From Oryzisolibacter propanilivorax (lineage in GTDB: Bacteria; Pseudomonadota; Gammaproteobacteria; Burkholderiales; Burkholderiaceae_C), in contig NZ_FNHP01000001.1 of assembly GCF_900103645.1 (NCBI RefSeq), forward strand, positions 496,001 to 560,000: a stretch of DNA of 64,000 nt, in the 5' to 3' direction. Positions 1 to 64,000 of this stretch are shown one piece after another. Below the pieces are notes generated by a model, which saw nothing but the letters and a program-made list of their open reading frames with translations, had not been told where the DNA came from and did not search any database. The position numbers were made by a program, and so were the translations under genes. How positions within the stretch are numbered: position 1 is the first letter of the stretch; every line of letters starts with the position of its first letter.

Positions 1-1571
1 GCGCCGGCGGCGGCGGCAAGGGCCTGCGCGTGGCCTTCAACGACAAGGAGGCCCACGAAGGCTTTGCCAGCTGCCAGAACGAGGCGCGCAACAGCTTTGG
101 CGACGACCGCGTGTTCATCGAGAAATTCGTGCAGGAGCCGCGCCACATCGAGATCCAGGTGCTGGGCGACGCCCACGGCAACGTGATCTACCTGAACGAG
201 CGCGAGTGCTCCATCCAGCGCCGGCACCAAAAAGTCATCGAGGAGGCACCGTCGCCCTTCATCTCCGACGCCACCCGCAAGGCGATGGGCGAGCAGGCCG
301 TGCAGCTGGCCAAGGCCGTGAAGTACCAGAGCGCCGGCACGGTGGAGTTCGTGGTCGGCAAGGACCAGGACTTCTACTTCCTGGAGATGAACACCCGGCT
401 GCAGGTCGAGCACCCGGTGACCGAGTGCATCACCGGGCTGGACCTGGTGGAGCTGATGATCCGCGTGGCCGCCGGCGAGCCGCTGCCGCTGGCCCAGGCC
501 GACGTGAAGCGCGAGGGCTGGGCCATCGAGTGCCGCATCAACGCCGAGGACCCGTTCCGCAACTTCCTGCCCTCCACGGGCCGGCTGGTGCGCTTCGCGC
601 CACCCGAGGAGACGATGTTCCAGGCCGACGCGGACAAGCGCTTCGGCGTGCGGGTGGACACGGGCGTGTACGAGGGCGGCGAGATCCCGATGTTCTACGA
701 CTCGATGATCGCCAAGCTCATCGTGCATGGCACCGACCGGGGCGACGCGATCGCCAAGATGCGCGCCGCGCTCAACGGCTTCGTCATCCGCGGCATCAGC
801 AGCAACATCCCGTTCCAGGCGGCGCTGCTGGCGCACCCGAAGTTCGTCTCGGGCCAGTTCAACACCGGCTTCATCGCCGAGCACTACGCGCACGGCTTCT
901 CTGCCGAGGACGTGCCACACCAGGACCCGGATTTCCTGGTGGCACTGGCGGCCTTCATGCACCGGCGCTACCGCGCGCGCGCCTCGGGCATCAGCGGGCA
1001 GCTGGCCGGGCATGGCGTGAAGGTGGGCGAGCAGTTCGTCGTCGTCACGCTGGGGCACGAGGGCCAGCACCAGCAGCACCCGGTCTCGGTGACGGACTTC
1101 GACACCGACTCGGGCGCCAGCGTGGTGCACGTGAACGGCAAGGACTACCGCATCAGCAGCATTGCCGGGCTGGGACAGATCCGCGTGCAAGGCGCGTGCA
1201 ATGGCCAGGGTTTCACGGCGCAGGTCGAGCGCGGCGCGGGCAAGAACCCGCTGGCGCTGCGCATCGCGCACAACGGCACGCAGGTCGAGGCGCTGGTGCT
1301 GTCGCCGCGCGGCGCCGAGCTGTACCGGCTGATGCCCTACAAGGCGCCCCCGGACATGTCGAAATTCCTGCTCTCGCCCATGCCCGGCCTGCTGGTGCAG
1401 GTGGCGGTGGAGCCCGGCCAAAAAGTGCAGGCCGGCGAGCGTCTGGCCGTCATCGAGGCCATGAAGATGGAGAACGTGCTGTTCGCCGCGCAGGACGGCG
1501 TGGTGTCCAAAGTGGTCGCCGGCAAGGGCGACTCGCTCAGCGTGGACGAAGTCATCCTGGAATTTGAATGA
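1..1571 (+). CDS. pccA: Propionyl/acetyl-CoA carboxylase alpha subunit (biotin carboxylase + BCCP), 5' truncated
   Basis: ATP-dependent carboxylation of a biotin prosthetic group that is passed to acyl-CoA (propionyl-CoA to methylmalonyl-CoA, or acetyl-CoA). The window opens inside the gene; the reading frame enters at base 3 with the glycine-rich ATP-grasp loop (GGGGKG), so roughly the first 150 residues are missing. Visible in order: ATP-grasp domain with EMNTRLQVEHPVTE, biotin-carboxylase C-terminal domain, a linker region, and a C-terminal biotinyl domain with EAMKME, the biotin acceptor Lys codon being at 1464-1466. The long linker plus BCCP on the same chain points to a PccA/AccA-type alpha subunit rather than a stand-alone AccC. 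The VOC gene downstream, which resembles methylmalonyl-CoA epimerase, favours propionyl-CoA as substrate; this is inference. Confidence 0.93.
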   Translation, partial: AGGGGKGLRVAFNDKEAHEGFASCQNEARNSFGDDRVFIEKFVQEPRHIEIQVLGDAHGNVIYLNERECSIQRRHQKVIEEAPSPFISDATRKAMGEQAVQLAKAVKYQSAGTVEFVVGKDQDFYFLEMNTRLQVEHPVTECITGLDLVELMIRVAAGEPLPLAQADVKREGWAIECRINAEDPFRNFLPSTGRLVRFAPPEETMFQADADKRFGVRVDTGVYEGGEIPMFYDSMIAKLIVHGTDRGDAIAKMRAALNGFVIRGISSNIPFQAALLAHPKFVSGQFNTGFIAEHYAHGFSAEDVPHQDPDFLVALAAFMHRRYRARASGISGQLAGHGVKVGEQFVVVTLGHEGQHQQHPVSVTDFDTDSGASVVHVNGKDYRISSIAGLGQIRVQGACNGQGFTAQVERGAGKNPLALRIAHNGTQVEALVLSPRGAELYRLMPYKAPPDMSKFLLSPMPGLLVQVAVEPGQKVQAGERLAVIEAMKMENVLFAAQDGVVSKVVAGKGDSLSVDEVILEFE

Positions 1572-1622
1572 AATCGGCCTCCAGCCCTTGTACTACAAAG
1601 GCATCCAGCTATGAATAAGGGA
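1570..1622 (-). repeat. Comamonadaceae-type ~55-bp imperfect palindromic repeat, copy 1
   Basis: Contains GGCCTCCAGCCCTTG, a short loop, then CCAGCTAT. This matches the other nine copies in the window (core: AGCCCTT facing AAGGGCT, flanked by AGCTAT on one side and GGCC plus an A/T run on the other). It lies between pccA and the VOC gene, and its right edge provides the AAGGGAG ribosome binding site of that gene. Confidence 0.7.
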
Positions 1623-1631
1623 GCAAATGAC

Positions 1632-2108
1632 GTGAATGCAGCCGCCACCGCCCGCCCGTTCCGGGTGCTGGGCATCCAGCAGGTCGCCATCGGCGGCACC
1701 GACAAGGCGCGCATGAAGACCCTGTGGGTGGACATGCTCGGCCTGACGCAGACCGGCACCTTCGTCAGCGAGCGTGAGAACGTGGACGAGGACATCCTGG
1801 CCATGGGCCGCGGCGCGCATGTGGTGGAGGTGGACATCATGCAGCCCCTGGACATCGACAAAAAGCCGGCGGTACACGCCACGCCGCTGAACCACATCGG
1901 CCTGTGGATCGACGACTTGCCACGCGCCGTCGAGTGGCTCACCGCGCAGGGCGTGCGCTTCGCGCCGGGCGGCATCCGCCGCGGCGCGGCCGGGCACGAC
2001 ATCACCTTCCTGCACCCCAAGGCCAGCGCGGAGTTTCCGATCGCCGGCGAGGGCGTGCTGGTCGAGCTGGTGCAGGCGCCGCCCGAGGTGATCGCGGCGC
2101 TGGGTTGA
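1632..2108 (+). CDS. VOC-family protein, methylmalonyl-CoA epimerase-like
   Basis: A 158-residue vicinal-oxygen-chelate protein with two beta-alpha-beta-beta-beta modules. The C-terminal half carries [16 protein letters not shown] and GVLVELVQ, which resemble methylmalonyl-CoA epimerase (metal ligands His and Glu). The position usually held by the first metal His (family DHIGI) reads IQQVAI here, so Gln replaces it; activity is therefore not assured. GTG at 1632 is preferred as start because AAGGGAG (1617-1623) lies eight bases upstream. An in-frame ATG at 1611 falls inside the repeat and has no Shine-Dalgarno site. Adjacent to pccA, which fits a role in propionyl-CoA breakdown; a generic VOC dioxygenase or lyase is the alternative. 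Confidence 0.75.
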
Positions 2109-2173
2109 ACGGCGGCGCTTGCGCGGCGCGGCCGCCGCCGCGCCAGCGCGCGCAAGGGCTGGGCCTGAATTCA

Positions 2174-2235
2174 GGCAAAAAGCGCCTGTAGCCCTTTATC
2201 CATAAGGGCCTAAAGCTCTTGTATCAGTAGCAAAA
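2174..2235 (-). repeat. ~55-bp palindromic repeat, copy 2
   Basis: Reads GCAAAAAGCGCCTGTAGCCC, a loop, then AAGGGCCTAAAGCT and GTATCAGTAGC. Same layout as the other copies. It lies in the convergent gap between the VOC gene and mnhG, where it could also act as a transcription terminator hairpin. Confidence 0.7.
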
Positions 2236-2251
2236 GCGGGCGGTCCGGCGC

Positions 2252-2614
2252 TCAGGCGCCCGGATCGTGCCCGCTGCCGCTCAGGCTGGGCGGCACCTTC
2301 TCGCCCATGCGCCGCGCACGGAACAGCGCCGCGCGCATCAGGAAGATGGTGGTCACCGGCACCGTTACCGCGATGAACAGCGCGATCAGCAGCGCATGCA
2401 GCGCCAGCTGCCCCGTGGCCGAAAAGTAGATCAGCGTGGCGTGCATGACGCACCAGCAGCCCAGGGTGGCGATGATCGACGGCGCGTGCACGCGCTCGAA
2501 GTAGTTGCGCAGGCGCAGCAGGCCCCATGACCCCATGAACGCAATGCAGGCGCCGGCCAGCACCAGCGCCGAGACCACGATGTCCAGCCACAGCGGCAGC
2601 GTAGTTCCGCTCAT
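2252..2614 (-). CDS. mnhG: Mrp/Mnh cation/H+ antiporter subunit G
   Basis: Small membrane subunit (120 residues) of the multisubunit Na+(K+)/H+ antiporter. Three hydrophobic helices are visible (around residues 8-30, 42-62 and 68-90), with the family signature GSWGLLRLRNYFERVHAPS before the second helix. Start ATG at 2614 overlaps the mnhF stop by four bases (ATGA), the usual coupled arrangement. It is the last gene of the six-gene operon. MnhG is needed for assembly of the complex rather than having a known catalytic residue. Confidence 0.92.
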   Translation of the reverse strand: MSGTTLPLWLDIVVSALVLAGACIAFMGSWGLLRLRNYFERVHAPSIIATLGCWCVMHATLIYFSATGQLALHALLIALFIAVTVPVTTIFLMRAALFRARRMGEKVPPSLSGSGHDPGA

Positions 2615-2907
2615 TCGATGACCTCGCCGCGCAGCAGGAACTTGGCCAGCGCCGTCGAGCTGACGAAGCCCAGCAGCGCGATCAGCATCGCCGCCTCGAA
2701 GTAGTGCTGGCTGGCGTAGTACATGCCCAGCAGCAGCATCAGCAGCATGCCGTCGAGGTACATGCAGTCCAACGCCAGGATGCGGTCCTGCGCGTTCGGG
2801 CCGCGCACCACGCGCACCAGGCACAGCAGCATCGCCAGCACCAGGATCAGCAGCGCGCCGGGCAGCGCCCAGGCCATCAGGAACGAGGAGGGGGCTGCGG
2901 TGTTCAC
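2611..2907 (-). CDS. mnhF: Mrp/Mnh cation/H+ antiporter subunit F
   Basis: A 98-residue three-helix membrane protein. The conserved loop VVRGPNAQDRILALD followed by a hydrophobic stretch is typical of MnhF/PhaF (K+ or Na+ efflux subunit; related to bile-acid resistance protein MrpF). It overlaps mnhE upstream (2904-2907) and mnhG downstream by four bases each, so the three genes are translationally coupled. Confidence 0.93.
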   Translation of the reverse strand: MNTAAPSSFLMAWALPGALLILVLAMLLCLVRVVRGPNAQDRILALDCMYLDGMLLMLLLGMYYASQHYFEAAMLIALLGFVSSTALAKFLLRGEVIE

Positions 2908-3395
2908 GACTCGAAGATCTCCATCAGCGGGCGCTCGTAGCGCGTCTTGACGTGCGCGATGATGGCCTGCTCATCGGCCACCTCCAGCACGTGCAGCATC
3001 AGGCGCGAGCGGTCCAGCGACAGTTCGGCCCACGACGTGCCGGGCGTGATGCAGACAATCATCGCCAGCACCGCCAGCGCATTCGGGTCGCGCAGCTGCA
3101 GCGGGATGACGACGAAGCCCGACGGGTAGCGCGGCGGACCAGGGCGCAGCAGCGCGCGAAGCACGGCGATGTTGGATTCGGTGGTATCCACCATGACAGC
3201 GAAGCACAGCCGCAGGATCGCGCCTGGCCGGCGCACGCGCACCTGCTGCGGTCGCAGCGAGGCGAACATCAGGGGCAGCGCCAGCGCCAGGATCAGCGCC
3301 AGCAGCAGGTGGCCCATGGACAGCGACTGGTTCAACAGCAGCCAGACGATGAACAGGCCGATGGAGACCAGCGGCGCGGGCAGCAGGCGCTTCAT
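2904..3395 (-). CDS. mnhE: Mrp/Mnh cation/H+ antiporter subunit E
   Basis: A 163-residue protein with two N-terminal membrane helices (about residues 8-45) and a conserved cytoplasmic half including VIPLQLRDPNALAVLA and CITPGTSWAELS, the signature of MrpE/PhaE. It is part of the antiporter membrane complex. It overlaps mnhD (3392-3395) and mnhF by four bases. No catalytic role is known for MrpE; in the family it is needed for full assembly and surface level of the complex. Confidence 0.93.
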   Translation of the reverse strand: MKRLLPAPLVSIGLFIVWLLLNQSLSMGHLLLALILALALPLMFASLRPQQVRVRRPGAILRLCFAVMVDTTESNIAVLRALLRPGPPRYPSGFVVIPLQLRDPNALAVLAMIVCITPGTSWAELSLDRSRLMLHVLEVADEQAIIAHVKTRYERPLMEIFES

Positions 3396-5128
3396 GACGC
3401 GCTCCCCGTGGAGGGGGCGCCGTCCGGCGCTGCTGCAGGGGCGGCCGGTGCGGGCGGCGTGGGGGTTGGCCGCGTCTCCAGCACGGCGCGGATGTAGGTG
3501 CCCGGGGCGTGCAGCGCGGTGGCCGCGGCCTCGGTGAAGCGCAGCACCGGCTCAGCGCGCAGCGTCAGCGCCACGCAGCCCAGCAGCAGCGCCGCCACCG
3601 GCAGGCCTTCCAGCACGTGCAGGCGCGGCGCCAGCCGCTCGGACGCGGCCCAGAAGTGCCGGATGCCGGTGCGCGTCAGCGCCAGCAGCGACAACAGACC
3701 GGTGGTGATCATCAGCGCCAGCAGGCCCCACCCGGCTGCGCCCGGGCGCAGCCCAGCGGAGGAACCCAGTCCCAGCGGGTTGAGCAGCGCCGACAGCATG
3801 GCGAACTTGCCGACGAAGCCCGACAGCGGCGGAAGGCCGGCGATCACCAGCGTGCACACCAGCCAGGCCAGGCCAAGCAGAGCAGCAGCAGCGGGGATGG
3901 CGCGGCCGACCAGCACCTCTTCCTCGTCGTCCAGGTTCAGCCCCGGGCGCGGCACCAGCTCGGGCGTGAGGAAGGGCGCCTCGTTGCCGTCGTCGGCCAG
4001 CAGCGGCGTGCCATCGGTACGCCAGCGCTCGACCAGATCGGCCAGCAGGAACAGCGCGGCAATCCCCATGGTCGATCCCGGCAGGTAGTACAGCAGCGCC
4101 GCCGTGAGGTGGTTCTGGCCAAAGCCCACGGCCGCCAGCACCGTGCCCGACGAGACCACCGCCGCGAAGCCCGCCAGGTGCACCGGCCGCTGTGACGACC
4201 ACATGCCGATGCCGCCGAACGCCATGGTCAGCATGCCGGCGCCGATCAGCCACGCGCCGCCGAACAGCGCAGACGCGCCGGCCTCGGCGCCGAACATCAG
4301 CGTCCACAGCCGCAGCAGCGTGTACACGCCGACCTTGGTCATCACCGCGAACAGCGCGCCCACCGGCGCCGCGGCGGCGCCGTAGGCCGGCACCAGCCAG
4401 AAGTTCAGCGGCCACACCGCCGCCTTGATCAGGAACGCGGTGGCCAGGATGGCGGCGGCGGCGTGCAGCAGCCCGATGTCCTGCTGCAGCACCAGTGGCA
4501 CGCTGCGCGCCAGGTCGGCCATGTTCAGCGTGCCGGTGATGCCGTACAGCATGGACGAGCCGATCAAAAACAGCGACGACGCCGCCAGGTTGATGGCGAT
4601 GTAGTGCAGCCCGGATTGCACGCGCGCGCGGCCCGAGCCGTGCAGCAGCAGGCCGTACGAGGCGGCCAGCATGATCTCGAAGAACACGAACAGGTTGAAC
4701 AGGTCGCCGGTCAGGAAGGCACCCGCCAGTCCCATCAGCTGCAGCTGGAACAGGGTGTGAAAATGCACCCCGGCACGGTGCCAGCGCGTGCCGGCAAAGA
4801 CCACGGCGCACAGCGCGATGGCGCTGGTCAGCACCAGCATCAGCGCCGACAGCCGGTCCAGCACCAACACGATGCCGAACGGCGCAGCCCAGTTGCCCTG
4901 CAGGTACACGCCCATGCCGGTCGGCGCGCTGGCCTGGTTTGACCAGCGCAGCAGCGCCACCGCCACCACCAGCCCCAGCGCGGTGGAGGCGATGTTCAGC
5001 GTCAGCTTGGCGCGCTGGCGCTCCTCGCGCATCAGCAGCGTCAGCGTGGCGGTCAGCAGCGGCAGCGCGATCGGCGCCAGCATCAGGTGCGGCATGAAGC
5101 GCGCCGCCCACTCGGCCCAGGCGCTCAT
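3392..5128 (-). CDS. mnhD: Mrp/Mnh cation/H+ antiporter subunit D
   Basis: A 578-residue NuoN/NuoL-like proton-translocating subunit with about 14 membrane helices. Expected transport residues are present: Glu151 in FVFFEIMLAASY, Lys235 in AFLIKAAVWP and Lys265 in AVMTKVGVY, matching the conserved Glu and two Lys of complex-I-type antiporter subunits. Start ATG at 5128 overlaps the mnhC stop by four bases. A longer loop than usual (about residues 385-415, acidic, ending LDDEEEVLVGR) separates two late helices. It pairs with MnhA in the complex. Confidence 0.93.
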   Translation of the reverse strand: MSAWAEWAARFMPHLMLAPIALPLLTATLTLLMREERQRAKLTLNIASTALGLVVAVALLRWSNQASAPTGMGVYLQGNWAAPFGIVLVLDRLSALMLVLTSAIALCAVVFAGTRWHRAGVHFHTLFQLQLMGLAGAFLTGDLFNLFVFFEIMLAASYGLLLHGSGRARVQSGLHYIAINLAASSLFLIGSSMLYGITGTLNMADLARSVPLVLQQDIGLLHAAAAILATAFLIKAAVWPLNFWLVPAYGAAAAPVGALFAVMTKVGVYTLLRLWTLMFGAEAGASALFGGAWLIGAGMLTMAFGGIGMWSSQRPVHLAGFAAVVSSGTVLAAVGFGQNHLTAALLYYLPGSTMGIAALFLLADLVERWRTDGTPLLADDGNEAPFLTPELVPRPGLNLDDEEEVLVGRAIPAAAALLGLAWLVCTLVIAGLPPLSGFVGKFAMLSALLNPLGLGSSAGLRPGAAGWGLLALMITTGLLSLLALTRTGIRHFWAASERLAPRLHVLEGLPVAALLLGCVALTLRAEPVLRFTEAAATALHAPGTYIRAVLETRPTPTPPAPAAPAAAPDGAPSTGSAS

Positions 5129-5490
5129 GGCATCTCCTGGGCGTCGCGCGCGCGCTCGCCATCCACGTGGTCGGTGCCGGTGATGCCGCGCGAGGCCAGC
5201 AGCACCACGAGGAACAGCGCCGTCATGGCGAAGCCGATGACGATGGCGGTGAGCACCAGCGCCTGTGGCAGCGGGTCGGCGTAGTGCAGCAGGTCGGTCG
5301 GCACGCCGTCCACCAGCACCGGCTCGTGGCCCACGGTCAGGCCCAGCCGGCCCATGCTGAAGATGAACAGGTTGACCGCATACGACAGCAGCGACAGGCC
5401 CATGATGACCTGGAAGGTGCGCGGGCGCAGCAGCAGCCACACGCCCGAGCCGGTGAGCACGCCGATGGCCAGCGCCAGGATCAGCTCCAT
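5125..5490 (-). CDS. mnhC: Mrp/Mnh cation/H+ antiporter subunit C
   Basis: A 121-residue NuoK-like subunit with three membrane helices. The motif PLPQALVLTAIVIGFAMTA is the NuoK/MrpC signature, and the segment MGLSLLSYAVNLFIFSMG is also conserved. Start ATG at 5490 lies inside the last codons of mnhA (ten-base overlap), and the stop overlaps mnhD by four. It forms part of the Na+/K+ pathway region between subunits A and D. Confidence 0.93.
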   Translation of the reverse strand: MELILALAIGVLTGSGVWLLLRPRTFQVIMGLSLLSYAVNLFIFSMGRLGLTVGHEPVLVDGVPTDLLHYADPLPQALVLTAIVIGFAMTALFLVVLLASRGITGTDHVDGERARDAQEMP

Positions 5491-8471
5491 CGGCGCGCCC
5501 CCCCGGCCGGCGCGGGCGCCGGCGTGTCGTCGTCGTAGCGGACCACCGCGGACAGCGCCTGCTGCTCGTCCTCCAGCAGGCGCGCATGCCAGCGGTGGCT
5601 GCGCACCGACTGGTGGGCGATGGCGGTGAGGATCAGCAGCGTCGCGCCGACCACCAGCGCGAACACCCCGGCGTCGAAAAACATGGCGCTGGCGATGTGC
5701 AGCTCGCCCACCAGCGGCAGGCGCACATGCGCCATGTGGCTGGTCAGGAAGGGGTGGCCCAGCGCCACCGCGCCCAGCCCGGTGGCCAACGCCAGCAGCA
5801 TGCCGGTGGCGATCCAGCGGCGCGGGAACAGGCGCATGTTGGCCTCGACCCAGGCCGTGCCCGAGACGATGTACTGCAGCACCAGCCCGACCGAGAACAC
5901 CAGCCCGGCGACGAAGCCGCCGCCCGGTTTGTCGTGCCCGCGCAGGAACAGGTACACCGCGACCAGCGCGGTGAAGGGCAGCAGCAGCCGCACCAGCACC
6001 GCAGGCACCATCAGGTAGCCGATGGCCGTGTCCTGCGCGTTGCGCGGGTTCAGCAGGTCGGTCTGCAGGTCGGCGGGCAGCCAGCGTTGCTGTTCGGGCA
6101 GGTCCATGGTCTCCAGCGCCGGGCGAAAGCGCCGCAGCAGCGCATACACGGTGAGCGCGACGATGCCCAGCACCACGATCTCGCCGAAGGTGTCGAAGCC
6201 GCGGAAGTCCACCAGCATCACGTTCACCACGTTGGTGCCGCCGCCGCCGGGCAGCGCCTGCTCTAGGAAGAAGGTCGAGGTGCTCTCGGCGAACGGCCGG
6301 CTCATCATGGCGAACGCCAGCCAGGCCATCCCGCCACCGGCGGCCAGCGCGATCCCCAGGTCGCGCAGCCGGCGCCCGCGCGCCAGCAGCGCGCTGGGGT
6401 CGGCCGCCGGCAGGCTGGCGTCGCGCCGTGGCAGCCAGCGCAGGCCCAAAAGAATCAGGATGGTGGTCACCACCTCCACCGACAGCTGGGTCAGCGCCAG
6501 GTCGGGCGCGGAAAACCACAGGAAGGTGATGCACACGCACAGCCCGGCGCCGCCCATCAGCACCAGCGCCGCCAGCCGGTGGTACTTGGCCTGCCAGGCC
6601 GCCGCCAGCGCGCACACCGCGCCTAGCAGCCACAGCAGGACGAAGGCCGGCGACAGCGGGAGCAGCGCGCGCCCTGCGCCGGCCTCGGGGCCGTCGGCCA
6701 GCCACACCGGCAGCATGCCGGCGGCCAGCGAGGCCAGCACCAGCCACAGCATCTGCCACTGCAGCCGCTGCGTGGACAGGGCCCGGCGCGCGCAGCGCCC
6801 GGCCCAGGTCAGGCGCGCCAGCAACGCCTCGAACAGCGCCTTGCCGCTGATGCGGTACATCAGCGGCGGCGCCTCCATGCGGCCGGCGCGGCGCTGCGCG
6901 CGCACGAACAGGTACAGCACCGTGCCGCCGGCCAGGGCCACCACGCTCATGACCAGCGGCGTGTTCACGCCGTGCCACAGCGCCAGGCTGAAGGGAGGCA
7001 GCGCGCCTCCGAGCACCGGCAGCGCCGCCGCGTCCAGGAAGCGGCCCACGGCCCAGGCCGGGAAAATGCCGACCACCAAGCAGATCAGCACTAGCAGCTC
7101 CACCGGCACGCGCATCCAGTGCGGCGGCTCGTGCGGGGTGTGCGGCAGGTCGCGCGCGGGCGGGCCGCCAAACACGTCGACCACGAAGCGCAGCGAGTAC
7201 GCCACGCTGAACATGCCGCCCACGGTGGCCGCCGCCGGCAGCAGCACCGCCACCACCGGAGACGCATCCAGGTAGACGGTCTCGGCGAAGAACATCTCCT
7301 TGGACAGGAAGCCGTTGAGCAGCGGCACGCCCGCCATGGCCGCGCTGGCCACCGCTGCCAGGGTGGCGGTGACCGGCATCATGTGCCGCAGGCCGGACAG
7401 CCGGCGGATGTCGCGCGTGCCGCTCTCGTGGTCGATGATGCCCGCGGCCATGAACAGCGAGGCCTTGAACGTGGCGTGGTTCATGACGTGGAACACCGCC
7501 GCCACCGCCGCCAGCCGGCTATTCATGCCGAGCAGCAGCATGATCAGCCCCAGGTGCGAGATGGTCGAGTACGCCAGCAGGCCCTTCAGATCGTTCTGGA
7601 AGATGGCCGCGTAGCCGCCGACCAGGAAGGTGCACACCCCCGCGCCGCTGACCAGCCAGAACCAGGCCTCGGTGTCGCCCATCACCGGCCACAGCCGCGC
7701 CAGCAGGAACACCCCGGCCTTGACCATGGTGGCGGAGTGCAGGTAGCTGGACACGGGCGTGGGCGCCGCCATGGCGTGCGGCAGCCAGAACTGAAACGGG
7801 AACTGCGCGCTCTTGGTGAAGGCGCCCAGCAGCACCAGCACCAGCGCCGTCAGGTACAGCGGGTGGCCGCGGATCAGGTCGGCCGAGTCCAGCACATGGT
7901 CCAGGTCGTAGCTGCCGACGATGTGGCCCAGCACCAGCACGCCGGCCAGCAGGCACAGCCCGCCGCTGGCGGTGATGGTGAGCGCCATGCGCGCGCCGCG
8001 CCGCGCGTCCTCGCGGTGGTGCCAGTAGCCGATCAGCAGGAAGGAAAACAGGCTGGTCAGCTCCCAGAAGAACACCAGCACGATCAGGTTGCCCGACAGC
8101 ACCACCCCGGCCATGGCGCCCATGAAGGCCAGGAAGAACGAGAAGAAGCGCGGCACCGGGTCGGACGGCGACATGTAGTAGCGCGCATACAGCACCACCA
8201 GCGCGCCGATGCCGAACACCAGCATGGCGAACATCCAGGCGAAGCCGTCCATGCGCAGCGTCAGGTTCAGGCCCAGAGCAGGCAGCCATTCGATGTCCTG
8301 GCGCAGCACGCCGCCGTCCTCGATGTGCCTGAACTGCAGCGCCGTCTGCACCGTGCAGAACACTGCGATGATCCCCGCCAGGGTCGACTCGGTATTGCGC
8401 GCGTTCGCCGGCAGCACGGCCGCCAGCAGGCTTCCGACAAAGGGCAACAGGACGAGGAATACCAGCGACAT
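5481..8471 (-). CDS. mnhA: Mrp/Mnh cation/H+ antiporter fused subunit A-B
   Basis: A 996-residue fused MrpA-MrpB subunit and first gene of the operon. The N-terminal ~480 residues form the NuoL-like proton channel: Glu137 in FFWELTSLFS, Lys220 in GAFTKSAQFP and Lys251 in ATMVKAGVF are the conserved transport residues, and DLKGLLAYSTISHLG (from residue 294) is the family signature. A MrpA C-terminal region follows (APDLALTQLSVEVVTTILI), then a MrpB-like domain (about residues 800-970, with PGGGFVAGLVF). Fusion of A and B gives a six-gene rather than seven-gene cluster, the group 2 arrangement. The likely role is Na+ or K+ extrusion and pH homeostasis; the ion cannot be told from sequence. Confidence 0.93.
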   Translation of the reverse strand: MSLVFLVLLPFVGSLLAAVLPANARNTESTLAGIIAVFCTVQTALQFRHIEDGGVLRQDIEWLPALGLNLTLRMDGFAWMFAMLVFGIGALVVLYARYYMSPSDPVPRFFSFFLAFMGAMAGVVLSGNLIVLVFFWELTSLFSFLLIGYWHHREDARRGARMALTITASGGLCLLAGVLVLGHIVGSYDLDHVLDSADLIRGHPLYLTALVLVLLGAFTKSAQFPFQFWLPHAMAAPTPVSSYLHSATMVKAGVFLLARLWPVMGDTEAWFWLVSGAGVCTFLVGGYAAIFQNDLKGLLAYSTISHLGLIMLLLGMNSRLAAVAAVFHVMNHATFKASLFMAAGIIDHESGTRDIRRLSGLRHMMPVTATLAAVASAAMAGVPLLNGFLSKEMFFAETVYLDASPVVAVLLPAAATVGGMFSVAYSLRFVVDVFGGPPARDLPHTPHEPPHWMRVPVELLVLICLVVGIFPAWAVGRFLDAAALPVLGGALPPFSLALWHGVNTPLVMSVVALAGGTVLYLFVRAQRRAGRMEAPPLMYRISGKALFEALLARLTWAGRCARRALSTQRLQWQMLWLVLASLAAGMLPVWLADGPEAGAGRALLPLSPAFVLLWLLGAVCALAAAWQAKYHRLAALVLMGGAGLCVCITFLWFSAPDLALTQLSVEVVTTILILLGLRWLPRRDASLPAADPSALLARGRRLRDLGIALAAGGGMAWLAFAMMSRPFAESTSTFFLEQALPGGGGTNVVNVMLVDFRGFDTFGEIVVLGIVALTVYALLRRFRPALETMDLPEQQRWLPADLQTDLLNPRNAQDTAIGYLMVPAVLVRLLLPFTALVAVYLFLRGHDKPGGGFVAGLVFSVGLVLQYIVSGTAWVEANMRLFPRRWIATGMLLALATGLGAVALGHPFLTSHMAHVRLPLVGELHIASAMFFDAGVFALVVGATLLILTAIAHQSVRSHRWHARLLEDEQQALSAVVRYDDDTPAPAPAGGARRWS

Positions 8472-8758
8472 GGAGCGCGCATTCTAGGGGCAAGCCCCCG
8501 GCGCACTGCTATGAAATCACAAGCGGCAGACGGGGGCTAGGCGCGGGCCGGCGCTGGTTTTGATGCAGGCGGATCAGGGCCGGTGAGAACGCGCCCCACA
8601 GCGTCAGCACCGCCAGCGGCCACACCGCAAGGCGGTGGCAGAGCAGCGCGGCGGGACGCAGCGCGGTCATGGTTGAAGCAGCGTCAGGCCGGCGCCTGGC
8701 ACCCAAATCGCGATCAGCTGGCAAAAGGCGCCTGCAGATAAGGCATGGCGCTGGAGAG

Positions 8759-8834
<76 letters not shown>

Positions 8835-8958
8835 ACAACTGGCAGATGATTGTAGGGACGGAAAGCGGTGTTCGGGGGCGGAAGAGGCTGCTGCCGAGAC
8901 GCGCCTGGCAGTATGAGCAGATTCAGGATCAAACCTGCGCCGGCACAGGCGCGTGGAA

Positions 8959-9540
8959 TCAGTAGCCGCTGCCGCTGGCCTGCACCAGGGCCTGCGCAGT
9001 CAGGCTGTCGGCGTCGCCATCGGCCACGCGGCGCGCGCCGTTGAAGCGGCGCTGCCAGTACGAGGCCTGCATGTCTTCGACCCGCACCTTGGCGCCCGAG
9101 CGCGGGGCGTGGATGAACTTGCCTTCGCCCAAGTAGATGCCGACATGGCTGAAGGCGCGGCGCATGGTGTTGAAGAACACCAGGTCGCCGGGCTGCAGGT
9201 CCTTGCGGTCGATGACTTCGGTGGCGGCGGCCTGCTCGTTGGCGCGGCGCGGCAGCACCAGGCCCTGCGCCTGCTGGAAGGCGGCGCGCACGAAGCCACT
9301 GCAATCGAACCCGGCCTCGGCGCTGTTGCCGCCGCGGCGGTAGGGCACGCCGATGAAGCCCATGGCCGTGGAGATCAGATCGGACGTGCGATCCGCCACG
9401 TTGTGGCGCACCTCATCGAACTGCGCCATCAGCGGAGCACGAGTGGACAGGGAAAGAGCGGGGGAAACCGGTTTTTCTTCGGCCGGGGAGGCGTAAGAAT
9501 TTGCGCAAACCAGTAACAGGAGGCACAACCAGCGAGACAT
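8959..9540 (-). CDS. NlpC/P60 family cell-wall hydrolase, secreted
   Basis: A 193-residue protein with an N-terminal signal peptide (MSRWLCLLLLVCANSYAS) and a C-terminal NlpC/P60 papain-like domain. The catalytic triad is visible as Cys80 in AGFDCSGFV, His132 in FSHVGIYLG and His144 in KFIHAPRSG. By family it cleaves the D-Glu to diaminopimelate bond of peptidoglycan stem peptides in the periplasm. It is divergent from the PQQ dehydrogenase gene. The exact substrate and whether it is anchored are unknown; no lipobox is seen. Confidence 0.9.
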   Translation of the reverse strand: MSRWLCLLLLVCANSYASPAEEKPVSPALSLSTRAPLMAQFDEVRHNVADRTSDLISTAMGFIGVPYRRGGNSAEAGFDCSGFVRAAFQQAQGLVLPRRANEQAAATEVIDRKDLQPGDLVFFNTMRRAFSHVGIYLGEGKFIHAPRSGAKVRVEDMQASYWQRRFNGARRVADGDADSLTAQALVQASGSGY

Positions 9541-9718
9541 GGGGCGCGAGAGTAGCACAGGGATGCGGCGCGAATTCCTACAAAAATGTAGCAAACGGTT
9601 GATTGTTTTCAGCCATTCGTGCCAAACGATTGTCAAATCCGATGGTCCAGGCATTTCTTGCCGGCCCTGGCCGCTTGGCCGGGCAGCGCCTGGGGCGCCC
9701 GCCCTGTCCCCTGAAAGG

Positions 9719-10903
9719 ATGACCATGCCGACCTGCTCGCGCCTTCGATTTCGCGCCCTGGCGCTGTGCCTGGCGCTGGCTGGCGCTGCGGCCGTGCCAG
9801 CCCAGGACCGGACAACGCTGCAGCCGGCACCGGAGCGCGCGACGCAGCCGGCGTCGGTGGTCGAGGTGGCGCGCGGCCTGGTGCACCCCTGGGCGCTCGC
9901 TTTTCTGCCGCAGGGCCGGTTCCTGGTCACCGAGCGCCCGGGCCGCATGCGCGTGGTTGAGGCCGATGGCCGCGTCGGCGCGCCGCTGCAGGGCCTGCCG
10001 CCGGTGGCGGCGGGCGGGCAGGGCGGATTGCTGGACGTGGTGACCGACCGGGATTTCGCGCGCAACCAGCGCATCTTCTTTTGCTACAGCGAGCCGGCGC
10101 AGGACGGCAGCGGCAGCGGCAGCGGCAACGGCACGGCGCTGGCCAGCGCGCGCTTGGCGCTGGGGGAAGGCGCGCTGCAGGGTGTGCGCGTGCTGTTCTC
10201 GCAGCAGCCCAAGGTGGCCAGCCGCAACCATTTCGGCTGCCGCATCGTCCAGGCGCCGGACGGCAACCTGTTCCTGACCCTGGGCGAGCGCTACAGCCGC
10301 AAGGACGACGCGCAGAAGCTGGACAATCACCTGGGCAAGGTGGTGCGCCTGTCGCCCGGCGGCGGCGCGGCGCCGGGCAACCCGCTCGCGGGCCGCCCCG
10401 GCGCGCTGCCCGAGATCTGGAGCTGGGGCCACCGCAACCCGCAGGGCGCCGCCTGGGGGCCGGACGGGCGGCTGTGGATCCACGAACACGGCCCGCAGGG
10501 CGGCGACGAGATCAACCGCCCGCAGGCCGGCCGCAACTACGGCTGGCCTGTCATCACCTACGGCGAGAACTACGGCGGCGGCCCCATCGGCGAGGGCACG
10601 CAGCGCGCCGGCATGGAGCAGCCGCTGCACGCCTGGGTGCCGTCCATCGCGCCCTCGGGCATGGCCTTTCTGACGAGCGACCGGTATGGCGACGCCTGGC
10701 GCGGCAGCCTGTTCGTCGGCGCGCTGGCGGCGCGGCGCCTGCACCGGCTGCAGTTGGATGCGGACGGCCAGGTGCTGCGCGACGAATACCTGCTGGAAGA
10801 CCTGGGCGAGCGCATCCGCGACGTGCGCCAGGGCCCGGACGGCTGGCTGTACCTGCTGACCGACAGCGCGCAGGGGCGGCTGCTGCGGCTGGACCCGCCC
10901 TGA
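9719..10903 (+). CDS. PQQ-dependent aldose/sugar dehydrogenase-like protein (YliI type)
   Basis: A 394-residue periplasmic beta-propeller enzyme of the soluble glucose/aldose sugar dehydrogenase family. ATG at 9719 follows a GAAAGG ribosome site and opens a Sec signal peptide ending near AVPAQ. Family motifs seen: HPWALAFLPQGRFLVTERPGR, NHFGCRIVQAPDGNLF, WSWGHRNPQGAAWGPDGRLW, EHGPQGGDEIN and NYGWPVITYGENYGG (catalytic His plus Ca2+ and PQQ ligand regions). It would oxidise aldoses in the periplasm with PQQ, feeding electrons to the respiratory chain. The natural substrate is unknown, and no PQQ biosynthesis genes are in the window. Confidence 0.9.
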   Translation: MTMPTCSRLRFRALALCLALAGAAAVPAQDRTTLQPAPERATQPASVVEVARGLVHPWALAFLPQGRFLVTERPGRMRVVEADGRVGAPLQGLPPVAAGGQGGLLDVVTDRDFARNQRIFFCYSEPAQDGSGSGSGNGTALASARLALGEGALQGVRVLFSQQPKVASRNHFGCRIVQAPDGNLFLTLGERYSRKDDAQKLDNHLGKVVRLSPGGGAAPGNPLAGRPGALPEIWSWGHRNPQGAAWGPDGRLWIHEHGPQGGDEINRPQAGRNYGWPVITYGENYGGGPIGEGTQRAGMEQPLHAWVPSIAPSGMAFLTSDRYGDAWRGSLFVGALAARRLHRLQLDADGQVLRDEYLLEDLGERIRDVRQGPDGWLYLLTDSAQGRLLRLDPP

Positions 10904-10954
10904 GACGACAATCGGCCGGATCTTTTTTCGTTTTTCCGCTTTCAAGGACCGCCC

Positions 10955-11572
10955 ATGCTGCTCGACGCCTCGCAATCCCAACTCGTGCTGGTGGACTACC
11001 AGGAGCGCCTGATGCCGGCACTGTCCGACGGCGCCGCGGCGCTGGCCAACGCGCGCCGGCTGGCACGCGTCGCGCAGCTGCTGGACGTGCCGGTGTGGGG
11101 CACCGAGCAGAACCCCGGGCGCCTGGGCGCCAACGATGCCGAGCTGCGCGCGCTGTGCCGGCGCACGCTGGCCAAGATGCACTTCAGCGCCGTGCCCGAC
11201 GGTCTGGCCGACTGGCTGCGCCCGCCGGCGAAGCCGCAGCCGCCGCAGGGCGGCAACGCGCGCAGCCTGCCCAAGCACCTGCGCAAGAGCGAGCCGCAGC
11301 CACCCGAAGACGAGCGCCCGTCCATCGTCATCGCCGGCTGCGAGACGCACGTGTGCCTGTTGCAAACGGCGCTGGACCTGCTGGACGACGAATTCGAGGT
11401 CTGGGTGGTAACCGACGCCTGCGCCTCGCGCACCGAGCGCAACCGCGATGCCGCCTTCGACCGCTTGGCCGGCGCCGGCGCCGAGCTGGTGACCACCGAG
11501 ATGGTGGCGTTCGAGTGGCTCGGCAGCTGCGAGCACCCGGCGTTCAAGGACATGCTGGCGCTCATCAAGTAA
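10955..11572 (+). CDS. Isochorismatase-like cysteine hydrolase
   Basis: A 205-residue isochorismatase-fold hydrolase. The Asp-Lys-Cys catalytic set is present: Asp14 in LVLVDYQERL, Lys74 in LAKMHFS and Cys134 in GCETHVCLLQT. Compared with typical ~180-residue members it carries an inserted Pro/Gln/Lys-rich loop (about residues 89-120). It lies 50 bases after the PQQ dehydrogenase in the same direction. Members of this family cleave amides or vinyl ethers (nicotinamidase, isochorismatase, YcaC type); the substrate cannot be named. Confidence 0.88.
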   Translation: MLLDASQSQLVLVDYQERLMPALSDGAAALANARRLARVAQLLDVPVWGTEQNPGRLGANDAELRALCRRTLAKMHFSAVPDGLADWLRPPAKPQPPQGGNARSLPKHLRKSEPQPPEDERPSIVIAGCETHVCLLQTALDLLDDEFEVWVVTDACASRTERNRDAAFDRLAGAGAELVTTEMVAFEWLGSCEHPAFKDMLALIK

Positions 11573-11688
11573 TGCCCACTGCCACCGCCACCAAGCACGG
11601 CGAGCGGCCCGCCGCCGGCTGTCGCCGTTACCCAGGTGGATGGGCAGGAGAGATGGGAGAAGGCGCTGCCCTTTGCCAGGTTTGCAAG

Positions 11689-11742
11689 GTTTTATGCCTC
11701 TGGCCCTTGGTATGCAAGGGGCTGCAGCTCTCTTTTTGATAG
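11689..11742 (-). repeat. ~55-bp palindromic repeat, copy 3
   Basis: Reads TTATGCCTCTGGCCCTTGG, a loop, then AAGGGGCTGCAGCT and TTTTTGATAG. It lies in the 299-base gap between the isochorismatase-like gene and prpE. Apart from this repeat I see only the prpE leader in that gap. Confidence 0.7.
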
Positions 11743-11871
11743 TGAAGGGTCCGCCATGCGCCTGTCGGCTGGCGTCAGCTTGCCGCAAGCGGCCCATGAA
11801 TAATTATGAATTTTGAGTGACCTGCCGCCGCGCACATCGTGCGGCGTGCCCAGCCCCACAGGAGACGCCCC

Positions 11872-13776
11872 ATGGCCAGCGCACAGATCGACTACGCCGA
11901 GTTCTACCGCCGTTCCATCGACGACCGTGACGCCTTCTGGGGCGAGCAGGCGCGGCTGATCGACTGGCACACGCCGCCGGCGCGCATCTGCGACTACGAC
12001 CAGCCGCCGTTCGCGCGCTGGTTCGCGGGCGGCACCACCAACCTGTGCCACAACGCGGTGGACCGGCACGTGGCGCAGCGCGGCGAGCAGGCGGCGCTGA
12101 TCGCCATCTCCACCGAGACCGGCAGCGAAAAGACCTACAGCTACGCCGAACTGCAGCGCGAGGTGCAGCGCATGGCGGCGGTGCTGCAGTCGCTCGGCGT
12201 CGGGCAGGGCGACCGGGTGCTGATCTACATGCCGATGATCGCCGAGGCAGCATTCGCCATGCTGGCCTGCGCCCGCATCGGCGCCATCCACTCGGTGGTG
12301 TTCGGCGGCTTCGCCTCGTCGTCGCTGGCCAGCCGCATCCAGGATGCCGCGCCCAAGGTCATCGTCAGCGCCGATGCCGGCTCGCGCGGCGGCAAGGTGG
12401 TGGCGTACAAGCCGCTGCTGGACGAGGCGATCGCGCTGTCGCCGCACCAGCCCGGCGCGGTGCTGCTGGTCGACCGTGGTCTGGCCGAGGCGCCGATGAC
12501 CGCCGGGCGCGACCACGACTGGGCGGCGCTGCGCGCGCAGCACCTGGATGCCCGGGTGCCCTGCACCTGGGTCGATGCCACGCACCCCAGCTACATCCTG
12601 TACACCAGCGGCACCACTGGCAAACCCAAAGGCGTGCAGCGCGACACCGGCGGCTACGCCGTGGCGCTGGCGGCCAGCATGCGCCACATCTTCCAGGCCA
12701 GCGCCGGCGACACCTACTTCTGCACCAGCGACATCGGCTGGGTGGTGGGACACAGCTACATCATCTACGGCCCGCTGCTGGCCGGCATGGCCACGGTGAT
12801 GTACGAAGGCCTGCCGATCCGGCCGGACGCGGGCATCTGGTGGAGCATCGTCGAGAAATACCGGGTGACGCACATGTTCTCCGCACCCACGGCGGTGCGG
12901 GTGCTGAAAAAGCATGACCCCGAGTACCTGCGCAAGTACGACATCTCCAGCCTGCGCGCGCTGTGGCTGGCCGGCGAGCCGCTGGACGAGCCCACGGCCA
13001 CCTGGATCAGCGACGCGCTGCGCATCCCGATCATCGACAACTACTGGCAGACCGAGACCGGCTGGCCGATTCTCACGCTGTGCAACGGCGTGCAGCCGCA
13101 GCTCTCGCGCTTCGGCAGCCCGGGCAAGGCCGTCTACGGCTACGACGTGAAGCTGATCGACGAGGCCAGCGGCGCCGAGCTGACCGGGCCGAACCAGAAA
13201 GGCGTGCTGGCCATCGAGGGCCCGCTGCCGCCCGGCTGCCTACAGACCGTGTGGGGCGACGACGAGCGCTTCGTCAATACCTACTGGAAGAGCATCCCCG
13301 GCCGGCTGATCTACAGCACCTTCGACTGGGGCATCCGCGACGCCGACGGCTACTACTTCATCCTCGGGCGCACCGACGACGTGATCAACGTCGCCGGCCA
13401 CCGCCTGGGCACGCGCGAGATCGAGGAGTGCATCGCCGGCCATGTGGCCATCGCCGAGGTGGCGGTGGTGGGCATCGCCGATACCCTGAAGGGCCAAGTG
13501 GCGCTGGCCTTCGCCGTGCCGCGCGACGCCGGCGCCGTCGTCGAGGACGCCGCGCGCCTGCGCCTGGAGGGCGAGGTGATGAAGCAGGTCGACGCCCAGC
13601 TGGGCGCCGTGGCGCGGCCGGCGCGGGTGCTGTTCGTCTCGGTGCTGCCGAAGACGCGCAGCGGCAAGGTGCTGCGCCGCGCGCTGCAGGCCGTGGCCGA
13701 ACGGCGCGACCCGGGCGACCTGACCACCATGGAAGACCCGGCGGCGCTGCAGCAGATCAAGGAACTGGTGGGGTAG
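11872..13776 (+). CDS. prpE: Propionyl-CoA synthetase (AMP-forming)
   Basis: Activates propionate (and probably acetate) to the acyl-CoA via an acyl-AMP. The 634-residue product has the adenylate-forming motif YTSGTTGKPKGVQRDTGG (from residue 244), the PrpE-typical FCTSDIGWVVGHSYIIYG, YWQTETGW, and the C-terminal TRSGKVLRR, where Lys599 is the catalytic and acetylation-sensitive lysine. ATG at 11872 has AGGAG eight bases upstream and gives the usual N-terminus (YAEFYRRSIDDRDAFW). Other propionate functions (pccA, VOC protein) and a Pat-type acetyltransferase that could act on Lys599 are in the window. No prpBC methylcitrate genes are adjacent. Confidence 0.93.
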   Translation: MASAQIDYAEFYRRSIDDRDAFWGEQARLIDWHTPPARICDYDQPPFARWFAGGTTNLCHNAVDRHVAQRGEQAALIAISTETGSEKTYSYAELQREVQRMAAVLQSLGVGQGDRVLIYMPMIAEAAFAMLACARIGAIHSVVFGGFASSSLASRIQDAAPKVIVSADAGSRGGKVVAYKPLLDEAIALSPHQPGAVLLVDRGLAEAPMTAGRDHDWAALRAQHLDARVPCTWVDATHPSYILYTSGTTGKPKGVQRDTGGYAVALAASMRHIFQASAGDTYFCTSDIGWVVGHSYIIYGPLLAGMATVMYEGLPIRPDAGIWWSIVEKYRVTHMFSAPTAVRVLKKHDPEYLRKYDISSLRALWLAGEPLDEPTATWISDALRIPIIDNYWQTETGWPILTLCNGVQPQLSRFGSPGKAVYGYDVKLIDEASGAELTGPNQKGVLAIEGPLPPGCLQTVWGDDERFVNTYWKSIPGRLIYSTFDWGIRDADGYYFILGRTDDVINVAGHRLGTREIEECIAGHVAIAEVAVVGIADTLKGQVALAFAVPRDAGAVVEDAARLRLEGEVMKQVDAQLGAVARPARVLFVSVLPKTRSGKVLRRALQAVAERRDPGDLTTMEDPAALQQIKELVG

Positions 13777-13790
13777 CCGCCTTTCGCTCC

Positions 13791-13849
13791 TGATTTGATA
13801 GCTGCAAGCCATTGATTCACAAGGGCTGGCAGCTTTTTTCATGTCAAAA
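13791..13849 (+). repeat. ~55-bp palindromic repeat, copy 4
   Basis: Reads TGATTTGATAGCTGCAAGCC, a loop, then AAGGGCTGGCAGC and a T run. It lies in the convergent gap between prpE and the GGDEF/EAL gene and ends five bases before that gene's stop codon. The T run after the hairpin could terminate prpE transcription. Confidence 0.75.
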
Positions 13850-13854
13850 CGGCG

Positions 13855-16800
13855 TCAGGGCCCTGCAAGGCGCTGGCCGGGCAGGTCATCGTCCGCCGGG
13901 ACCGCCTGCAGCCATTGCGCCGGCGCCTGCCAGCCGCGCGCCCAGGCGCCGAACTGCCCGGCCGGCATGGGCCGGGCGATGCAGTAGCCCTGCGCCAGCC
14001 GGCAGCCCATGCGCAGCAGCATGCTGCCCTGCTCGACGGTCTCCACGCCTTCGGCCACGGTTTCGCAGCCGAACGAGCGCCCCAGGCCGATCACACCGCG
14101 CACGATGGCGCGGTCGCCGGCGTCGTGCAGCATGCCGGCGACGAAGCTGCGGTCCAGCTTCAGGTGGTCCATGGGCAGGCGGCGCAGGTAGGACAGCGAC
14201 GAATAGCCGGTGCCGAAGTCGTCGAACGACACGCCCACGCCGTGCGCGCGCACTTCGGCCAGCTCCCGAGCGGCGTGCGCGATGTCGTACAGCGCCGCGC
14301 TCTCGGTCAGCTCCAGGTGCAGCAGCGCCGCCGGCACCTCGGGGTGCAGCGCCATGCGCGACAGCAGCCATTGGGCAAACCCGGGGCGCTGCAGGTGCTC
14401 GGGCGTGATGTTGATGCTCACCGGCAACGGCAGCCCGTCGCTTATCAACGCGGCGATGAGCGCCAGCGCCGTGTCCACCACCCATTCGCCAAACAGCGCC
14501 TGCAGTTCGGAATGCCCGTCCAGCAAATGCAGGAAGTGCGCCGGCGCCAGCACGCCATTCTGCGGATGCTGCCAGCGCGCCAGGGCCTCGGCCCCCACCA
14601 CTCGGCCCAGGCGCATGTCCACCTTGGGCTGCAGGTACAGCGCCAGTTCGCCGTCCTGCAGCGCCTGCAGCAGCCGGGCGCCCTGCGCCTGCCGTTCCAG
14701 CCGGGCGCGCGCCTGGGCGGCGTCGAAAGCGTGCAGGCGGTTGCGCCCGGCCTGCTTGGCCGCGTACATCGCCTGGTCGGCATGGCGCAGCAGGATGTCG
14801 GCATCGGCGTCGGCATCAGCCTCGGTGCCCTCGTCGGGGAACAGGGTGTAGCCGATGCTGGCGGTGACCTGGGCGCTTTCACCCGCCAGCGGGTAGGGCG
14901 CGGCGATGCGCTGCATCAGCGCCTGCAACTGGCGCTCGCACTCGTGGGCGCCCTGCAGTCCGGGCAGCAGGATGACGAACTCGTCGCCGCCCAGCCGCGC
15001 CACGCTGTCACCCGGGCGCAACGCGGCCTGCAGCCGCTCGGCCACCTGCACCAGCAGGCGGTCGCCCACGGCATGGCCCAGGCGGTCGTTGATCGGCTTG
15101 AAGCCGTCCAGGTCCAGGTAGCCCACGCCCAGGCGCTGCCCGCGCGTGCGCGCCGCCAGCATGCCGGCGCGCAGGCGCCGCTCCAGCAGCACGCGGTTGG
15201 GCAGGCCGGTCAGCGCGTCGTACAGCGCCATGCGCTCGAGCTGCTGCTCCTGCGTGCGCTGGCTGGTCACGTCGATGGCGGTGCCGACCATGCGCTGCGG
15301 CGCGCCGGCGTCGGTCCAGGCCACCACCGTGCCCAGGTAACGTATCCAGCGCGGCGCCGCGCCCGGCGTGGCCGGCTGGCAGGTCACGTCGAAGGGCTGC
15401 GCCGGCTCGTCCAGGTGCCGCGCCAGCTCGGCGGCAACGGCACCGGTGTCCTCGCTGGACAGCACCACGGTCCAGGGCTCGGCGCGTGCCACTTGGGCGT
15501 CCAGGCCAAGCATGGCGCGCCAGCGCTCGTCGCCGGTGATGGTGCCGGCCTCCAGGTCCCAGTCCCACAGGCCGAGCGACGCCGCGGCGATGGTCAGCGA
15601 CAGCAAGTCCTCGCGCTCGCGCACGCGCTGCTCCTGCTGCTGGCGCCCGGTGATGTCCATCAGCGTGAACAGCCAGCACTGCTCGCCCAGCAGGTCCACC
15701 GGCGTGAGCGACTGCAGCACCGTGCGCCGCTCGCCGCTGGCGATGCTGATCTCCATCTCGTAGGCGCTGCACTCGCCGCGCTCGGCTGCCTGCAGCATGC
15801 GCTCGCGCTCCTGGGGCGTGCAAATGCCCAGGGTGATGGACGACTGGCCGACCGAGCGCTCGGGCGAAAAGCCGGTGAGCTGCTCCCACGCTGGGTTCAC
15901 GTCCAGGTAGACGCCGTCGCTCCGCCGGCTGAACCCCATCGGCGTGGGCAGCATCTGGAACAGCCGCGCCAGCCGCTCTTCGGACGCGCGCATGCCCTCG
16001 GTGGCGCGGCGCATGGCGTCGATGTCTTGGATCACGCCGCGCAGGCGCACCACGCGCCCGGCCTCCAGCACCGGCTCGCCATGCGCGCGCACCCACAGCC
16101 GGCGCCCGTCGGCGCGCACGATCTGCAGCTCCAGCCGCCACGGCAGGCGCTGGTGCACGCACTGCAGCAGCAGCGCGCGCACGCGCTCGCGCCATTCGGG
16201 CGCGACGAAGCGCTCCACGTAGTCGCGCGGCACCGGCTGGCCCGGCGGCACGCCATGCAGGTCATAGCAGACATCGGACCAGTGCGCGCCGGCGCCGCCG
16301 GGCGAGTCCTCCCACACGCCCATGCGCGTCATGCGCCCGGCCTGGCGCAGCAGGCTGTTGCTGGCCAGCAGCTGCTCGCGCACCAGCTGCTCCTGCGTGC
16401 GGTCGTGGAACACGAACACCATGCATTCGCCGTCGTCCAGGCGCACGCGGCGCACCGACAGCAGGCCCGGCACGGTGCCGCCGCTGCGGCCCAGCGTCAC
16501 CGGCATGCTGCGCACTTCGCCCTGCTCGGCCAGCGCCTGGCGCAGGCGCAGGCGTTCTTCCTCTTGCGCCCACAGCCCCAGTTCGCTGGCAGTGTGCCCG
16601 ACGATCTGCGTGCGCGGCAGGCCCAGCAGGCGCTCGAAGGCGGGGTTCACGTCCAGGATGCAGGCGTCCGGCAGCCGCACCATGCCGGCGGCATCGGGCA
16701 GGGTTTGGTAGATGGTGCCGTACTGCGCCTCGGCGCTGCGCAGCGAATCATGCAGCTCGCGCTGCTCGGTCACATCCAGGTCCATGCCCGACAGGCGCAG

Positions 16801-17745
16801 CACGCGCCCGTCGGGGGCACGCTCGACGGCGTGGCCGCGCGAGACCAGCCAGCGCCAGCGGCCCTGGTCGTCGCGCATGCGGTATTCGGCGCTGACCTGC
16901 GGCTCCTGCCCGTCCAGCACCCGGCGCAGGTACGGCGCCAGCCGGCGCAGGTCCTCGGGGTGGTGGCGCTCGTGGCTCCAGCGCCGGCAGGCGCGGCTGC
17001 GCAGGGCCAGCTGCGCCAGGGTGCCGGCGTCCTCCGGGCTGTCGGGCAGACCGAAGCGGCGGTACAACCGCCCGCCGTAGGACAGGCGCTGGGCGGGCAC
17101 GTCCCACTCCCAGCGTCCGCCGCCTGGAGCGCGCAGGGCGCTGACCAGTTCTTCCTCGCGCCGGCCCAGCGCGGACAGCGACAGCGCCTGGCCGCGCAGC
17201 AGACGCGCGCCGCCGCACAGGACTATCACGCCCAGGGCGTAGCGCCAGGGTTCGTCGCGCGCCAGCGCATCGAGCAGCGTGCCGGACGCAGGGGTGCTGA
17301 CCGCCAGCCACGCCGCCAACATCAGCGGCAGGGTCAGGGCCAGGCCCAGCACGCCACCCCAGGACACGGCCCAGCCGCGTCCGCGTGCCAGCCGCCATGC
17401 CAGGCCCGACGCCCAGCTGCCCAGCGCGAGCAGCGCGGCGCCGGTCCAGTCGGCCGTGGGCAGCCACCACTGGCCGGCCAGCGCCAGCACCGCTGCCAGC
17501 AGACCCGGCAGGGCGCCGGTCATGTAGGCGGCGCTGGCCACCAACGACGGGTGCAGCGGCGAGATGGCTCCCTCCATTCCCGTGTCCACGAGACTGGCAA
17601 TGACCAGCGACGCCAGGCCGCACAGCATGCCCAGCGCCAGCCGCGCGCGCAGGCCGGGGTGCAGCAGCAAGCCCCGCGGCACGATCGCCAGCAGCGCGAT
17701 CAGCAGCAAATGGACCACGCCCGAGAAGGCGAAAAGACCGCTCAT
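13855..17745 (-). CDS. Membrane-anchored multi-PAS GGDEF-EAL cyclic-di-GMP protein
   Basis: A 1296-residue signalling protein. An N-terminal block of five or six hydrophobic helices (about residues 5-190) resembles a 5TM receptor or MASE sensor. About five PAS/PAC modules follow (residues ~205-850), then GGDEF and EAL domains. The GGDEF motif (residues 919-923) is intact and preceded five residues upstream by RPGD, a feedback-inhibition I-site. EAL (1053-1055, EALARW) and the phosphodiesterase signatures DDFGTGYSS, LKLDRSFV and AEGVETVEQ are also intact. The protein may therefore make or degrade c-di-GMP. The ligands of the sensor modules are unknown. It is a monocistronic gene. Confidence 0.92.
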   Translation of the reverse strand: MSGLFAFSGVVHLLLIALLAIVPRGLLLHPGLRARLALGMLCGLASLVIASLVDTGMEGAISPLHPSLVASAAYMTGALPGLLAAVLALAGQWWLPTADWTGAALLALGSWASGLAWRLARGRGWAVSWGGVLGLALTLPLMLAAWLAVSTPASGTLLDALARDEPWRYALGVIVLCGGARLLRGQALSLSALGRREEELVSALRAPGGGRWEWDVPAQRLSYGGRLYRRFGLPDSPEDAGTLAQLALRSRACRRWSHERHHPEDLRRLAPYLRRVLDGQEPQVSAEYRMRDDQGRWRWLVSRGHAVERAPDGRVLRLSGMDLDVTEQRELHDSLRSAEAQYGTIYQTLPDAAGMVRLPDACILDVNPAFERLLGLPRTQIVGHTASELGLWAQEEERLRLRQALAEQGEVRSMPVTLGRSGGTVPGLLSVRRVRLDDGECMVFVFHDRTQEQLVREQLLASNSLLRQAGRMTRMGVWEDSPGGAGAHWSDVCYDLHGVPPGQPVPRDYVERFVAPEWRERVRALLLQCVHQRLPWRLELQIVRADGRRLWVRAHGEPVLEAGRVVRLRGVIQDIDAMRRATEGMRASEERLARLFQMLPTPMGFSRRSDGVYLDVNPAWEQLTGFSPERSVGQSSITLGICTPQERERMLQAAERGECSAYEMEISIASGERRTVLQSLTPVDLLGEQCWLFTLMDITGRQQQEQRVREREDLLSLTIAAASLGLWDWDLEAGTITGDERWRAMLGLDAQVARAEPWTVVLSSEDTGAVAAELARHLDEPAQPFDVTCQPATPGAAPRWIRYLGTVVAWTDAGAPQRMVGTAIDVTSQRTQEQQLERMALYDALTGLPNRVLLERRLRAGMLAARTRGQRLGVGYLDLDGFKPINDRLGHAVGDRLLVQVAERLQAALRPGDSVARLGGDEFVILLPGLQGAHECERQLQALMQRIAAPYPLAGESAQVTASIGYTLFPDEGTEADADADADILLRHADQAMYAAKQAGRNRLHAFDAAQARARLERQAQGARLLQALQDGELALYLQPKVDMRLGRVVGAEALARWQHPQNGVLAPAHFLHLLDGHSELQALFGEWVVDTALALIAALISDGLPLPVSINITPEHLQRPGFAQWLLSRMALHPEVPAALLHLELTESAALYDIAHAARELAEVRAHGVGVSFDDFGTGYSSLSYLRRLPMDHLKLDRSFVAGMLHDAGDRAIVRGVIGLGRSFGCETVAEGVETVEQGSMLLRMGCRLAQGYCIARPMPAGQFGAWARGWQAPAQWLQAVPADDDLPGQRLAGP

Positions 17746-17884
17746 GGAGGAAAAAGGTGGGTTGCAGAAAGCCGCGCCCGCGCCGCCGCGCGCAGGCGGA
17801 GCGAGGCCCGGTCCCGGAAGACAGCGGCATGTATCAGATTGTAGCGAGGGCGCCCGGGTGCCGGCCAGCCCAGGGGTCGGTGGT

Positions 17885-18805
17885 TCAGGGCCGGCGCCGC
17901 AGTACCAGCCCGGTGGACAGCATAGTGCCGCAGACGATCACCAGGCCGCAGCCCACCATCCACGGCGTGATGGGCTCGCCCAGAAAGATCCGGCCGTAGG
18001 CCAGCGCGAACACCGGCGCCAGGAAGGTGACGGCCAGCGCCCGGCTGGGCCCGGCGCGCACGATCAGGCGGAAGTACAGCAGGTACGCCAGGCCGGTGCA
18101 CAGCAGGGCGATGGCTGCCACCGCCGCCCACGCGCCCAGGCTGGGCGTCCGGGCCGGCCAGGCCCAGGCGGTGGGCAGCGCCAGGGCCAGCGCCGCGCCC
18201 ACCAGGCTGCCGGTGGCGCACGCCAGCGGTGGCACGCCCTGCAAGTAGCGCTGCACGAAGCTGGCGCCCACCGCATAGCAGGTGGAGGCCAGCAGGCAGG
18301 CCACCACCGCCAGGGTGGCGGGCCCCTGTGCCGCCACGCCGCCGGCCGGCGCGCGCCAGGCCAGCAGCGCCACGCCGACGAAGCCCAGCCCCAGGCCCAG
18401 CCAGCGCGAGCGCGTGATGCGCTCGCCCAGCCACAGCAGCGCCACCAGCGCGCCGAACAGCGGTACCGCTGCGTTCAGGATCGAGCCCAGTCCGGTGGGA
18501 ATGTGCAGCACCGCCCAGGCGAACAGCGAGAACGGCAGCGCCGAGTTGACCACCCCGGCCAGCAGCGCCGGGCGCCAGTGGCGGCGCAGCGCCGGCCCCT
18601 CGCCCCGGATCACCAGCAGCGGCAGCAGCAACAACGCGGCCAGTGCCACGCGCAGCCCGGCGGTGGGCAGGGGGCCGAACTCCACCGCGCCCAGGCGCAT
18701 GAACAGGAACGACGCGCCCCACAGCCCGGACAGCAAAACGAATTCCGCCACCCAGGCGGGCAGGCGAGTGGACGTGGGGGCTTCAAGACGGGCAGCAGGC
18801 GGCAT
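17885..18805 (-). CDS. EamA/DMT-family drug/metabolite transporter
   Basis: A 306-residue inner-membrane protein with ten predicted helices arranged as two EamA repeats. Conserved elements are WGASFLFMRLGA in the first helix, GLGSILNAAVPLFGALVALLWLGERIT closing repeat one, and APVFALAYGRIFLGEPITPWM closing repeat two. Members export amino acids or other metabolites; the substrate is unknown. It is followed by ogt in the same direction after a short gap (stop 17885, ogt upstream at 18822-19358), so the two may be co-transcribed. Confidence 0.9.
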   Translation of the reverse strand: MPPAARLEAPTSTRLPAWVAEFVLLSGLWGASFLFMRLGAVEFGPLPTAGLRVALAALLLLPLLVIRGEGPALRRHWRPALLAGVVNSALPFSLFAWAVLHIPTGLGSILNAAVPLFGALVALLWLGERITRSRWLGLGLGFVGVALLAWRAPAGGVAAQGPATLAVVACLLASTCYAVGASFVQRYLQGVPPLACATGSLVGAALALALPTAWAWPARTPSLGAWAAVAAIALLCTGLAYLLYFRLIVRAGPSRALAVTFLAPVFALAYGRIFLGEPITPWMVGCGLVIVCGTMLSTGLVLRRRP

Positions 18806-18821
18806 GCGGCAGGGCGGGTGG

Positions 18822-19358
18822 TCAGGAGATGGCGGGCGGTGCAGGCGCGAGCGCTCCTTCCAGCCGCAGCAGCGCGCGCTTGCGCTGCAGCCCGCCAGCG
18901 TAGCCGGTCAGCGCGCCGCGCGCACCCAGCACCCGGTGGCAGGGCACGACGACGCTCAGCGGGTTGCGCCCGATGGCGCTGGCCACCGCGCGCACGGCGG
19001 TCGGCCGGCCGAGCTGGCGCGCCAGTGCGCCGTAGCTGCTGGTGTCGCCGCGCGCGATGCCCAGCAGGGCGTGCCAGACCGACTGCTGGAAGGCTGTGCC
19101 CGTGCCCAGGTCCAGCGGCAGGTCGAAGTGCCCACGGCGCCCGTCCAGGTAATCATTCAGCTGCGCCGCGGCGGCGCGCAGCACCGGGTGGTGCGCGTCC
19201 ACCGGCCAGGCGTCGGGGCCGGACAGCCGCGCGGGCAGGTGGCGCTGGCCTTCGAACCACAGTCCGGCCAAGCCGTGGGCGCTGGCAGCCAGATGCACGG
19301 GCCCCAGCGGCGTGGCGACGCGGTTTTGCACGCGCGGCAAAAGGTCGTTGGCGTTCAT
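18822..19358 (-). CDS. ogt: Methylated-DNA--protein-cysteine methyltransferase
   Basis: A 178-residue suicide repair protein that transfers the methyl group from O6-methylguanine to its own cysteine. The active site is VVPCHRVLG with Cys140, followed by GYAGGLQRKRALLRLE, which is typical of Ogt/MGMT. The helix-turn-helix segment SSYGALARQLGRPTAVRAV precedes it. Start ATG at 19358 is chosen because family members begin about here. The Ada-AlkA fusion gene lies directly upstream in the same orientation, so the Ada functions are split over two neighbouring genes. Confidence 0.93.
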   Translation of the reverse strand: MNANDLLPRVQNRVATPLGPVHLAASAHGLAGLWFEGQRHLPARLSGPDAWPVDAHHPVLRAAAAQLNDYLDGRRGHFDLPLDLGTGTAFQQSVWHALLGIARGDTSSYGALARQLGRPTAVRAVASAIGRNPLSVVVPCHRVLGARGALTGYAGGLQRKRALLRLEGALAPAPPAIS

Positions 19359-19393
19359 CTCTGCTCCCGTGCGGTTCCAGCCCGCGGTTGTGA

Positions 19394-19450
19394 ATAAAAA
19401 GTGCCTTTGGCCCATGAGGAAAAAGGGCCTTCAGCTATCAATCAGATAGC
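19394..19450 (-). repeat. ~55-bp palindromic repeat, copy 5
   Basis: Reads TAAAAAGTGCCTTTGGCCC, a loop, then AAGGGCCTTCAGCTATC and a GATAGC end. It overlaps the 3' end of the Ada-AlkA gene: that gene's stop codon (19438-19440) and last few codons lie within the repeat. Confidence 0.72.
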
Positions 19451-20976
19451 GGATATGCCCATCCTGCCCAGGCGCGCAACATGCCATAGCCGCGCCACGG
19501 GCGCCAGGCCTCGCAAGCGGCGGCCGTGGCGCGGACTGGCTGCGCCGCGCCGCGCAGGCCCAAAGCAGCCTGCAGCGCCACATCGCCGGCGGGCAGGGCA
19601 TCCGGCCAGCGCAGCGCGCGCAGCGCGATGTACTGCGCAGTCCAGTCGCCGATGCCCGGCAGAGCGCGCAACGCCTGCAGCGTTGCGGCCAGGTCGGCGC
19701 AGGCGTCCAGCACCAGCCGGCCCTCGGCCACCGCCTGTGCCAGCGCGGTGATCGCCGCCTGGCGCTGGCGCACGATGCCCAGATCCGCCCAGTCCGCCGC
19801 CGTGGCGCCGGCCAGCGCCTCAGGTGCGGGAAACAGCCGGCTCAGCTGCGGCCAGGGCGTGGCCAGCGGCGTGCCGAAGCGCGCCAGCAGCCGCCGCGCC
19901 AGGGTGCGCGCCGCCGCCAGCGTGACCTGCTGGCCCAGCACCGCGCGCACTGCCAACTCGAAGCCGTCCAGCGTGCCTGGCACGCGCAGTCCGGCGCCGC
20001 CGCGAAAGTGCGGCGCCAGCACGGCGTCGATGGCCGCCGGATCGGCGTCCAGGTCCAGCCAGGCGCGCACGCGCCCGATGAGCTGCGGCAGCACGGGTAG
20101 CAGCCCGTCGCTGGCCTGCAGCAGCACGCGCGAGCGCGGCAGATCGAAGCGCAGCTCCAGCCAGCCGGCGCCGCCGCGTCCGCCGTCCATCAATCGCAGG
20201 GTGCGGCGCAGCAGCGGGCCGGTGGGTGCGGCGTCGGTCCACTCCATGCCGTCCAGCTGCCGCTGGGCGAAGAACTGCGCCAGCGCCTGTGCGTCGTAGG
20301 GCGGGCGCAGGCCCAGCGGCACCGGGCGGCTGGCGTGGCTGGCGGCGCCGGCGGGCAGCGCCCGGCGCAGCTGCCCCGGCGGCATGCGGTAGTGCGCGGC
20401 GAAAGCGGCGTTGAAGCGGCGCACGCTGCCGAAGCCGCTGGCCAGCGCCACCTCGGTGACCGGCAGGGCGGTGTCGGCCAGCAGCTGCTTGGCCGCCAGC
20501 AGGCGCCGGGTGGTCAGCCAGCGCTGCGGCGACACGCCCAGGCGCGCCTGGAAGATGCGCCGCAGGTGCCGGTCGCTGACGCCCAGCCGTGCGGCCAGTT
20601 GCGCCACCAGCGCACCGCCGTCGTGCTGCCAGGTGCCGGGCGCGTCCAACAGGCGCAGTGCCTGCTGCAGCAGGATGTCGGTGGCGTCCTGCGTGGACCA
20701 CGCCAGCGCCTGCGGTGCCAGCTCGGGGCGGCAGCGCAGGCAGGGGCGAAAGCCGGCTGCCTCGGCCTGCGCCGCCAGCGTGAAGAAGCGGCAGTGCTCG
20801 CGCCGCGGCGTGCGCACCGCGCACACCGGGCGGCAGTAGATGCCGGTGGAGGTCACGCCGGTGAAGAAGCGCCCGTCGAAGCGCGCGTCGCGCGTCTGCA
20901 GCGCGCGCCACAGCGCGTCGTCCCCGGCGCCGGGGGTGGCGGGGGCAGCGTGGCGCGGGGCGGTCGGGCGGGGCAT
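19438..20976 (-). CDS. alkA: Ada-type phosphotriester sensor / AlkA DNA-3-methyladenine glycosylase fusion
   Basis: A 512-residue three-part protein. The N-terminal Ada zinc domain has Cys48, Cys52, Cys79 and Cys82 with exactly the Ada spacing (Cys48 is the methyl-phosphotriester acceptor). An AraC-type DNA-binding domain follows (about residues 95-190, DRHLRRIFQARLGVSPQRW). The C-terminal half is AlkA: an N-terminal AlkA domain and an HhH-GPD domain with LPGIGDWTAQYIALRALRWP and a catalytic Asp in PAGDVALQ. It would excise 3-methyladenine and related bases and probably activates its own promoter when methylated. The O6-methylguanine transferase domain is missing and is supplied by ogt downstream. 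Confidence 0.92.
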   Translation of the reverse strand: MPRPTAPRHAAPATPGAGDDALWRALQTRDARFDGRFFTGVTSTGIYCRPVCAVRTPRREHCRFFTLAAQAEAAGFRPCLRCRPELAPQALAWSTQDATDILLQQALRLLDAPGTWQHDGGALVAQLAARLGVSDRHLRRIFQARLGVSPQRWLTTRRLLAAKQLLADTALPVTEVALASGFGSVRRFNAAFAAHYRMPPGQLRRALPAGAASHASRPVPLGLRPPYDAQALAQFFAQRQLDGMEWTDAAPTGPLLRRTLRLMDGGRGGAGWLELRFDLPRSRVLLQASDGLLPVLPQLIGRVRAWLDLDADPAAIDAVLAPHFRGGAGLRVPGTLDGFELAVRAVLGQQVTLAAARTLARRLLARFGTPLATPWPQLSRLFPAPEALAGATAADWADLGIVRQRQAAITALAQAVAEGRLVLDACADLAATLQALRALPGIGDWTAQYIALRALRWPDALPAGDVALQAALGLRGAAQPVRATAAACEAWRPWRGYGMLRAWAGWAYPLSD

Positions 20977-21071
20977 GGCGCCATGATAGGAAGCGCCAGG
21001 GGCGCCGCGCTGGCCGTTTTCGGACCTGCGAACGCGGCACGTTTCGGTGCCCTGTGGCGTGGGGGGGCTCC

Positions 21072-21077
21072 TACAAT
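21072..21077 (+). promoter_or_regulatory. Putative -10 box for phosphomannomutase gene
   Basis: TACAAT hexamer about 74 bases before the chosen GTG start. The same TACAAT box occurs before the OmpA-like gene and thrS. No convincing -35 element was found at the expected distance. Confidence 0.35.
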
Positions 21078-21150
21078 GCCCGGCTTTGCCGGCGCTCTGG
21101 CAACCCCAGCGCGCCGCGCCCGCAGACCCCAGGACCAGGAGCCCCCGCCC

Positions 21151-22545
21151 GTGCAACAGCCCCCATCGCCCGCCATCTTCAAGGCCTACGACATTCGCGG
21201 CATCGTGCCGGCCACGCTGAACGAGGACGTGGCGCGCGCCCTGGGCCGGGCCTTCGGCATGGCGGCCAGACGCCAGGGTGAGGCCGCCGTGGCCGTGGGC
21301 CGCGACGGCCGCGTGTCCGGCCCGGCGCTGGCGGCGGCGCTGATCGAGGGCCTGGTCGAGGTCGGGCTGCGCGTCATCGACGTGGGCGCCGTGACCACAC
21401 CCATGCTGTACTTCGCCGCCAGCACGCTGTGCACGTCCGGCATCCAGGTCACCGGCAGCCACAACCCCAAGGACTACAACGGCTTCAAAATGGTGCTGGC
21501 CGGCCGCGCCATCTTCGGCGAGGAGATCCAGGCGCTGCGCCGCGCCATCGAGGCGCAGGACTGGCAGGCCGCGCCGGGCGGCGACGTACGCCAAGCCGAC
21601 GTGCTGCCCGACTACACCGCGCGCATCACCGGCGACGTGCGGCTGGCGCGCCCGATGAAGATCGTCGTGGACAGCGGCAACGGCATCGCCGGTGCCTCGG
21701 CGCCGGGCATCTTCCGCGCCCTGGGCTGTGAGGTGGTCGAGCTGTTTTCCGAGGTGGACGGCAGCTTTCCGAACCACCACCCCGACCCGAGCAAGCCGGA
21801 GAACCTGCGCGACCTGATTGCGGCGCTGCAGGGCAGCGGCGCCGAGCTCGGCCTGGCCTTCGACGGCGACGGCGACCGGCTGGGCATCGTCACGCGCAGC
21901 GGCGAGAACATCTTCCCCGACCGGCAGATGATGCTGTTCGCGCGCGACGTGCTCGCGCGCGTGCCGGGCGCGCCCATCGTCTTCGACGTGAAGTGCACCC
22001 AGCGCCTGGCGCCGGCCATCGCCGAGGCGGGCGGCGAGCCGGTGATGTTCAAGACCGGGCACTCGCTGATCAAGGCGCACATGAAGCAGCTGAACTCGCC
22101 CCTGGGCGGCGAGATGAGCGGGCACATCTTCTTCAAGGAACGCTGGTACGGCTTCGACGACGGCACCTACGCCGGCTGCCGGCTGCTGGAAATCCTGAGC
22201 CGCCACGCCGACGCCAGCGCGGTGCTGGAGCAGCTGCCCACCAGCCACAGCACGCCCGAGCTGAACGTCGCCTGCAAGGAAGGCGAGCCGCACGCCCTGA
22301 GCGCCGAGCTGCAGGCGCTGGCCGCCGATGCCTTCGCCGCGCCGGCGCGCGTCAGCACCATTGACGGCCTGCGCGTGGACTGGCCGGACGGCTTCGGCCT
22401 GATCCGGGCCAGCAACACCACGCCGGTGCTGGTGCTGCGCTTCGAGGGCCAGACGCCCGAGGCGCTGGCGCGCATCGAAGGCGAGATGCGCGCGCTGCTG
22501 GCGCGCGTCAAGCCGGACGCCCGGATCGGCGGGGCGGCCCACTGA
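21151..22545 (+). CDS. Phosphomannomutase/phosphoglucomutase
   Basis: A 464-residue alpha-D-phosphohexomutase (AlgC/ManB type) interconverting hexose 6- and 1-phosphates for polysaccharide and LPS sugar nucleotides. Motifs: IFKAYDIRGIVP near the N-terminus, the phosphoserine loop VTGSHNPKDYNGFK with Ser103, the Mg2+ loop AFDGDGDRLG, the sugar-binding GGEMSGHIFFKERWYGFDDG, and the phosphate-binding RASNTTPVLVLR. GTG at 21151 is chosen because homologues begin a few residues before IFKAYDIRG and AGGA lies upstream; an in-frame ATG at 21076 overlaps the likely -10 box. waaA starts two bases after the stop, suggesting an envelope operon. Confidence 0.92.
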   Translation: MQQPPSPAIFKAYDIRGIVPATLNEDVARALGRAFGMAARRQGEAAVAVGRDGRVSGPALAAALIEGLVEVGLRVIDVGAVTTPMLYFAASTLCTSGIQVTGSHNPKDYNGFKMVLAGRAIFGEEIQALRRAIEAQDWQAAPGGDVRQADVLPDYTARITGDVRLARPMKIVVDSGNGIAGASAPGIFRALGCEVVELFSEVDGSFPNHHPDPSKPENLRDLIAALQGSGAELGLAFDGDGDRLGIVTRSGENIFPDRQMMLFARDVLARVPGAPIVFDVKCTQRLAPAIAEAGGEPVMFKTGHSLIKAHMKQLNSPLGGEMSGHIFFKERWYGFDDGTYAGCRLLEILSRHADASAVLEQLPTSHSTPELNVACKEGEPHALSAELQALAADAFAAPARVSTIDGLRVDWPDGFGLIRASNTTPVLVLRFEGQTPEALARIEGEMRALLARVKPDARIGGAAH

Positions 22546-22546
22546 C

Positions 22547-23920
22547 ATGGCGCGCGCGGCGCTGCAGGCGCTGGCGCTGCGCCTGTACGGCCTGCTGACC
22601 CGGCTGGCGACACCACTGCTGCGCGCTAAATTGCGCCGGCGCGCACGCGCCGAGGCGGGCTATGGCGAACATGTCGAGGAACGCTTCGGGCGCTATGCCG
22701 CGCCGGCACCAGCCGCTGCATCCGGCCCGCTGGTCTGGCTGCATGCCGTCTCGCTGGGCGAGACGCGGGCCGCCGCGCTGCTGCTGCCCGAGCTGCGCGC
22801 CGCGCTGCCCGGCATGCAGCTGCTGCTGACGCACGGCACGGCCACCGGGCGCGCGGCCGGCGCCGCGCTGCTGCAGCCGGGCGACCGGCAGGCCTGGCTG
22901 CCCTGGGACACGGCCGGCGCCACGCGGCGCTTCCTGGCGCACTTCCGGCCCAATGTTGGCGTGCTGATGGAGACGGAAGTCTGGCCTGAGCTGGCCGCCG
23001 CCTGCCGCGCACGCGGCGTGCCGCTGGTGCTGGCCAACGCCCGTCTGAACGCGAAGTCGCACGCCGGTGCCCGGCGGCTGGCGTGGCTGGCCCGGCCGGC
23101 CTATGCCGGCCTGGCGGCGGTCTGGGCGCAGACCGAGGCCGATGCCGCACGCCTGCGCGATCTGGGCGCGCCGGTGGCCGGGGCGCTGGGCAACCTGAAG
23201 TTCGACGTGCAGCCGGACGCCGCGCAGCAGCAGCGCGGGCGCGCCTGGCGCGCCGCGGCCGGCCGGCCGGTGCTGCTGCTGGCCAGCGCGCGCGAGGGCG
23301 AGGAGGCGATGTGGCTGGAGGTTTTAACGTCAAAACTGCCTTCAGCCCATATGAAACATGGGCTTTCAGCTATTGAAGAGATAGCAAACCAGCCGGTGCA
23401 GTGGCTGGTGGTGCCACGCCATCCGCAGCGTTTCGACGAGGTCGAGCGCCTGTGCACGGCGGCCGGCCTGAGCGTGGCGCGGCGTAGCCAGTGGGGCGCG
23501 TCGGGGGCGCCGCCCGCGGCTGACGTCTGGCTGGGCGACAGCCTGGGCGAGATGCAGGCGTACTGCAGCGCGGCGCACGTGGCGCTGCTGGGCGGCAGCT
23601 TCGCGCCGCTGGGTGGGCAGAACCTGATCGAGATCGCCGCCTGCGGCTGCCCGGCGGTCATGGGGCCGCACACCTTCAATTTCACCGAGGCGGCGGAGCT
23701 GGCGCTGGCCGCGGGCGCTGCCCTGCGCGTGGCGGACATGGCCGCCGGCGTGCAGGCAGCGCTGGCGCTGGCGCAGGACACGCCGCGCCTGCAGGCCATG
23801 GCGGGCCGGGCCGTGCAGTTCACCGCCGCGCACCGCGGCGCGGCGCGCGCCACGGCGCAGGCCCTGGCCACGCTGCTGTCTGGTGGCCCTGGCAGGGCAC
23901 CGGCCCAGTCGCCCGACTGA
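22547..23920 (+). CDS. waaA: 3-deoxy-D-manno-octulosonic acid (KDO) transferase with in-frame repeat insertion
   Basis: A 457-residue glycosyltransferase that adds KDO to lipid IVA at the inner membrane. Seen: N-terminal region LRLYGLLTRLATPLL, catalytic Glu72 in HAVSLGETRAA, METEVWPELAAACR, ANARLNAKS, LGNLKFD, VVPRHPQRFDEVERL and the C-terminal GGSFAPLGGQNLIEIAACGCPAVMGPHTFNF. Residues 259-282, between GEEAMWLE and PVQWLVVPRHP, do not look like the family: they are encoded by a copy of the ~55-bp intergenic repeat (23322-23389), which adds about 24 residues without breaking the frame. It lies in a surface loop region between the two Rossmann domains, so activity is probably kept. Confidence 0.9.
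   Translation: MARAALQALALRLYGLLTRLATPLLRAKLRRRARAEAGYGEHVEERFGRYAAPAPAAASGPLVWLHAVSLGETRAAALLLPELRAALPGMQLLLTHGTATGRAAGAALLQPGDRQAWLPWDTAGATRRFLAHFRPNVGVLMETEVWPELAAACRARGVPLVLANARLNAKSHAGARRLAWLARPAYAGLAAVWAQTEADAARLRDLGAPVAGALGNLKFDVQPDAAQQQRGRAWRAAAGRPVLLLASAREGEEAMWLEVLTSKLPSAHMKHGLSAIEEIANQPVQWLVVPRHPQRFDEVERLCTAAGLSVARRSQWGASGAPPAADVWLGDSLGEMQAYCSAAHVALLGGSFAPLGGQNLIEIAACGCPAVMGPHTFNFTEAAELALAAGAALRVADMAAGVQAALALAQDTPRLQAMAGRAVQFTAAHRGAARATAQALATLLSGGPGRAPAQSPD
23322..23389 (-). repeat. ~55-bp palindromic repeat, copy 6, inside waaA
   Basis: Reads CAAAACTGCCTTCAGCCCAT, a loop, then ATGGGCTTTCAGCTAT and GAAGAGATAGC. It is the only copy fully inside a coding sequence. It is in frame and without stop codons on the waaA strand. 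Confidence 0.75.
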
Positions 23921-24137
23921 CGCCGATGGGCTGGCGCGCGCCCGGCTTGCGCCACAATGACCGCGTTCCGCCGGCGCCGGCGCCAGCGCTGCGCACCTTT
24001 TTCAGGGATGCGCGCCACCGCCCGACCCGAGGCCCAGTGCCATCGCCGGGGACTGCCGTGCTGGCCGCGAGGCCAGGTTCCTCGCCCAGCTGTTCGTGCC
24101 CGCACCCGGGCTTGCACCGACCCGTCTGCCCACCGCC

Positions 24138-26843
24138 ATGATGGACAAGCATTACCTCACTCCGCTGTTCGCCCCCGGCTCGATCATCGTGCTGGCCGGC
24201 GACAGCGAGGCGCCCGACACCTTGACGCCCCAGGGCCGCATCCTGCTGGAGGCGCTGCGCGCGCAGCGCTACAGCGGCACGCTCACGTTCATCAGCGTGC
24301 ACACCAGCGGCACCCTGGCCGACCTGGCGCAGACCCGTGCCGACCTGGCCGTGCTGGCCCTGCCGCCCGACGAGCTGGCGGCTGGCCTGGAACTGGCCGG
24401 GCGTGTGAACTGCCGCTGCGCGCTGATCGTCTCCAGCGGTGTCGGCCAGGAGCTGGCCGAACAGCTGCACAAGACCGCCCGGCGCGAGGGCATGCTGCTG
24501 CTGGGGCCGAACTCGCTGGGCATTCAGCGCCCGGCGCTGCAGCTCAACGCCAGCGCCGCCGGGCCGCTGGCGGCCGAAGGGTCGCTGGCGCTGATCTGCC
24601 AGTCGGGCGCGCTCACCGCCTCGATCCTGGACTGGGCACGCAACAACGCCGTGGGCTTTTCCAGCGTCATCTCGCTGGGGCCGCACACCGACCTGGGACT
24701 GAGCGAGGCGCTGGACTTCCTGGCCAATGACGCGCGCACGCAAAGCATCGTGGTCTACATGGAGGGCATCCAGAACGCCCGGCGCTTCCTCAGCGCGCTG
24801 CGCTCGGCCGCCTATGCCAAGCCGGTGGTGGTGCTGAAAGCCGGGCGCAAGCCCGCCGGCACCGAGGCGGCGCAGACGCACAGCGCCGCCATCGTCGGCA
24901 GCGACGACGTGTTCGACGCCGCGCTGCGCCGCGCTGGCGCGGTGCGCGTGCGCTCGTTCGTCGAGCTGTTTTCCGCCGCCAAGTGCCTGGCCTCGCGCTA
25001 CCGCCCGGTGGGCCGGCGCCTGGGCCTGATCACCAACGGCGGCGGCCCCGGCGTGCTGGCCGCGGACTGGGCCTGCGAGATCGAGCTGCAGCTGGGCCGG
25101 CTGTCGGCCGAGACAGTGCAAAAACTCCAGCCCCAGTTGCCGCCGCTAGCCTCGCTGTCGGACCTGATCGACCTGTCGGAAGAAGCCGGCGCCGAACACT
25201 ACCGCGCGGCGCTGGACGCGGCCATGCGCGACCGCGCGGTGGATGGCGTGCTGGCCATCTTCTCGCCCAAGGAGGGCATCGACGGCACGGCCGTGGCGCG
25301 CGCGCTGGCCGAGGTCAAGCGCCTGGCGCCCAAGCCGCTGCTGGCCTGCTGGATGGGCGACGCCAGCGTTGTGCCGGCGCGCCAGCTGCTGCGCGAGGCG
25401 CAGATTCCCAATTTCCGCACCCCCGAGGCGGCGGTGGGCGCATTCGGCAACATCGCCAGCTTCTACCAGAACCAGCAGCTGCTGCAGCAGACGCCGCCGC
25501 CGCTGTCGGCCCTGGTCAAGCCCGACATCGAGGGCGCACGCCTGGTCATTGAGACCGTGCTGGCCGAGCGCCGGCACATCCTGACCGAGATGGAATCCAA
25601 GACGCTGCTGGCGGCGTTCCATGTGCCGGTCACGCGCACGGTGCTGGCGCGCAGCCCGCACGAGGCGATGATGATCGCCACCCAGCTGGGCTTTCCGGTG
25701 GCGCTGAAAATCGACTCGCCCGATGTCGCGCACAAGTCCGACGTGGGCGGGGTGGTGCTGAACGTGCACAGCGGCGCCGCAGCGCGCGATGCCTATACCG
25801 ACATGGTGCAGCGCGTGGCGCGCCTGCAGCCGGGCGCGCGGGTGAACGGCGTGACGGTGCAGAACATGGCGCGCGCCCGGCGCGGGCGCGAGATCAACAT
25901 CGGCGTGGTCACCGACGACCCGTTCGGCCCGGTCATCACCTTCGGCGCCGGTGGCACCATGATCGAGCTGATCCGCGACCGCGCGATGGAGCTGCCGCCG
26001 CTGAACCAGTTCCTGGCGCGCCGGCTGATCGACCGCTCGCGCGTGGCCGAGACACTGGGTGAGTGGCGCGGCGCCGCGGCGGTCGACCGCGAGGCGCTGG
26101 AGCAGACGCTGCTGCGCGTGTCCGAGATGGTCTGCGCGCTGCCGCAGTTGCGCCAGATGGACATCAACCCGCTGATCGTGGATGAGCTGGGCGCAGTGGC
26201 GGTGGATGCGCGCATCGTCGTCGGCCAAAGCGAGCACGCCAGCACGCGTGGCGACAGCGGTGCACACGGCCAGTACGGGCATCTGTCCATCCTGCCGTAT
26301 CCGGCGCGCTATGAGCAGATGTGGCCGATGCGCGGCGGTGGCGAATACCTGGTGCGCCCGATCCGCCCGGACGATGCACAAATGCTGCAGCGCCTGGTGC
26401 GCGATCTGTCACCGGAAAGCCGCTATTTCCGTTTCGTCTCGCAGATTGCAGAGCTGCCGGCCTCGATGCTGGCGCGCTTCACGCTGATCGACTACGACCG
26501 CGAGATGGCGCTGGCGGCGGTGCACCGCGAACGCCTGGTCGATGAGAACGGCGATGTGAGCTACACGCAGCGCATCGTCGGCGTCTCGCGCTACGTCACC
26601 AATCCGGACCAGACCAGCTGCGAGTTTGCGCTGCTGGTGGCCGACGACTTCGCCGGCCAGGGTTTGGGCTCGCGACTGATGCTGAGCATCATGGAGATGG
26701 CGCGCGACCGGGGCCTGGCGGAAATCCAGGGCCTGGTGCTGGCGCACAACCCCAACATGCTCAAGCTGATGCGCCGCCTGGGGTTCGAGGTGCATCCGTT
26801 CCCGGATGACCCCGAATTCCGGCTGGTGGTGCACCGGCTGTGA
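24138..26843 (+). CDS. Pat/PatZ-type protein lysine acetyltransferase (NDP-forming acyl-CoA synthetase-like + GNAT)
   Basis: A 901-residue protein. CoA-binding and ligase-CoA domains of the NDP-forming acetyl-CoA synthetase type span about residues 1-480, an ATP-grasp domain about 490-710 (FPVALKIDSPDVAHKSDVGGV), and a GNAT domain about 732-901 with GQGLGSRLMLSIMEMARDRG as the acetyl-CoA loop. The architecture is that of Pat/PatZ, which acetylates the catalytic lysine of AMP-forming acyl-CoA synthetases such as Acs and PrpE. His248 in QTHSAAIVGSDDVFD occupies the place of the phosphorylated His of active NDP-forming synthetases. Either of two adjacent ATGs (24138 or 24141) may be the start; no strong ribosome site is seen. 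Confidence 0.88.
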   Translation: MMDKHYLTPLFAPGSIIVLAGDSEAPDTLTPQGRILLEALRAQRYSGTLTFISVHTSGTLADLAQTRADLAVLALPPDELAAGLELAGRVNCRCALIVSSGVGQELAEQLHKTARREGMLLLGPNSLGIQRPALQLNASAAGPLAAEGSLALICQSGALTASILDWARNNAVGFSSVISLGPHTDLGLSEALDFLANDARTQSIVVYMEGIQNARRFLSALRSAAYAKPVVVLKAGRKPAGTEAAQTHSAAIVGSDDVFDAALRRAGAVRVRSFVELFSAAKCLASRYRPVGRRLGLITNGGGPGVLAADWACEIELQLGRLSAETVQKLQPQLPPLASLSDLIDLSEEAGAEHYRAALDAAMRDRAVDGVLAIFSPKEGIDGTAVARALAEVKRLAPKPLLACWMGDASVVPARQLLREAQIPNFRTPEAAVGAFGNIASFYQNQQLLQQTPPPLSALVKPDIEGARLVIETVLAERRHILTEMESKTLLAAFHVPVTRTVLARSPHEAMMIATQLGFPVALKIDSPDVAHKSDVGGVVLNVHSGAAARDAYTDMVQRVARLQPGARVNGVTVQNMARARRGREINIGVVTDDPFGPVITFGAGGTMIELIRDRAMELPPLNQFLARRLIDRSRVAETLGEWRGAAAVDREALEQTLLRVSEMVCALPQLRQMDINPLIVDELGAVAVDARIVVGQSEHASTRGDSGAHGQYGHLSILPYPARYEQMWPMRGGGEYLVRPIRPDDAQMLQRLVRDLSPESRYFRFVSQIAELPASMLARFTLIDYDREMALAAVHRERLVDENGDVSYTQRIVGVSRYVTNPDQTSCEFALLVADDFAGQGLGSRLMLSIMEMARDRGLAEIQGLVLAHNPNMLKLMRRLGFEVHPFPDDPEFRLVVHRL

Positions 26844-26864
26844 GCCGAGCCGTGCGCCGGGCGG

Positions 26865-27023
26865 TCAGATCCGCCCCATGAGCATCAGCACGATCAGGAT
26901 CACCAGCACCAGGCCGATGCCGCCGCCGGGCCCATAGCCCCAGGAGCGGCTGTACCCCCAGGTCGGCAGCACGCCGATCAGGATCAGGATCAGGACGATG
27001 AGCAGGATGAGCGAGAGCGACAT
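26865..27023 (-). CDS. DUF3309 small membrane protein
   Basis: A 52-residue peptide made of two hydrophobic stretches around the polar, aromatic turn GVLPTWGYSRSWGYGPGGG, which is the DUF3309 signature. ATG at 27023 has GAAAGGAAA upstream, a good ribosome site. Such peptides are widespread in proteobacteria and often linked to stress conditions, but their function is unknown. It is divergent from katE across 279 bases. Confidence 0.85.
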   Translation of the reverse strand: MSLSLILLIVLILILIGVLPTWGYSRSWGYGPGGGIGLVLVILIVLMLMGRI

Positions 27024-27302
27024 GGCGGGTTTCCTTTCGTTGTTCTGCCGTGGGCGGAATGCCCGGCCACACCTCTCATGGCCACTGGCAGGGGTGGTCC
27101 GATTGTTGTGAGGGGGCCGGCGCACAGCAGGTAGGCATGTGGCGCTTCGGTGGGTAGGGCCGCAGGCAGGCAGTCCGGCAGTCGGCCGGTGGCAATCCCA
27201 TCCGCCGAAGGCTGCCTTGCGGCTGGAAGCTTTCCTACACCGGCCCCGGGCGGCGTCTCTTAGCGTTGCGGCTCCCTACAGCAGCGCCACAGGAGAGCGT
27301 CC

Positions 27303-29693
27303 ATGAAGCCATCCCCCATCGCCCCGGACCAGGCCAGCGCCGAGTCCGCCGCCCGCAACACCGACAGCGGGCCAGCACATGTGCCGCCCGGCGCCAAGAC
27401 GCCTGCCGCCGCGCGCGCCGGTGAAACCCAGCAGCTGGCGGCGGCCATGCCGCACAACCCGACCAAATCGGCGGAATACGGCGAGGCCAACGGCCTGGCG
27501 CCCAGCGCCGGCGCCAGTGCGGAGGCGGCCTCGCGCCGGCCGCTGGCCAGCTGCCTGTCGGAGGAGAATCAGAACGCCAAGACCGGTGGCGTGGCGCCCG
27601 AGGGGCGCAACAACACCATCGATAGCCTGGAGCGCGTGCGCGTGGACTCCGCCGGCCAGGTGTTGACCACGAACCAGGGCGTGGCCATCTCGGACAACCA
27701 GAACACGCTGACGGCGGGGGTGCGCGGTCCGGCGCTGCTGGAAGATTTCGTGCTGCGCGAGAAGATCACCCACTTCGACCACGAGCGCATCCCCGAACGG
27801 GTGGTGCACGCACGCGGCTCGGGCGCGCATGGGTACTTCGAGTGCACGGAGGCGATCACCGACATCACCCGCGCCGCGCCCTTTCAGAAGGCCGGCAAGC
27901 AGACGCCGGTGTTCGTGCGCTTTTCCACGGTGGCCGGCGAGCGTGGCTCCAAGGACACGGCGCGCGACGTGCGCGGTTTTGCCGTGAAGTTTTATACCGA
28001 CGAGGGCAATTGGGACCTGGTGGGCAACAACATGCCGGTGTTCTTCATCCAGGATGCGATGAAGTTCCCCGACCTGGTGCACGCCGTCAAGCCCGAGCCG
28101 CACCACCAGATGCCGCAGGCGGCCAGCGCGCACGACACCTTCTGGGATTTCGTCTCGCTGATGCCCGAGTCCACGCACATGCTGATGTGGCAGATGTCGG
28201 ACCGTGCCATCCCGCGCAGCTACGCCACCATGCAGGGCTTCGGCGTGCACACCTACCGCTTCGTGAACGACCAGGGGCAGGCCATGCTGGTCAAGTTCCA
28301 CTGGCTGCCGGTGGCCGGCACGCATTCGCTGGTATGGGACGAGGCGGTGAAAATTTCCGGCGCCGACCCGGACTTCAACCGCCGCGACCTCTGGGAGCGC
28401 ATCGAGGGCGGCGCCTACCCGCAGTGGGACCTTGCGGTGCAGCTGTTCACCGAGGAGCAGGCGGAAAGTTTCAGCTTCGATGTGCTGGACTCGACCAAGA
28501 TCGTCCCGGAGGAGCTGGTGCCGCTGCGCGTCATCGGCCGCATGACGCTGAACCGCAACCCTGACAACTTCTTCGCCGAGACCGAGCAGGCGGCCTTCTG
28601 CGTGGCCAACATCATCCCCGGCATCGACTTCACCAACGACCCGCTGCTGGCCGGGCGCATCCACTCGTATTTCGACACCCAGCTGCTGCGCCTGGGCGGG
28701 CCGAACTTCCACGAGATCCCGATCAACGCGCCCATCGTGCAGGTGCACAACAACCAGCGCGACGGCTTCCACCGCCAGGCGATCCACCGCGGGCGCGTGG
28801 CGTACGAACCTAACTCGCTGGCAGGCGGCTGCCCGTTCCAGGCCGGCATGCAGGGCTTCGTCTCGGTGGCCGCGCGCAACGAGTCGCGCGAGGGGGTGGC
28901 CAAGATGCGCGCCAAGCCCGAGAAATTCGCCGAGCACTACGCCCAGGCGCGCCTCTTCCTGGACAGCCAGACGCCGGCCGAGCAGGATCACATGGCGGCG
29001 GCGTTCCGCTTCGAGCTGAGCAAGGTCACGGTGCCGGCGGTGCGCGAGCGCATGGTGGCGTCGCTGCGCAACGTCTCCGACGAGTTCGCGGCCAAGGTGG
29101 CACAGGGCCTGGGCATCGACCCGCTGCCCGAGCCGCTGCCCCTGGCCATTGCCCGGCCGCCCGCGCCCGAGGTCACGCAGTCGAAATATCTGTCGCTGAT
29201 GGCGCGTCCCGGAGACGGTTCCATCGCCGGGCGCAAGGTAGCCATCCTGGTGGCCAATGGCGTGGACGGCGACTTTGCCCGTCAGCTGCAGCAGGAGCTG
29301 CTGGCGCGTGGCGCCGTCGGGCGCTTCGTGGGCACGCGCATCGGCCCGGTGAAGGCGGCCGATGGCAGCAGCCTCGATGCCGATGCCTCGCTCGAGAATT
29401 CGCCCGGCTTCCTGTTCGACGGGGTAGTGCTGCCGGACGGCTGCGATGCGCTGCAGCACGACGGGCACCTGTGGGAGACCTTGCGCGACACCTGGCGCCA
29501 CTGCAAGCCCATCGCTGCCGTGGGCAGCGCACGCGATCTGCTGGGCCGCCTGCTGCCCGAAGCCGGTGAGCGCGAGGACGACCAGGCGCTGGTGCTGGCC
29601 GAGAAGGGACAGGGCGATGCCGTGCAGGCCTTCATGGCCGCCCTGGGTGCGCCGCGCGACTTCACGCGCGAGAGCGATCCGCCCAAGGTCTGA
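27303..29693 (+). CDS. katE: Catalase HPII, large-subunit type
   Basis: A 796-residue monofunctional haem catalase that dismutates hydrogen peroxide. Active-site His169 is in RVVHARGSGAHGYFE, the distal Asn region is NNMPVFFIQDAMKFPD, and the haem-ligand Tyr is in RIHSYFDTQLLRLGGPNF. The C-terminal ~150 residues (KVAILVANGVDGDFARQ onward) form the flavodoxin/DJ-1-like domain found only in large-subunit catalases. The first ~75 residues are a polar extension, also usual for HPII. ACAGGAGAG precedes the ATG. A small membrane protein gene and a strong terminator follow. Confidence 0.95.
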   Translation: MKPSPIAPDQASAESAARNTDSGPAHVPPGAKTPAAARAGETQQLAAAMPHNPTKSAEYGEANGLAPSAGASAEAASRRPLASCLSEENQNAKTGGVAPEGRNNTIDSLERVRVDSAGQVLTTNQGVAISDNQNTLTAGVRGPALLEDFVLREKITHFDHERIPERVVHARGSGAHGYFECTEAITDITRAAPFQKAGKQTPVFVRFSTVAGERGSKDTARDVRGFAVKFYTDEGNWDLVGNNMPVFFIQDAMKFPDLVHAVKPEPHHQMPQAASAHDTFWDFVSLMPESTHMLMWQMSDRAIPRSYATMQGFGVHTYRFVNDQGQAMLVKFHWLPVAGTHSLVWDEAVKISGADPDFNRRDLWERIEGGAYPQWDLAVQLFTEEQAESFSFDVLDSTKIVPEELVPLRVIGRMTLNRNPDNFFAETEQAAFCVANIIPGIDFTNDPLLAGRIHSYFDTQLLRLGGPNFHEIPINAPIVQVHNNQRDGFHRQAIHRGRVAYEPNSLAGGCPFQAGMQGFVSVAARNESREGVAKMRAKPEKFAEHYAQARLFLDSQTPAEQDHMAAAFRFELSKVTVPAVRERMVASLRNVSDEFAAKVAQGLGIDPLPEPLPLAIARPPAPEVTQSKYLSLMARPGDGSIAGRKVAILVANGVDGDFARQLQQELLARGAVGRFVGTRIGPVKAADGSSLDADASLENSPGFLFDGVVLPDGCDALQHDGHLWETLRDTWRHCKPIAAVGSARDLLGRLLPEAGEREDDQALVLAEKGQGDAVQAFMAALGAPRDFTRESDPPKV

Positions 29694-29779
29694 CAGGCGT
29701 TCGGGCGCCCGCCCCACGGGCACCCGGATGCGCCATCCCTACCCTGACGCCATCAACTTTCTTGCTTGACCATCCCACC

Positions 29780-29914
29780 ATGAACCAACCTTCCAAACCC
29801 CCCGGCGCCGTGCCCACCTCGTCCGGGCGGAACCGTTTCGCCACGCACCGCACGCTGATCGTGGCCGCCGTCGTCATCGGCTTTCTGCTGGTGGCAATCT
29901 GGATGCCCTGGTAA
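29780..29914 (+). CDS. Small single-helix membrane protein downstream of katE
   Basis: A 44-residue ORF starting with ATG at 29780: a polar Pro/Ser-rich N-terminus followed by one membrane helix (LIVAAVVIGFLLVAIWMPW). It lies 86 bases after katE and just before a clear terminator hairpin, so it is probably the last gene of the katE transcript. No close family is recognised. The translation start has no strong Shine-Dalgarno sequence. Confidence 0.55.
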   Translation: MNQPSKPPGAVPTSSGRNRFATHRTLIVAAVVIGFLLVAIWMPW

Positions 29915-29938
29915 CGCCTGCGCCGCACGATGTCCATA

Positions 29939-29972
29939 ACGACAAAGCCGGCGTCAGCGCCGGCTTTGTCGT
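29939..29972 (+). terminator. Intrinsic terminator after katE unit
   Basis: Perfect 15-bp stem: ACGACAAAGCCGGCG (29939-29953) and CGCCGGCTTTGTCGT (29958-29972) with loop TCAG. The T content after the stem is modest, so it may work in both directions, also for the convergent small gene ending at 30013. Confidence 0.75.
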
Positions 29973-30012
29973 GCTTGCGGAGAGCAGGCGCCACTGCGGG
30001 CGCGGCGCCGTT

Positions 30013-30303
30013 TCATCCTGCCATCTCCTGCACCAGGGATGCCTTGGGCTGGGCGTCCTCGCGCTTTTTCAGCGCCATGACGCGCGGGCCCTGCGCCGGT
30101 GCTTCGGCCAGGGGGCGGCTGTCCTGCGGTTCGGGCGACATTTCCAGGCGCAGCCGGGCCACGCGCTCGCGGTACATGCGCGCCAGGGCGGCATGGTGCT
30201 CGGCGGCGCTCTCATGTTCCAGCGCGGCCATGCGCGCCTCGTCCATGCAGCGCTGGGCACGGCGCAGGTAGATGGTGGCGGGGTCGAGGAATCGCTTGAA
30301 CAT
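30013..30303 (-). CDS. Hypothetical small helical protein
   Basis: A 96-residue, charged, mostly helical protein starting MFKRFLDPATIYLRRAQRCMDEARMAALEHESAAEHHAALARMYRER in short segments rich in Ala, Arg, Glu and His, with a Pro/Gln-rich C-terminal tail. ATG at 30303 has AGGAG six to ten bases upstream, a strong ribosome site, which argues for a real gene. No family is recognised. It stands alone between the katE unit and the AEC transporter. Confidence 0.6.
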   Translation of the reverse strand: MFKRFLDPATIYLRRAQRCMDEARMAALEHESAAEHHAALARMYRERVARLRLEMSPEPQDSRPLAEAPAQGPRVMALKKREDAQPKASLVQEMAG

Positions 30304-30467
30304 GGTGGCTCTCCTGGCTGGGTGGGATGGTGTGACCTTACGAGCCCACCCGTGGGCCGCGACGTAAGACGAAGGCGCTTGCAGGAGACGGATGGCGGAC
30401 AGCCGCAGCGCGAAGCGGACAGGGCATGCCGGCCTGGCGTTGCGGCCAGGCCGCACCGGCGTTCTCC

Positions 30468-30534
30468 TGATTTCATATGTTTTGGCCCACAGGCCCATAT
30501 CGGACAAGGGCCGTCAGCTATGTTTGTGGTAGCA
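30468..30534 (-). repeat. ~55-bp palindromic repeat, copy 7
   Basis: Reads TTTTGGCCCACAGGCCCAT, a loop, then AAGGGCCGTCAGCTATG and GTGGTAGC. It lies 70-130 bases before the AEC transporter gene, in a 299-base gap that otherwise holds only upstream sequence of the two divergent genes. Confidence 0.65.
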
Positions 30535-30602
30535 GCAAGGAATGCTGCGCGGCCCTACACTCGCGCGCTTTCCATTGCCCTGCAGGCCCCTCCTCACGCA
30601 CC

Positions 30603-31556
30603 GTGTCCAGCTCCGTCCTTGCCCCCCTGGTGCCCGTGGTGCTGTGCATTGCCGTGGGTTTCGCCATAGCCCGCATTGGCTGGGTGCGCGCCGGCGCCAT
30701 TCCCGACCTGGCCAATATCGTGTTCCTGGTGCTGACGCCGGCGCTGTTGTTCCGCACCATGGGCCAGGTGCGCGTGCAGGAGCTGGATTTCGCGCCGGTG
30801 GCGCTGTACTTTTCCGCGGTGGCGCTGCTGTTCGGCGGCACGCTGGCGCTGCAGGGCTGGACCAGCGCGGCTGCGGCACGGGCGCTGGCGCACACCTTCA
30901 GCAACACGGTCATGATCGGCGTGCCGTTCATCGGGCTGGTGTATGGCGAATCCGGCCTGGTCACGCTGTTCACCCTGGTGTCGCTGCACTCGCTGATCCT
31001 GCTGACGGCGGCGACGCTGGTATTCGAGCTGCTGCTGGCGCCGCCGGGCGCCGCAGCCGGGGATGGCGCGCCACATGCGCGCTGGCGCACGCTGGGCCGG
31101 GCGGTCAAAAGCAGCATCATCCACCCGGTGCCGCTGCCCATCCTGGCGGGCCTGGCCTGGGGCCAGACCGGCTGGCCGGTGCCGGGGGTGCTGGAGCGGG
31201 TGCTGGCGCTGCTGGGCAGCGCTGTCGGGCCGACCGCGCTGCTGCTGGTCGGCATCACCCTGGCCTATACCCGCATCGGTGAGCACTGGCGCGGCGCGCT
31301 GCGCATCGCGCTGGTGAAGAACCTGGCCATGCCGTTGCTGGTGGGCGCGGTTGCCTGGGCGCTCGGCCTGTCCGGGCAGGCGGTGGCCGTCATGTGCACC
31401 ACGGCGGCCATGCCGGTGGGCGCCAACGTGCTGCTGTTCACCCAGCGCTACGGCACGATGCAGGACGAGGTGTCGTCGGCGATCGCGATTTCCACTGCCC
31501 TGGCGCTGCTGACGCTGCCGCTGGCACTGCTGGGCGCGCAGTGGCTGACGCGCTAG
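30603..31556 (+). CDS. AEC-family (auxin efflux carrier-like) transporter
   Basis: A 317-residue inner-membrane protein with about ten helices in two inverted halves. The family patterns are seen in AIPDLANIVFLVLTPALLFRTM, FSNTVMIGVPFIGLVYGE, PTALLLVGITLAYTRIG and TTAAMPVGANVLLFTQRYG. Bacterial members (MdcF, MleP-like) move dicarboxylates or related metabolites; the substrate is unknown here. GTG at 30603 is taken as start because it opens directly before the first helix; the ribosome site is weak, so the start is uncertain. Confidence 0.87.
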   Translation: MSSSVLAPLVPVVLCIAVGFAIARIGWVRAGAIPDLANIVFLVLTPALLFRTMGQVRVQELDFAPVALYFSAVALLFGGTLALQGWTSAAAARALAHTFSNTVMIGVPFIGLVYGESGLVTLFTLVSLHSLILLTAATLVFELLLAPPGAAAGDGAPHARWRTLGRAVKSSIIHPVPLPILAGLAWGQTGWPVPGVLERVLALLGSAVGPTALLLVGITLAYTRIGEHWRGALRIALVKNLAMPLLVGAVAWALGLSGQAVAVMCTTAAMPVGANVLLFTQRYGTMQDEVSSAIAISTALALLTLPLALLGAQWLTR

Positions 31557-31563
31557 CGCCGGT

Positions 31564-32229
31564 TCAGGGCGCCAGCCGCTCGCGCAGCCACTCGCCGCCG
31601 TCCACGCGGTAGCGCAGCCGGTCGTGCAGGCGGCTCTTGCGGCCCTGCCAGAATTCCCAGCAGTCGGGCTGCAGCCGAAAGCCGCCCCAGTGTGGCGGGC
31701 GCGGCGGCTGCAGCAAGAACTGGGTCCCGTACTTCGCGGCGTTGGCCACCAGCACGCCGCGCCCGGAGATGACCTGGCTTTGCGGGCTGGCCCAGGCGCC
31801 GATGCGCGAGTCCAGCGGCCGGCTGTGAAAATAGGCGTCGCTCTCGGCGGCGTCGATCCGCTCGACCCGTCCCTCGATGCGCACCACGCGCTCCAGCTCG
31901 ACCCAGTGGAACTGCAGCGCCGCCCAGGGGTTGCCGGCCAGCTCACGGCCCTTGCGGCTGTCGTAGTTGGTGAACCAAGTGATGCCGCGTGCGTCGTAGC
32001 CCTTGATCAGCACAACCCGGGTACTGGGCCGCAGGTCGCCGCCGACGGTGGCCAGCGTCATCGCATTCGGCTCCGGAACCTGGGCGGCGATCGCCTCCTG
32101 CAGCCATTGCTCGAACTGGCGCAACGGGTCGGCGTGCGAGGCGTCCTCGCCAAGCTCGGCGCGTTCGTAGCTCTTGCGCAGGTCGGCGATGGCGCGGGAC
32201 AGGGGCGGGGTGGGGGCGCTGGTGCTCAT
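31564..32229 (-). CDS. pdxH: Pyridoxamine 5'-phosphate oxidase
   Basis: A 221-residue FMN enzyme that oxidises pyridoxine/pyridoxamine 5'-phosphate to pyridoxal phosphate. Signatures: [24 protein letters not shown] (FMN and substrate binding), [48 protein letters not shown] and the C-terminal [20 protein letters not shown] with the RLHDR motif. Length matches E. coli PdxH (218). The gene converges on the AEC transporter with an eight-base gap. Confidence 0.95.
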
Positions 32230-32265
32230 GCCGGCGATTGTGCCCCCGCGTGGTGCTGTGTCGGG

Positions 32266-32814
32266 TCAGTCGGCGGTGATGACGGCGCAGGCCAGGCGCG
32301 CACCGGAGTTGCCGGTAGGCTGGGTACGGTAGTCATCCGGATCGGCATGCACGATCAGGCCGCGACCGACGATGTCGATGCCGCCCACGCGGATGCTGGT
32401 CGAGGTGAAGTCGATCGTCGCCACGCCGGCGGCGTTGGCGCGCAGGCTGGGCAGGTCGCCGGTGTGATGCGCGCCATGGCCGTGCTCTCCATGCGCCTGG
32501 CCCGTGGGGTTGAAGTGGCCCCCGGCGCTGTTGCCATCGCCGCTGGAGCAGTCGCCCTTTTCATGCACGTGGAAGCCGTGCTCGGAGTTGGGCTTCAGGC
32601 CGCGCACCTCGCCGCCGACCTTGACCACATCGCCCATCTGCATGAATCGCACCAGGCCCGAGACGCTGTTGCCGCGCGTGGGCTCCAGCCGCGCCGTGGC
32701 CGATGCCGAAGGCGTGCCGGGCGACGGGTTGTGCAGCAGGCCGCCGCTGCCGCAGCCGACGAGCGCGGCCGCGGCACCGGCCAGCAGGAGAGGGCGCAGA
32801 AAGGTCTTGGTCAT
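32266..32814 (-). CDS. sodC: Periplasmic Cu/Zn superoxide dismutase, lipoprotein form
   Basis: A 182-residue superoxide dismutase. The N-terminus is a lipoprotein signal with lipobox ALVGC (Cys21), so it should be membrane-anchored in the envelope. Metal-site motifs: HGFHVHEKGDC (Cu ligands and first disulfide Cys), GGHFNPTG and HHTGDLPSL (Zn loop), IVHADPDDY and GARLACAVI (second disulfide Cys). It protects against superoxide from outside the cytoplasm. A His/Gly-rich stretch GEHGHGAHH in the Zn loop could capture extra metal. The next gene downstream on this strand is pdxH. Confidence 0.95.
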   Translation of the reverse strand: MTKTFLRPLLLAGAAAALVGCGSGGLLHNPSPGTPSASATARLEPTRGNSVSGLVRFMQMGDVVKVGGEVRGLKPNSEHGFHVHEKGDCSSGDGNSAGGHFNPTGQAHGEHGHGAHHTGDLPSLRANAAGVATIDFTSTSIRVGGIDIVGRGLIVHADPDDYRTQPTGNSGARLACAVITAD

Positions 32815-32947
32815 GGTGTGTGCTCCAGGCGAGGAATGGCGGGAAGGAGAGGAAAAAAACCAGCGCCGCCGGCGTGCGCCGGCAGCAGCCGGACTGTCGC
32901 ACGGCGGCGGGCCGGCGCCTGTCAGCCGCGCGCGCAACCGGCGGCCT

Positions 32948-33541
32948 TCACGGCCCGCTTCGGGTCAGCGCGATCAGCCGTGACAGCGCGCGGTCGTGGA
33001 TGCCCAGGCGCTGCAGCTCGGCGTGCGTGGCCTCGGCATAGTCGCGCGTGCTGCCGTAGATCCCGCTGGCCTGCTCGAAGATGCGCCGCACCTCGTCGTC
33101 GGGCAGCACGCCCGTGTGGTTCGGGCTGTTGCGCGGCAGGGTGAAGGCCAGCGCGCGCACCGTGCCCTGCGGCGTGCGGCAGGGCAGCCAGCGCGGGTCG
33201 TACACGCCCAGCGCCATCTCGCGCTGCCACAGCGGCGGCAGCATCTGCGGCACCTGCGCGCGCGGCACCCGGTAGGCCATGCCGCGGCAGCTGCCGCCGG
33301 GCAGCAGGGCGAATACCAGGCCCGGGCATTCGGGCGTACCGCGGTTGCGCCGGCTCCACATCTTCAGCGCCCGGTGCCAGCCGTGCACGCTGGCCGGGCG
33401 GCACTCGGCGTAGTCGAAGTCCGGCCGCCAGATCAGCGAGCCGTAGCCGAAAAGCCACAGATCCTCGTGGCCGCCCCACTGCGCCAGGGTGGCCTGCAGC
33501 ATGGCGGCGGGATCACGGGGGAGCGGTGCGGAAACGGGCAT
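32948..33541 (-). CDS. chaC: ChaC-type gamma-glutamylcyclotransferase
   Basis: A 197-residue glutathione-specific gamma-glutamylcyclotransferase, which splits glutathione into 5-oxoproline and Cys-Gly. The substrate-binding motif WLFGYGSLIWRPDFDY, the following RPASVHGWHRALKMWSRRNRGTPE and the YGSTRDYAEATHAELQRLGI C-terminal motif match the ChaC family. The start ATG at 33541 is divergent from the OmpA-like gene, and the intergenic 80 bases hold a TACAAT box for the latter. Confidence 0.92.
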   Translation of the reverse strand: MPVSAPLPRDPAAMLQATLAQWGGHEDLWLFGYGSLIWRPDFDYAECRPASVHGWHRALKMWSRRNRGTPECPGLVFALLPGGSCRGMAYRVPRAQVPQMLPPLWQREMALGVYDPRWLPCRTPQGTVRALAFTLPRNSPNHTGVLPDDEVRRIFEQASGIYGSTRDYAEATHAELQRLGIHDRALSRLIALTRSGP

Positions 33542-33551
33542 GGGCGGCTTC

Positions 33552-33557
33552 TACAAT
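33552..33557 (+). promoter_or_regulatory. Putative -10 box for OmpA-like gene
   Basis: TACAAT hexamer 66 bases before the OmpA-like ATG (33623). No clear -35 hexamer is seen at 16-18 bases upstream. Confidence 0.35.
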
Positions 33558-33622
33558 CTGCGGGTTTGTCCTGAACAACCGATTTTCTCCTTCCCTTCCA
33601 TTCCATCTCCGGAGCTTCCAGC

Positions 33623-34168
33623 ATGTCCTTCAACTCCTCCGACGACGACAGCCAGCAGCGCTTCGCCCTCGGCTTCCTGTTCGCCCTGATCGCCCTCGTG
33701 GTTTCCCTGGTGGTCGGGGTGGTGGTGTACCAACGCGGCATCCGCCACGCGCCGTCGATGGCGAACGGCGCCGTGGTGGCGCTGCCCGCCGGCATGGTGG
33801 CCGCCGCGGTGCCGGGCGCGCTGGTGGTGACCGACGGCGCGTCGGTGGTGGTGGTCGATGGCGTGGTGCGCTTTTACTTCGCCACCGGCCAGGCGGAGCT
33901 GGCCGCGGGCGCCAACGAGGCCCTGGCCGAGGTGGTGCGCGGAGTGAATGAAGCCGGCCGCACCGCCCAGGTCTCGGGCTACCACGACGCCACGGGTGAC
34001 GCGGCGGCCAACGAGGCCCTGGCCAAGCAGCGCGCGCTGGCGGTGCGCGATGCGCTGCTGGCGCTGGGCGTGCCCGAGGCGCGCATCGACCTGAAGAAGC
34101 CCGAAGTGACCCAGGCCGACGGCAGCAACGCCGAGGCGCGCCGCGTGGAAGTCATCCTGCTGCCCTGA
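33623..34168 (+). CDS. OmpA-family domain protein, inner-membrane anchored
   Basis: A 181-residue protein with one N-terminal membrane helix (about residues 14-38, ALGFLFALIALVVSLVVGVV) and a periplasmic OmpA-like domain (about 80-181: FYFATGQAELAAGANEAL, GYHDATGDAAANEALAKQRALAVRDALLALGV). OmpA domains bind peptidoglycan. The usual TD or G-x-D residues of the loop are partly altered (GYHDATG), so binding may be weak. ATG follows CCGGAGC. It is followed by a strong terminator. Confidence 0.85.
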   Translation: MSFNSSDDDSQQRFALGFLFALIALVVSLVVGVVVYQRGIRHAPSMANGAVVALPAGMVAAAVPGALVVTDGASVVVVDGVVRFYFATGQAELAAGANEALAEVVRGVNEAGRTAQVSGYHDATGDAAANEALAKQRALAVRDALLALGVPEARIDLKKPEVTQADGSNAEARRVEVILLP

Positions 34169-34194
34169 GCACGCAGTGGCGCACAGCCATCCTG

Positions 34195-34219
34195 AGCCCG
34201 GCGTTGCCGGGCTTTTTTG
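34195..34219 (+). terminator. Intrinsic terminator after OmpA-like gene
   Basis: Stem AGCCCGGC (34195-34202) and GCCGGGCT (34206-34213), loop GTT, followed by a run of T. It probably also separates the convergent LacI-family gene ending at 34226. Confidence 0.85.
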
Positions 34220-34225
34220 TGCCCG

Positions 34226-35281
34226 TCAGGTGCTGCCGCGCACCACCAACTCGTAGTCCAGCTCGATACAGCGTGGCGCGGCCTCGCCGCGCATCAGCTC
34301 CAGCAGCATGGTGGCGCCGGCGCGGCCGACCTCGCTGCGCGGCGTGCGGATGGTGGTCAACGGCGGCACCATCTGGTCGCTGCCGGCCAGGTCGTTGAAG
34401 CCGGCGATGGCGATGCGCCCCGGCACCGCCACGCCCAGCCGCGCGGCGGCGAGCAGCCCGCCCTGGGCGATGTCGTCGTTGCAGAAGAAGATGGCGTCGA
34501 TGTCCGGCAGGCGCTGCAGCATGTCCTCGAACAGCCGCGCGCCCAGCGCCATGGACGAGCGCTCGGCGCTCAACACCTCCAGGCGCGGGTCGTACAGGCC
34601 GGCGGCGCGCAGGCAGCGGCGATAGCCCTCGGCGCGCTGCAGCACGCGCGGATCGAGCTGCGCCGCGCAGAAGGCGATGCGCCGGCGCCCCCGCTCGACC
34701 AAGTGGCGCGTGATGGCCTCGCCCGCGCCGACCTGCGAAAAGCCCACGCAGGCCGTGCCCGGTGCGGTGCTGGTTTCCATCAGGTGCACGCAAGGCACGC
34801 CACTGCCGGCCAGCAACTGGCGCGCATCCTCGCTGCGGTCGAAGCCGGTGACCAGCAGGCCGGCGGGGCGGTGCGGCAGGTAGGTGCGCAGCAGCAGCTC
34901 CTCCTCGGCGCTGTCGTAGTGGGTCACGCCGATCAGCGGCTGGAAGCCCTGCGGGAACAGCGTGCGGTGCACCGCCTCCAGCAGATCGACGAACAGCGCG
35001 TTGGACAAGAGCGGCACCAGCACCAGCACCTGCGTGCTGCGCTGGGACGCCAGCGCGCGCGCCGCCGGATCGGGCACGTAACCCAGCTGGCGCGCGGCCT
35101 GGTGCACGCGCTCGGCCAGCTGCGGGTCCACGCTGCGCTCGCCGCGCAGCGCGCGCGAGACGGTGATCGGGCTGACGCCGGCGGCAGCGGCGACATCGGC
35201 CAGGGTGGTGCGGCCGCTGGAGCGGCGGGAGCGTCGAGGGTTGATCAAGGTCAGGGTTAGCCCGCAGAAGAAGATCCCCAT
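34226..35281 (-). CDS. gntR: LacI-family gluconate regulator (GntR type)
   Basis: A LacI-family repressor of about 350 residues. The helix-turn-helix is TTLADVAAAAGVSPITVSRALRGERSV, followed by the hinge (YVPDPAARALASQRS) and a periplasmic-binding-protein-like sensor domain. It is divergent from gntK, the TRAP genes, edd and eda, so a gluconate or 6-phosphogluconate effector is inferred. The start is uncertain: ATG 35281 gives a 30-residue N-terminal tail, TTG 35248 a shorter one closer to homologues, and an ATG at 35308 would overlap the palindrome at 35290-35305. That palindrome just upstream suggests autoregulation. Confidence 0.85.
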   Translation of the reverse strand: MGIFFCGLTLTLINPRRSRRSSGRTTLADVAAAAGVSPITVSRALRGERSVDPQLAERVHQAARQLGYVPDPAARALASQRSTQVLVLVPLLSNALFVDLLEAVHRTLFPQGFQPLIGVTHYDSAEEELLLRTYLPHRPAGLLVTGFDRSEDARQLLAGSGVPCVHLMETSTAPGTACVGFSQVGAGEAITRHLVERGRRRIAFCAAQLDPRVLQRAEGYRRCLRAAGLYDPRLEVLSAERSSMALGARLFEDMLQRLPDIDAIFFCNDDIAQGGLLAAARLGVAVPGRIAIAGFNDLAGSDQMVPPLTTIRTPRSEVGRAGATMLLELMRGEAAPRCIELDYELVVRGST

Positions 35282-35289
35282 TGTTGCGT

Positions 35290-35305
35290 AAGATAGCGCT
35301 ATCTT
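35290..35305. promoter_or_regulatory. Palindromic operator 1 of gluconate regulator
   Basis: Perfect 16-bp palindrome AAGATAGCGCTATCTT with a central CG, the form bound by LacI-family dimers. It is located just upstream of the regulator's likely start. Confidence 0.75.
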
Positions 35306-35437
35306 CATGGGGGTTTACCGCGATCAGGCCCGTCTGCAACGACCGGCATTGGGTAAAACCCTTTTATTTGCGCGTTTTAATCGGCGCATGAACCAGCGGC
35401 GGTGGCCCATCAGGGCGCCGCCTTGTTTTGGATCGGT

Positions 35438-35989
35438 ATGGATAGCGCTATCCCTGACGCCCCGGCGTCTTCCCTGGTGGTCATGGGTGTCTCTGGCTGC
35501 GGCAAGTCCAGCATCGGCGCGGCCTGTGCGCAGCGGCTCGGCTGGACGCTGGAGGAGGGCGACAGCCACCACGCGCCCGAGAGCATCGCCAAGATGCGCG
35601 CCGGCACGCCGCTGACAGACGCCGACCGCGCCGGCTGGCTGGACCGCCTGGGTGCGCTGCTGGGGGCGCCGCAGCGCCAAGGGATGGTGCTGACCTGCTC
35701 GGCCCTGCGCCGTGCCTACCGCGAGCGCCTGCGCGCCGCGCGCCCTGGCCTGGGTTTCGCTTTCCTGGCGCTGGACTATGAGCAAGCGCTGCAGCGCGTG
35801 CAGGCGCGGCCCGGCCACTTCTTCTCGCCGGCGCTGGTGGCCGACCAGTTCGCCACGCTGGAGCCGCCGCTGCACGAGCCGCGTGTGCTGATGCTGGACG
35901 CCACGCGTCCGGTCGATGCGTTGGCCGCCGAAATCGCTGCCTGGGCGCGCGCTGGCATGCCCGCCTCTTTCACGCAGGGTGTTGCATGA
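35438..35989 (+). CDS. gntK: Gluconokinase
   Basis: A 183-residue P-loop kinase that phosphorylates gluconate to 6-phosphogluconate, the substrate of Edd. The Walker A motif is VMGVSGCGKSSIG; EGDSHHAPESIAKMRAGTPLTDADRAGWLDRL is the GntK substrate region, and CSALRRAYRERLR also matches. ATG at 35438 is taken as start. Operator 2 (35440-35453) overlaps the first codons, so bound repressor would also block this site; an internal ATG at 35483 would leave the P-loop without its first strand. The stop overlaps dctQ (ATGA). Confidence 0.9.
   Translation: MDSAIPDAPASSLVVMGVSGCGKSSIGAACAQRLGWTLEEGDSHHAPESIAKMRAGTPLTDADRAGWLDRLGALLGAPQRQGMVLTCSALRRAYRERLRAARPGLGFAFLALDYEQALQRVQARPGHFFSPALVADQFATLEPPLHEPRVLMLDATRPVDALAAEIAAWARAGMPASFTQGVA
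35440..35453. promoter_or_regulatory. Palindromic operator 2, at gntK start
   Basis: GGATAGCGCTATCC, a 14-bp perfect palindrome sharing the core GATAGCGCTATC with operator 1, 135 bases away. Two matching palindromes on the two promoters of the divergent region support repression by the LacI-family protein, possibly by looping. Confidence 0.72.
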
Positions 35990-36507
35990 CCGTTTCCCCA
36001 TCATCCCATCCTCCGCGCCGCCCGCTGCTGCAGCGCCTGGCCGAGCACTGCATGGTGCTGGCGCTGGCCGGCATGGTGATCGCCGTGTTCGTCAACGTGG
36101 TGCTGCGCTACGTGTTCAACACCGGCATCGCCTCGTACGAGGAGATCTCGCGCCTGCTGTTCGTCTGGCTGGTGGCCATCGGCGCGGTGGTCGCGGCCTA
36201 CGAGGGCAGCCATCTGGGCTTCGACCTGGTGACGTCGCGCGTTGGCCCGGGCCCGCGCCGGGCCATGTTCTGGCTGGCGCAGGCGCTGGTCGCGGTCTGC
36301 ATGGCATTGCTGCTGTGGGGCTCGTGGGGCCAGGTGCAGGCCGGGCTGCAGAGCTTCAGCACCGTGCTGGGCTATCCGCTGGCGCTGGGCGCGGCGGCCA
36401 CGCTGGTGCTGGCCGTGGGTCTGCTGGCGGTGTGGCTGCGCGACGTGCGCCGCGGCCCGCTGCCGCCCGCGCAGCCGGGCGCCGAGCCGGCGCTGGACAT
36501 CGAATAA
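35986..36507 (+). CDS. TRAP transporter small permease (DctQ type)
   Basis: A 173-residue inner-membrane protein with four helices. The family motif NTGIASYEEISRLLFVWLVAIGA lies at the second helix. It forms the membrane unit with the large permease downstream and works with the periplasmic binding protein. It is coupled to gntK by the ATGA overlap, so in this operon the transported acid is presumably gluconate or a related sugar acid. Confidence 0.9.
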   Translation: MTVSPSSHPPRRPLLQRLAEHCMVLALAGMVIAVFVNVVLRYVFNTGIASYEEISRLLFVWLVAIGAVVAAYEGSHLGFDLVTSRVGPGPRRAMFWLAQALVAVCMALLLWGSWGQVQAGLQSFSTVLGYPLALGAAATLVLAVGLLAVWLRDVRRGPLPPAQPGAEPALDIE

Positions 36508-36525
36508 ACCGGGGGCGAGCGCACC

Positions 36526-37806
36526 ATGGTCGTGACCCTGATCTTTCTGGCCGTGCTGATTGGCGGCATGGTGATCGGCATGCCGATCGCCCAGGCGCTG
36601 GTGCTGACCGGCGTGGCGCTGATGTGGCACCTGGACTTCTTCGACGCCCAGCTGCTGGCGCAGAACCTGCAGGCGGGCTTCGACAACTTCCCGCTGCTGG
36701 CCGTGCCGTTCTTCATCCTGGCGGGCGAGCTGATGAACGCCGGCGGCCTGTCGCGGCGCATCATCGACCTGGCGGGCGCCTTCGTCGGGCACATACGCGG
36801 CGGGTTGGGCTACGTGACCATCGGCGCGGCGGTGCTGCTGGCCTCGATGAGCGGCTCGGCCATCGCCGATACCGCGGCGCTGGCGACCATCCTGCTGCCG
36901 ATGATGCGCGAAAAGCACTACCCGGACAGCTACGGCGCCGGGCTGCTGGCCTCGGGCGGCATCATTGCGCCCATCATCCCGCCGTCCATGCCGTTCGTGA
37001 TCTACGGCGTTACCACCAACACCTCGATCAGCAAGCTGTTCCTGTCGGGCGTGGTGCCGGGCCTGATCATGGGCATCTTCCTCATTGTCGCCTGGCGCAG
37101 CATTGCGCACCGCCAGCAGCTGGCGCGTGGCGAGCGCACACCGTGGGGCGTGCGGCTGCGCGCGCTGGGCTCGAGCTTCTGGGCGCTGATGATGCCGGTG
37201 ATCATCCTGGGCGGCCTGCGCGGCGGGCTGTTCACCCCGACCGAGGCGGCGGTGGTGGCAGCGGTGTATGCGCTGTTCGTGGCCATGGTGGTGTACCGCG
37301 AGCTGACCTGGACCGGGCTGTATTCCGTGTTCCTGGCGGCCGCCAAGACCACCGCCGTGGTCATGTTCCTGTGCGGCGCGGCCACCGTGACGGCCTACAT
37401 GATCACCCTGGCCGACTTGCCGAACCTGCTGGCCGACACCTTCGCCGGCGTGCTGGGCGCGCCCATGCTGTTCATGGCGCTGATGATGCTGTTCCTGCTG
37501 GTGGTGGGCACCGCCATGGACCTGACGCCGACCATCCTGATCTTCGGCCCGGTGTGCGCGCCGCTGGCGGCCAAGGCCGGCATCGACCCGGTGTACTTCG
37601 GCTTCATGTTCATCTATGTCGGCTGCATCGGCCTGATCACCCCGCCCGTGGGCACGGTGCAGAACGTGGTCGCCGGCGTGGGCCGCATGCGCATGGAAAC
37701 GGTGATCCGCGGCACCACGCCGTTTTTACTGGCCTATGTGCTGCTGGCGGCGCTGCTAATCGTCTTCCCGCAGATCGTCACCGTGCCGCTGCGCTGGATG
37801 ACCTGA
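36526..37806 (+). CDS. TRAP transporter large permease (DctM type)
   Basis: A 426-residue protein with about 12 helices and the DctM pattern: GMPIAQALVLTGVALM, NFPLLAVPFFILAGELMNAGG, LLASMSGSAIADTAALATILLPMM, ASGGIIAPIIPPSMPFVIYG and CIGLITPPVGTVQNVVAG. It carries the Na+-coupled solute pathway of the TRAP system. It follows dctQ after 18 bases with GGGGGCGAG as a weak ribosome site. Confidence 0.93.
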   Translation: MVVTLIFLAVLIGGMVIGMPIAQALVLTGVALMWHLDFFDAQLLAQNLQAGFDNFPLLAVPFFILAGELMNAGGLSRRIIDLAGAFVGHIRGGLGYVTIGAAVLLASMSGSAIADTAALATILLPMMREKHYPDSYGAGLLASGGIIAPIIPPSMPFVIYGVTTNTSISKLFLSGVVPGLIMGIFLIVAWRSIAHRQQLARGERTPWGVRLRALGSSFWALMMPVIILGGLRGGLFTPTEAAVVAAVYALFVAMVVYRELTWTGLYSVFLAAAKTTAVVMFLCGAATVTAYMITLADLPNLLADTFAGVLGAPMLFMALMMLFLLVVGTAMDLTPTILIFGPVCAPLAAKAGIDPVYFGFMFIYVGCIGLITPPVGTVQNVVAGVGRMRMETVIRGTTPFLLAYVLLAALLIVFPQIVTVPLRWMT

Positions 37807-37815
37807 CGCACCAAC

Positions 37816-37872
37816 TCCTGATTCGATAGCTACAGGCCCTTGATACATATGGGCTGAAGGCCAAAAACATCA
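37816..37872 (+). repeat. ~55-bp palindromic repeat, copy 8
   Basis: Reads CCTGATTCGATAGCTACAGGCC, split here only by a loop, then ATGGGCTGAAGGCCAAAAAC. It lies between the large permease gene and the binding-protein gene, where a hairpin could set different transcript levels for the two. Confidence 0.72.
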
Positions 37873-37925
37873 AAAATTCCACCCCGGGCGACCATCGCCC
37901 TTCACGACACCCCAAGGAGAACCCC

Positions 37926-38936
37926 ATGCGATTCAAGTTCGCTCTGGCCGGCGCGCTGGCCGCACTGCTGGCGGCCGGCGCCGTGCAGGCGCAGGATTTC
38001 AAGCCGCGCATCGTGCGCTTCGGCTACGGCCTGGTCGAGGAGTCCAACCAGGGCCGCGCCGTGCGCTTTTTCGCCAAGGAGGTCGAGAAAGCCACCGGCG
38101 GCAAGATGAAGATCCGGGCCATCGGCAACGCCTCGCTCGGCTCCGACACGCAGATGCAGCAGGCGCTGATCGGCGGCGCGCAGGAGATGATGGTGGGCTC
38201 CACCGCCACGCTGGCGGGCATCGCGCCGCAAATGGCGCTGTGGGACACGCCGTTCCTGGTCACCAGCACCCAGGAAGCCGACGCGCTGCTGGACGGCCCG
38301 GTGGGCGAGAAAGTGAAGGCCACGCTGGAGCCCAAGGGCATGGTCGGCCTGGTCTATTGGGAAAACGGCTTTCGCAACCTGACCAACAACAAGCACCCGG
38401 TGACCAAGCTGGAGGACATGAACGGCATCAAGCTGCGCGTGATGCAGAACAACGTCTTCCTCGACAGCTTCAAGGCGCTGGGCGCCAATGCCGTGCCACT
38501 GCCGTTCTCGGAGCTTTTCACCGCCCTGGAGACCCGCGCCGTGGACGGCCAGGAGAATCCGTACAACACGGTGCTGTCCAGCAAGTTCTACGAGGTGCAG
38601 AAGTACCTGACGGTGACCAACCATGTCTACAGCCCGTGGATCGTCACCGTCAGCAAGAAGTGGTGGGACCAGCTCAGCCCGGCCGAGCAGAAGGTGCTGC
38701 GCGACGCCGCCGTCAAGAGCCGCGACTTCGAGCGCCAGGACACGCGCCAGGAAGCGGCCAAGGCGCTGGCCGACCTCAAAAACAAAGGCATGGTCGTGAA
38801 CGAGTTGGCGCCCGCCGAGGCCGCCCGCATGCGCGACAAGCTCAGCAGCGTGCACGCCAGCGTGGCCACCGCCGTGGGCCAGGACCTGTGGCAGCAGGCC
38901 CAGGCCGAGCTGGCCAAGGCGCGCGCCGCCAAGTAA
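37926..38936 (+). CDS. TRAP transporter periplasmic solute-binding protein (DctP type)
   Basis: A 336-residue periplasmic binding protein. The signal peptide ends at AGAVQAQ (about residue 22). Family motifs: FGYGLVEESNQGRAVRFFAKEVEKATGGK, GIKLRVMQNNVFLDSFKALGANAVPLPFSELFTALETRAVDGQENP (given here as a region; the Arg of KLRVMQN normally binds the carboxylate of the ligand) and KYLTVTNHVYSPW. A good AAGGAGA ribosome site precedes the ATG. Gluconate or another sugar acid is inferred from the operon. Confidence 0.93.
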   Translation: MRFKFALAGALAALLAAGAVQAQDFKPRIVRFGYGLVEESNQGRAVRFFAKEVEKATGGKMKIRAIGNASLGSDTQMQQALIGGAQEMMVGSTATLAGIAPQMALWDTPFLVTSTQEADALLDGPVGEKVKATLEPKGMVGLVYWENGFRNLTNNKHPVTKLEDMNGIKLRVMQNNVFLDSFKALGANAVPLPFSELFTALETRAVDGQENPYNTVLSSKFYEVQKYLTVTNHVYSPWIVTVSKKWWDQLSPAEQKVLRDAAVKSRDFERQDTRQEAAKALADLKNKGMVVNELAPAEAARMRDKLSSVHASVATAVGQDLWQQAQAELAKARAAK

Positions 38937-39025
38937 GCGCATCGGGCCGGCTGGCATCCGGCCTGGCCTGGTGCCCGCTTCGACCCTGCCGCCGGCCGCA
39001 GCCTGGCCGCGGCCGCACCGTCCGA

Positions 39026-39058
39026 CGGCCCGGCGCTCGGTTCTCCGACGCCGGGCCG
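39026..39058 (+). terminator. Hairpin between binding-protein gene and edd
   Basis: Ten-base stem CGGCCCGGCG (39026-39035) and CGCCGGGCCG (39049-39058), followed by CCGCTTTTG. The T tract is short, so it may be a partial terminator or an mRNA-stabilising 3' structure between the transport and catabolic parts. Confidence 0.55.
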
Positions 39059-39132
39059 CCGCTTTTGCCGACTAGCATGCACGCTTGTCGCCTGCGCCCG
39101 GCGCAGCCGAGAGGACGAGAGGACCCCCACGC

Positions 39133-40953
39133 ATGACCACCCTGCACAACACCGTCGCTGCCGTGACGCAGCGCATCCGGGACCGCAGCGCCAACACGCG
39201 CGCCGCCTATCTGGAGCGCGTCGCCGCCATGGCTGCGCGCCCGCCGCGCACCCAGGCGCTGGGCTGCGCCAACGTGGCGCACGCCGTCGCCGGCCTGCCC
39301 ATTCCCGACAAGCTGCGCATTGTCCAGGAGCACCGGCCTAACGTCGCCCTGGTCAACGCCTACAACGACGTGCTGTCGGCGCACGCGCCGCTGGGGCACT
39401 TCCCGGACATCCTGAAGGACGAGGCGCGCCGCCTGGGCGCCAACGCCCAGGTCGCGGGCGGCGTGCCCGCCATGTGCGACGGCGTGACCCAGGGCGAGCC
39501 GGGCATGGACCTGTCGCTGTTCAGCCGCGACGCCATCGCCCAGGGCACGGCCATCGCGCTGAGCCACGACACCTTTCAGGCCGCGCTGCTGCTGGGTGTG
39601 TGCGACAAGATCGTGCCCGGCCTGCTGATCGGTGCGCTGCATTTCGGTCACCTGCCGGTGGTCTTCGTGCCGGCCGGGCCCATGCCCTCGGGCCTGCCGA
39701 ACAACGCCAAGGCCAAGGTGCGCGAGCAGGCCGCACAAGGCCTCGTCGGGCGCGACGAGCTGCTGGCCGCTGAGATGGCCGCCTACCACGCGCCCGGCAC
39801 CTGCACCTTCTACGGCACGGCCAACAGCAACCAGATGCTGCTCGAAGCCATGGGCCTGCACGTGCCCGGCACGGCCTTCGTCAACCCCGGCCAGCCGCTG
39901 CGCGAGCAGCTCACGCGCGAGGCACTGCGCACCGTGCTGGGGCAGGGCGGCACGCCATGCCCGCCGATCGGGCAGGTGGTGGACGAGCGCTGCATCGTCA
40001 ACGCCATGGTCGCGCTGCTGGCCACCGGCGGCTCGACGAATCACCTGATCCACTGGGTGGCGGTGGCGCGCTCGGCAGGCATCGTGATCGACTGGGGTGA
40101 TTTTTCTGAACTGTCGCAGGTCGTGCCGTTGCTGGCGCGCGTCTATCCGAACGGCAGCGCCGACGTGAACCAGTTCCAGGCCGCGGGCGGGCCGGGCTAC
40201 GTCATCCGCGAGCTGCTGGACGCCGGGCTGATGCACGAGGGCGTGCGCACCGTGCGCCCGGGCGGCATCCGCGAGTACACCCGCCGGCCGGAGGGCGACG
40301 CGCAGCAGCGCCTGCACTGGGTCGACATCGGCGCCAGCGCGGATGAGGACGTGGTGCGCCCAGCCGCTGCGCCGTTCAGTGCCACCGGGGGGCTGAAGGT
40401 GCTGACCGGCAACTTGGGGCGCAGCGTGATCAAGGTGTCGTCGGTGCCCGACGACCGACACATCATCGAGGCGCCGGCGCGCGTGTTCGACTCGCAGGCG
40501 GCGCTGCTGGAGGCGTTCCACTCGGGTGCGCTGGACGGCGACGTGGTCTGCGTGGTGCGCTGGCAGGGCCCGCAGGCCAACGGCATGCCCGAACTGCACA
40601 AGCTCACGCCGCCCTTAGCGGTGCTGCAGGGCAAGGGCTACCGCGTGGCGCTGGTGACCGACGGGCGCATGAGCGGCGCCTCGGGCAAGGTGCCGGCGGC
40701 CATCCACCTGGTGCCCGAAGGCCTGGCCGGCGGCCCCATCGCCCGGGTGCGCGATGGCGACGTGATCCGACTGGACGCCATTGCCGGCACGCTGGACGTG
40801 CTGGTGGACGCGGCCGAATGGGACGCACGGCCGGTGGCGCAGCGCACGGATGCCCAAGCCGAGGACAGCGCCCATGGCCTGGGCCGCGAGCTCTTCGCCG
40901 GCTTCCGGCGCAACGCGCTCGGCGCCGAGGAGGGCGCCTGCACATGGCTGTGA
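39133..40953 (+). CDS. edd: 6-phosphogluconate dehydratase
   Basis: First enzyme of the Entner-Doudoroff pathway, converting 6-phosphogluconate to 2-keto-3-deoxy-6-phosphogluconate. The 606-residue protein has the IlvD/Edd iron-sulfur motifs: Cys115 in [15 protein letters not shown] and Cys157 in [11 protein letters not shown], plus [14 protein letters not shown] and the C-terminal [18 protein letters not shown]. Length is close to E. coli Edd. It overlaps eda by ten bases. With gntK and the TRAP genes it completes a route from external gluconate to pyruvate and glyceraldehyde 3-phosphate. Confidence 0.95.
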
Positions 40954-41609
40954 CGACCCCATCCGCTTCCCCCCTGACCGCACTGGACGTGGTGCGCGAC
41001 GCGCCGGTCATCCCGGTGATCGTGCTGTACGACGTGCGCCATGCCGTGCCGCTGGCGCGTGCGTTGGTCGCTGGCGGCATCCGCATGCTGGAGATCACGC
41101 TGCGCACGCCGCAGGCGCTGGAGTGCATGCGCGCCATCGCCGCCGAAGTGCCCGAGGCGGTCGTCGGTGCCGGCACGCTGCGCAGCGCGCAGGATGCCGA
41201 GGCGGTGCTGCGCGCCGGCGCGCGCTTCGCGGTCAGCCCGGGCTTCACGCCGGCGCTGGCGCGGGCGTGCCGGTCGGCGGGACTGCCGCTGCTGCCGGGC
41301 GTGGCCACATCCAGCGAGATCCTGGCGGCGCAGGACGAGGGCCTGTCGGCGCTGAAATTCTTCCCGGCCATGCAAGCCGGCGGCGTGGCGTTGCTGAAAG
41401 CCTGGCAGGGGCCGTTCGCCGACGTGCTGTTTTGCCCCACGGGCGGCGTGCAGCCGGGCAACGCGCGCGAGTTGCTGGCGCTGCCCAACGTGGCGTGCGT
41501 CGGCGGCTCGTGGCTGGCGCCGGCGCCGGCGCTGGAGCAGGGCGACTGGAATGCCATCACCGCGCTGGCGCGGCAGGCGAGCGGGCTGCGGCCGGATGAT
41601 CTAAAGTGA
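40944..41609 (+). CDS. eda: 2-keto-3-deoxy-6-phosphogluconate aldolase
   Basis: A 221-residue class I aldolase that splits KDPG to pyruvate and glyceraldehyde 3-phosphate. The Schiff-base Lys138 is in [10 protein letters not shown]; Glu50 and Arg54 in [12 protein letters not shown] match the catalytic Glu and Arg of E. coli Eda. GVATSSEI and [11 protein letters not shown] (phosphate binding) are also present. ATG at 40944 lies inside the end of edd, preceded by GAGGAGGG. The stop codon falls at the edge of repeat copy 9. Confidence 0.95.
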
Positions 41610-41665
41610 AAATGGCCGCCAGCCCTTGTAAATGAAGGGTCTGCAGCTATTCAATTGGTAGCGCG
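41606..41665 (-). repeat. ~55-bp palindromic repeat, copy 9
   Basis: Reads GTGAAAATGGCCGCCAGCCC, a loop, then GAAGGGTCTGCAGCTAT and CAATTGGTAGC. It follows eda directly, overlaps its stop codon (41607-41609), and may serve as the operon terminator. The rest of the gap to 41897 holds only a short hairpin (CCGGCG at 41790-41795 with CGCCGG at 41800-41805). Confidence 0.75.
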
Positions 41666-41897
41666 TTGCTGCTCTTTGCTCATGACCGGCAAAGCGGCGA
41701 CGTCCAGTGGGCTGCCATCTGCTGAATGCGCGGAGACCGTCAACACCATGTGGGTCTCGGTGGAGAAATGGCCTGGCGTCGTCCCCCAACCGGCGACTCC
41801 GCCGGCTTTACGGCCGCCCATCCTGGGCGCGTCATCCGTGCCTATTGACGGTATCCGTGCGTGTGGTGGTGACACGGCGCGCACGTCCCGGATTGCT

Positions 41898-43133
41898 TCA
41901 CGACCGTGCCCAGCCAAGGCGATGCGCATCGGACGTCGCGTCGTGGCGCGCATCGTCCTCGGTATGCAGATAAATGCTGGTGGTGGCGATGTTGGCGTGC
42001 CCCAGGTTGTCGCGCACCATCTTCAAGTCCATTCCGTCACTCTGGTGCGTGCCCGCGGTATGGCGCAGCCAGTGCGCCGACGCCTGTTCGATGTGCCGCG
42101 CCGCGCCCTCATGCTGATCGCCGGCCGAGCGCAACCGTTGCGCGGTCAGCTGCACCACCTGCTTGACCATGCCATGGATGGCGCTGCGGCTCATCGCACG
42201 CGGCAGGCCGGCCGGGGCAGGGCAGGCAATCAGGGGAAGTAGCAGCGGCCGCTCCTCGCCCTCCTGCGGCTGGCCGGACAGGCCGTGCGCCTGGCGGTAG
42301 CGCGCCAGCTCGGCCATCAGTTCATCGGTTGCGGGGATAACGCGCGGCTTGTCGCCCTTGCCGTGCACCGCCAGCCACCAGCGCTGGCGCCCATCGGAGG
42401 AGCGGCGCGCGTGGAAGTCGCCCATACGGCTGCCGGCAAGCTCCGAAATCCGCAGGCCCGCCAGATACAGCAGCGAGAACAGCCAGCGCAGCCGCGCTGC
42501 AGTCAATTTCTGGCGCGGCGTATCGACGGGTAGGTTCTCGATGGTGCTGCGCACCTGCGCCCAATGCTCGTGCGGCAAGAAGCGGCTGACCTGTCGTGCC
42601 GGCACGACAGCCTTGCGCCGGCGCAGCGCCAGCGGGTTGCCCGCCAGGTAGCCCGCCTGGACCAGCCAGTTGAACAGGCTGTTCAGGATCGACATCGCCT
42701 GCCGCTGGCTGGATCGGTCAAGAGGCCCGGCGAAAGGACGCCAATGTGGCGAGGCGCGCGCCGCCTTGCGCGCTACCTGCATCACCCACCGCTCGGCAGG
42801 CTGGGGGTCCGCCAGAAAGCGCTCGTACACCAGGAAGTCTTCGTGCGTGAGATCGGACAGGGCCTTGCCGTGCTGCAGCACACACCACAGCAGCAGTCTT
42901 TCCGCCTCCTTGCGGTAGCTGGCCAGCGTGGCGGGGGACTGGTGATACCGCGCCAGCCAGGCCATGACGGCTGTTCGGTCGTCCTGGGCGCTGATCTGGG
43001 CGACACCAGTGGCACGGTTTCTTCCTGCCGCGCCAGAGAAAGCGGCGGGCAAGGCCAGAACCTCCAAGGTGACCGGCACTGACGCAGCAGCTGGCGAACA
43101 GTCAGCAGACGAATGGTTTAGCAGCGTGGGCAT
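41898..43133 (-). CDS. Tyrosine recombinase/integrase near dif
   Basis: A 411-residue tyrosine recombinase. An N-terminal core-binding domain (about residues 65-175, SAM-like, with YRKEAERLLLWCV) is followed by a catalytic domain with Arg in LLYLAGLRISELAGSR, the box II pattern HWLRHTAGTH and the nucleophile region LGHANIATTSIYLHT. It is longer than XerC/XerD (~300) because of a ~60-residue N-terminal tail and an insert (about residues 320-355). ATG at 43133 has AGGA eight bases upstream. Divergent from a KfrA-like gene across 108 AT-rich bases with two inverted repeats. No prophage genes are near; it may be a terminus-associated recombinase or a stranded element. Confidence 0.9.
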   Translation of the reverse strand: MPTLLNHSSADCSPAAASVPVTLEVLALPAAFSGAAGRNRATGVAQISAQDDRTAVMAWLARYHQSPATLASYRKEAERLLLWCVLQHGKALSDLTHEDFLVYERFLADPQPAERWVMQVARKAARASPHWRPFAGPLDRSSQRQAMSILNSLFNWLVQAGYLAGNPLALRRRKAVVPARQVSRFLPHEHWAQVRSTIENLPVDTPRQKLTAARLRWLFSLLYLAGLRISELAGSRMGDFHARRSSDGRQRWWLAVHGKGDKPRVIPATDELMAELARYRQAHGLSGQPQEGEERPLLLPLIACPAPAGLPRAMSRSAIHGMVKQVVQLTAQRLRSAGDQHEGAARHIEQASAHWLRHTAGTHQSDGMDLKMVRDNLGHANIATTSIYLHTEDDARHDATSDAHRLGWARS

Positions 43134-43162
43134 CGCAGCAATCCTACACATTCTCGCCAATC

Positions 43163-43190
43163 TTTGGACATTAGAAAAGTTATGTCCAAA
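43163..43190. repeat. 28-bp inverted repeat in recombinase/KfrA-like intergenic region
   Basis: Perfect nine-base arms TTTGGACAT (43163-43171) and ATGTCCAAA (43182-43190) with a ten-base spacer. Size and layout resemble a tyrosine-recombinase core site; a regulator operator is the alternative. The right half TTATGTCCAAA matches the dif XerD arm at eight of eleven bases. Confidence 0.6.
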
Positions 43191-43219
43191 CTTATTCAAA
43201 TATTTCAACAAAGACTACG

Positions 43220-43231
43220 TATTACGTAATA
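43220..43231. promoter_or_regulatory. 12-bp palindrome before KfrA-like gene
   Basis: TATTACGTAATA, a perfect palindrome ending 10 bases before the ATG of the KfrA-like gene, in AT-rich sequence. It is a candidate operator for autoregulation. Confidence 0.45.
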
Positions 43232-43241
43232 TTATTAATAA

Positions 43242-44258
43242 ATGCTGAACGAACAGGCTATCCAAAGCGAGATCGACGGGTTGAAAGCGCGCATCAGTGA
43301 TACGCGTGTGCTCTACAGAGAGGTGTGCATGTCGCTTTTCTTCCGCCACGGCATCACACCGACGGCCAGCCGGCTTTACCAGTACGTGCGCAAGGGCTCG
43401 ATGAGCGTGCCGGCAGAAGCCCTTGCTGGCTTCTGGAAGGAGTTGCGCGAACGCGCGCGGGTGGAAATTGACCATCCCGGTTTGCCGCAATCGTTGCGCC
43501 AGGCGGCTGGGCAGGCGATGTCTGCCCTGTGGGAGCAGGCGACCGAAGCTGCGCGTGAAGAGTTGGCCAGCCTTCGGCTGGAGGCGCAGGCGGATGCTGT
43601 CGCGGCTCAGGCCCGAATGCAGGAAGCCGAACGGGAAAAGTCGTTGTTACAAATACAGTTGCAAACGGCGCTGTCCGAGCACCAGCAGGCGTTGGAAGAA
43701 GCCAGGCAACTGAATCTGGCCCTGACGCAAGAGCGTCGCGAGCATGCGTCGACCTTGGCGCGCCAGCAAACACAGGCACAGCAACTGGCGGAGCTGCGCC
43801 AGGAGCTGCAGCAAACACGGCAGCACTTCAGCGACGAAATGGAAAAGGAGCGCGAGGCCGCGCAGCAGGCGACGCGCCGTGCCGAGCATGCCGAGCGCCG
43901 GGCTTTGCTCGACATGGACCAGGAGCGCACCGCACGCGCCGCGCTGGCCAGGCAGCTGGAGGCCGCACGAGCGCATTTGGCACAGGCGCAGCAGTCCTTC
44001 CAGGCGCAGGAGCTGCAGTACAGCGCACATGAGGCGCGGCTGACTGCAGAACTGGAGGCAGCGCGCCAGGCCGCCACCGATGCCGTAAACGCGCTGAACC
44101 AGCAGCATGCCCAGTGGCATGAAGCAGTCCAGTTGGCGGCGCGCCATCAGGCAGAAGCAGCAGCGCTGCGTGCCGTTGCACCACAGATGCGGCCCGTGGC
44201 ACCACGGCCATTGCGCCGCAATCGGCGGCTGCCCGAGCGCGGCGGCGAAGGCAATTGA
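43242..44258 (+). CDS. KfrA-like DNA-binding coiled-coil protein
   Basis: A 338-residue protein. The N-terminal ~100 residues resemble the KfrA_N DNA-binding domain (YREVCMSLFFRHGITPTASRLYQYVRKGSMSVPAEAL as a region, helix-turn-helix-like). Residues ~105-310 are a long alpha-helical coiled coil rich in Ala, Gln, Glu and Arg, and the tail is basic (APRPLRRNRRLPERGG). Plasmid KfrA proteins are autoregulated DNA-binding filaments aiding partition. This one is chromosomal, beside a tyrosine recombinase and 0.6 kb from a dif-like site, which suggests a role in DNA organisation at the terminus; that is inference. Confidence 0.8.
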   Translation: MLNEQAIQSEIDGLKARISDTRVLYREVCMSLFFRHGITPTASRLYQYVRKGSMSVPAEALAGFWKELRERARVEIDHPGLPQSLRQAAGQAMSALWEQATEAAREELASLRLEAQADAVAAQARMQEAEREKSLLQIQLQTALSEHQQALEEARQLNLALTQERREHASTLARQQTQAQQLAELRQELQQTRQHFSDEMEKEREAAQQATRRAEHAERRALLDMDQERTARAALARQLEAARAHLAQAQQSFQAQELQYSAHEARLTAELEAARQAATDAVNALNQQHAQWHEAVQLAARHQAEAAALRAVAPQMRPVAPRPLRRNRRLPERGGEGN

Positions 44259-44315
44259 TGGGTGGACACGCCAGCCGTGAGGCCCACGAGTCGGCGTGCC
44301 GTCAAGAAAGCAACG

Positions 44316-44747
44316 TCAGGCGCTGCGCAAAGGGTCGGCAACCTGCTGGCCAATCGCCAGAGCTGGACGCTGAATCAACTCGATCTTGTAGCCATCGGGG
44401 TCGGTCACAAAGGCGATGATGGTGGAGCCACCTTTGACCGGACCCGCTTCGCGCGTGACGTTACCGCCGGCTGCCTTGATGCGATCGCAGGCAGCCCGGG
44501 CGTCGGACACACCCAGGGCAATGTGACCGTAGGCCGTGCCCATCTCATACTGGTCCACGCCCCAGTTGTAGGTCAGCTCCAGCTCGGCTTGGCCAGGGTT
44601 GCCGCCGTCGAAGCCCAGGAAAGCCAGCGAATAGCGGTACTCGGTGTTTTCCGATGTGCGCAGCAGTTGCATGCCCAGCACCTGGGTATAGAAGTCGATG
44701 GACCGCTGGAGACTGCCGACGCGCAGCATGGTGTGAAGGAATTGCAT
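44316..44747 (-). CDS. gloA: Lactoylglutathione lyase (glyoxalase I)
   Basis: A 143-residue VOC-family enzyme converting the methylglyoxal-glutathione hemithioacetal to S-lactoylglutathione. The GloA signatures are [67 protein letters not shown] and [12 protein letters not shown]; the metal ligands are His in FLHTML, Glu in AELELTYN, His in YGHIAL and Glu in KIELIQ. ATG at 44747 gives the usual [11 protein letters not shown] start. It converges with the KfrA-like gene. Confidence 0.95.
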
Positions 44748-44824
44748 GGCTCGATTATCCGGGTCACGCTGCTTTTGGTGCATGGTGTGGATCCAAGGAA
44801 GACTGCTTCGTCGGCATCACATAT

Positions 44825-44852
44825 TTAATATACGATGTATATTATGTTAAAT
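44825..44852 (+). other. dif: dif-like XerCD chromosome-dimer resolution site
   Basis: Central hexamer TGTATA (44836-44841) and XerD arm TTATGTTAAAT (44842-44852) are identical to the proteobacterial dif consensus. The XerC-side arm TTAATATACGA (44825-44835) is divergent from the usual CGCATAA-ending arm. It sits in an AT-rich non-coding patch, and KOPS-like octamers on either side point towards it. The 534-base gap 44748-45281 contains otherwise only repeat copy 10 and upstream sequence. Confidence 0.8.
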
Positions 44853-45160
44853 AAAAGATGATTTTTCGTACTTTTAGTTGAGCAGTCCGCCCCGCCGTCG
44901 CGGCTCAAGGCTTGCATCCACCGCATACTTTCCAGGCTGGCACGCCTTGCGATCCGGTCGTATGCGCACGACGACTTCCCCTCAGCGTGCGCCGGCGCGA
45001 GACGGAATCAGCCGCTGGCTACTGCGTCTGCCAAACGCGACTATTACCAGGCTGTTCCACTTTTGTCCGGCATATGTCCTGCCGGGCAGGAGCACCTGCG
45101 CGCTCAAACAGTGCTGACGCCCTGTGGTGCCATGCCTGCAGGCACCGCCAGCAATATGGA

Positions 45161-45216
45161 TGAAAACCGACCGTAGCCCAAGTAGAGCATGGGCCTGCAG
45201 CTACTGTTTTGGTAGC
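45161..45216 (-). repeat. ~55-bp palindromic repeat, copy 10
   Basis: Reads TGAAAACCGACCGTAGCCCA, a loop, then ATGGGCCTGCAGCTACTG and TTTGGTAGC. It lies 66-121 bases before the LigD-type gene and is the only copy found to the right of the dif-like site. Confidence 0.68.
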
Positions 45217-45281
45217 TTTCCTACAGGTCGACGGGCCGAAGCGCGCGAGCATCGCTTATTGCCGCCGATTCAGGAGCCGCC

Positions 45282-45857
45282 ATGCCCACCATCGCCTCTT
45301 CATTGGCCGAACATACATCCGCCTGCCCGCCGGGCGCGCCGCGCTTCGTGGTGCAAAAGCACTGGGCCAGCCGACTGCACTATGACTTTCGGCTGGAACT
45401 GGGCGGCGTCATGAAAAGCTGGGCCGTGCCCAAGGGCCCGAGCTACGACCTGCGCGAGCGGCGCTTGGCCGTGTCGGTAGAGGACCATCCCCTCTCCTAT
45501 AACGACTTTGAGGGCAAGATCGCCGAGGGCCACTATGGCGCGGGGCGCGTCATCGTCTGGGACAAGGGCTGCTGGCAGCCATTGCATGACCCGTACCAAG
45601 GCCTGGGCGCCGGCCGGCTGGCATTCGCCCTGCACGGCCACAAGCTGGTCGGCGCCTGGGCGTTGATCCGCATGCAGCCGAGGCACGGGCGCCCTGCCGG
45701 CTGGCTGCTGGTCAAGGAGCGCGACGGCCACGAACGCCCGGCAGGCGAATTCAACCTGGTGGACGCCCTGCCGGACAGTGTCGCGCAACTGCCCGATTGC
45801 CCGGCACCGGCGCCGTTGCTCAGCAGGCGGGCGCCGGCTGGCTTTGCGCCGCCCTGA
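45282..45857 (+). CDS. Stand-alone LigD-type 3'-phosphoesterase domain protein
   Basis: A 191-residue protein matching only the phosphoesterase (PE) domain of DNA ligase D. Motifs: [65 protein letters not shown] and WLLVKERDG. These include the catalytic and Mn2+-binding His and Asp of the first motif. PE domains trim 3'-ribonucleotides and 3'-phosphates at broken DNA ends. No ligase, polymerase or Ku gene is adjacent. The 3' end overlaps bioB tail-to-tail by 38 bases. Confidence 0.9.
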
Positions 45858-46866
45858 GCCCGAGCCGCGCCAGCAGTCGCGCGTCGTCGCTGGCCTCCGG
45901 GTTGCCGGTGACCAGCAGCTTGTCGCCATAGAAGATCGAATTGGCGCCGGCCAGGAAGCACAGTGCCTGGACCGCGTCGCCCAGTTGCTGGCGCCCGGCC
46001 GACAGGCGCACCCGGGCACGCGGCATGGTGATGCGCGCCACCGCGATCACGCGCACAAAATCCAGCGGATCGACCGGATCGCTGTCCGCCAGCGGCGTGC
46101 CCGGCACACGTACCAGGCTGTTGATCGGGACGGATTCCGGGTAGGGATCAAGATTCGCCAGCTGCGCAATCAGCCCGGCCCGGTGCACGGGTGTCTCACC
46201 CATGCCGATGATGCCGCCGGCGCAGACCTTGACGCCAGCGGCGCGCACATTGCGCAACGTGTCCAGCCGCTCCTGGTACTGGCGCGTGCTGACCACGTCC
46301 TGGTAGTACTCGGGCGCGGTGTCAAGGTTGTGGTTGTAGTAGTCCAGGCCCGCGTCCTTCAACGCCTGCGCCTGCTGCGGCGCCAGCATGCCCAGCGTGG
46401 CGCAGGTCTGCAGCCCCAGGCCCTTCACGGCCCCGATCAGCGCGGACATTTTCTCGATGTCGCGGTCCTTGGGCGCACGCCAGGCGGCGCCCATGCAAAA
46501 GCGCGTGGCGCCGGCGTCCTTGGCGGCTTGCGCGGCGGCAGTGACCTCGTGCACCTCCATCAGTTTTTGCGCCTTCACACCGGTATCGAAGGCGGCCGAC
46601 TGCGGGCAGTAGCCACAGTTTTCCGGACAGCCGCCGGTCTTCACCGACAGCAGCGTCGCCAGTTCCACCTCCCCCGCCGGCCAGAGCTCGCGGTGCACCG
46701 TCTGGGCGCGCCACAGCAGCTCCATGAAGGGCATGTCGAGCAGTGTCTGCACGGCGTCGGTGCTCCAGCGTTCACCACAGGTGGGAACTCTCTGCGATGG
46801 CGGAGGAAAAAACGACAGGGGTGCGGCCGTTTTGGCTGGATCGGCAGGGGTCACGGTAAGAGTCAT
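45820..46866 (-). CDS. bioB: Biotin synthase
   Basis: A 348-residue radical-SAM enzyme inserting sulfur into dethiobiotin. The radical-SAM cluster motif is [13 protein letters not shown] (CxxxCxxC); [39 protein letters not shown] and the [2Fe-2S] ligand region RVRLSAGR are also typical. ATG at 46866 is chosen; it gives a ~40-residue N-terminal lead before [12 protein letters not shown]. No other bio gene is adjacent. The upstream 399 bases are non-coding and hold two inverted repeats. Biotin is the cofactor of the carboxylase at the window's left end. Confidence 0.95.
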
Positions 46867-47010
46867 GAAACAGAGAAAGCTCAACGAAAAGGGTCCGGCA
46901 GCAACCGGTGCATTTCATTGTGGCGAGCTCACCGCGAGGTTGTACCTGCAGCATGCAAATAAATTTATGGTCTGCGAGATGCCTGCAAAAGCAGCCATCT
47001 ACGCCAAAAT

Positions 47011-47036
47011 AAGCGCGCAGAAGCGCGCTTTTATAG
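47011..47036. terminator. Hairpin in bioB upstream region
   Basis: Eight-base stem AAGCGCGC (47011-47018) and GCGCGCTT (47023-47030), loop AGAA, followed on the plus strand by TTATAG and on the minus strand by ATTTTGG. No plus-strand gene precedes it, so it may be an attenuator-like structure in the bioB leader or a remnant. The 399-base gap 46867-47265 has otherwise no gene that I can support. Confidence 0.45.
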
Positions 47037-47091
47037 TGCATTTTGAGAGTTTTGAAGAATTTTGCGATGCGACGGTACTTGGTGCGGACAA

Positions 47092-47114
47092 CTTTTGCCA
47101 AAAGGTGGCAAAAG
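47092..47114. promoter_or_regulatory. Inverted repeat upstream of bioB
   Basis: Perfect nine-base arms CTTTTGCCA (47092-47100) and TGGCAAAAG (47106-47114), five-base spacer. It lies 226 bases before bioB and 150 bases before the M14 gene. The form suits a dimeric regulator; the identity is unknown. Confidence 0.45.
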
Positions 47115-47265
47115 CAGCTGTTCCTGGGTTTTCTGCAGGGCAGTCGCCGTTGGTCAAGGAACCCAGTCTGTCGCGTCCTGTCGTGGCCATGCTGACGCTG
47201 CCCCTTGCCTGGACGCCGGTGGCCTATATCCTTCTGCGCTTTATCATTCCTAACTGGCCGTGCAT

Positions 47266-49110
47266 ATGCGCCCTGCCCCTGAACCTGATGTCTCTTCCGA
47301 AGGTCGAGCACGCGATCGCTGCCTGCTGGATGTGACTTTCGAGCGCACGCTGGATGCATGGGTGGGACACTTCTCACAACCCGAATGGCGCGGCAGCCAC
47401 GTTCAAGGTTGGCTCTTTGAGGGGGTAGCTGCTCGTCGCGCGGCCGAGCAACAGCTGGCGCGCGCGGGCGTCCATGCCCGGCTGCACAGCGCCTACAAGC
47501 CCTTGGTGCACCATTTTCTGGAGAAAGTGGATCTTGAGCGGCTGCAATCGGTGCGGGTGCGCTATCCGCTACCACCCAGCGGCCCCGAGCGGCGCTTCGC
47601 GCTGGAGGCGTATCCGCTCGGCGCCCTGCTGCCGCCTGGGGCCGTGCAGTTCGAGCAGCGGCAGGATCACGCGCCTTGGTATGAAGTCCAGATGCTGCAT
47701 GTCGATGGACGACACACAGCCAGCCGGGTTTTCGCGCCCAACCGCCAGCACGCCGATGCGACTGGCGCTGCCACACTCTCACCTGGAGGTTGGCTGCGGG
47801 TGGGCTCTGCGGCGGGCTTGGGGGACGTGCAAGATGGCCCGGTGCTGACCGATTACGAGCAGCTCTTCGCTGCGGCGCTGGACTGCGTGCGCATCCGACC
47901 CTGGCCAGACGAGGAGCCCTGGTTCGAACGGCTGGAACTGCGTGCGGATGTGCCCGGCTTCGAGCAGCCGGTCGCCCGAACGGATGAGACCATCAGCACA
48001 CTGGAGGGGCTGCACGAGGACCTGTACTTTTCGCTCATGGAGGTGTTCCAGCAACGCAGCGGCCGGCCCCCAGGCGACCGGCGGCTGCAGCCGGGACAGA
48101 TCGTTCCAGATGTGCGCGGCGACGCGCCGGTGCCACGCCTGCGCATTCACCTGCGTCCCTTTGCCAGGCCTGCGCCGCAGCACAGGCCTTCAGGCACAGC
48201 AAATGGCAGGACGCTGGATGGGCTGACGCAGGCACCTGCCGAACCATGCATCGTCCAGGCCCTCCGCGCCCTGCCCGGCCGACGTTTCAGAGCCGCAACG
48301 CGGCAGGGGCGCACCGTGCACGGTGTGTACCAGTCGGGCTGGCAACATCCGGTATTCCTCAGCGCCGGCCAGCATGCCAATGAAACCTCCGGCATCGTCG
48401 GCGTGCTGCGTGCCGCCAACATGCTGCGAGCCCAGCCGGGAGCGCATTTCGCACTCCTAGCGCTGGAAAACCCGGACGGCTACGCGCTGCATCAGGAGCT
48501 GTGCCGTCAGCACCCTGGGCATATGCACCACGCCGCGCGATATACCGCGCTGGGCGATGACGTGGAGTACCGCGAGCGGCCGCCGCTGCTCGAACGCGAG
48601 GCGCGCCAGCAGGCCCTGGCGCTTTCTGGTGCGCAGCTACATGTGAATCTGCACGGCTATCCTGCGCACGAGTGGACGCGCCCGCTGTCGGGCTACGCGC
48701 CGCGCGGCTTCGAGCAATGGATGCTGCCCAAAGGGTTCTTCCTGATCCTGCGCCACCATGCCGGCTGGCAACGCCGCGGCCGCGCGCTGTTGCGTGCGGT
48801 GTGCGCCGAGCTGGCGCAGGTGCCTGGCCTGATGGATTTCAACCAATACCAACGCGCGCTGTACGAGTGCCATGCCGGCCCCCTGCCGCACGAGGTGCTG
48901 TCGGGCACGCCCTGCATGCAGGTGGAGAGCGCGCACGATGCGCCGGTCACGCTGATCACCGAGTTCCCGGACGAGACGGTGCGTGGCGCCGCCTTTGTCT
49001 TTGCCCATACTGTGCAGATGCATGCGACGTTGGCGGCGGTCCGTGCCTGGCAGGCCATCGCCATCATGGCGGAGGACAATCCCGCGCTGGATGCAGCAGC
49101 CGGAAAATGA
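47266..49110 (+). CDS. M14-like zinc carboxypeptidase-family protein
   Basis: A ~614-residue protein whose C-terminal half (about residues 350-580) has an M14 metallopeptidase layout: HANETSG (HxxE zinc ligands) in VFLSAGQHANETSGIVGVLRAAN as a region, a later zinc His in LHVNLHGYPAHEW, and a candidate catalytic Glu in VTLITEFPDETV. The N-terminal ~340 residues are not recognised; they contain repeated acidic and aromatic segments and may bind substrate. No signal peptide is visible, so it may be cytoplasmic. The start is uncertain (ATG 47266 or GTG 47260). It is a single gene ended by a terminator; peptide or amide substrate unknown. Confidence 0.75.
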   Translation: MRPAPEPDVSSEGRARDRCLLDVTFERTLDAWVGHFSQPEWRGSHVQGWLFEGVAARRAAEQQLARAGVHARLHSAYKPLVHHFLEKVDLERLQSVRVRYPLPPSGPERRFALEAYPLGALLPPGAVQFEQRQDHAPWYEVQMLHVDGRHTASRVFAPNRQHADATGAATLSPGGWLRVGSAAGLGDVQDGPVLTDYEQLFAAALDCVRIRPWPDEEPWFERLELRADVPGFEQPVARTDETISTLEGLHEDLYFSLMEVFQQRSGRPPGDRRLQPGQIVPDVRGDAPVPRLRIHLRPFARPAPQHRPSGTANGRTLDGLTQAPAEPCIVQALRALPGRRFRAATRQGRTVHGVYQSGWQHPVFLSAGQHANETSGIVGVLRAANMLRAQPGAHFALLALENPDGYALHQELCRQHPGHMHHAARYTALGDDVEYRERPPLLEREARQQALALSGAQLHVNLHGYPAHEWTRPLSGYAPRGFEQWMLPKGFFLILRHHAGWQRRGRALLRAVCAELAQVPGLMDFNQYQRALYECHAGPLPHEVLSGTPCMQVESAHDAPVTLITEFPDETVRGAAFVFAHTVQMHATLAAVRAWQAIAIMAEDNPALDAAAGK

Positions 49111-49111
49111 A

Positions 49112-49139
49112 AAAGCCGCCCGGGCATCCGGACGGCTTT
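49112..49139 (+). terminator. Intrinsic terminator after M14-like gene
   Basis: Stem AAAGCCGCCCGG (49112-49123) and CCGGACGGCTTT (49128-49139) with one mismatch and loop GCAT. It begins one base after the stop codon. Confidence 0.7.
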
Positions 49140-49193
49140 CCATAGGATTTTCACATTTGCTCCGCAGCCTGGTTAATCTGCGGATGTGTATCC

Positions 49194-49270
49194 TGGTAGG
49201 CGCGATTGGACTCGAACCAACGACCCCCACCATGTCAAGGTGGTGCTCTAACCAGCTGAGCTACGCGCCT
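49194..49270 (-). tRNA. tRNA-Val (anticodon GAC)
   Basis: The reverse strand forms a 77-nt cloverleaf with encoded CCA. The acceptor stem AGGCGCG pairs fully with CGCGCCT, the D-arm is GCTCAGCTGGTTAGAGC, the anticodon stem-loop CCACC TTGACAT GGTGG gives anticodon GAC, and the T-arm loop is TTCGAGT. It lies 48 bases from tRNA-Pro in the same orientation. Confidence 0.96.
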
Positions 49271-49318
49271 GAGGTCGGTTTGAAAAATGCGGCCCGAAGG
49301 TCGTATCTTTCTGATAAA

Positions 49319-49395
49319 TGGTCGGCGTGGCGGGATTCGAACTCGCGACCCCTTGCACCCCATGCAAGTGCGCTACCAGGCTGCGCTACACGCCG
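49319..49395 (-). tRNA. tRNA-Pro (anticodon GGG)
   Basis: The reverse strand forms a 77-nt cloverleaf with encoded CCA. The acceptor stem CGGCGTG pairs with CACGCCG, the D-arm is GCGCAGCCTGGTAGCGC, the anticodon loop ATGGGGT gives GGG, and the T-loop is TTCGAAT. It is the first of a two-tRNA unit with tRNA-Val. Confidence 0.96.
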
Positions 49396-49428
49396 ACAAG
49401 ACCGAGATTATAGGCACAAAAATCGGCC

Positions 49429-49860
49429 TCAGAAAAGAATCGCGCGGATTTCTTCCAACTCCCTGCGCAGCAGCGCCGCCTCGGCCGCATCCAGCTGCAG
49501 AGCGCCGTCGGCCAGCTGCAACGCTGCCTCTTGTGACAGTGCAGTCGCAAGCGCCTGCGCAGCTGCTGCGCCCTCTTCCTGCAGTGCCGCAGTGCGCCCG
49601 GCAGGGCTGCCGTCCAGAAGCTGGTTGCGTGCGCCGCTGATAGTGAAGCCCTGCTCGTACAGCAGCTCGCGGATGCGCCGGATCATCAGCACCTCGTGGT
49701 GCTGGTAGTAGCGCCGGTTGCCGCGCCGCTTCATCGGGCGCAGCTGGGTGAACTCCTGCTCCCAGTAGCGCAGCACGTGCGGTTTCACACCGCACAGCTG
49801 GGCCACCTCACCGATGGTGAAGTAGCGCTTGGCCGGCAGGGGGGGCAGGACGGTGCTCAT
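49429..49860 (-). CDS. MerR-family transcriptional regulator
   Basis: A 143-residue MerR-type protein with an N-terminal winged helix-turn-helix (YFTIGEVAQLCGVKPHVLRYWEQEF, about residues 13-37) and the second wing RRYYQHHEVLMIRRIRELLYEQGFT. The C-terminal part is Ala-rich and helical without cysteines, so it is not a metal sensor. It is the usual last gene of the pheS-pheT-ihfA cluster in betaproteobacteria. Its ligand and targets are unknown. Confidence 0.9.
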   Translation of the reverse strand: MSTVLPPLPAKRYFTIGEVAQLCGVKPHVLRYWEQEFTQLRPMKRRGNRRYYQHHEVLMIRRIRELLYEQGFTISGARNQLLDGSPAGRTAALQEEGAAAAQALATALSQEAALQLADGALQLDAAEAALLRRELEEIRAILF

Positions 49861-49929
49861 GGTTCAGGCGCAAACGATGGCAAAGCCCGCAAGGCTAGCG
49901 CAAGCCGGGCAAAACGCACCTGGGGCAAG

Positions 49930-50277
49930 TCACGCCTTGTCACCCAGCAGTTCCTGCTGCAGCTGCTCTTTCAGCTTGCTGCTGGCGTGAAAAGTCACCA
50001 CGCGCCGTGCCTCGATGGGAATCAGCTCCCCGGTGCGCGGATTGCGCCCCGGGCGCGGTGCCTTCATGCGCACTTGGAAGTTGCCGAAACCCGACAACTT
50101 TACGTCCTCGCCCTCCACGAGCCGCTCGGCCATCAGGTCGAAGAACGCATCCACCATGTCCTTGGACTCGCGCTTGTTCAGGCCGATCTGCTCGAACAGC
50201 AGGTCGGCCAGCTGCGCCTTGGTCAGCGCCGGCGCCTCCAGGCTCTGCACGGGCAGTTCCATCGGCTCGGCGCTCAT
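49930..50277 (-). CDS. ihfA: Integration host factor subunit alpha
   Basis: A 115-residue HU/IHF-family DNA-bending protein. The C-terminal signature [22 protein letters not shown] with the intercalating Pro is that of IHF-alpha, and [30 protein letters not shown] matches the dimerisation helices. An N-terminal extension of about 17 residues relative to E. coli IhfA is common in Burkholderiales. Start ATG at 50277 overlaps the pheT stop by four bases, so the pheT-ihfA pair is translationally coupled. It is a candidate co-factor for recombination and transcription. Confidence 0.96.
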
Positions 50278-52709
50278 CGCAGGCGCGCTCCGGTCTGCCC
50301 GGCCAGGGCATGCAGCACGGCCTGCACGGTGGCGTCAATCTCCGCGTCCTGCAGCGCGGCCGTATCGCTGGCCAAGGTCAGGCGGATTGCCAGGCTCTTT
50401 TCGCCGGCGGCCAGCTGGCCGGGCTGCCCGGCGCGCTCGGGCTGCGGGCGGAACACGTCGAACAGCACCGCCGAGCGCAGCAGCTGCGGCTGCGCGCCGC
50501 GGATGGCCTGCATGACCTGGTCGTGCGTGACATGTTCGGCCACCACCACGGCGATGTCGCGCTCGACCGGCTGGCGCCGCGCCACCGCCTCGAACTGCGG
50601 CACGGGGCGGCGCAGCACGGCGTCCAGCGCCAGCTCAAACAGCACCGGCGCGGCCGGCAGGTCCCAGGACTGGCGCCAGCGCGGGTGCAGCTCGCCGATG
50701 AAGCCGATGGCCTCGCCGCCCAGCAGCACGCGGGCGCAGCGGCCCGGGTGCAGCGCCGGGTGCTCGGCCGCCTCCAAGGTCGGCAGCAGCGGCGCGAGCA
50801 GCGCCTGCACGTCGCCCTTGGCGTCGAAGAAATCCACCGCGCGCGCCTTGGCGCCCCACTGCAGCGCGTCCACCGCGCCGTAGGCCAGGCCGGCCACGCG
50901 CATGGGCTGGGCGATGCCTTCGACGCTGGCGTCGCTGCCCGGCACGCTGGCGTCGCGCGCGAACACCCGGCCCAGCTCGAACACGCGCACGCGCTCGGCC
51001 TTGCGGTCCAGGTTGAACTTCAATACCTGCAGCAGCGAGCCCAGCAGCGACGAGCGCATCACGCTCAGCTGGCTGGCGATCGGGTTGAGCAGGCGGATCG
51101 GCGTGTCGTTGCCGGCCAGCTCGCGCTCCCAGGCTTCCTCGACAAAGCTGAAATTGATGGTTTCCTGGTAGCCCAGCCCGGCCAGCGCGCGGCGCACGGC
51201 GAAGCTGCTGCGGCGCGACTCGGGCAGCAGGCGCGGCGTGATGGGGGCCAGCGGCGGCGTGGTCGGCAGATGGTCGTAGCCGACCATGCGCGCTACTTCC
51301 TCGATCAGGTCTTCCTCCAGGCGCAGGTCGAACCGGTACGACGGCGGCTGCACCGTCAGCACGCCACCGGCCGCCTGAACCGGCAGGCCCAGGCGCTGCA
51401 GCGCCTGCACGCACTGCGCCTCGGTCAGCGGCATGCCGATGACCTTGGCCGCGCGCGCCACGCGCAGCTGCACGGGCGCGGGGGCCGGCACGTTCGCGCA
51501 CTGGTCGTCGATGGGGCCGCACACGGTCTCGGGCGTGCCGCAGATCTGCAAGATCAGCTGCGTGATGCGCTCGAGGTGCTGCACCGTGCCCTCCGGATCC
51601 ACGCCGCGCTCGAAGCGGTGGCCGGCGTCGGTGGCGAAGTTGTAGCGGCGCGAGCGCCCGGCGATCGCCGACGGCCACCAGAAGGCGGCCTCGACGTAGA
51701 TGTTGCGCGTCTCGTCGCCCACGGCCGTGGCGTCGCCGCCCATGATGCCGGCCAGCGATTCCACGGCCTGGGCATCGGCAATCACGCCCACCCTCTCGTC
51801 CACCTGCACGGTGGTGCCGTTCAGCAGCTTCAGCTGCTCGCCGGCGCGGCCCCAGCGCACCTGCAGGCCGCCAGCGTCGATCTTGTCCAGGTCGAAGATG
51901 TGCGACGGCCGGCCCAGCTCGAACATGACGTAGTTGGAGATGTCCACCAGCGGCGCCACGCTGCGCTGGCCGCAGCGCTCCAAACGCTCGACCATCCACT
52001 GCGGCGTGGCCGCGCGCGGGTTCACGCCGCGCACGACCCGGCCGGAAAAGCGCCCGCACAGGTCGGGCGCGTCGATGCGCACCGGCAGGCGTTCGTCGGT
52101 CTGCGTGGGCAGCTGCGGGAACTCGGGCTGCATCAGCGGCGCGCCGGTCAGCGCCGCCAGCTCGCGCGCTACGCCGTAGAGGCTCAAGCAATGCGCCAGG
52201 TTGGGCGTGAGCTTCAGGGTGAACAGGGTGTCGTCCAACCGCAAATGCTGGCGGATGTCCTGGCCCAGCGGCGCATCGGCCTCCAGCTCCAGCAGGCCGC
52301 CATGGTCCTCGGACAGGCTCAGCTCGCGGCCCGAGCACAGCATGCCGCGGCTTTCCACGCCGCGCAGCTTGCCGACCTTGATGACGAAGGGCTTGCCATC
52401 CTCGCCCGGCGGCAGCTCGGCGCCGACCAGCGCGCACGGCACGCGGATGCCCGGGCGCGCGTTCGGCGCGCCGCAGACGATGCTCAGGAGCTCCGGCCCG
52501 CCCACATCCACCTGGCACACGCGCAGGCGGTCAGCATTGGGGTGCTGCTCGGCACTGCGGATCTCGCCGACGACGATCTTGGAAAACGGGGGCGCCACGG
52601 GGCGCAGCTCCTCCACCTCCAGCCCGGCCATGGTCAGGGTGTCGGCCAGCGCTTGCGTGGACAGGGGCGGGTTGCAGAACTCGCGCAACCAGGATTCGGG
52701 GAATTGCAT
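50274..52709 (-). CDS. pheT: Phenylalanine--tRNA ligase beta subunit
   Basis: An 811-residue beta subunit of the (alpha-beta)2 enzyme. Domains in order: N-terminal B1 and tRNA-binding fold (residues ~40-150, including [22 protein letters not shown]), B3/B4 editing region (~200-400), B5 (~405-475), the class II core-like region (~480-690) and the anticodon-binding FDX-ACB domain (~715-811, starting [18 protein letters not shown]). Length is typical. It is separated from pheS by 140 bases that hold a long inverted repeat, wider than the usual close spacing. Confidence 0.97.
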
Positions 52710-52738
52710 GGTGAGGGTACTTCTCGGCGATTGCTCTC

Positions 52739-52830
52739 AAAAAGTGAGCTGCATGCCGTGATATTCAAAGGGCTTGACTGCAAAAACCATCGCAATCCCT
52801 TTGAACGTCACGACAACGCGCTCACTTTTT
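52739..52830. repeat. Long imperfect inverted repeat between pheS and pheT
   Basis: Outer arms AAAAAGTGAGC (52739-52749) and GCTCACTTTTT (52820-52830) are perfect. Inner arms CGTGATATTCAAAGGG (52757-52772) and CCCTTTGAACGTCACG (52797-52812) match except for two bases. The loop is ~24 bases. The RNA would fold into one long hairpin in the pheS-pheT transcript. It could be a small MITE-like element, a processing site or an attenuator. Confidence 0.75.
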
Positions 52831-52849
52831 CGATAAATGGGCGGCACGG

Positions 52850-53902
52850 TCAGCGGAACTGCGACAGAAAGCGGATGTCGCCGTCGAAAAACAGCCGCAG
52901 GTCGTTCACACCGTAGCGCAGCATGGTCAGGCGGTCCGGGCCCATGCCGAAGGCGAAGCCGATGTAGCGCTCGGGGTCCAGGCCCATGTTGCGCACCACG
53001 TTGGGGTGCACCTGGCCGGAGCCCGAGACCTCCAGCCAGCGCCCGGCCAGCGGGCCGTGCTGGAACTGGATGTCGATCTCGGCGCTGGGCTCGGTGAACG
53101 GGAAGAAGCTGGGCCGAAAGCGCAGCACCAGGTCGTCGCTTTCGAAGAAAGTACGGCAGAAGTCGGTGAAGACGACCTTCAGGTCCTTGAAGCTGACGTT
53201 CTCGCCGATCCACAACCCCTCGCACTGGTGGAACATGGGCGAGTGCGTAGCGTCCGAATCCACGCGGTAGGTGCGGCCCGGCGCGATCACGCGGATCTCT
53301 GGCATGGCCTGGCCGGCGTCGATCAGGTAGCGGTATTTCTTGACGTGTTGCACGGCGTAGCGCACCTGCATCGGGCTGGTGTGCGTGCGCAGCAGGTGCG
53401 GCGCCTCGGGTGTGCCGCCCTCGACGTAGAAAGTGTCGTGCATAGAACGCGCCGGGTGGTCCTCGGGCGTGTTCAGCGCGGTGAAGTTGAACCAGTCGGT
53501 CTCGATCTCCGGGCCGTCGGCCACATCGAAACCCATGGAGCCGAAGATGCGCTCGATGCGCTCCAGGGTCAGCGAGACCGGGTGCAGGCCGCCCATGCCG
53601 CGCTGGCGCCCGGGCAGCGTCACGTCCAGCGCCTCGGCCTGCAGCTGGCGCGCCAGCTCCGCATCTGCCAGCTGCTGGCGGCGCTCGGTCAGGGCCGCTT
53701 CCACCGACTGCTTGGCGGCGTTGATGGCTGCGCCGCGGGTTTTCTTGTCCTCGGGCGAGAGCTGCGCCATGCCTTTCATCAGCTCGGTCAGGCGGCCCGA
53801 CTTGCCCAGGAACTGCGCCTTGGCGTTTTCCAGCTCGGCCGGGGTGGCGCAACGCGCAAACGACTCGCGCGCACCCGTCACCAGCAAATCCAACTCGTTC
53901 AT
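52850..53902 (-). CDS. pheS: Phenylalanine--tRNA ligase alpha subunit
   Basis: A 350-residue class II catalytic subunit. An N-terminal coiled coil (residues ~1-95) binds tRNA. Motif 2 is seen as [19 protein letters not shown], the Phe-pocket region as [19 protein letters not shown] and motif 3 as [22 protein letters not shown] at 53902 is preceded by GAAAG at modest spacing. An intrinsic terminator hairpin lies just upstream, between rplT and pheS. Confidence 0.97.
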
Positions 53903-53914
53903 ATCGACTTTCGG

Positions 53915-53955
53915 AAAAAAACAAGGGCTAGCGCCCTTTCAAGCCCTAGCCCTTG
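53915..53955 (-). terminator. Terminator/attenuator hairpin upstream of pheS
   Basis: On the minus strand, stem CAAGGGCTAG and CTAGCCCTTG (53922-53931 with 53946-53955) is followed by seven T. It lies between rplT and pheS, 13 bases before the pheS ATG at the T tract. A second hairpin (CCGCTAT with ATAGCGG) precedes it. No phenylalanine-rich leader ORF was found, so simple partial termination is the default reading. Confidence 0.7.
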
Positions 53956-54009
53956 CTGTTGGCGCACCAGCCGCTATGCCAACGATAGCGGCCGGCCCGT
54001 AGACGCAAC

Positions 54010-54369
54010 TCAAGCGGCCAGCTTGGCCTTGACCTGCTCCACGATGCTGCCGAAGGCAGCCTTGTCGTGCACCGCGAGGTCGGCCAGCATCTTGCGGTCG
54101 ATCTCAATGGCGGCCTTCTTCAGGCCGTTGGTGAACTGGCTGTAGGTCAGGCCCAGTTCGCGGGCGGCGGCGTTGATACGCGTGATCCACAGACGGCGGA
54201 ACACGCGCTTCTTGGTGCGGCGGTCACGGTAGGCGTACTGGCCAGCCTTCATGACCGCCTGCTTGGCAACGCGGTAGACGTTGCCGCGGCGACCGCGGAA
54301 GCCCTTGGCCAGGGCGAGAACCTTCTTGTGACGGGCGCGTGCCGTTACACCACGTTTGACGCGAGGCAT
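54010..54369 (-). CDS. rplT: 50S ribosomal protein L20
   Basis: A 119-residue ribosomal protein: [18 protein letters not shown] at the N-terminus and [25 protein letters not shown] near the C-terminus are characteristic. It is in the conserved infC-rpmI-rplT unit, where L20 commonly represses its own operon by binding the mRNA. It is 26 bases downstream of rpmI with an AAGGAGA ribosome site. Confidence 0.98.
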
Positions 54370-54395
54370 GTGTCTTCTCCTTGTTCGTCAGTGAA

Positions 54396-54599
54396 TTACA
54401 GGCCTGCGCTGGGCAGCATCTTGGCGATGGAGCCCATGTCGCCTTCGTGCACGTTCACAGCACCACGCAGGTGGCGCTTGTTCTTCGTGGTCTTCTTGGT
54501 CAGGATGTGACGTTTGAAGGCTTGACCGCGCTTGACGGTGCCACCCGGACGAACGCGAAAACGTTTCTTCGCGCTGCTCTTGGTCTTCATTTTGGGCAT
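54396..54599 (-). CDS. rpmI: 50S ribosomal protein L35
   Basis: A 67-residue protein: [20 protein letters not shown] and [17 protein letters not shown] are typical of L35. ATG at 54599 with AAGGAG upstream gives the standard N-terminus. It lies between infC and rplT; the 192-base gap to infC shows no additional gene. Confidence 0.98.
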
Positions 54600-54791
54600 G
54601 TACATGCTCCTTGATTCGTGCTCGTGAGGCGTTTGCACACCACTGTGCAACCTTGCAGGCCCCGAGCCACTTCTTGATCGGCGGGCATCACCCCGCCGTG
54701 CGGCAGCGCCCTTGCAGGCGCCACCTGGGCTGGCCGCCAGCTTTCTGCACGAAGCAGTCGGCTGCCGGCCCGATGGTGTTCATGCAGGTCG

Positions 54792-55391
54792 TCAGGCCTG
54801 CGGCTGTGCGCCCTCGGCAGCGGCCTTGGGGGCCGCCGCGGCCGGCTTCTTGCGCGCCGGGGCGATCATCATGATCATCTGGCGGCCTTCCAGCTTGGGG
54901 AACTGCTCGACCAGGATGCTGTCGGCCAGTTCGTCGCGCAGGCGGTTGAGCAGCGCCATGCCGATTTCCTGGTGCGTGATCTCGCGGCCACGAAAGCGCA
55001 GTGTGACCTTGACCTTGTCGCCCTCCGCCAGGAAGCGGCGGATGTTGCGCATCTTGATGTTGTAGTCGCCGTCGTCCGTGCCGGGGCGGAACTTGACTTC
55101 CTTGATCTCGATGACCGTCTGCTTGGCCTTGGCCTCGGCCGCCTTCTTCTGCTCCTGGTACTTGAACTTGCCGTAGTCCATCAGGCGGCAGACGGGCGGA
55201 TTGGCCGTGGCGGCAATTTCTACCAGGTCCACATCCAGCTCACCCGCCATGCGTAGGGCTTCCTGCAGGCTCACGATGCCCAGAGGTTCGTTGTCCGGAC
55301 CGGACAGGCGCACTTCAGGCGCCATGATTTCCCGGTTCAGCCGGTGCTTGCGTTCCTCACGGTGCCGACGATCACGAAATTCGGTAGCGAT
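54792..55391 (-). CDS. infC: Translation initiation factor IF-3
   Basis: IF-3 controls start-codon fidelity on the 30S subunit. The ~199-residue product has the N-domain ([27 protein letters not shown]), the linker ([17 protein letters not shown]) and the C-domain ([23 protein letters not shown] as a region, [16 protein letters not shown]), plus an Ala/Lys-rich tail. A rare start codon ATC at 55391 is favoured: GAGGG lies about eight bases upstream of it, whereas the in-frame GTG at 55400 directly abuts that site. IF-3 genes often use such near-cognate starts for autoregulation. Confidence 0.92.
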
Positions 55392-55479
55392 GGTTCTCAC
55401 CCTCTGTGTAAAAAGCTACGAAAAGCATAGCTGCTTGCGCACGACCCGTGCGCGTTCCCAGGCGTTTGACCCAAAAGAA

Positions 55480-57399
<1,920 letters not shown>

Positions 57400-57466
57400 G
57401 GGGTCAGGTCCTTGTCGGAAGCGGTGCGGCGGTGGGTCGGGTCGTGCACAGGGGCACCGAAAAAGC

Positions 57467-57495
57467 AAAAAGCGCGGAACAAGGTCCGCGCTTTT
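57467..57495 (-). terminator. thrS leader terminator (attenuator stem)
   Basis: On the minus strand AAAAGCGCGGA (57485-57495 side) pairs with TCCGCGCTTTT (57468-57478 side) around a six-base loop, followed by TTGCTTTTT. It is a strong intrinsic terminator placed 68 bases before the thrS start, inside its leader rather than after a gene. Confidence 0.85.
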
Positions 57496-57547
57496 CAGAA
57501 GAGGGAAAGAAGCCAGGTCTTTCGTACGGGCGCGAACGGCCAGCCGG

Positions 57548-57589
57548 TCAGCGGCTGGTGGGGGTCTCCGGGGTAGTTCGCGGTGTCAT
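57548..57589 (-). CDS. Threonine-rich leader peptide of thrS (candidate)
   Basis: A 13-codon [16 protein letters not shown] then stop, with five threonine codons (positions 2, 5, 6, 9, 11). It lies between a TACAAT box and the attenuator stem. The ribosome site GAAAGG (57601-57606) is eleven bases from the ATG, rather far. The last codons (CCAGCCG, 57552-57558) can pair with CGGCTGG (57540-57546), and GTTCGCGC (57530-57537) can pair with GCGCGGAC of the terminator stem (57484-57491). This is the layout expected for ribosome-mediated attenuation sensing charged tRNA-Thr. Not confirmed by comparison. Confidence 0.6.
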
Positions 57590-57637
57590 AACCGAAAGTG
57601 CCTTTCTCGCTCTTGCAGGGTATTGCCAAAACGCGCG

Positions 57638-57643
57638 ATTGTA
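57638..57643 (-). promoter_or_regulatory. Putative -10 box of thrS leader transcript
   Basis: TACAAT on the minus strand, predicting a transcript start near 57631 and a leader of about 230 nt. The -35 region is weak by sequence. Confidence 0.45.
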
Positions 57644-57721
57644 CCGGCTGCGCGCGGCGCAGGGTGCTTCCGGTCCCCCGCGCGACAATCGCCGCCGACC
57701 CAGTCACGCATAAGACAGGCC

Positions 57722-58441
57722 ATGCACGAACCCATTCTTACGATCGAAGAACGCGAGGCGATCAATTCCGGTCGCTGGTTTTCCTCTCTGTCGCCCTCGT
57801 TGCGGCACGACATATTGCGATGTTCCTACGTCAAGCGTTTCAAAGATGGCGCGCTGATCGCGGCGCGCGGCGACCCACCCGAGGAATGGATCGCCTGCGC
57901 ACGCGGCGCGGTGCGGGTCAGCTCGACCTCGATCTCGGGCAAGCAGATCACGCTGACCTATGTCGAGCCGGGCATCTGGTTCGGCGACGTGGCGTTCTTC
58001 GACGGCGAGCGGCGCACGCACGATGCCTATGCACATGGCGAGACCACCACCCTGTGCGTGGCGCGCGGCGACTTCAAGAAGATCCTGGCGCAGCACGCCG
58101 AGCTGTACGAAGCGCTCTTGCGCCTGCACGCGCGGCGCATCCGCCAGCTGTTCGGGCTGGTCGAGGACCTGAACACCCTGCCCCTGCGCGCGCGCCTGGC
58201 CAAGCAGCTGCTACACCTGGTGCGCAGCTACGGCGTGCCGCACCTGGCCAACGGCGACGAGACACGCATCAGCCTGCAGCTAGCGCAGGAAGAACTCGCG
58301 CAGCTGCTGGGCGCATCGCGCCAGCGCGTGAACCAGGAGCTCAAAGGCATGGAGCGCGAGGGCACGATCCGCATCGAGCCGGCCGGGCTGGTGGTCTGCG
58401 ACCGCCAAGCGCTGCTGCGCACGGCCGATGCCGGGCTATGA
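57722..58441 (+). CDS. Crp/Fnr-family transcriptional regulator
   Basis: A 239-residue regulator with an N-terminal cyclic-nucleotide-binding-like barrel (about residues 20-140, including GKQITLTYVEPGIWFGDVAFFDGERRTHDA as a region) and a C-terminal Crp-type helix-turn-helix (ISLQLAQEELAQLLGASRQRVNQELKGMEREG). No N-terminal Cys cluster, so it is not an Fnr oxygen sensor. The cAMP pocket Arg-Thr/Ser pair is not evident, so the effector is unknown. ATG at 57722 follows GACAGG. It is divergent from thrS and closed by its own terminator. Confidence 0.92.
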   Translation: MHEPILTIEEREAINSGRWFSSLSPSLRHDILRCSYVKRFKDGALIAARGDPPEEWIACARGAVRVSSTSISGKQITLTYVEPGIWFGDVAFFDGERRTHDAYAHGETTTLCVARGDFKKILAQHAELYEALLRLHARRIRQLFGLVEDLNTLPLRARLAKQLLHLVRSYGVPHLANGDETRISLQLAQEELAQLLGASRQRVNQELKGMEREGTIRIEPAGLVVCDRQALLRTADAGL

Positions 58442-58465
58442 AAAGCATAGCTACGTGCCGTGAAG

Positions 58466-58488
58466 AAAAAACGGCCGGAGCCGTTTTT
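58466..58488 (+). terminator. Intrinsic terminator after Crp/Fnr gene
   Basis: Stem AAAAACGGC (58466-58474) and GCCGTTTTT (58480-58488), loop CGGA. It comes 25 bases after the stop codon. Confidence 0.85.
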
Positions 58489-58544
58489 CATGCTGATTCC
58501 AGTTGCCGGGGCCGCTGGGCCCCGGCACGCCATTCCGCACTGCC

Positions 58545-59633
58545 ATGAGCCAGTACGACGACTTCATCGGCACCCGCCCCGTGGCGCCCCGACATGCCTT
58601 TGACGTCCAGGCTCTGGCGGCGTGGATGGACCGGCATGTGGATGGCTTTGCCGGTCCGCTGCAGGTCGAGATGTTCAAGGGCGGGCAGTCCAACCCGACG
58701 TACAAGCTGGTCACGCCGGCGCGCAGCTATGTGCTGCGCTCCAAGCCCGGCCCGGTCGCCAAGCTGCTACCCTCGGCGCACGCCATCGAGCGCGAATACG
58801 CGGTGATGCGCGCGCTGGCGGACACCGACGTGCCGGTGCCGCGCATGCTGGCGCTGTGCGAGGACGAATCCGTCATCGGCCGTGCGTTCTTCGTCATGGA
58901 GTTCATGGCTGGCCGGGTACTGTGGGACCAGGCGCTGCCCGGCATGCCGCCCGAGCAGCGCGCCGCCCACTACGACGAGATGAACCGCGTGATCGCCGCG
59001 CTGCACCGGGTGGATTTCGCCGCCCTGGGGCTGGGCGACTACGGGCGGCCGGGCAACTACTTCGAGCGCCAGATCGGCCGCTGGAGCCGCCAGTACCAGG
59101 CCTCGGCCACGCAGCCGATCGCCGAGATGGACCGGCTGATCGAGTGGCTGCCCACGCACCTGCCGGCCAGCGCGCGCGACGAGAGCCGCGTGTCCATCGT
59201 GCACGGCGACTACAGGCTGGACAACCTGATGTTCCACCCGAGCGAGCCGCGCGTCGTGGCCGTGCTGGACTGGGAGCTGTCCACCCTGGGCCACCCGCTG
59301 GCCGACTTCGCCTACCACTGCATGGCCTGGCACATCCCGCACCGGCTCAGCCGGGGCATCGGCGGGCTGGACCTGGCCGCGCTCGGCATCCCGTCCGAGC
59401 GCGACTACATCGCGCGCTACTGCGAGCGCACCGGCCTGCCCGGCCCTGACGCGCTGCTGGACGACTGGAACTTCTACCTGGCCTACAACCTGTTTCGCAT
59501 CGCCGCCATCCTGCAGGGCATCGCCAAGCGCGTGGAGGCCGGCACGGCCGCCAGCGCCCAGGCGCGCGCGGCCGGCGCGCAGGCCCGGCCGATGGCCGAG
59601 ATGGCCTGGGCGTTTGCACAGCGCCACGGCTGA
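58545..59633 (+). CDS. APH-family kinase (ACAD10/11-type, likely acyl-CoA kinase)
   Basis: A 362-residue aminoglycoside-phosphotransferase-fold kinase. Motifs: [23 protein letters not shown] (nucleotide-binding N-lobe), the Brenner-type catalytic loop [13 protein letters not shown] and metal-binding [18 protein letters not shown]. It is not an antibiotic-resistance enzyme by context: it sits 49 bases before an acyl-CoA dehydrogenase, the pairing seen in ACAD10/ACAD11 and in LvaA-type 4-hydroxyacyl-CoA kinases. The likely role is phosphorylating a hydroxyacyl-CoA, which the dehydrogenase partner then processes. Start ATG at 58545 fits the family N-terminus. Confidence 0.88.
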
Positions 59634-59682
59634 AGCGGCCGCCATTCCGATTTTTCCTCCGCACGAGCCAAGGACACACCAC

Positions 59683-60957
59683 ATGGACTTCGACTATTCG
59701 CCCAAGACCCGGGAGCTGCAGGCGCGGCTGGGCCAGTTCATGGACGCGCATATCTACCCGGCCGAGCGCCAGGTGGCCGAGGAGCTGGCCGCCAACACCC
59801 AGGCGGGCCGCCGCTGGACGCCGCTGGCCACCATCGAGGCGCTCAAGTCCAAGGCGCAAGCCGCGGGCCTGTGGAACCTGTTCCTGCCGGTGGACACAGC
59901 CGAGGCCTCGGGCTACCACGGCGCCGGGCTGACCAATGCCGAGTACGCGCCGCTGGCCGAGATGATGGGCCGTGTGCTGTGGGCCAGCGAGGTGTTCAAC
60001 TGCTCGGCTCCCGACACCGGCAACATGGAGACCATCGCCCGGTATGGTTCGGATGCCATCAAGGCGGCCTGGCTGAAGCCCCTGCTGGAGGGGCGCATCC
60101 GCTCGGCCTTCGCCATGACCGAACCGGACGTAGCCTCCAGCGACGCCACCAACATCGCCACGCGCATCGAGCGCGACGGCGACCACTGGGTCATCAACGG
60201 CCGCAAGTGGTGGACCAGCGGCGCCAACGACCCGCGCTGCAAGGTCTTCATCACCATGGGCAAGAGCGACCCGCAGGCGCCCAAGCACGCTCAGCAGAGC
60301 ATGGTGGTGGTGCCGGCCGACACGCCGGGCATCACCATCGTGCGCGCGCTGAACGTCTTCGGCTACGACGATGCGCCGCACGGCCATGCCGAGGTGGTCT
60401 TCGACAACGTGCGCGTGCCGGTCGACCACATCCTGCTGGGCGAAGGCCGCGGCTTCGAGATCGCCCAGGGTCGCCTGGGGCCCGGGCGCATCCACCACTG
60501 CATGCGCCTGATCGGCCAGGCCGAGCGCGCATTGGAGCTGATGTGCAAGCGCGCCAGCAGCCGTGTGGCCTTCGGCAAACCCATCGCCGCGCAGACGGTG
60601 ACGCAGGAGCGCATCGCCGAGGCGCGCTGCCGCATCGACATGGCGCGCCTGCTGACGCTCAAGGCCGCCTGGATGATGGACACCGTGGGCAACAAGGCCG
60701 CGCGCAGCGAGATCGCCATGATCAAGGTGGTGGCGCCCAGCATGGCCTGCCAGGTCATCGACTGGGCGATCCAGGTGCACGGCGGCGGCGGGGTGTGCGA
60801 CGACTTTCCCCTGGCATACGCCTATGCCAACGCCCGCACGCTGCGCTTTGCCGACGGGCCGGACGAGGTGCACCGCAATGCCATCGCCAAGTGGGAACTG
60901 GGCAGGTGGGGCGACACGGGCCGCGCGTCCGCCGCTCCGGCCGTGCGCAATGCCTGA
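59683..60957 (+). CDS. Acyl-CoA dehydrogenase (ACAD10/11-like)
   Basis: A 424-residue FAD acyl-CoA dehydrogenase. Motifs: [16 protein letters not shown] (FAD and substrate), [45 protein letters not shown] and the C-terminal [18 protein letters not shown] with [17 protein letters not shown]. The sequence resembles the ACAD10/11 branch, and it is paired with an APH-family kinase, so it probably acts on 4-hydroxyacyl-CoA-derived phosphates rather than plain fatty acyl-CoA. ATG at 59683 is chosen as the family-like [13 protein letters not shown] start. Confidence 0.9.
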
Positions 60958-61097
60958 GCGGAGCGCGAGTGCAGCCTAGGTTTGGGGCGCACCGCCCGTG
61001 AATCCTGCGCCGCGTATACGCGCCCTTGACAGACGCAGGGGCACAAAATGACTTTTCATTAGGTAAAATCAACGGCTTTTCGACTGCCCGTTACGAC

Positions 61098-61907
61098 ATG
61101 AAGAAAAGCCCGGTGGAGTTGCCCGTCAAGCCCAGTGTGCAGGTGATGGAGCGCATGTTCCAGTTGATCGACGTGCTGGCGGCGCGCGAGGAAGCGGTCT
61201 CGCTCAAGGAGATCAGCGAAAAGACGGGCCTGCACCCTTCCACCGCGCACCGCATCCTGAACGACCTGACCATCGGCCGCTTCGTTGACCGCCCCGAGGC
61301 CGGCAGCTACCGCCTGGGCATGCGCCTGCTGGAGCTGGGCAACCTGGTCAAGGCACGCCTGTCGGTGCGCGATGCCGCGCTGGCGCCCATGCGCCAGCTG
61401 CACCGGCTGATCCAGCAACCCGTGAACCTGAGCGTGCGCCAGGGCGACGAGATCGTCTACGTGGAACGCACCTACAGCGAACGCTCGGGCATGCAGGTGG
61501 TGCGCGCCATCGGCGGCCACGCGCCGCTGCACCTGACCTCCACCGGAAAGCTGTTCCTGGCCGCGGACGACCCGCAGCGCGTGCGCGCCTACGCCACGCG
61601 CACCGGCCTGCCTGGACACACGCGCAACAGCATCACCCAGCTGCCGCTGCTCGAGCGTGAGCTGGGGCGCGCGCGCCAGCACGGCGTGGCCTACGACAAC
61701 GAGGAACTGGAGCTGGGCGTGCGCTGCATGGCCGCGGGCGTGTTCGACGACCAGGGCCAGCTGGTGGCGGGGCTGTCGATCTCCGCCCCGGCCGATCGTC
61801 TGGACGAGGGCTGGATCCCCAAGCTGCAAGAGGCGGCGCGGGACATCTCACGCGCCCTGGGCTTCACTCCCGGCCTGCGCACCGCTCTGTCGGCTGCTGC
61901 GGCCTGA
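61098..61907 (+). CDS. IclR-family transcriptional regulator
   Basis: A 269-residue regulator: N-terminal winged helix-turn-helix (VSLKEISEKTGLHPSTAHRILNDLTIGRFVDR, about residues 38-70) and a C-terminal IclR effector domain (GDEIVYVERTYSERSGMQ, GGHAPLHLTSTGKLFLA, GVRCMAAGVFDDQGQLVAGLSIS). The upstream region has TTGACA (61026-61031) and an AT-rich patch with TAAAAT (61064-61069), but these are not at promoter spacing to each other. It follows the kinase/dehydrogenase pair in the same direction and may control it. Confidence 0.92.
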   Translation: MKKSPVELPVKPSVQVMERMFQLIDVLAAREEAVSLKEISEKTGLHPSTAHRILNDLTIGRFVDRPEAGSYRLGMRLLELGNLVKARLSVRDAALAPMRQLHRLIQQPVNLSVRQGDEIVYVERTYSERSGMQVVRAIGGHAPLHLTSTGKLFLAADDPQRVRAYATRTGLPGHTRNSITQLPLLERELGRARQHGVAYDNEELELGVRCMAAGVFDDQGQLVAGLSISAPADRLDEGWIPKLQEAARDISRALGFTPGLRTALSAAAA

Positions 61908-62043
61908 CCGGACGGACGGCCTGCGGCCGCCCCGCTCCACCCACGGGCACATGAAAAATGCCGCGGGGCATGCGCCCGGCGGCAGAGTTGAATCAAAGCG
62001 GAAAAGATGACGGCCGCCGGCATGACCCGGCGTGCCCTGCCCG

Positions 62044-63141
62044 TCAGGGGCGCAGCGAGGTCTGGCCCGCGGCGATCAGTGCATTGCCGGCCGGCTGCAT
62101 GCCTTCCACCCACGAGCGCACGCGCTCGGCGTCGCCCAGGCGGCTGAATTTGCCGGCCGAATCCAGGAATACCATGATCAGCTTGCGCCCGGAGACCTGG
62201 GCCTGCATGACCAGGCAGCGCCCAGCCTCGGAGATGTAGCCGGTCTTTTGCAGGCCGATGTCCCACGCCGGGCTCTTCACCAGACGGTTGGTGTTGTTGT
62301 ACTGCAGCGTGCGGCTGCCCACGGCAACCTCGTGTCCGGGCGAGGTGGACAGCTCGCGCACCAGCGCGTTGCCGTGCGCCACGTTCACCAACGTAGCCAG
62401 GTCGTGGGCGCTGGACTGGTTCTGGCTGGACAGGCCGGTCGGCTCGACATAGCGCGTGTCCATCATGCCCAGCAGCTTGGCCTTGTCGTTCATGCGCTGC
62501 ACGAAGGCCGACAGCCCGCCGGGAAAGGTGCGGCCCAGGGCGTGCGCGGCGCGGTTCTCGCTGGACATCAGCGCCAGGTGCAGCAGCTCGCCGCGCGACA
62601 GCGTCGTGCCCACGCGCAGGCGCGAACTGCTGTGCTTTTCCGTGTCCACGTCGTCCTGAGTGATGGTGATCAGCTCGTCCATCGGCAGGTGCGCCTCGGA
62701 GATCAGCAGACCGGTCATCAGCTTGGTCAGCGAGGCGATGGGCAGCACGGCGCGATCGTTCTTGCTCAGCAGCACCTCCTTGGTGTCCTGATCCATGACC
62801 AAGGCCACGCTGGAGGCGAGGTCGAGCGGATCGCTGACCTTGTGCAGGCCGGCGATCTGCCCGAAGGACAGGCGCGCCGGCGCCACCGCTGCCACGGCCC
62901 GCACCGGGGCGCGCACGCTGCGTGCCGAAGCCCGCGCCACCACCTTGGTCGTGCCCTTGCGCGGGGCGCGGGCCGCCGACGGTGCCGCAGCACGCTTGGC
63001 CACGGCCGAGGCCACGGGTTTCTTGGCCGGAGCCTGCTTGCGCTGTACCGCCTGGGCGTCGGGCGCCGTCAGGGCCACCGTGAGGGCGGCCAGAGCCGCG
63101 AAATGCAACATGCGAGGGGCGAGTGGCAGGCGCGCAGGCAT
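62044..63141 (-). CDS. pbpG: D-alanyl-D-alanine endopeptidase (PBP7 type, S11)
   Basis: A 365-residue periplasmic penicillin-binding protein. The signal peptide is followed by an Ala/Lys/Arg-rich linker (about residues 32-85). The S11 catalytic motifs are SLTK (nucleophile Ser in PIASLTKLMTG), SEN in LMSSENRAAHALG and KTG in GLQKTGYISEAG. PBP7-type enzymes cut peptidoglycan cross-links. ATG at 63141 has GGAG seven bases upstream. It lies downstream of leuA with a terminator between them. Confidence 0.92.
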   Translation of the reverse strand: MPARLPLAPRMLHFAALAALTVALTAPDAQAVQRKQAPAKKPVASAVAKRAAAPSAARAPRKGTTKVVARASARSVRAPVRAVAAVAPARLSFGQIAGLHKVSDPLDLASSVALVMDQDTKEVLLSKNDRAVLPIASLTKLMTGLLISEAHLPMDELITITQDDVDTEKHSSSRLRVGTTLSRGELLHLALMSSENRAAHALGRTFPGGLSAFVQRMNDKAKLLGMMDTRYVEPTGLSSQNQSSAHDLATLVNVAHGNALVRELSTSPGHEVAVGSRTLQYNNTNRLVKSPAWDIGLQKTGYISEAGRCLVMQAQVSGRKLIMVFLDSAGKFSRLGDAERVRSWVEGMQPAGNALIAAGQTSLRP

Positions 63142-63189
63142 CAATTTGCTCCAAACCGAAAGAACTGTGCGGCAGTGTACAGAAAGCGA

Positions 63190-63223
63190 AAAAGCCGCGC
63201 AAGATCAATGTCTTGCACGGCTT
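63190..63223 (-). terminator. Intrinsic terminator after leuA
   Basis: On the minus strand, stem AAGCCGTGCAAGA and TCTTGCGCGGCTT (63192-63204 with 63211-63223, one mismatch) followed by TTTTCGCTTT. It separates leuA from pbpG. Confidence 0.78.
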
Positions 63224-63258
63224 CGCTCACGTTACACTTGAGGTGGCTGGAGTGTACT

Positions 63259-64000
63259 TCAGCCCTGCGCCGCAACCCTTTCGGATTTGCTTTGCAATTT
63301 GTTCAGGGCGCTCAAGTATGCCTTGGCCGAGGCCACGATGATGTCCGGATCGGCCCCTACGCCGTTGACCACGCGGCCCGCGCTCTGCAGGCGCACCGTC
63401 ACTTCGCCCTGGCTCTCGGTCGAGCCGCTGATGGCGTTGACCGAATACAGCACCATGTCGGCACCGCTGTGCACGTGCGCCTCGATGGCTTTGAGCGATG
63501 CGTCCACCGGGCCGTTGCCCTCGGCGCCGCTTTTCACCTCGCGGCCGTCCACCGTGAAGACGATCTCGGCGTGCGGGCGCTCGCCCGTCTCGCTGCGCTG
63601 CGACAGGGACACGAAGCCGAACTGCTCCTTCTCGCCGCTCAGGCTCTCGTCGCTGACCAGCGCCAGGATGTCCTCGTCGAAGATCTCGCTCTTCCTGTCG
63701 GCCAGCTCCTTGAAGCGGGTGAACGCGGCGTTGATCTCGCTTTCGCTCTCCAGCTCCACGCCCAGTTCCTGCAGGCGCTGCTTGAAGGCGTTGCGCCCGG
63801 ACAGCTTGCCCAGCACGATCTTGTTGGCGCTCCAGCCCACGTCCTCGGCGCGCATGATCTCGTAGGTGTCGCGCGCCTTGAGCACGCCGTCCTGGTGGAT
63901 GCCCGAGGCATGCGCGAAGGCATTGGCGCCCACCACCGCCTTGTTCGGCTGCACCACGAAGCCGGTGGTCTGGCTGACCATGCGGCTGGCAGCGACGATG
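63259..64000 (-). CDS. leuA: 2-isopropylmalate synthase, 3' part (start outside window)
   Basis: First committed enzyme of leucine biosynthesis. About 246 C-terminal residues are in the window: the end of the catalytic region ([25 protein letters not shown] with the metal His, and [12 protein letters not shown]) and the C-terminal leucine-binding regulatory domain ([39 protein letters not shown] as a region). The frame runs off the right end, so the start and most of the TIM barrel lie beyond 64000. The product is of the long, feedback-regulated type. Confidence 0.95.

Follow-up and report, generated by a model that had tools for sequence, protein, structure and literature searches.

The thrS locus and its leader

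The window analysed here, a stretch of 64,000 nucleotides of the Oryzisolibacter propanilivorax genome, carries on its minus strand thrS, coding for threonyl-tRNA synthetase (ThrRS), with infC, rpmI and rplT downstream of it; all four genes are confirmed by NCBIfam. The next gene upstream of thrS lies on the opposite strand (57722-58441, plus) and encodes a CRP-like regulator combining the Pfam domains cNMP_binding and HTH_Crp_2. It is divergent from thrS, and the two genes have a short intergenic region in common. Upstream of thrS the following features can be recognized, and are given with the evidence on which each rests:

55480..57399, minus strand: thrS, threonyl-tRNA synthetase, the gene proposed to be regulated (ATG at 57399; named by NCBIfam)
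57638..57643, minus strand: -10-like box TACAAT, 54 bases before the start of the leader ORF (sequence)
57601..57608, minus strand: Shine-Dalgarno block GAGAAAGG of the leader ORF (nearly invariant in an alignment of 31 sequences)
57576..57592, minus strand: 17-nucleotide block GTTATGACACCGCGAAC, start region of the leader ORF (exact-match genome scan)
57548..57589, minus strand: leader ORF (conserved ORF, in-frame excess of Thr codons)
57576..57582, minus strand: segment 1, CGCGAAC, in the Pro-Arg-Thr codons (codons 3-5) (minimum-energy fold, alignment)
57552..57558, minus strand: 5' arm of the inner (early) stem, CCAGCCG, in the last codons of the ORF (covariation in 67 leaders)
57540..57546, minus strand: 3' arm of the inner stem, CGGCTGG, the loop holding the stop codon (alignment of 67 leaders)
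57530..57537, minus strand: segment 2, GTTCGCGC, just after the stop codon (pairs with segment 1 or segment 3)
57484..57491, minus strand: segment 3, GCGCGGAC, 5' arm of the terminator and partner of segment 2 (alignment)
57466..57497, minus strand: intrinsic terminator hairpin (segments 3:4) of 13 pairs (T-rich tail to about 57461)

Across 1401 bases, both strands included, there are 3 terminator-like sites against a shuffle mean of 1.0, and the hairpin before thrS is the one with the most pairs. An intrinsic terminator thus precedes the structural gene, as attenuation demands. The first-pass annotation of this DNA had placed a strong terminator 68 bases before thrS; the hairpin stands, and the distance from its end to the thrS ATG is corrected to 66 bases.

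Phyletic spread of the leader

Starting from 60 relatives, in 59 of which thrS was matched, we fetched and inspected the DNA upstream of the gene. A leader beginning MTPRT precedes thrS in 30 of the 35 loci from the window's own family, and a relaxed pattern matches 2 of the 24 thrS loci of other families, one of these two reading MTPLT. A sequence model of the leader start spanning 52 positions (R1) matches 235 of 299 genomes of the family, thrS itself being found in 288 of the same 299. A weak match to R1 can be due to chance, as in a genome counted among the 235 (G194) whose thrS locus (L160) has no such leader. Of 20 loci picked for weak matches 17 show MTPRT and two are variants, one with MTART (L162) and one with a GTG start (L170), leaving L160 as the one with none. 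At L170, upstream of thrS, the 17-nucleotide block is intact but for the GTG start (GTGACACCGCGAAC), and the frame reads MTPRTQIATVTGP. A second R1 match in the window's own genome (E-value 1.6e-4) was rejected as chance: it covers only positions 5-32 of the model, matches of equal score occur in three other genomes, and around it there is no Rfam match and no such leader ORF.

An exact-pattern scan of named genomes returned at least 117 stretches, and the genera among the 80 matches listed include Acidovorax, Comamonas, Delftia, Variovorax, Hydrogenophaga, Rhodoferax, Massilia, Duganella, Herbaspirillum and Undibacterium. thrS follows 123-269 bases downstream on the same strand in 115 of 117 named contigs (of at least 117), the other two ending too early. 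When R1 was run on 250 genomes of the order, 30 were matched, some of them weakly. From these we fetched 18 loci, leaving out three weak ones (G408, G490, G515), and all 18, weak matches from five further families included, stand before thrS. A class-wide draw of 369 genomes gave 3 matches, all in the window's own family. The leader therefore seems to belong to a single order, being frequent in some families there while most of the others did not show it.

The leaders used below come from a set of 250 (133 + 117), reduced to 234 on removal of duplicates and short ones, and to 230 once four without a recognisable terminator arm were left out. As all of them were found by motif, their agreement within the 17-nucleotide block is by construction; for this reason the conservation of the block rests on the thrS-anchored loci of the family and on a genome scan with the 17-mer. 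At 9 of 10 loci scanned in other families (L036, L038, L043, L047, L316, L319, L321, L326 and L219; absent at L315) there is a tRNA-Val gene with anticodon GAC a short distance upstream of thrS, with the terminator, and sometimes a leader ORF, between the two genes.

The leader ORF and its threonine codons

The leader ORF of the window (ATG ACA CCG CGA ACT ACC CCG GAG ACC CCC ACC AGC CGC TGA) begins MTPRTT and has threonine at 5 of its 13 residues. Of the ATG-started frames of 10-16 codons in the window, 120 over both strands when each nested start is taken separately, it is the sole one with at least 5 Thr. Across the 230 leaders, codons 6-9 are ACN at 398 of 920 positions in frame, as against 8/920 and 28/920 in the other two frames. 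The codons used for threonine at position 6 vary freely (ACG 61, ACA 57, ACC 47, ACT 20). Because R1 spans codon 6 and two bases of codon 7, the in-frame test was redone on 99 leaders recovered with a pattern extending no further than base 14 of the ORF, giving 166 ACN of 396 in frame against 4 and 11. Over codons 8-13 of all leaders the count is 193 of 1313 in frame, against 30 and 40 out of frame. To judge from these codons, the leader peptide is selected for threonine, the amino acid being held while the third base drifts. The leader thus displays an excess of codons for the very amino acid handled by the product of the downstream gene. This ORF (minus strand, 57589-57548) bears out the Thr-rich frame that the first-pass annotation had reported before thrS (five Thr of 13), and the in-frame excess of ACN provides the conservation of Thr codons in close relatives that it had proposed as a check.

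Beyond its start the ORF is variable in sequence and runs to 10-29 codons. Two threonines are all that is found in 15 of the 230 leaders, and likewise in MTPRTRNFPEARR and MTPRTCFFLR from other families. M-T-P-R-T, on the other hand, is constant in amino acids and in codons, which is largely a product of the way in which leaders were selected. A constant amino acid sequence might mean that the leader peptide itself acts in trans and that the attenuator is secondary, and such an action has been reported for peTrpL (PMC7298713). Given that the codons are as constant as the amino acids, and that the rest of the peptide differs so widely in length and sequence, we give this explanation hardly any credence.

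A putative promoter

Between -75 and -30, 156 of the 233 leaders have a box of the form TAnA[AC]T, at a median of -50 from the leader ATG (standard deviation 3.8), where shuffled upstream DNA would yield 10.5. As the -10-like box is so far above the shuffled expectation, the transcript probably starts upstream of the ORF, in the window perhaps at about 57625-57632. A sigma-70 scan requiring both hexamers found no -35/-10 pair at the window's leader. The first-pass annotation had held that a transcript start downstream of the ORF would speak against attenuation; the box lies upstream instead, and the Shine-Dalgarno block and the ORF that follow it are conserved.

Alternative RNA pairings

The leader of the window folds better than its shuffles, 5 of 200 of which do as well (z -2.4). 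In the minimum-energy fold CGCGAAC pairs with GTTCGCG, enclosing the early stem CCAGCCG/CGGCTGG and leaving the terminator intact. By computation, segment 1, inside the ORF, can pair with segment 2, segment 2 with segment 3, and segment 3 with segment 4, and these 1:2, 2:3 and 3:4 pairings are exclusive in the manner of an attenuator.

We aligned 67 of the 73 leaders of the GTTCGCGC group, omitting L034, L041, L134, L159, L220 and L225 for unusual spacing or sequence. In this alignment 95.2% of the cells of the named structure are paired; column shuffles reach 90.9%, and sliding leaves at most 46.4%. None of 500 column shuffles was as good on four of five measures, and one of 500 on the fifth. 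Changes on both sides are seen in seven pairs: the inner stem contributes five (5 of 5 counted pairs, with 86.5% of cells paired), the terminator, whose inner pair covaries like the inner stem, two, and 1:2 none. All seven pairs of 1:2 are kept in all 67 leaders, invariant and without covariation. The antiterminator 2:3, GTTCGCGC with GCGCGGAC, has 95.7% of its cells paired and at most 50.3% when slid by 1-3 columns; covariation sought in it across the 67 leaders was not found, the pairing being nearly invariant, and column shuffles do as well. This invariance of segments 1 and 2 and most of segment 3 within the group counts against the attenuator reading. So does the fact that pairings in single leaders seldom go beyond a shuffled spacer, with p<=0.05 for 2:3 in 19 and for 1:2 in 43 of 133 leaders. 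Across groups, the terminator arm does vary in step with its partner: in a reduced set of 151 leaders, relatedness not being corrected for, a leader's own arm fits its spacer better than permuted arms do, with a mean score of 18.2 (17.1 when permuted) that none of 1000 permutations equalled.

RNAalifold, given no preset structure, arrives at these three helices too, with minor deviations. It also draws GGU:ACC around the start codon, a helix that we do not claim because it is invariant in the alignment and its left arm is lost where GC precedes the block. The early stem and the antiterminator with its one G-U pair had both been proposed by the first-pass annotation; both are present, and the stems are kept in close relatives, where it had suggested looking for them, the early stem with covariation. 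Its account of the switch needs amending in that the early stem alone is no competitor of the antiterminator: it is CGCGAAC:GTTCGCG, not listed earlier, that competes.

A helix between the Shine-Dalgarno block and pyrimidine-rich RNA before the terminator, attractive in single folds, was discarded as a general property: it hardly exceeds shuffled spacers, its mean z being 0.25, and p<=0.05 is reached in 23 of 230 leaders. A weaker extension, in which the variable bases before the start pair just after segment 2 (CTTTCG:CGAAAG in the window), has modest support, with 1 of 1000 permutations as good (n 193), and stands outside the attenuator claim. In an Oxalobacteraceae-like group segment 2 differs, reading TAGTCG. 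In L219, L228, L299 and similar leaders of this group, TAGTCG contains the stop codon or sits directly behind it; what follows in this group is frequently T-rich, as in CTTTTTCGTC.

A terminator-like hairpin is present in 133 of 133 leaders; for four, in which the search chose another hairpin, the GCGCGG arm served as the new anchor. The hairpin can also persist where the ORF is absent. Among 20 loci of the family that lack a match to R1 (L171-L190), none has MTPRT, and a terminator-like hairpin remains before thrS in at least 14, this being a lower bound as the pattern apparently overlooked hairpins at L177 and L189. In 11 of the 20 a -10-like box, by a loose pattern, lies at most 70 bases upstream of the hairpin. 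Hence the hairpin may act without a leader peptide. This persistence could suit an ordinary terminator, of leader or of upstream transcripts, accompanied by a short ORF that is translated and unregulated, thrS being reached by constant partial read-through; in other families such a terminator could serve to end the transcript of the upstream tRNA-Val gene (9 of 10 loci scanned). In the window, however, -10-like box, ORF and terminator form a tight cluster, and their upstream neighbour is a gene of the opposite strand. As the Thr codons are also conserved, and the alternative pairing and the predicted switch both exceed their controls, we judge an ordinary terminator to be very improbable.

A predicted attenuation switch

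The switch was examined by computing how far the 5' arm of the terminator is bound to upstream RNA with the start of the ORF masked, as by a stalled ribosome, and with it free. The masked-minus-free difference averages 0.373, compared with 0.044 for shuffled spacers, and is above 0.2 in 151 of 230 leaders as against 220 of 1150 shuffles. The absolute masked value (0.89, with 0.77 for shuffles) says less, since a GC-rich arm finds pairing partners easily in any case. Mean binding of the arm is 0.89 with the ribosome stalled, 0.67 with the ribosome at the stop codon and 0.52 in free RNA. With the ribosome at the stop codon the arm is thus still often predicted to be bound upstream, which counts against the attenuator reading and means that release of the ribosome has to be assumed: the model would need either release and re-formation of 1:2, or a terminating ribosome that masks segment 2. 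In the window's own leader the arm is bound at 0.73 when free, 1.00 when stalled and 1.00 with the ribosome at the stop. With so much binding already in the free state, the switch is predicted to be weaker in the window's leader than in many of its relatives.

The conserved ORF, its Thr codons, the pairing potential, the terminator and the -10-like box support the reading of the leader as an attenuator, and from them we infer the transcript start, stalling, release, read-through and response to threonine. Taken together, they make it highly probable that the leader is a ribosome-mediated transcription attenuator of thrS, which most likely would raise threonyl-tRNA synthetase when charged threonine tRNA runs low. 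In this scheme, RNA polymerase would start upstream of the leader ORF and a ribosome would begin on MTPRTT. Should charged threonine tRNA be scarce, the ribosome would stall on the Thr codons at positions 2, 5, 6 and later, covering segment 1; segment 2 would then pair with segment 3, the terminator would be blocked and thrS transcribed, and infC-rpmI-rplT with it if they are on the same transcript. With threonine tRNA charged, the ribosome would reach the stop codon in the inner stem and leave, whereupon 1:2 and 3:4 would pair and transcription would stop.

The constant block at the start of the ORF

The block GTTATGACACCGCGAAC (-3 to +14; GTT ATG ACA CCG CGA AC) occurs exactly in 45 of 399 genomes of the order, in eight families (f1 10, f3 1, f8 11, f10 2, f32 3, f35 6, f39 5, f47 7), and the reversed 17-mer gave no match among the matches listed for the same 399. 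thrS is downstream in all 40 inspected of these 45 genomes. The block is identical across the eight families, synonymous positions included, even where few Thr codons follow. Pairing of segment 1 accounts for CGCGAAC in the window's group, but not for GTTATGACA, and it fails to explain why the same block is present in families whose segment 2 differs. Likewise, a plain sensor of a run of threonines leaves both the leaders with two Thr and the identity of the block at synonymous sites unexplained.

Several codons of the block are rare in eight genes of the window, ACA and ACT each making up 6 of 118 Thr codons, while CGA occurs once among 217 codons for Arg. The tRNA-Thr genes found have the anticodons UGU (one) and CGU (one), with 24 of 30 tRNA loci scanned and 46 tRNA matches in the genome. 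Attenuator theory (PMC1183508) puts the weight on how selectively isoacceptors are charged, and not on rarity itself. We tentatively consider the block as a possible second, sequence-specific element, either a slow spot sensing tRNA-Thr(UGU) or an RNA site for ThrRS, while regarding its absence as the likelier case. If there is such an element, one leader would combine two forms of feedback.

The further proposal that ThrRS, and not a stalled ribosome, does the sensing, by binding the 17-nucleotide block so that leader translation or folding and termination follow the level of ThrRS, would account for the identity of the block at synonymous third bases in eight families, which neither the peptide nor the Thr codons alone would need. 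It would also suit the leaders with only two Thr and the ORF-less loci that keep the hairpin (14/20) and the -10-like box (11/20, loose pattern). Yet the in-frame excess of Thr and the free choice among Thr codons downstream of the block point to decoding, and in the window the block lies 190 bases from the thrS start and not over the thrS ribosome site. We consider sensing by ThrRS in place of the ribosome unlikely, and ribosome-mediated attenuation is retained as the preferred reading.

Comparison with known systems

At the gathering score, a scan with Rfam found no family on the leader and only three tRNAs in the whole window. The T-box and Thr_leader covariance models gave no match, in the window at the gathering score or in the leader at E<=5. 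Three Rfam matches in the leader, with E-values of 0.2-2 and far below the gathering score, are taken as chance.

Two ways of controlling thrS are familiar from other bacteria. In Escherichia coli the gene is under translational self-repression, with ThrRS binding tRNAThr-like arms of the leader at the thrS ribosome site; in Firmicutes it is under T-box control, in which tRNA is bound without any ORF, and the leader described here has no T-box match in Rfam. The leader of the thr operon (Thr_leader of Rfam) resembles the thrS leader in its Thr codons and in attenuation, but controls threonine biosynthesis, and it too has no match here. PheM is the leader peptide of the pheST attenuator, and Vecchione and Sello (2010) reportedly dealt with trpS by experiment.

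As a mode of control, attenuation at synthetase genes is not new, given pheST and the predicted cases of trpS, leuS, cysS and thrS of Streptomyces lividans. pheST is described in PMC1262725 as under classical leader-peptide attenuation in gamma-proteobacteria; like the thrS leader it governs a synthetase operon, but it senses Phe. The same source gives predicted leader-peptide attenuators of trpS and leuS in Streptomyces, again synthetase genes, but for other amino acids and in Actinobacteria. The uORFC-8-2 motif before cysS in Rhodobacterales, predicted in PMC8632094 to work by ribosome-mediated attenuation, also belongs to Proteobacteria; it differs in having two codons for Cys, as a rule the 14th and 15th of the ORF, and in being alpha-proteobacterial. 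thrL of Streptomyces lividans is a predicted leader peptide that likewise stands before thrS, but it is the leaderless MKRVRPFLETTPGFVPAR with two Thr, from Actinobacteria, and PMC8079986 describes termination as unclear. In Anabaena a second thrS is under zinc control (PMC4787780). In the open-access literature we found no such thrS leader in Burkholderiales, and an earlier prediction elsewhere is possible. The term thrS has 0 occurrences in the searchable text of Naville and Gautheret (2010).

The first-pass annotation had suggested attenuation as a different mode of control for thrS. Its attenuation logic gains support from the conserved Thr codons, the stems and the -10-like box upstream, while the mode itself is known at other synthetase genes: the type of switch is a known one, and it is the gene that is unexpected for it in these bacteria. 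The leader is a short, easily overlooked ORF within a compact putative attenuator, and its constant five-codon start raises the question of what else is sensed. Beside the solutions of E. coli and of the Firmicutes it would be a third way of controlling thrS, present in several families of a single order and unmatched in Rfam, and it would illustrate how the control of one essential enzyme has been rebuilt in different lineages.
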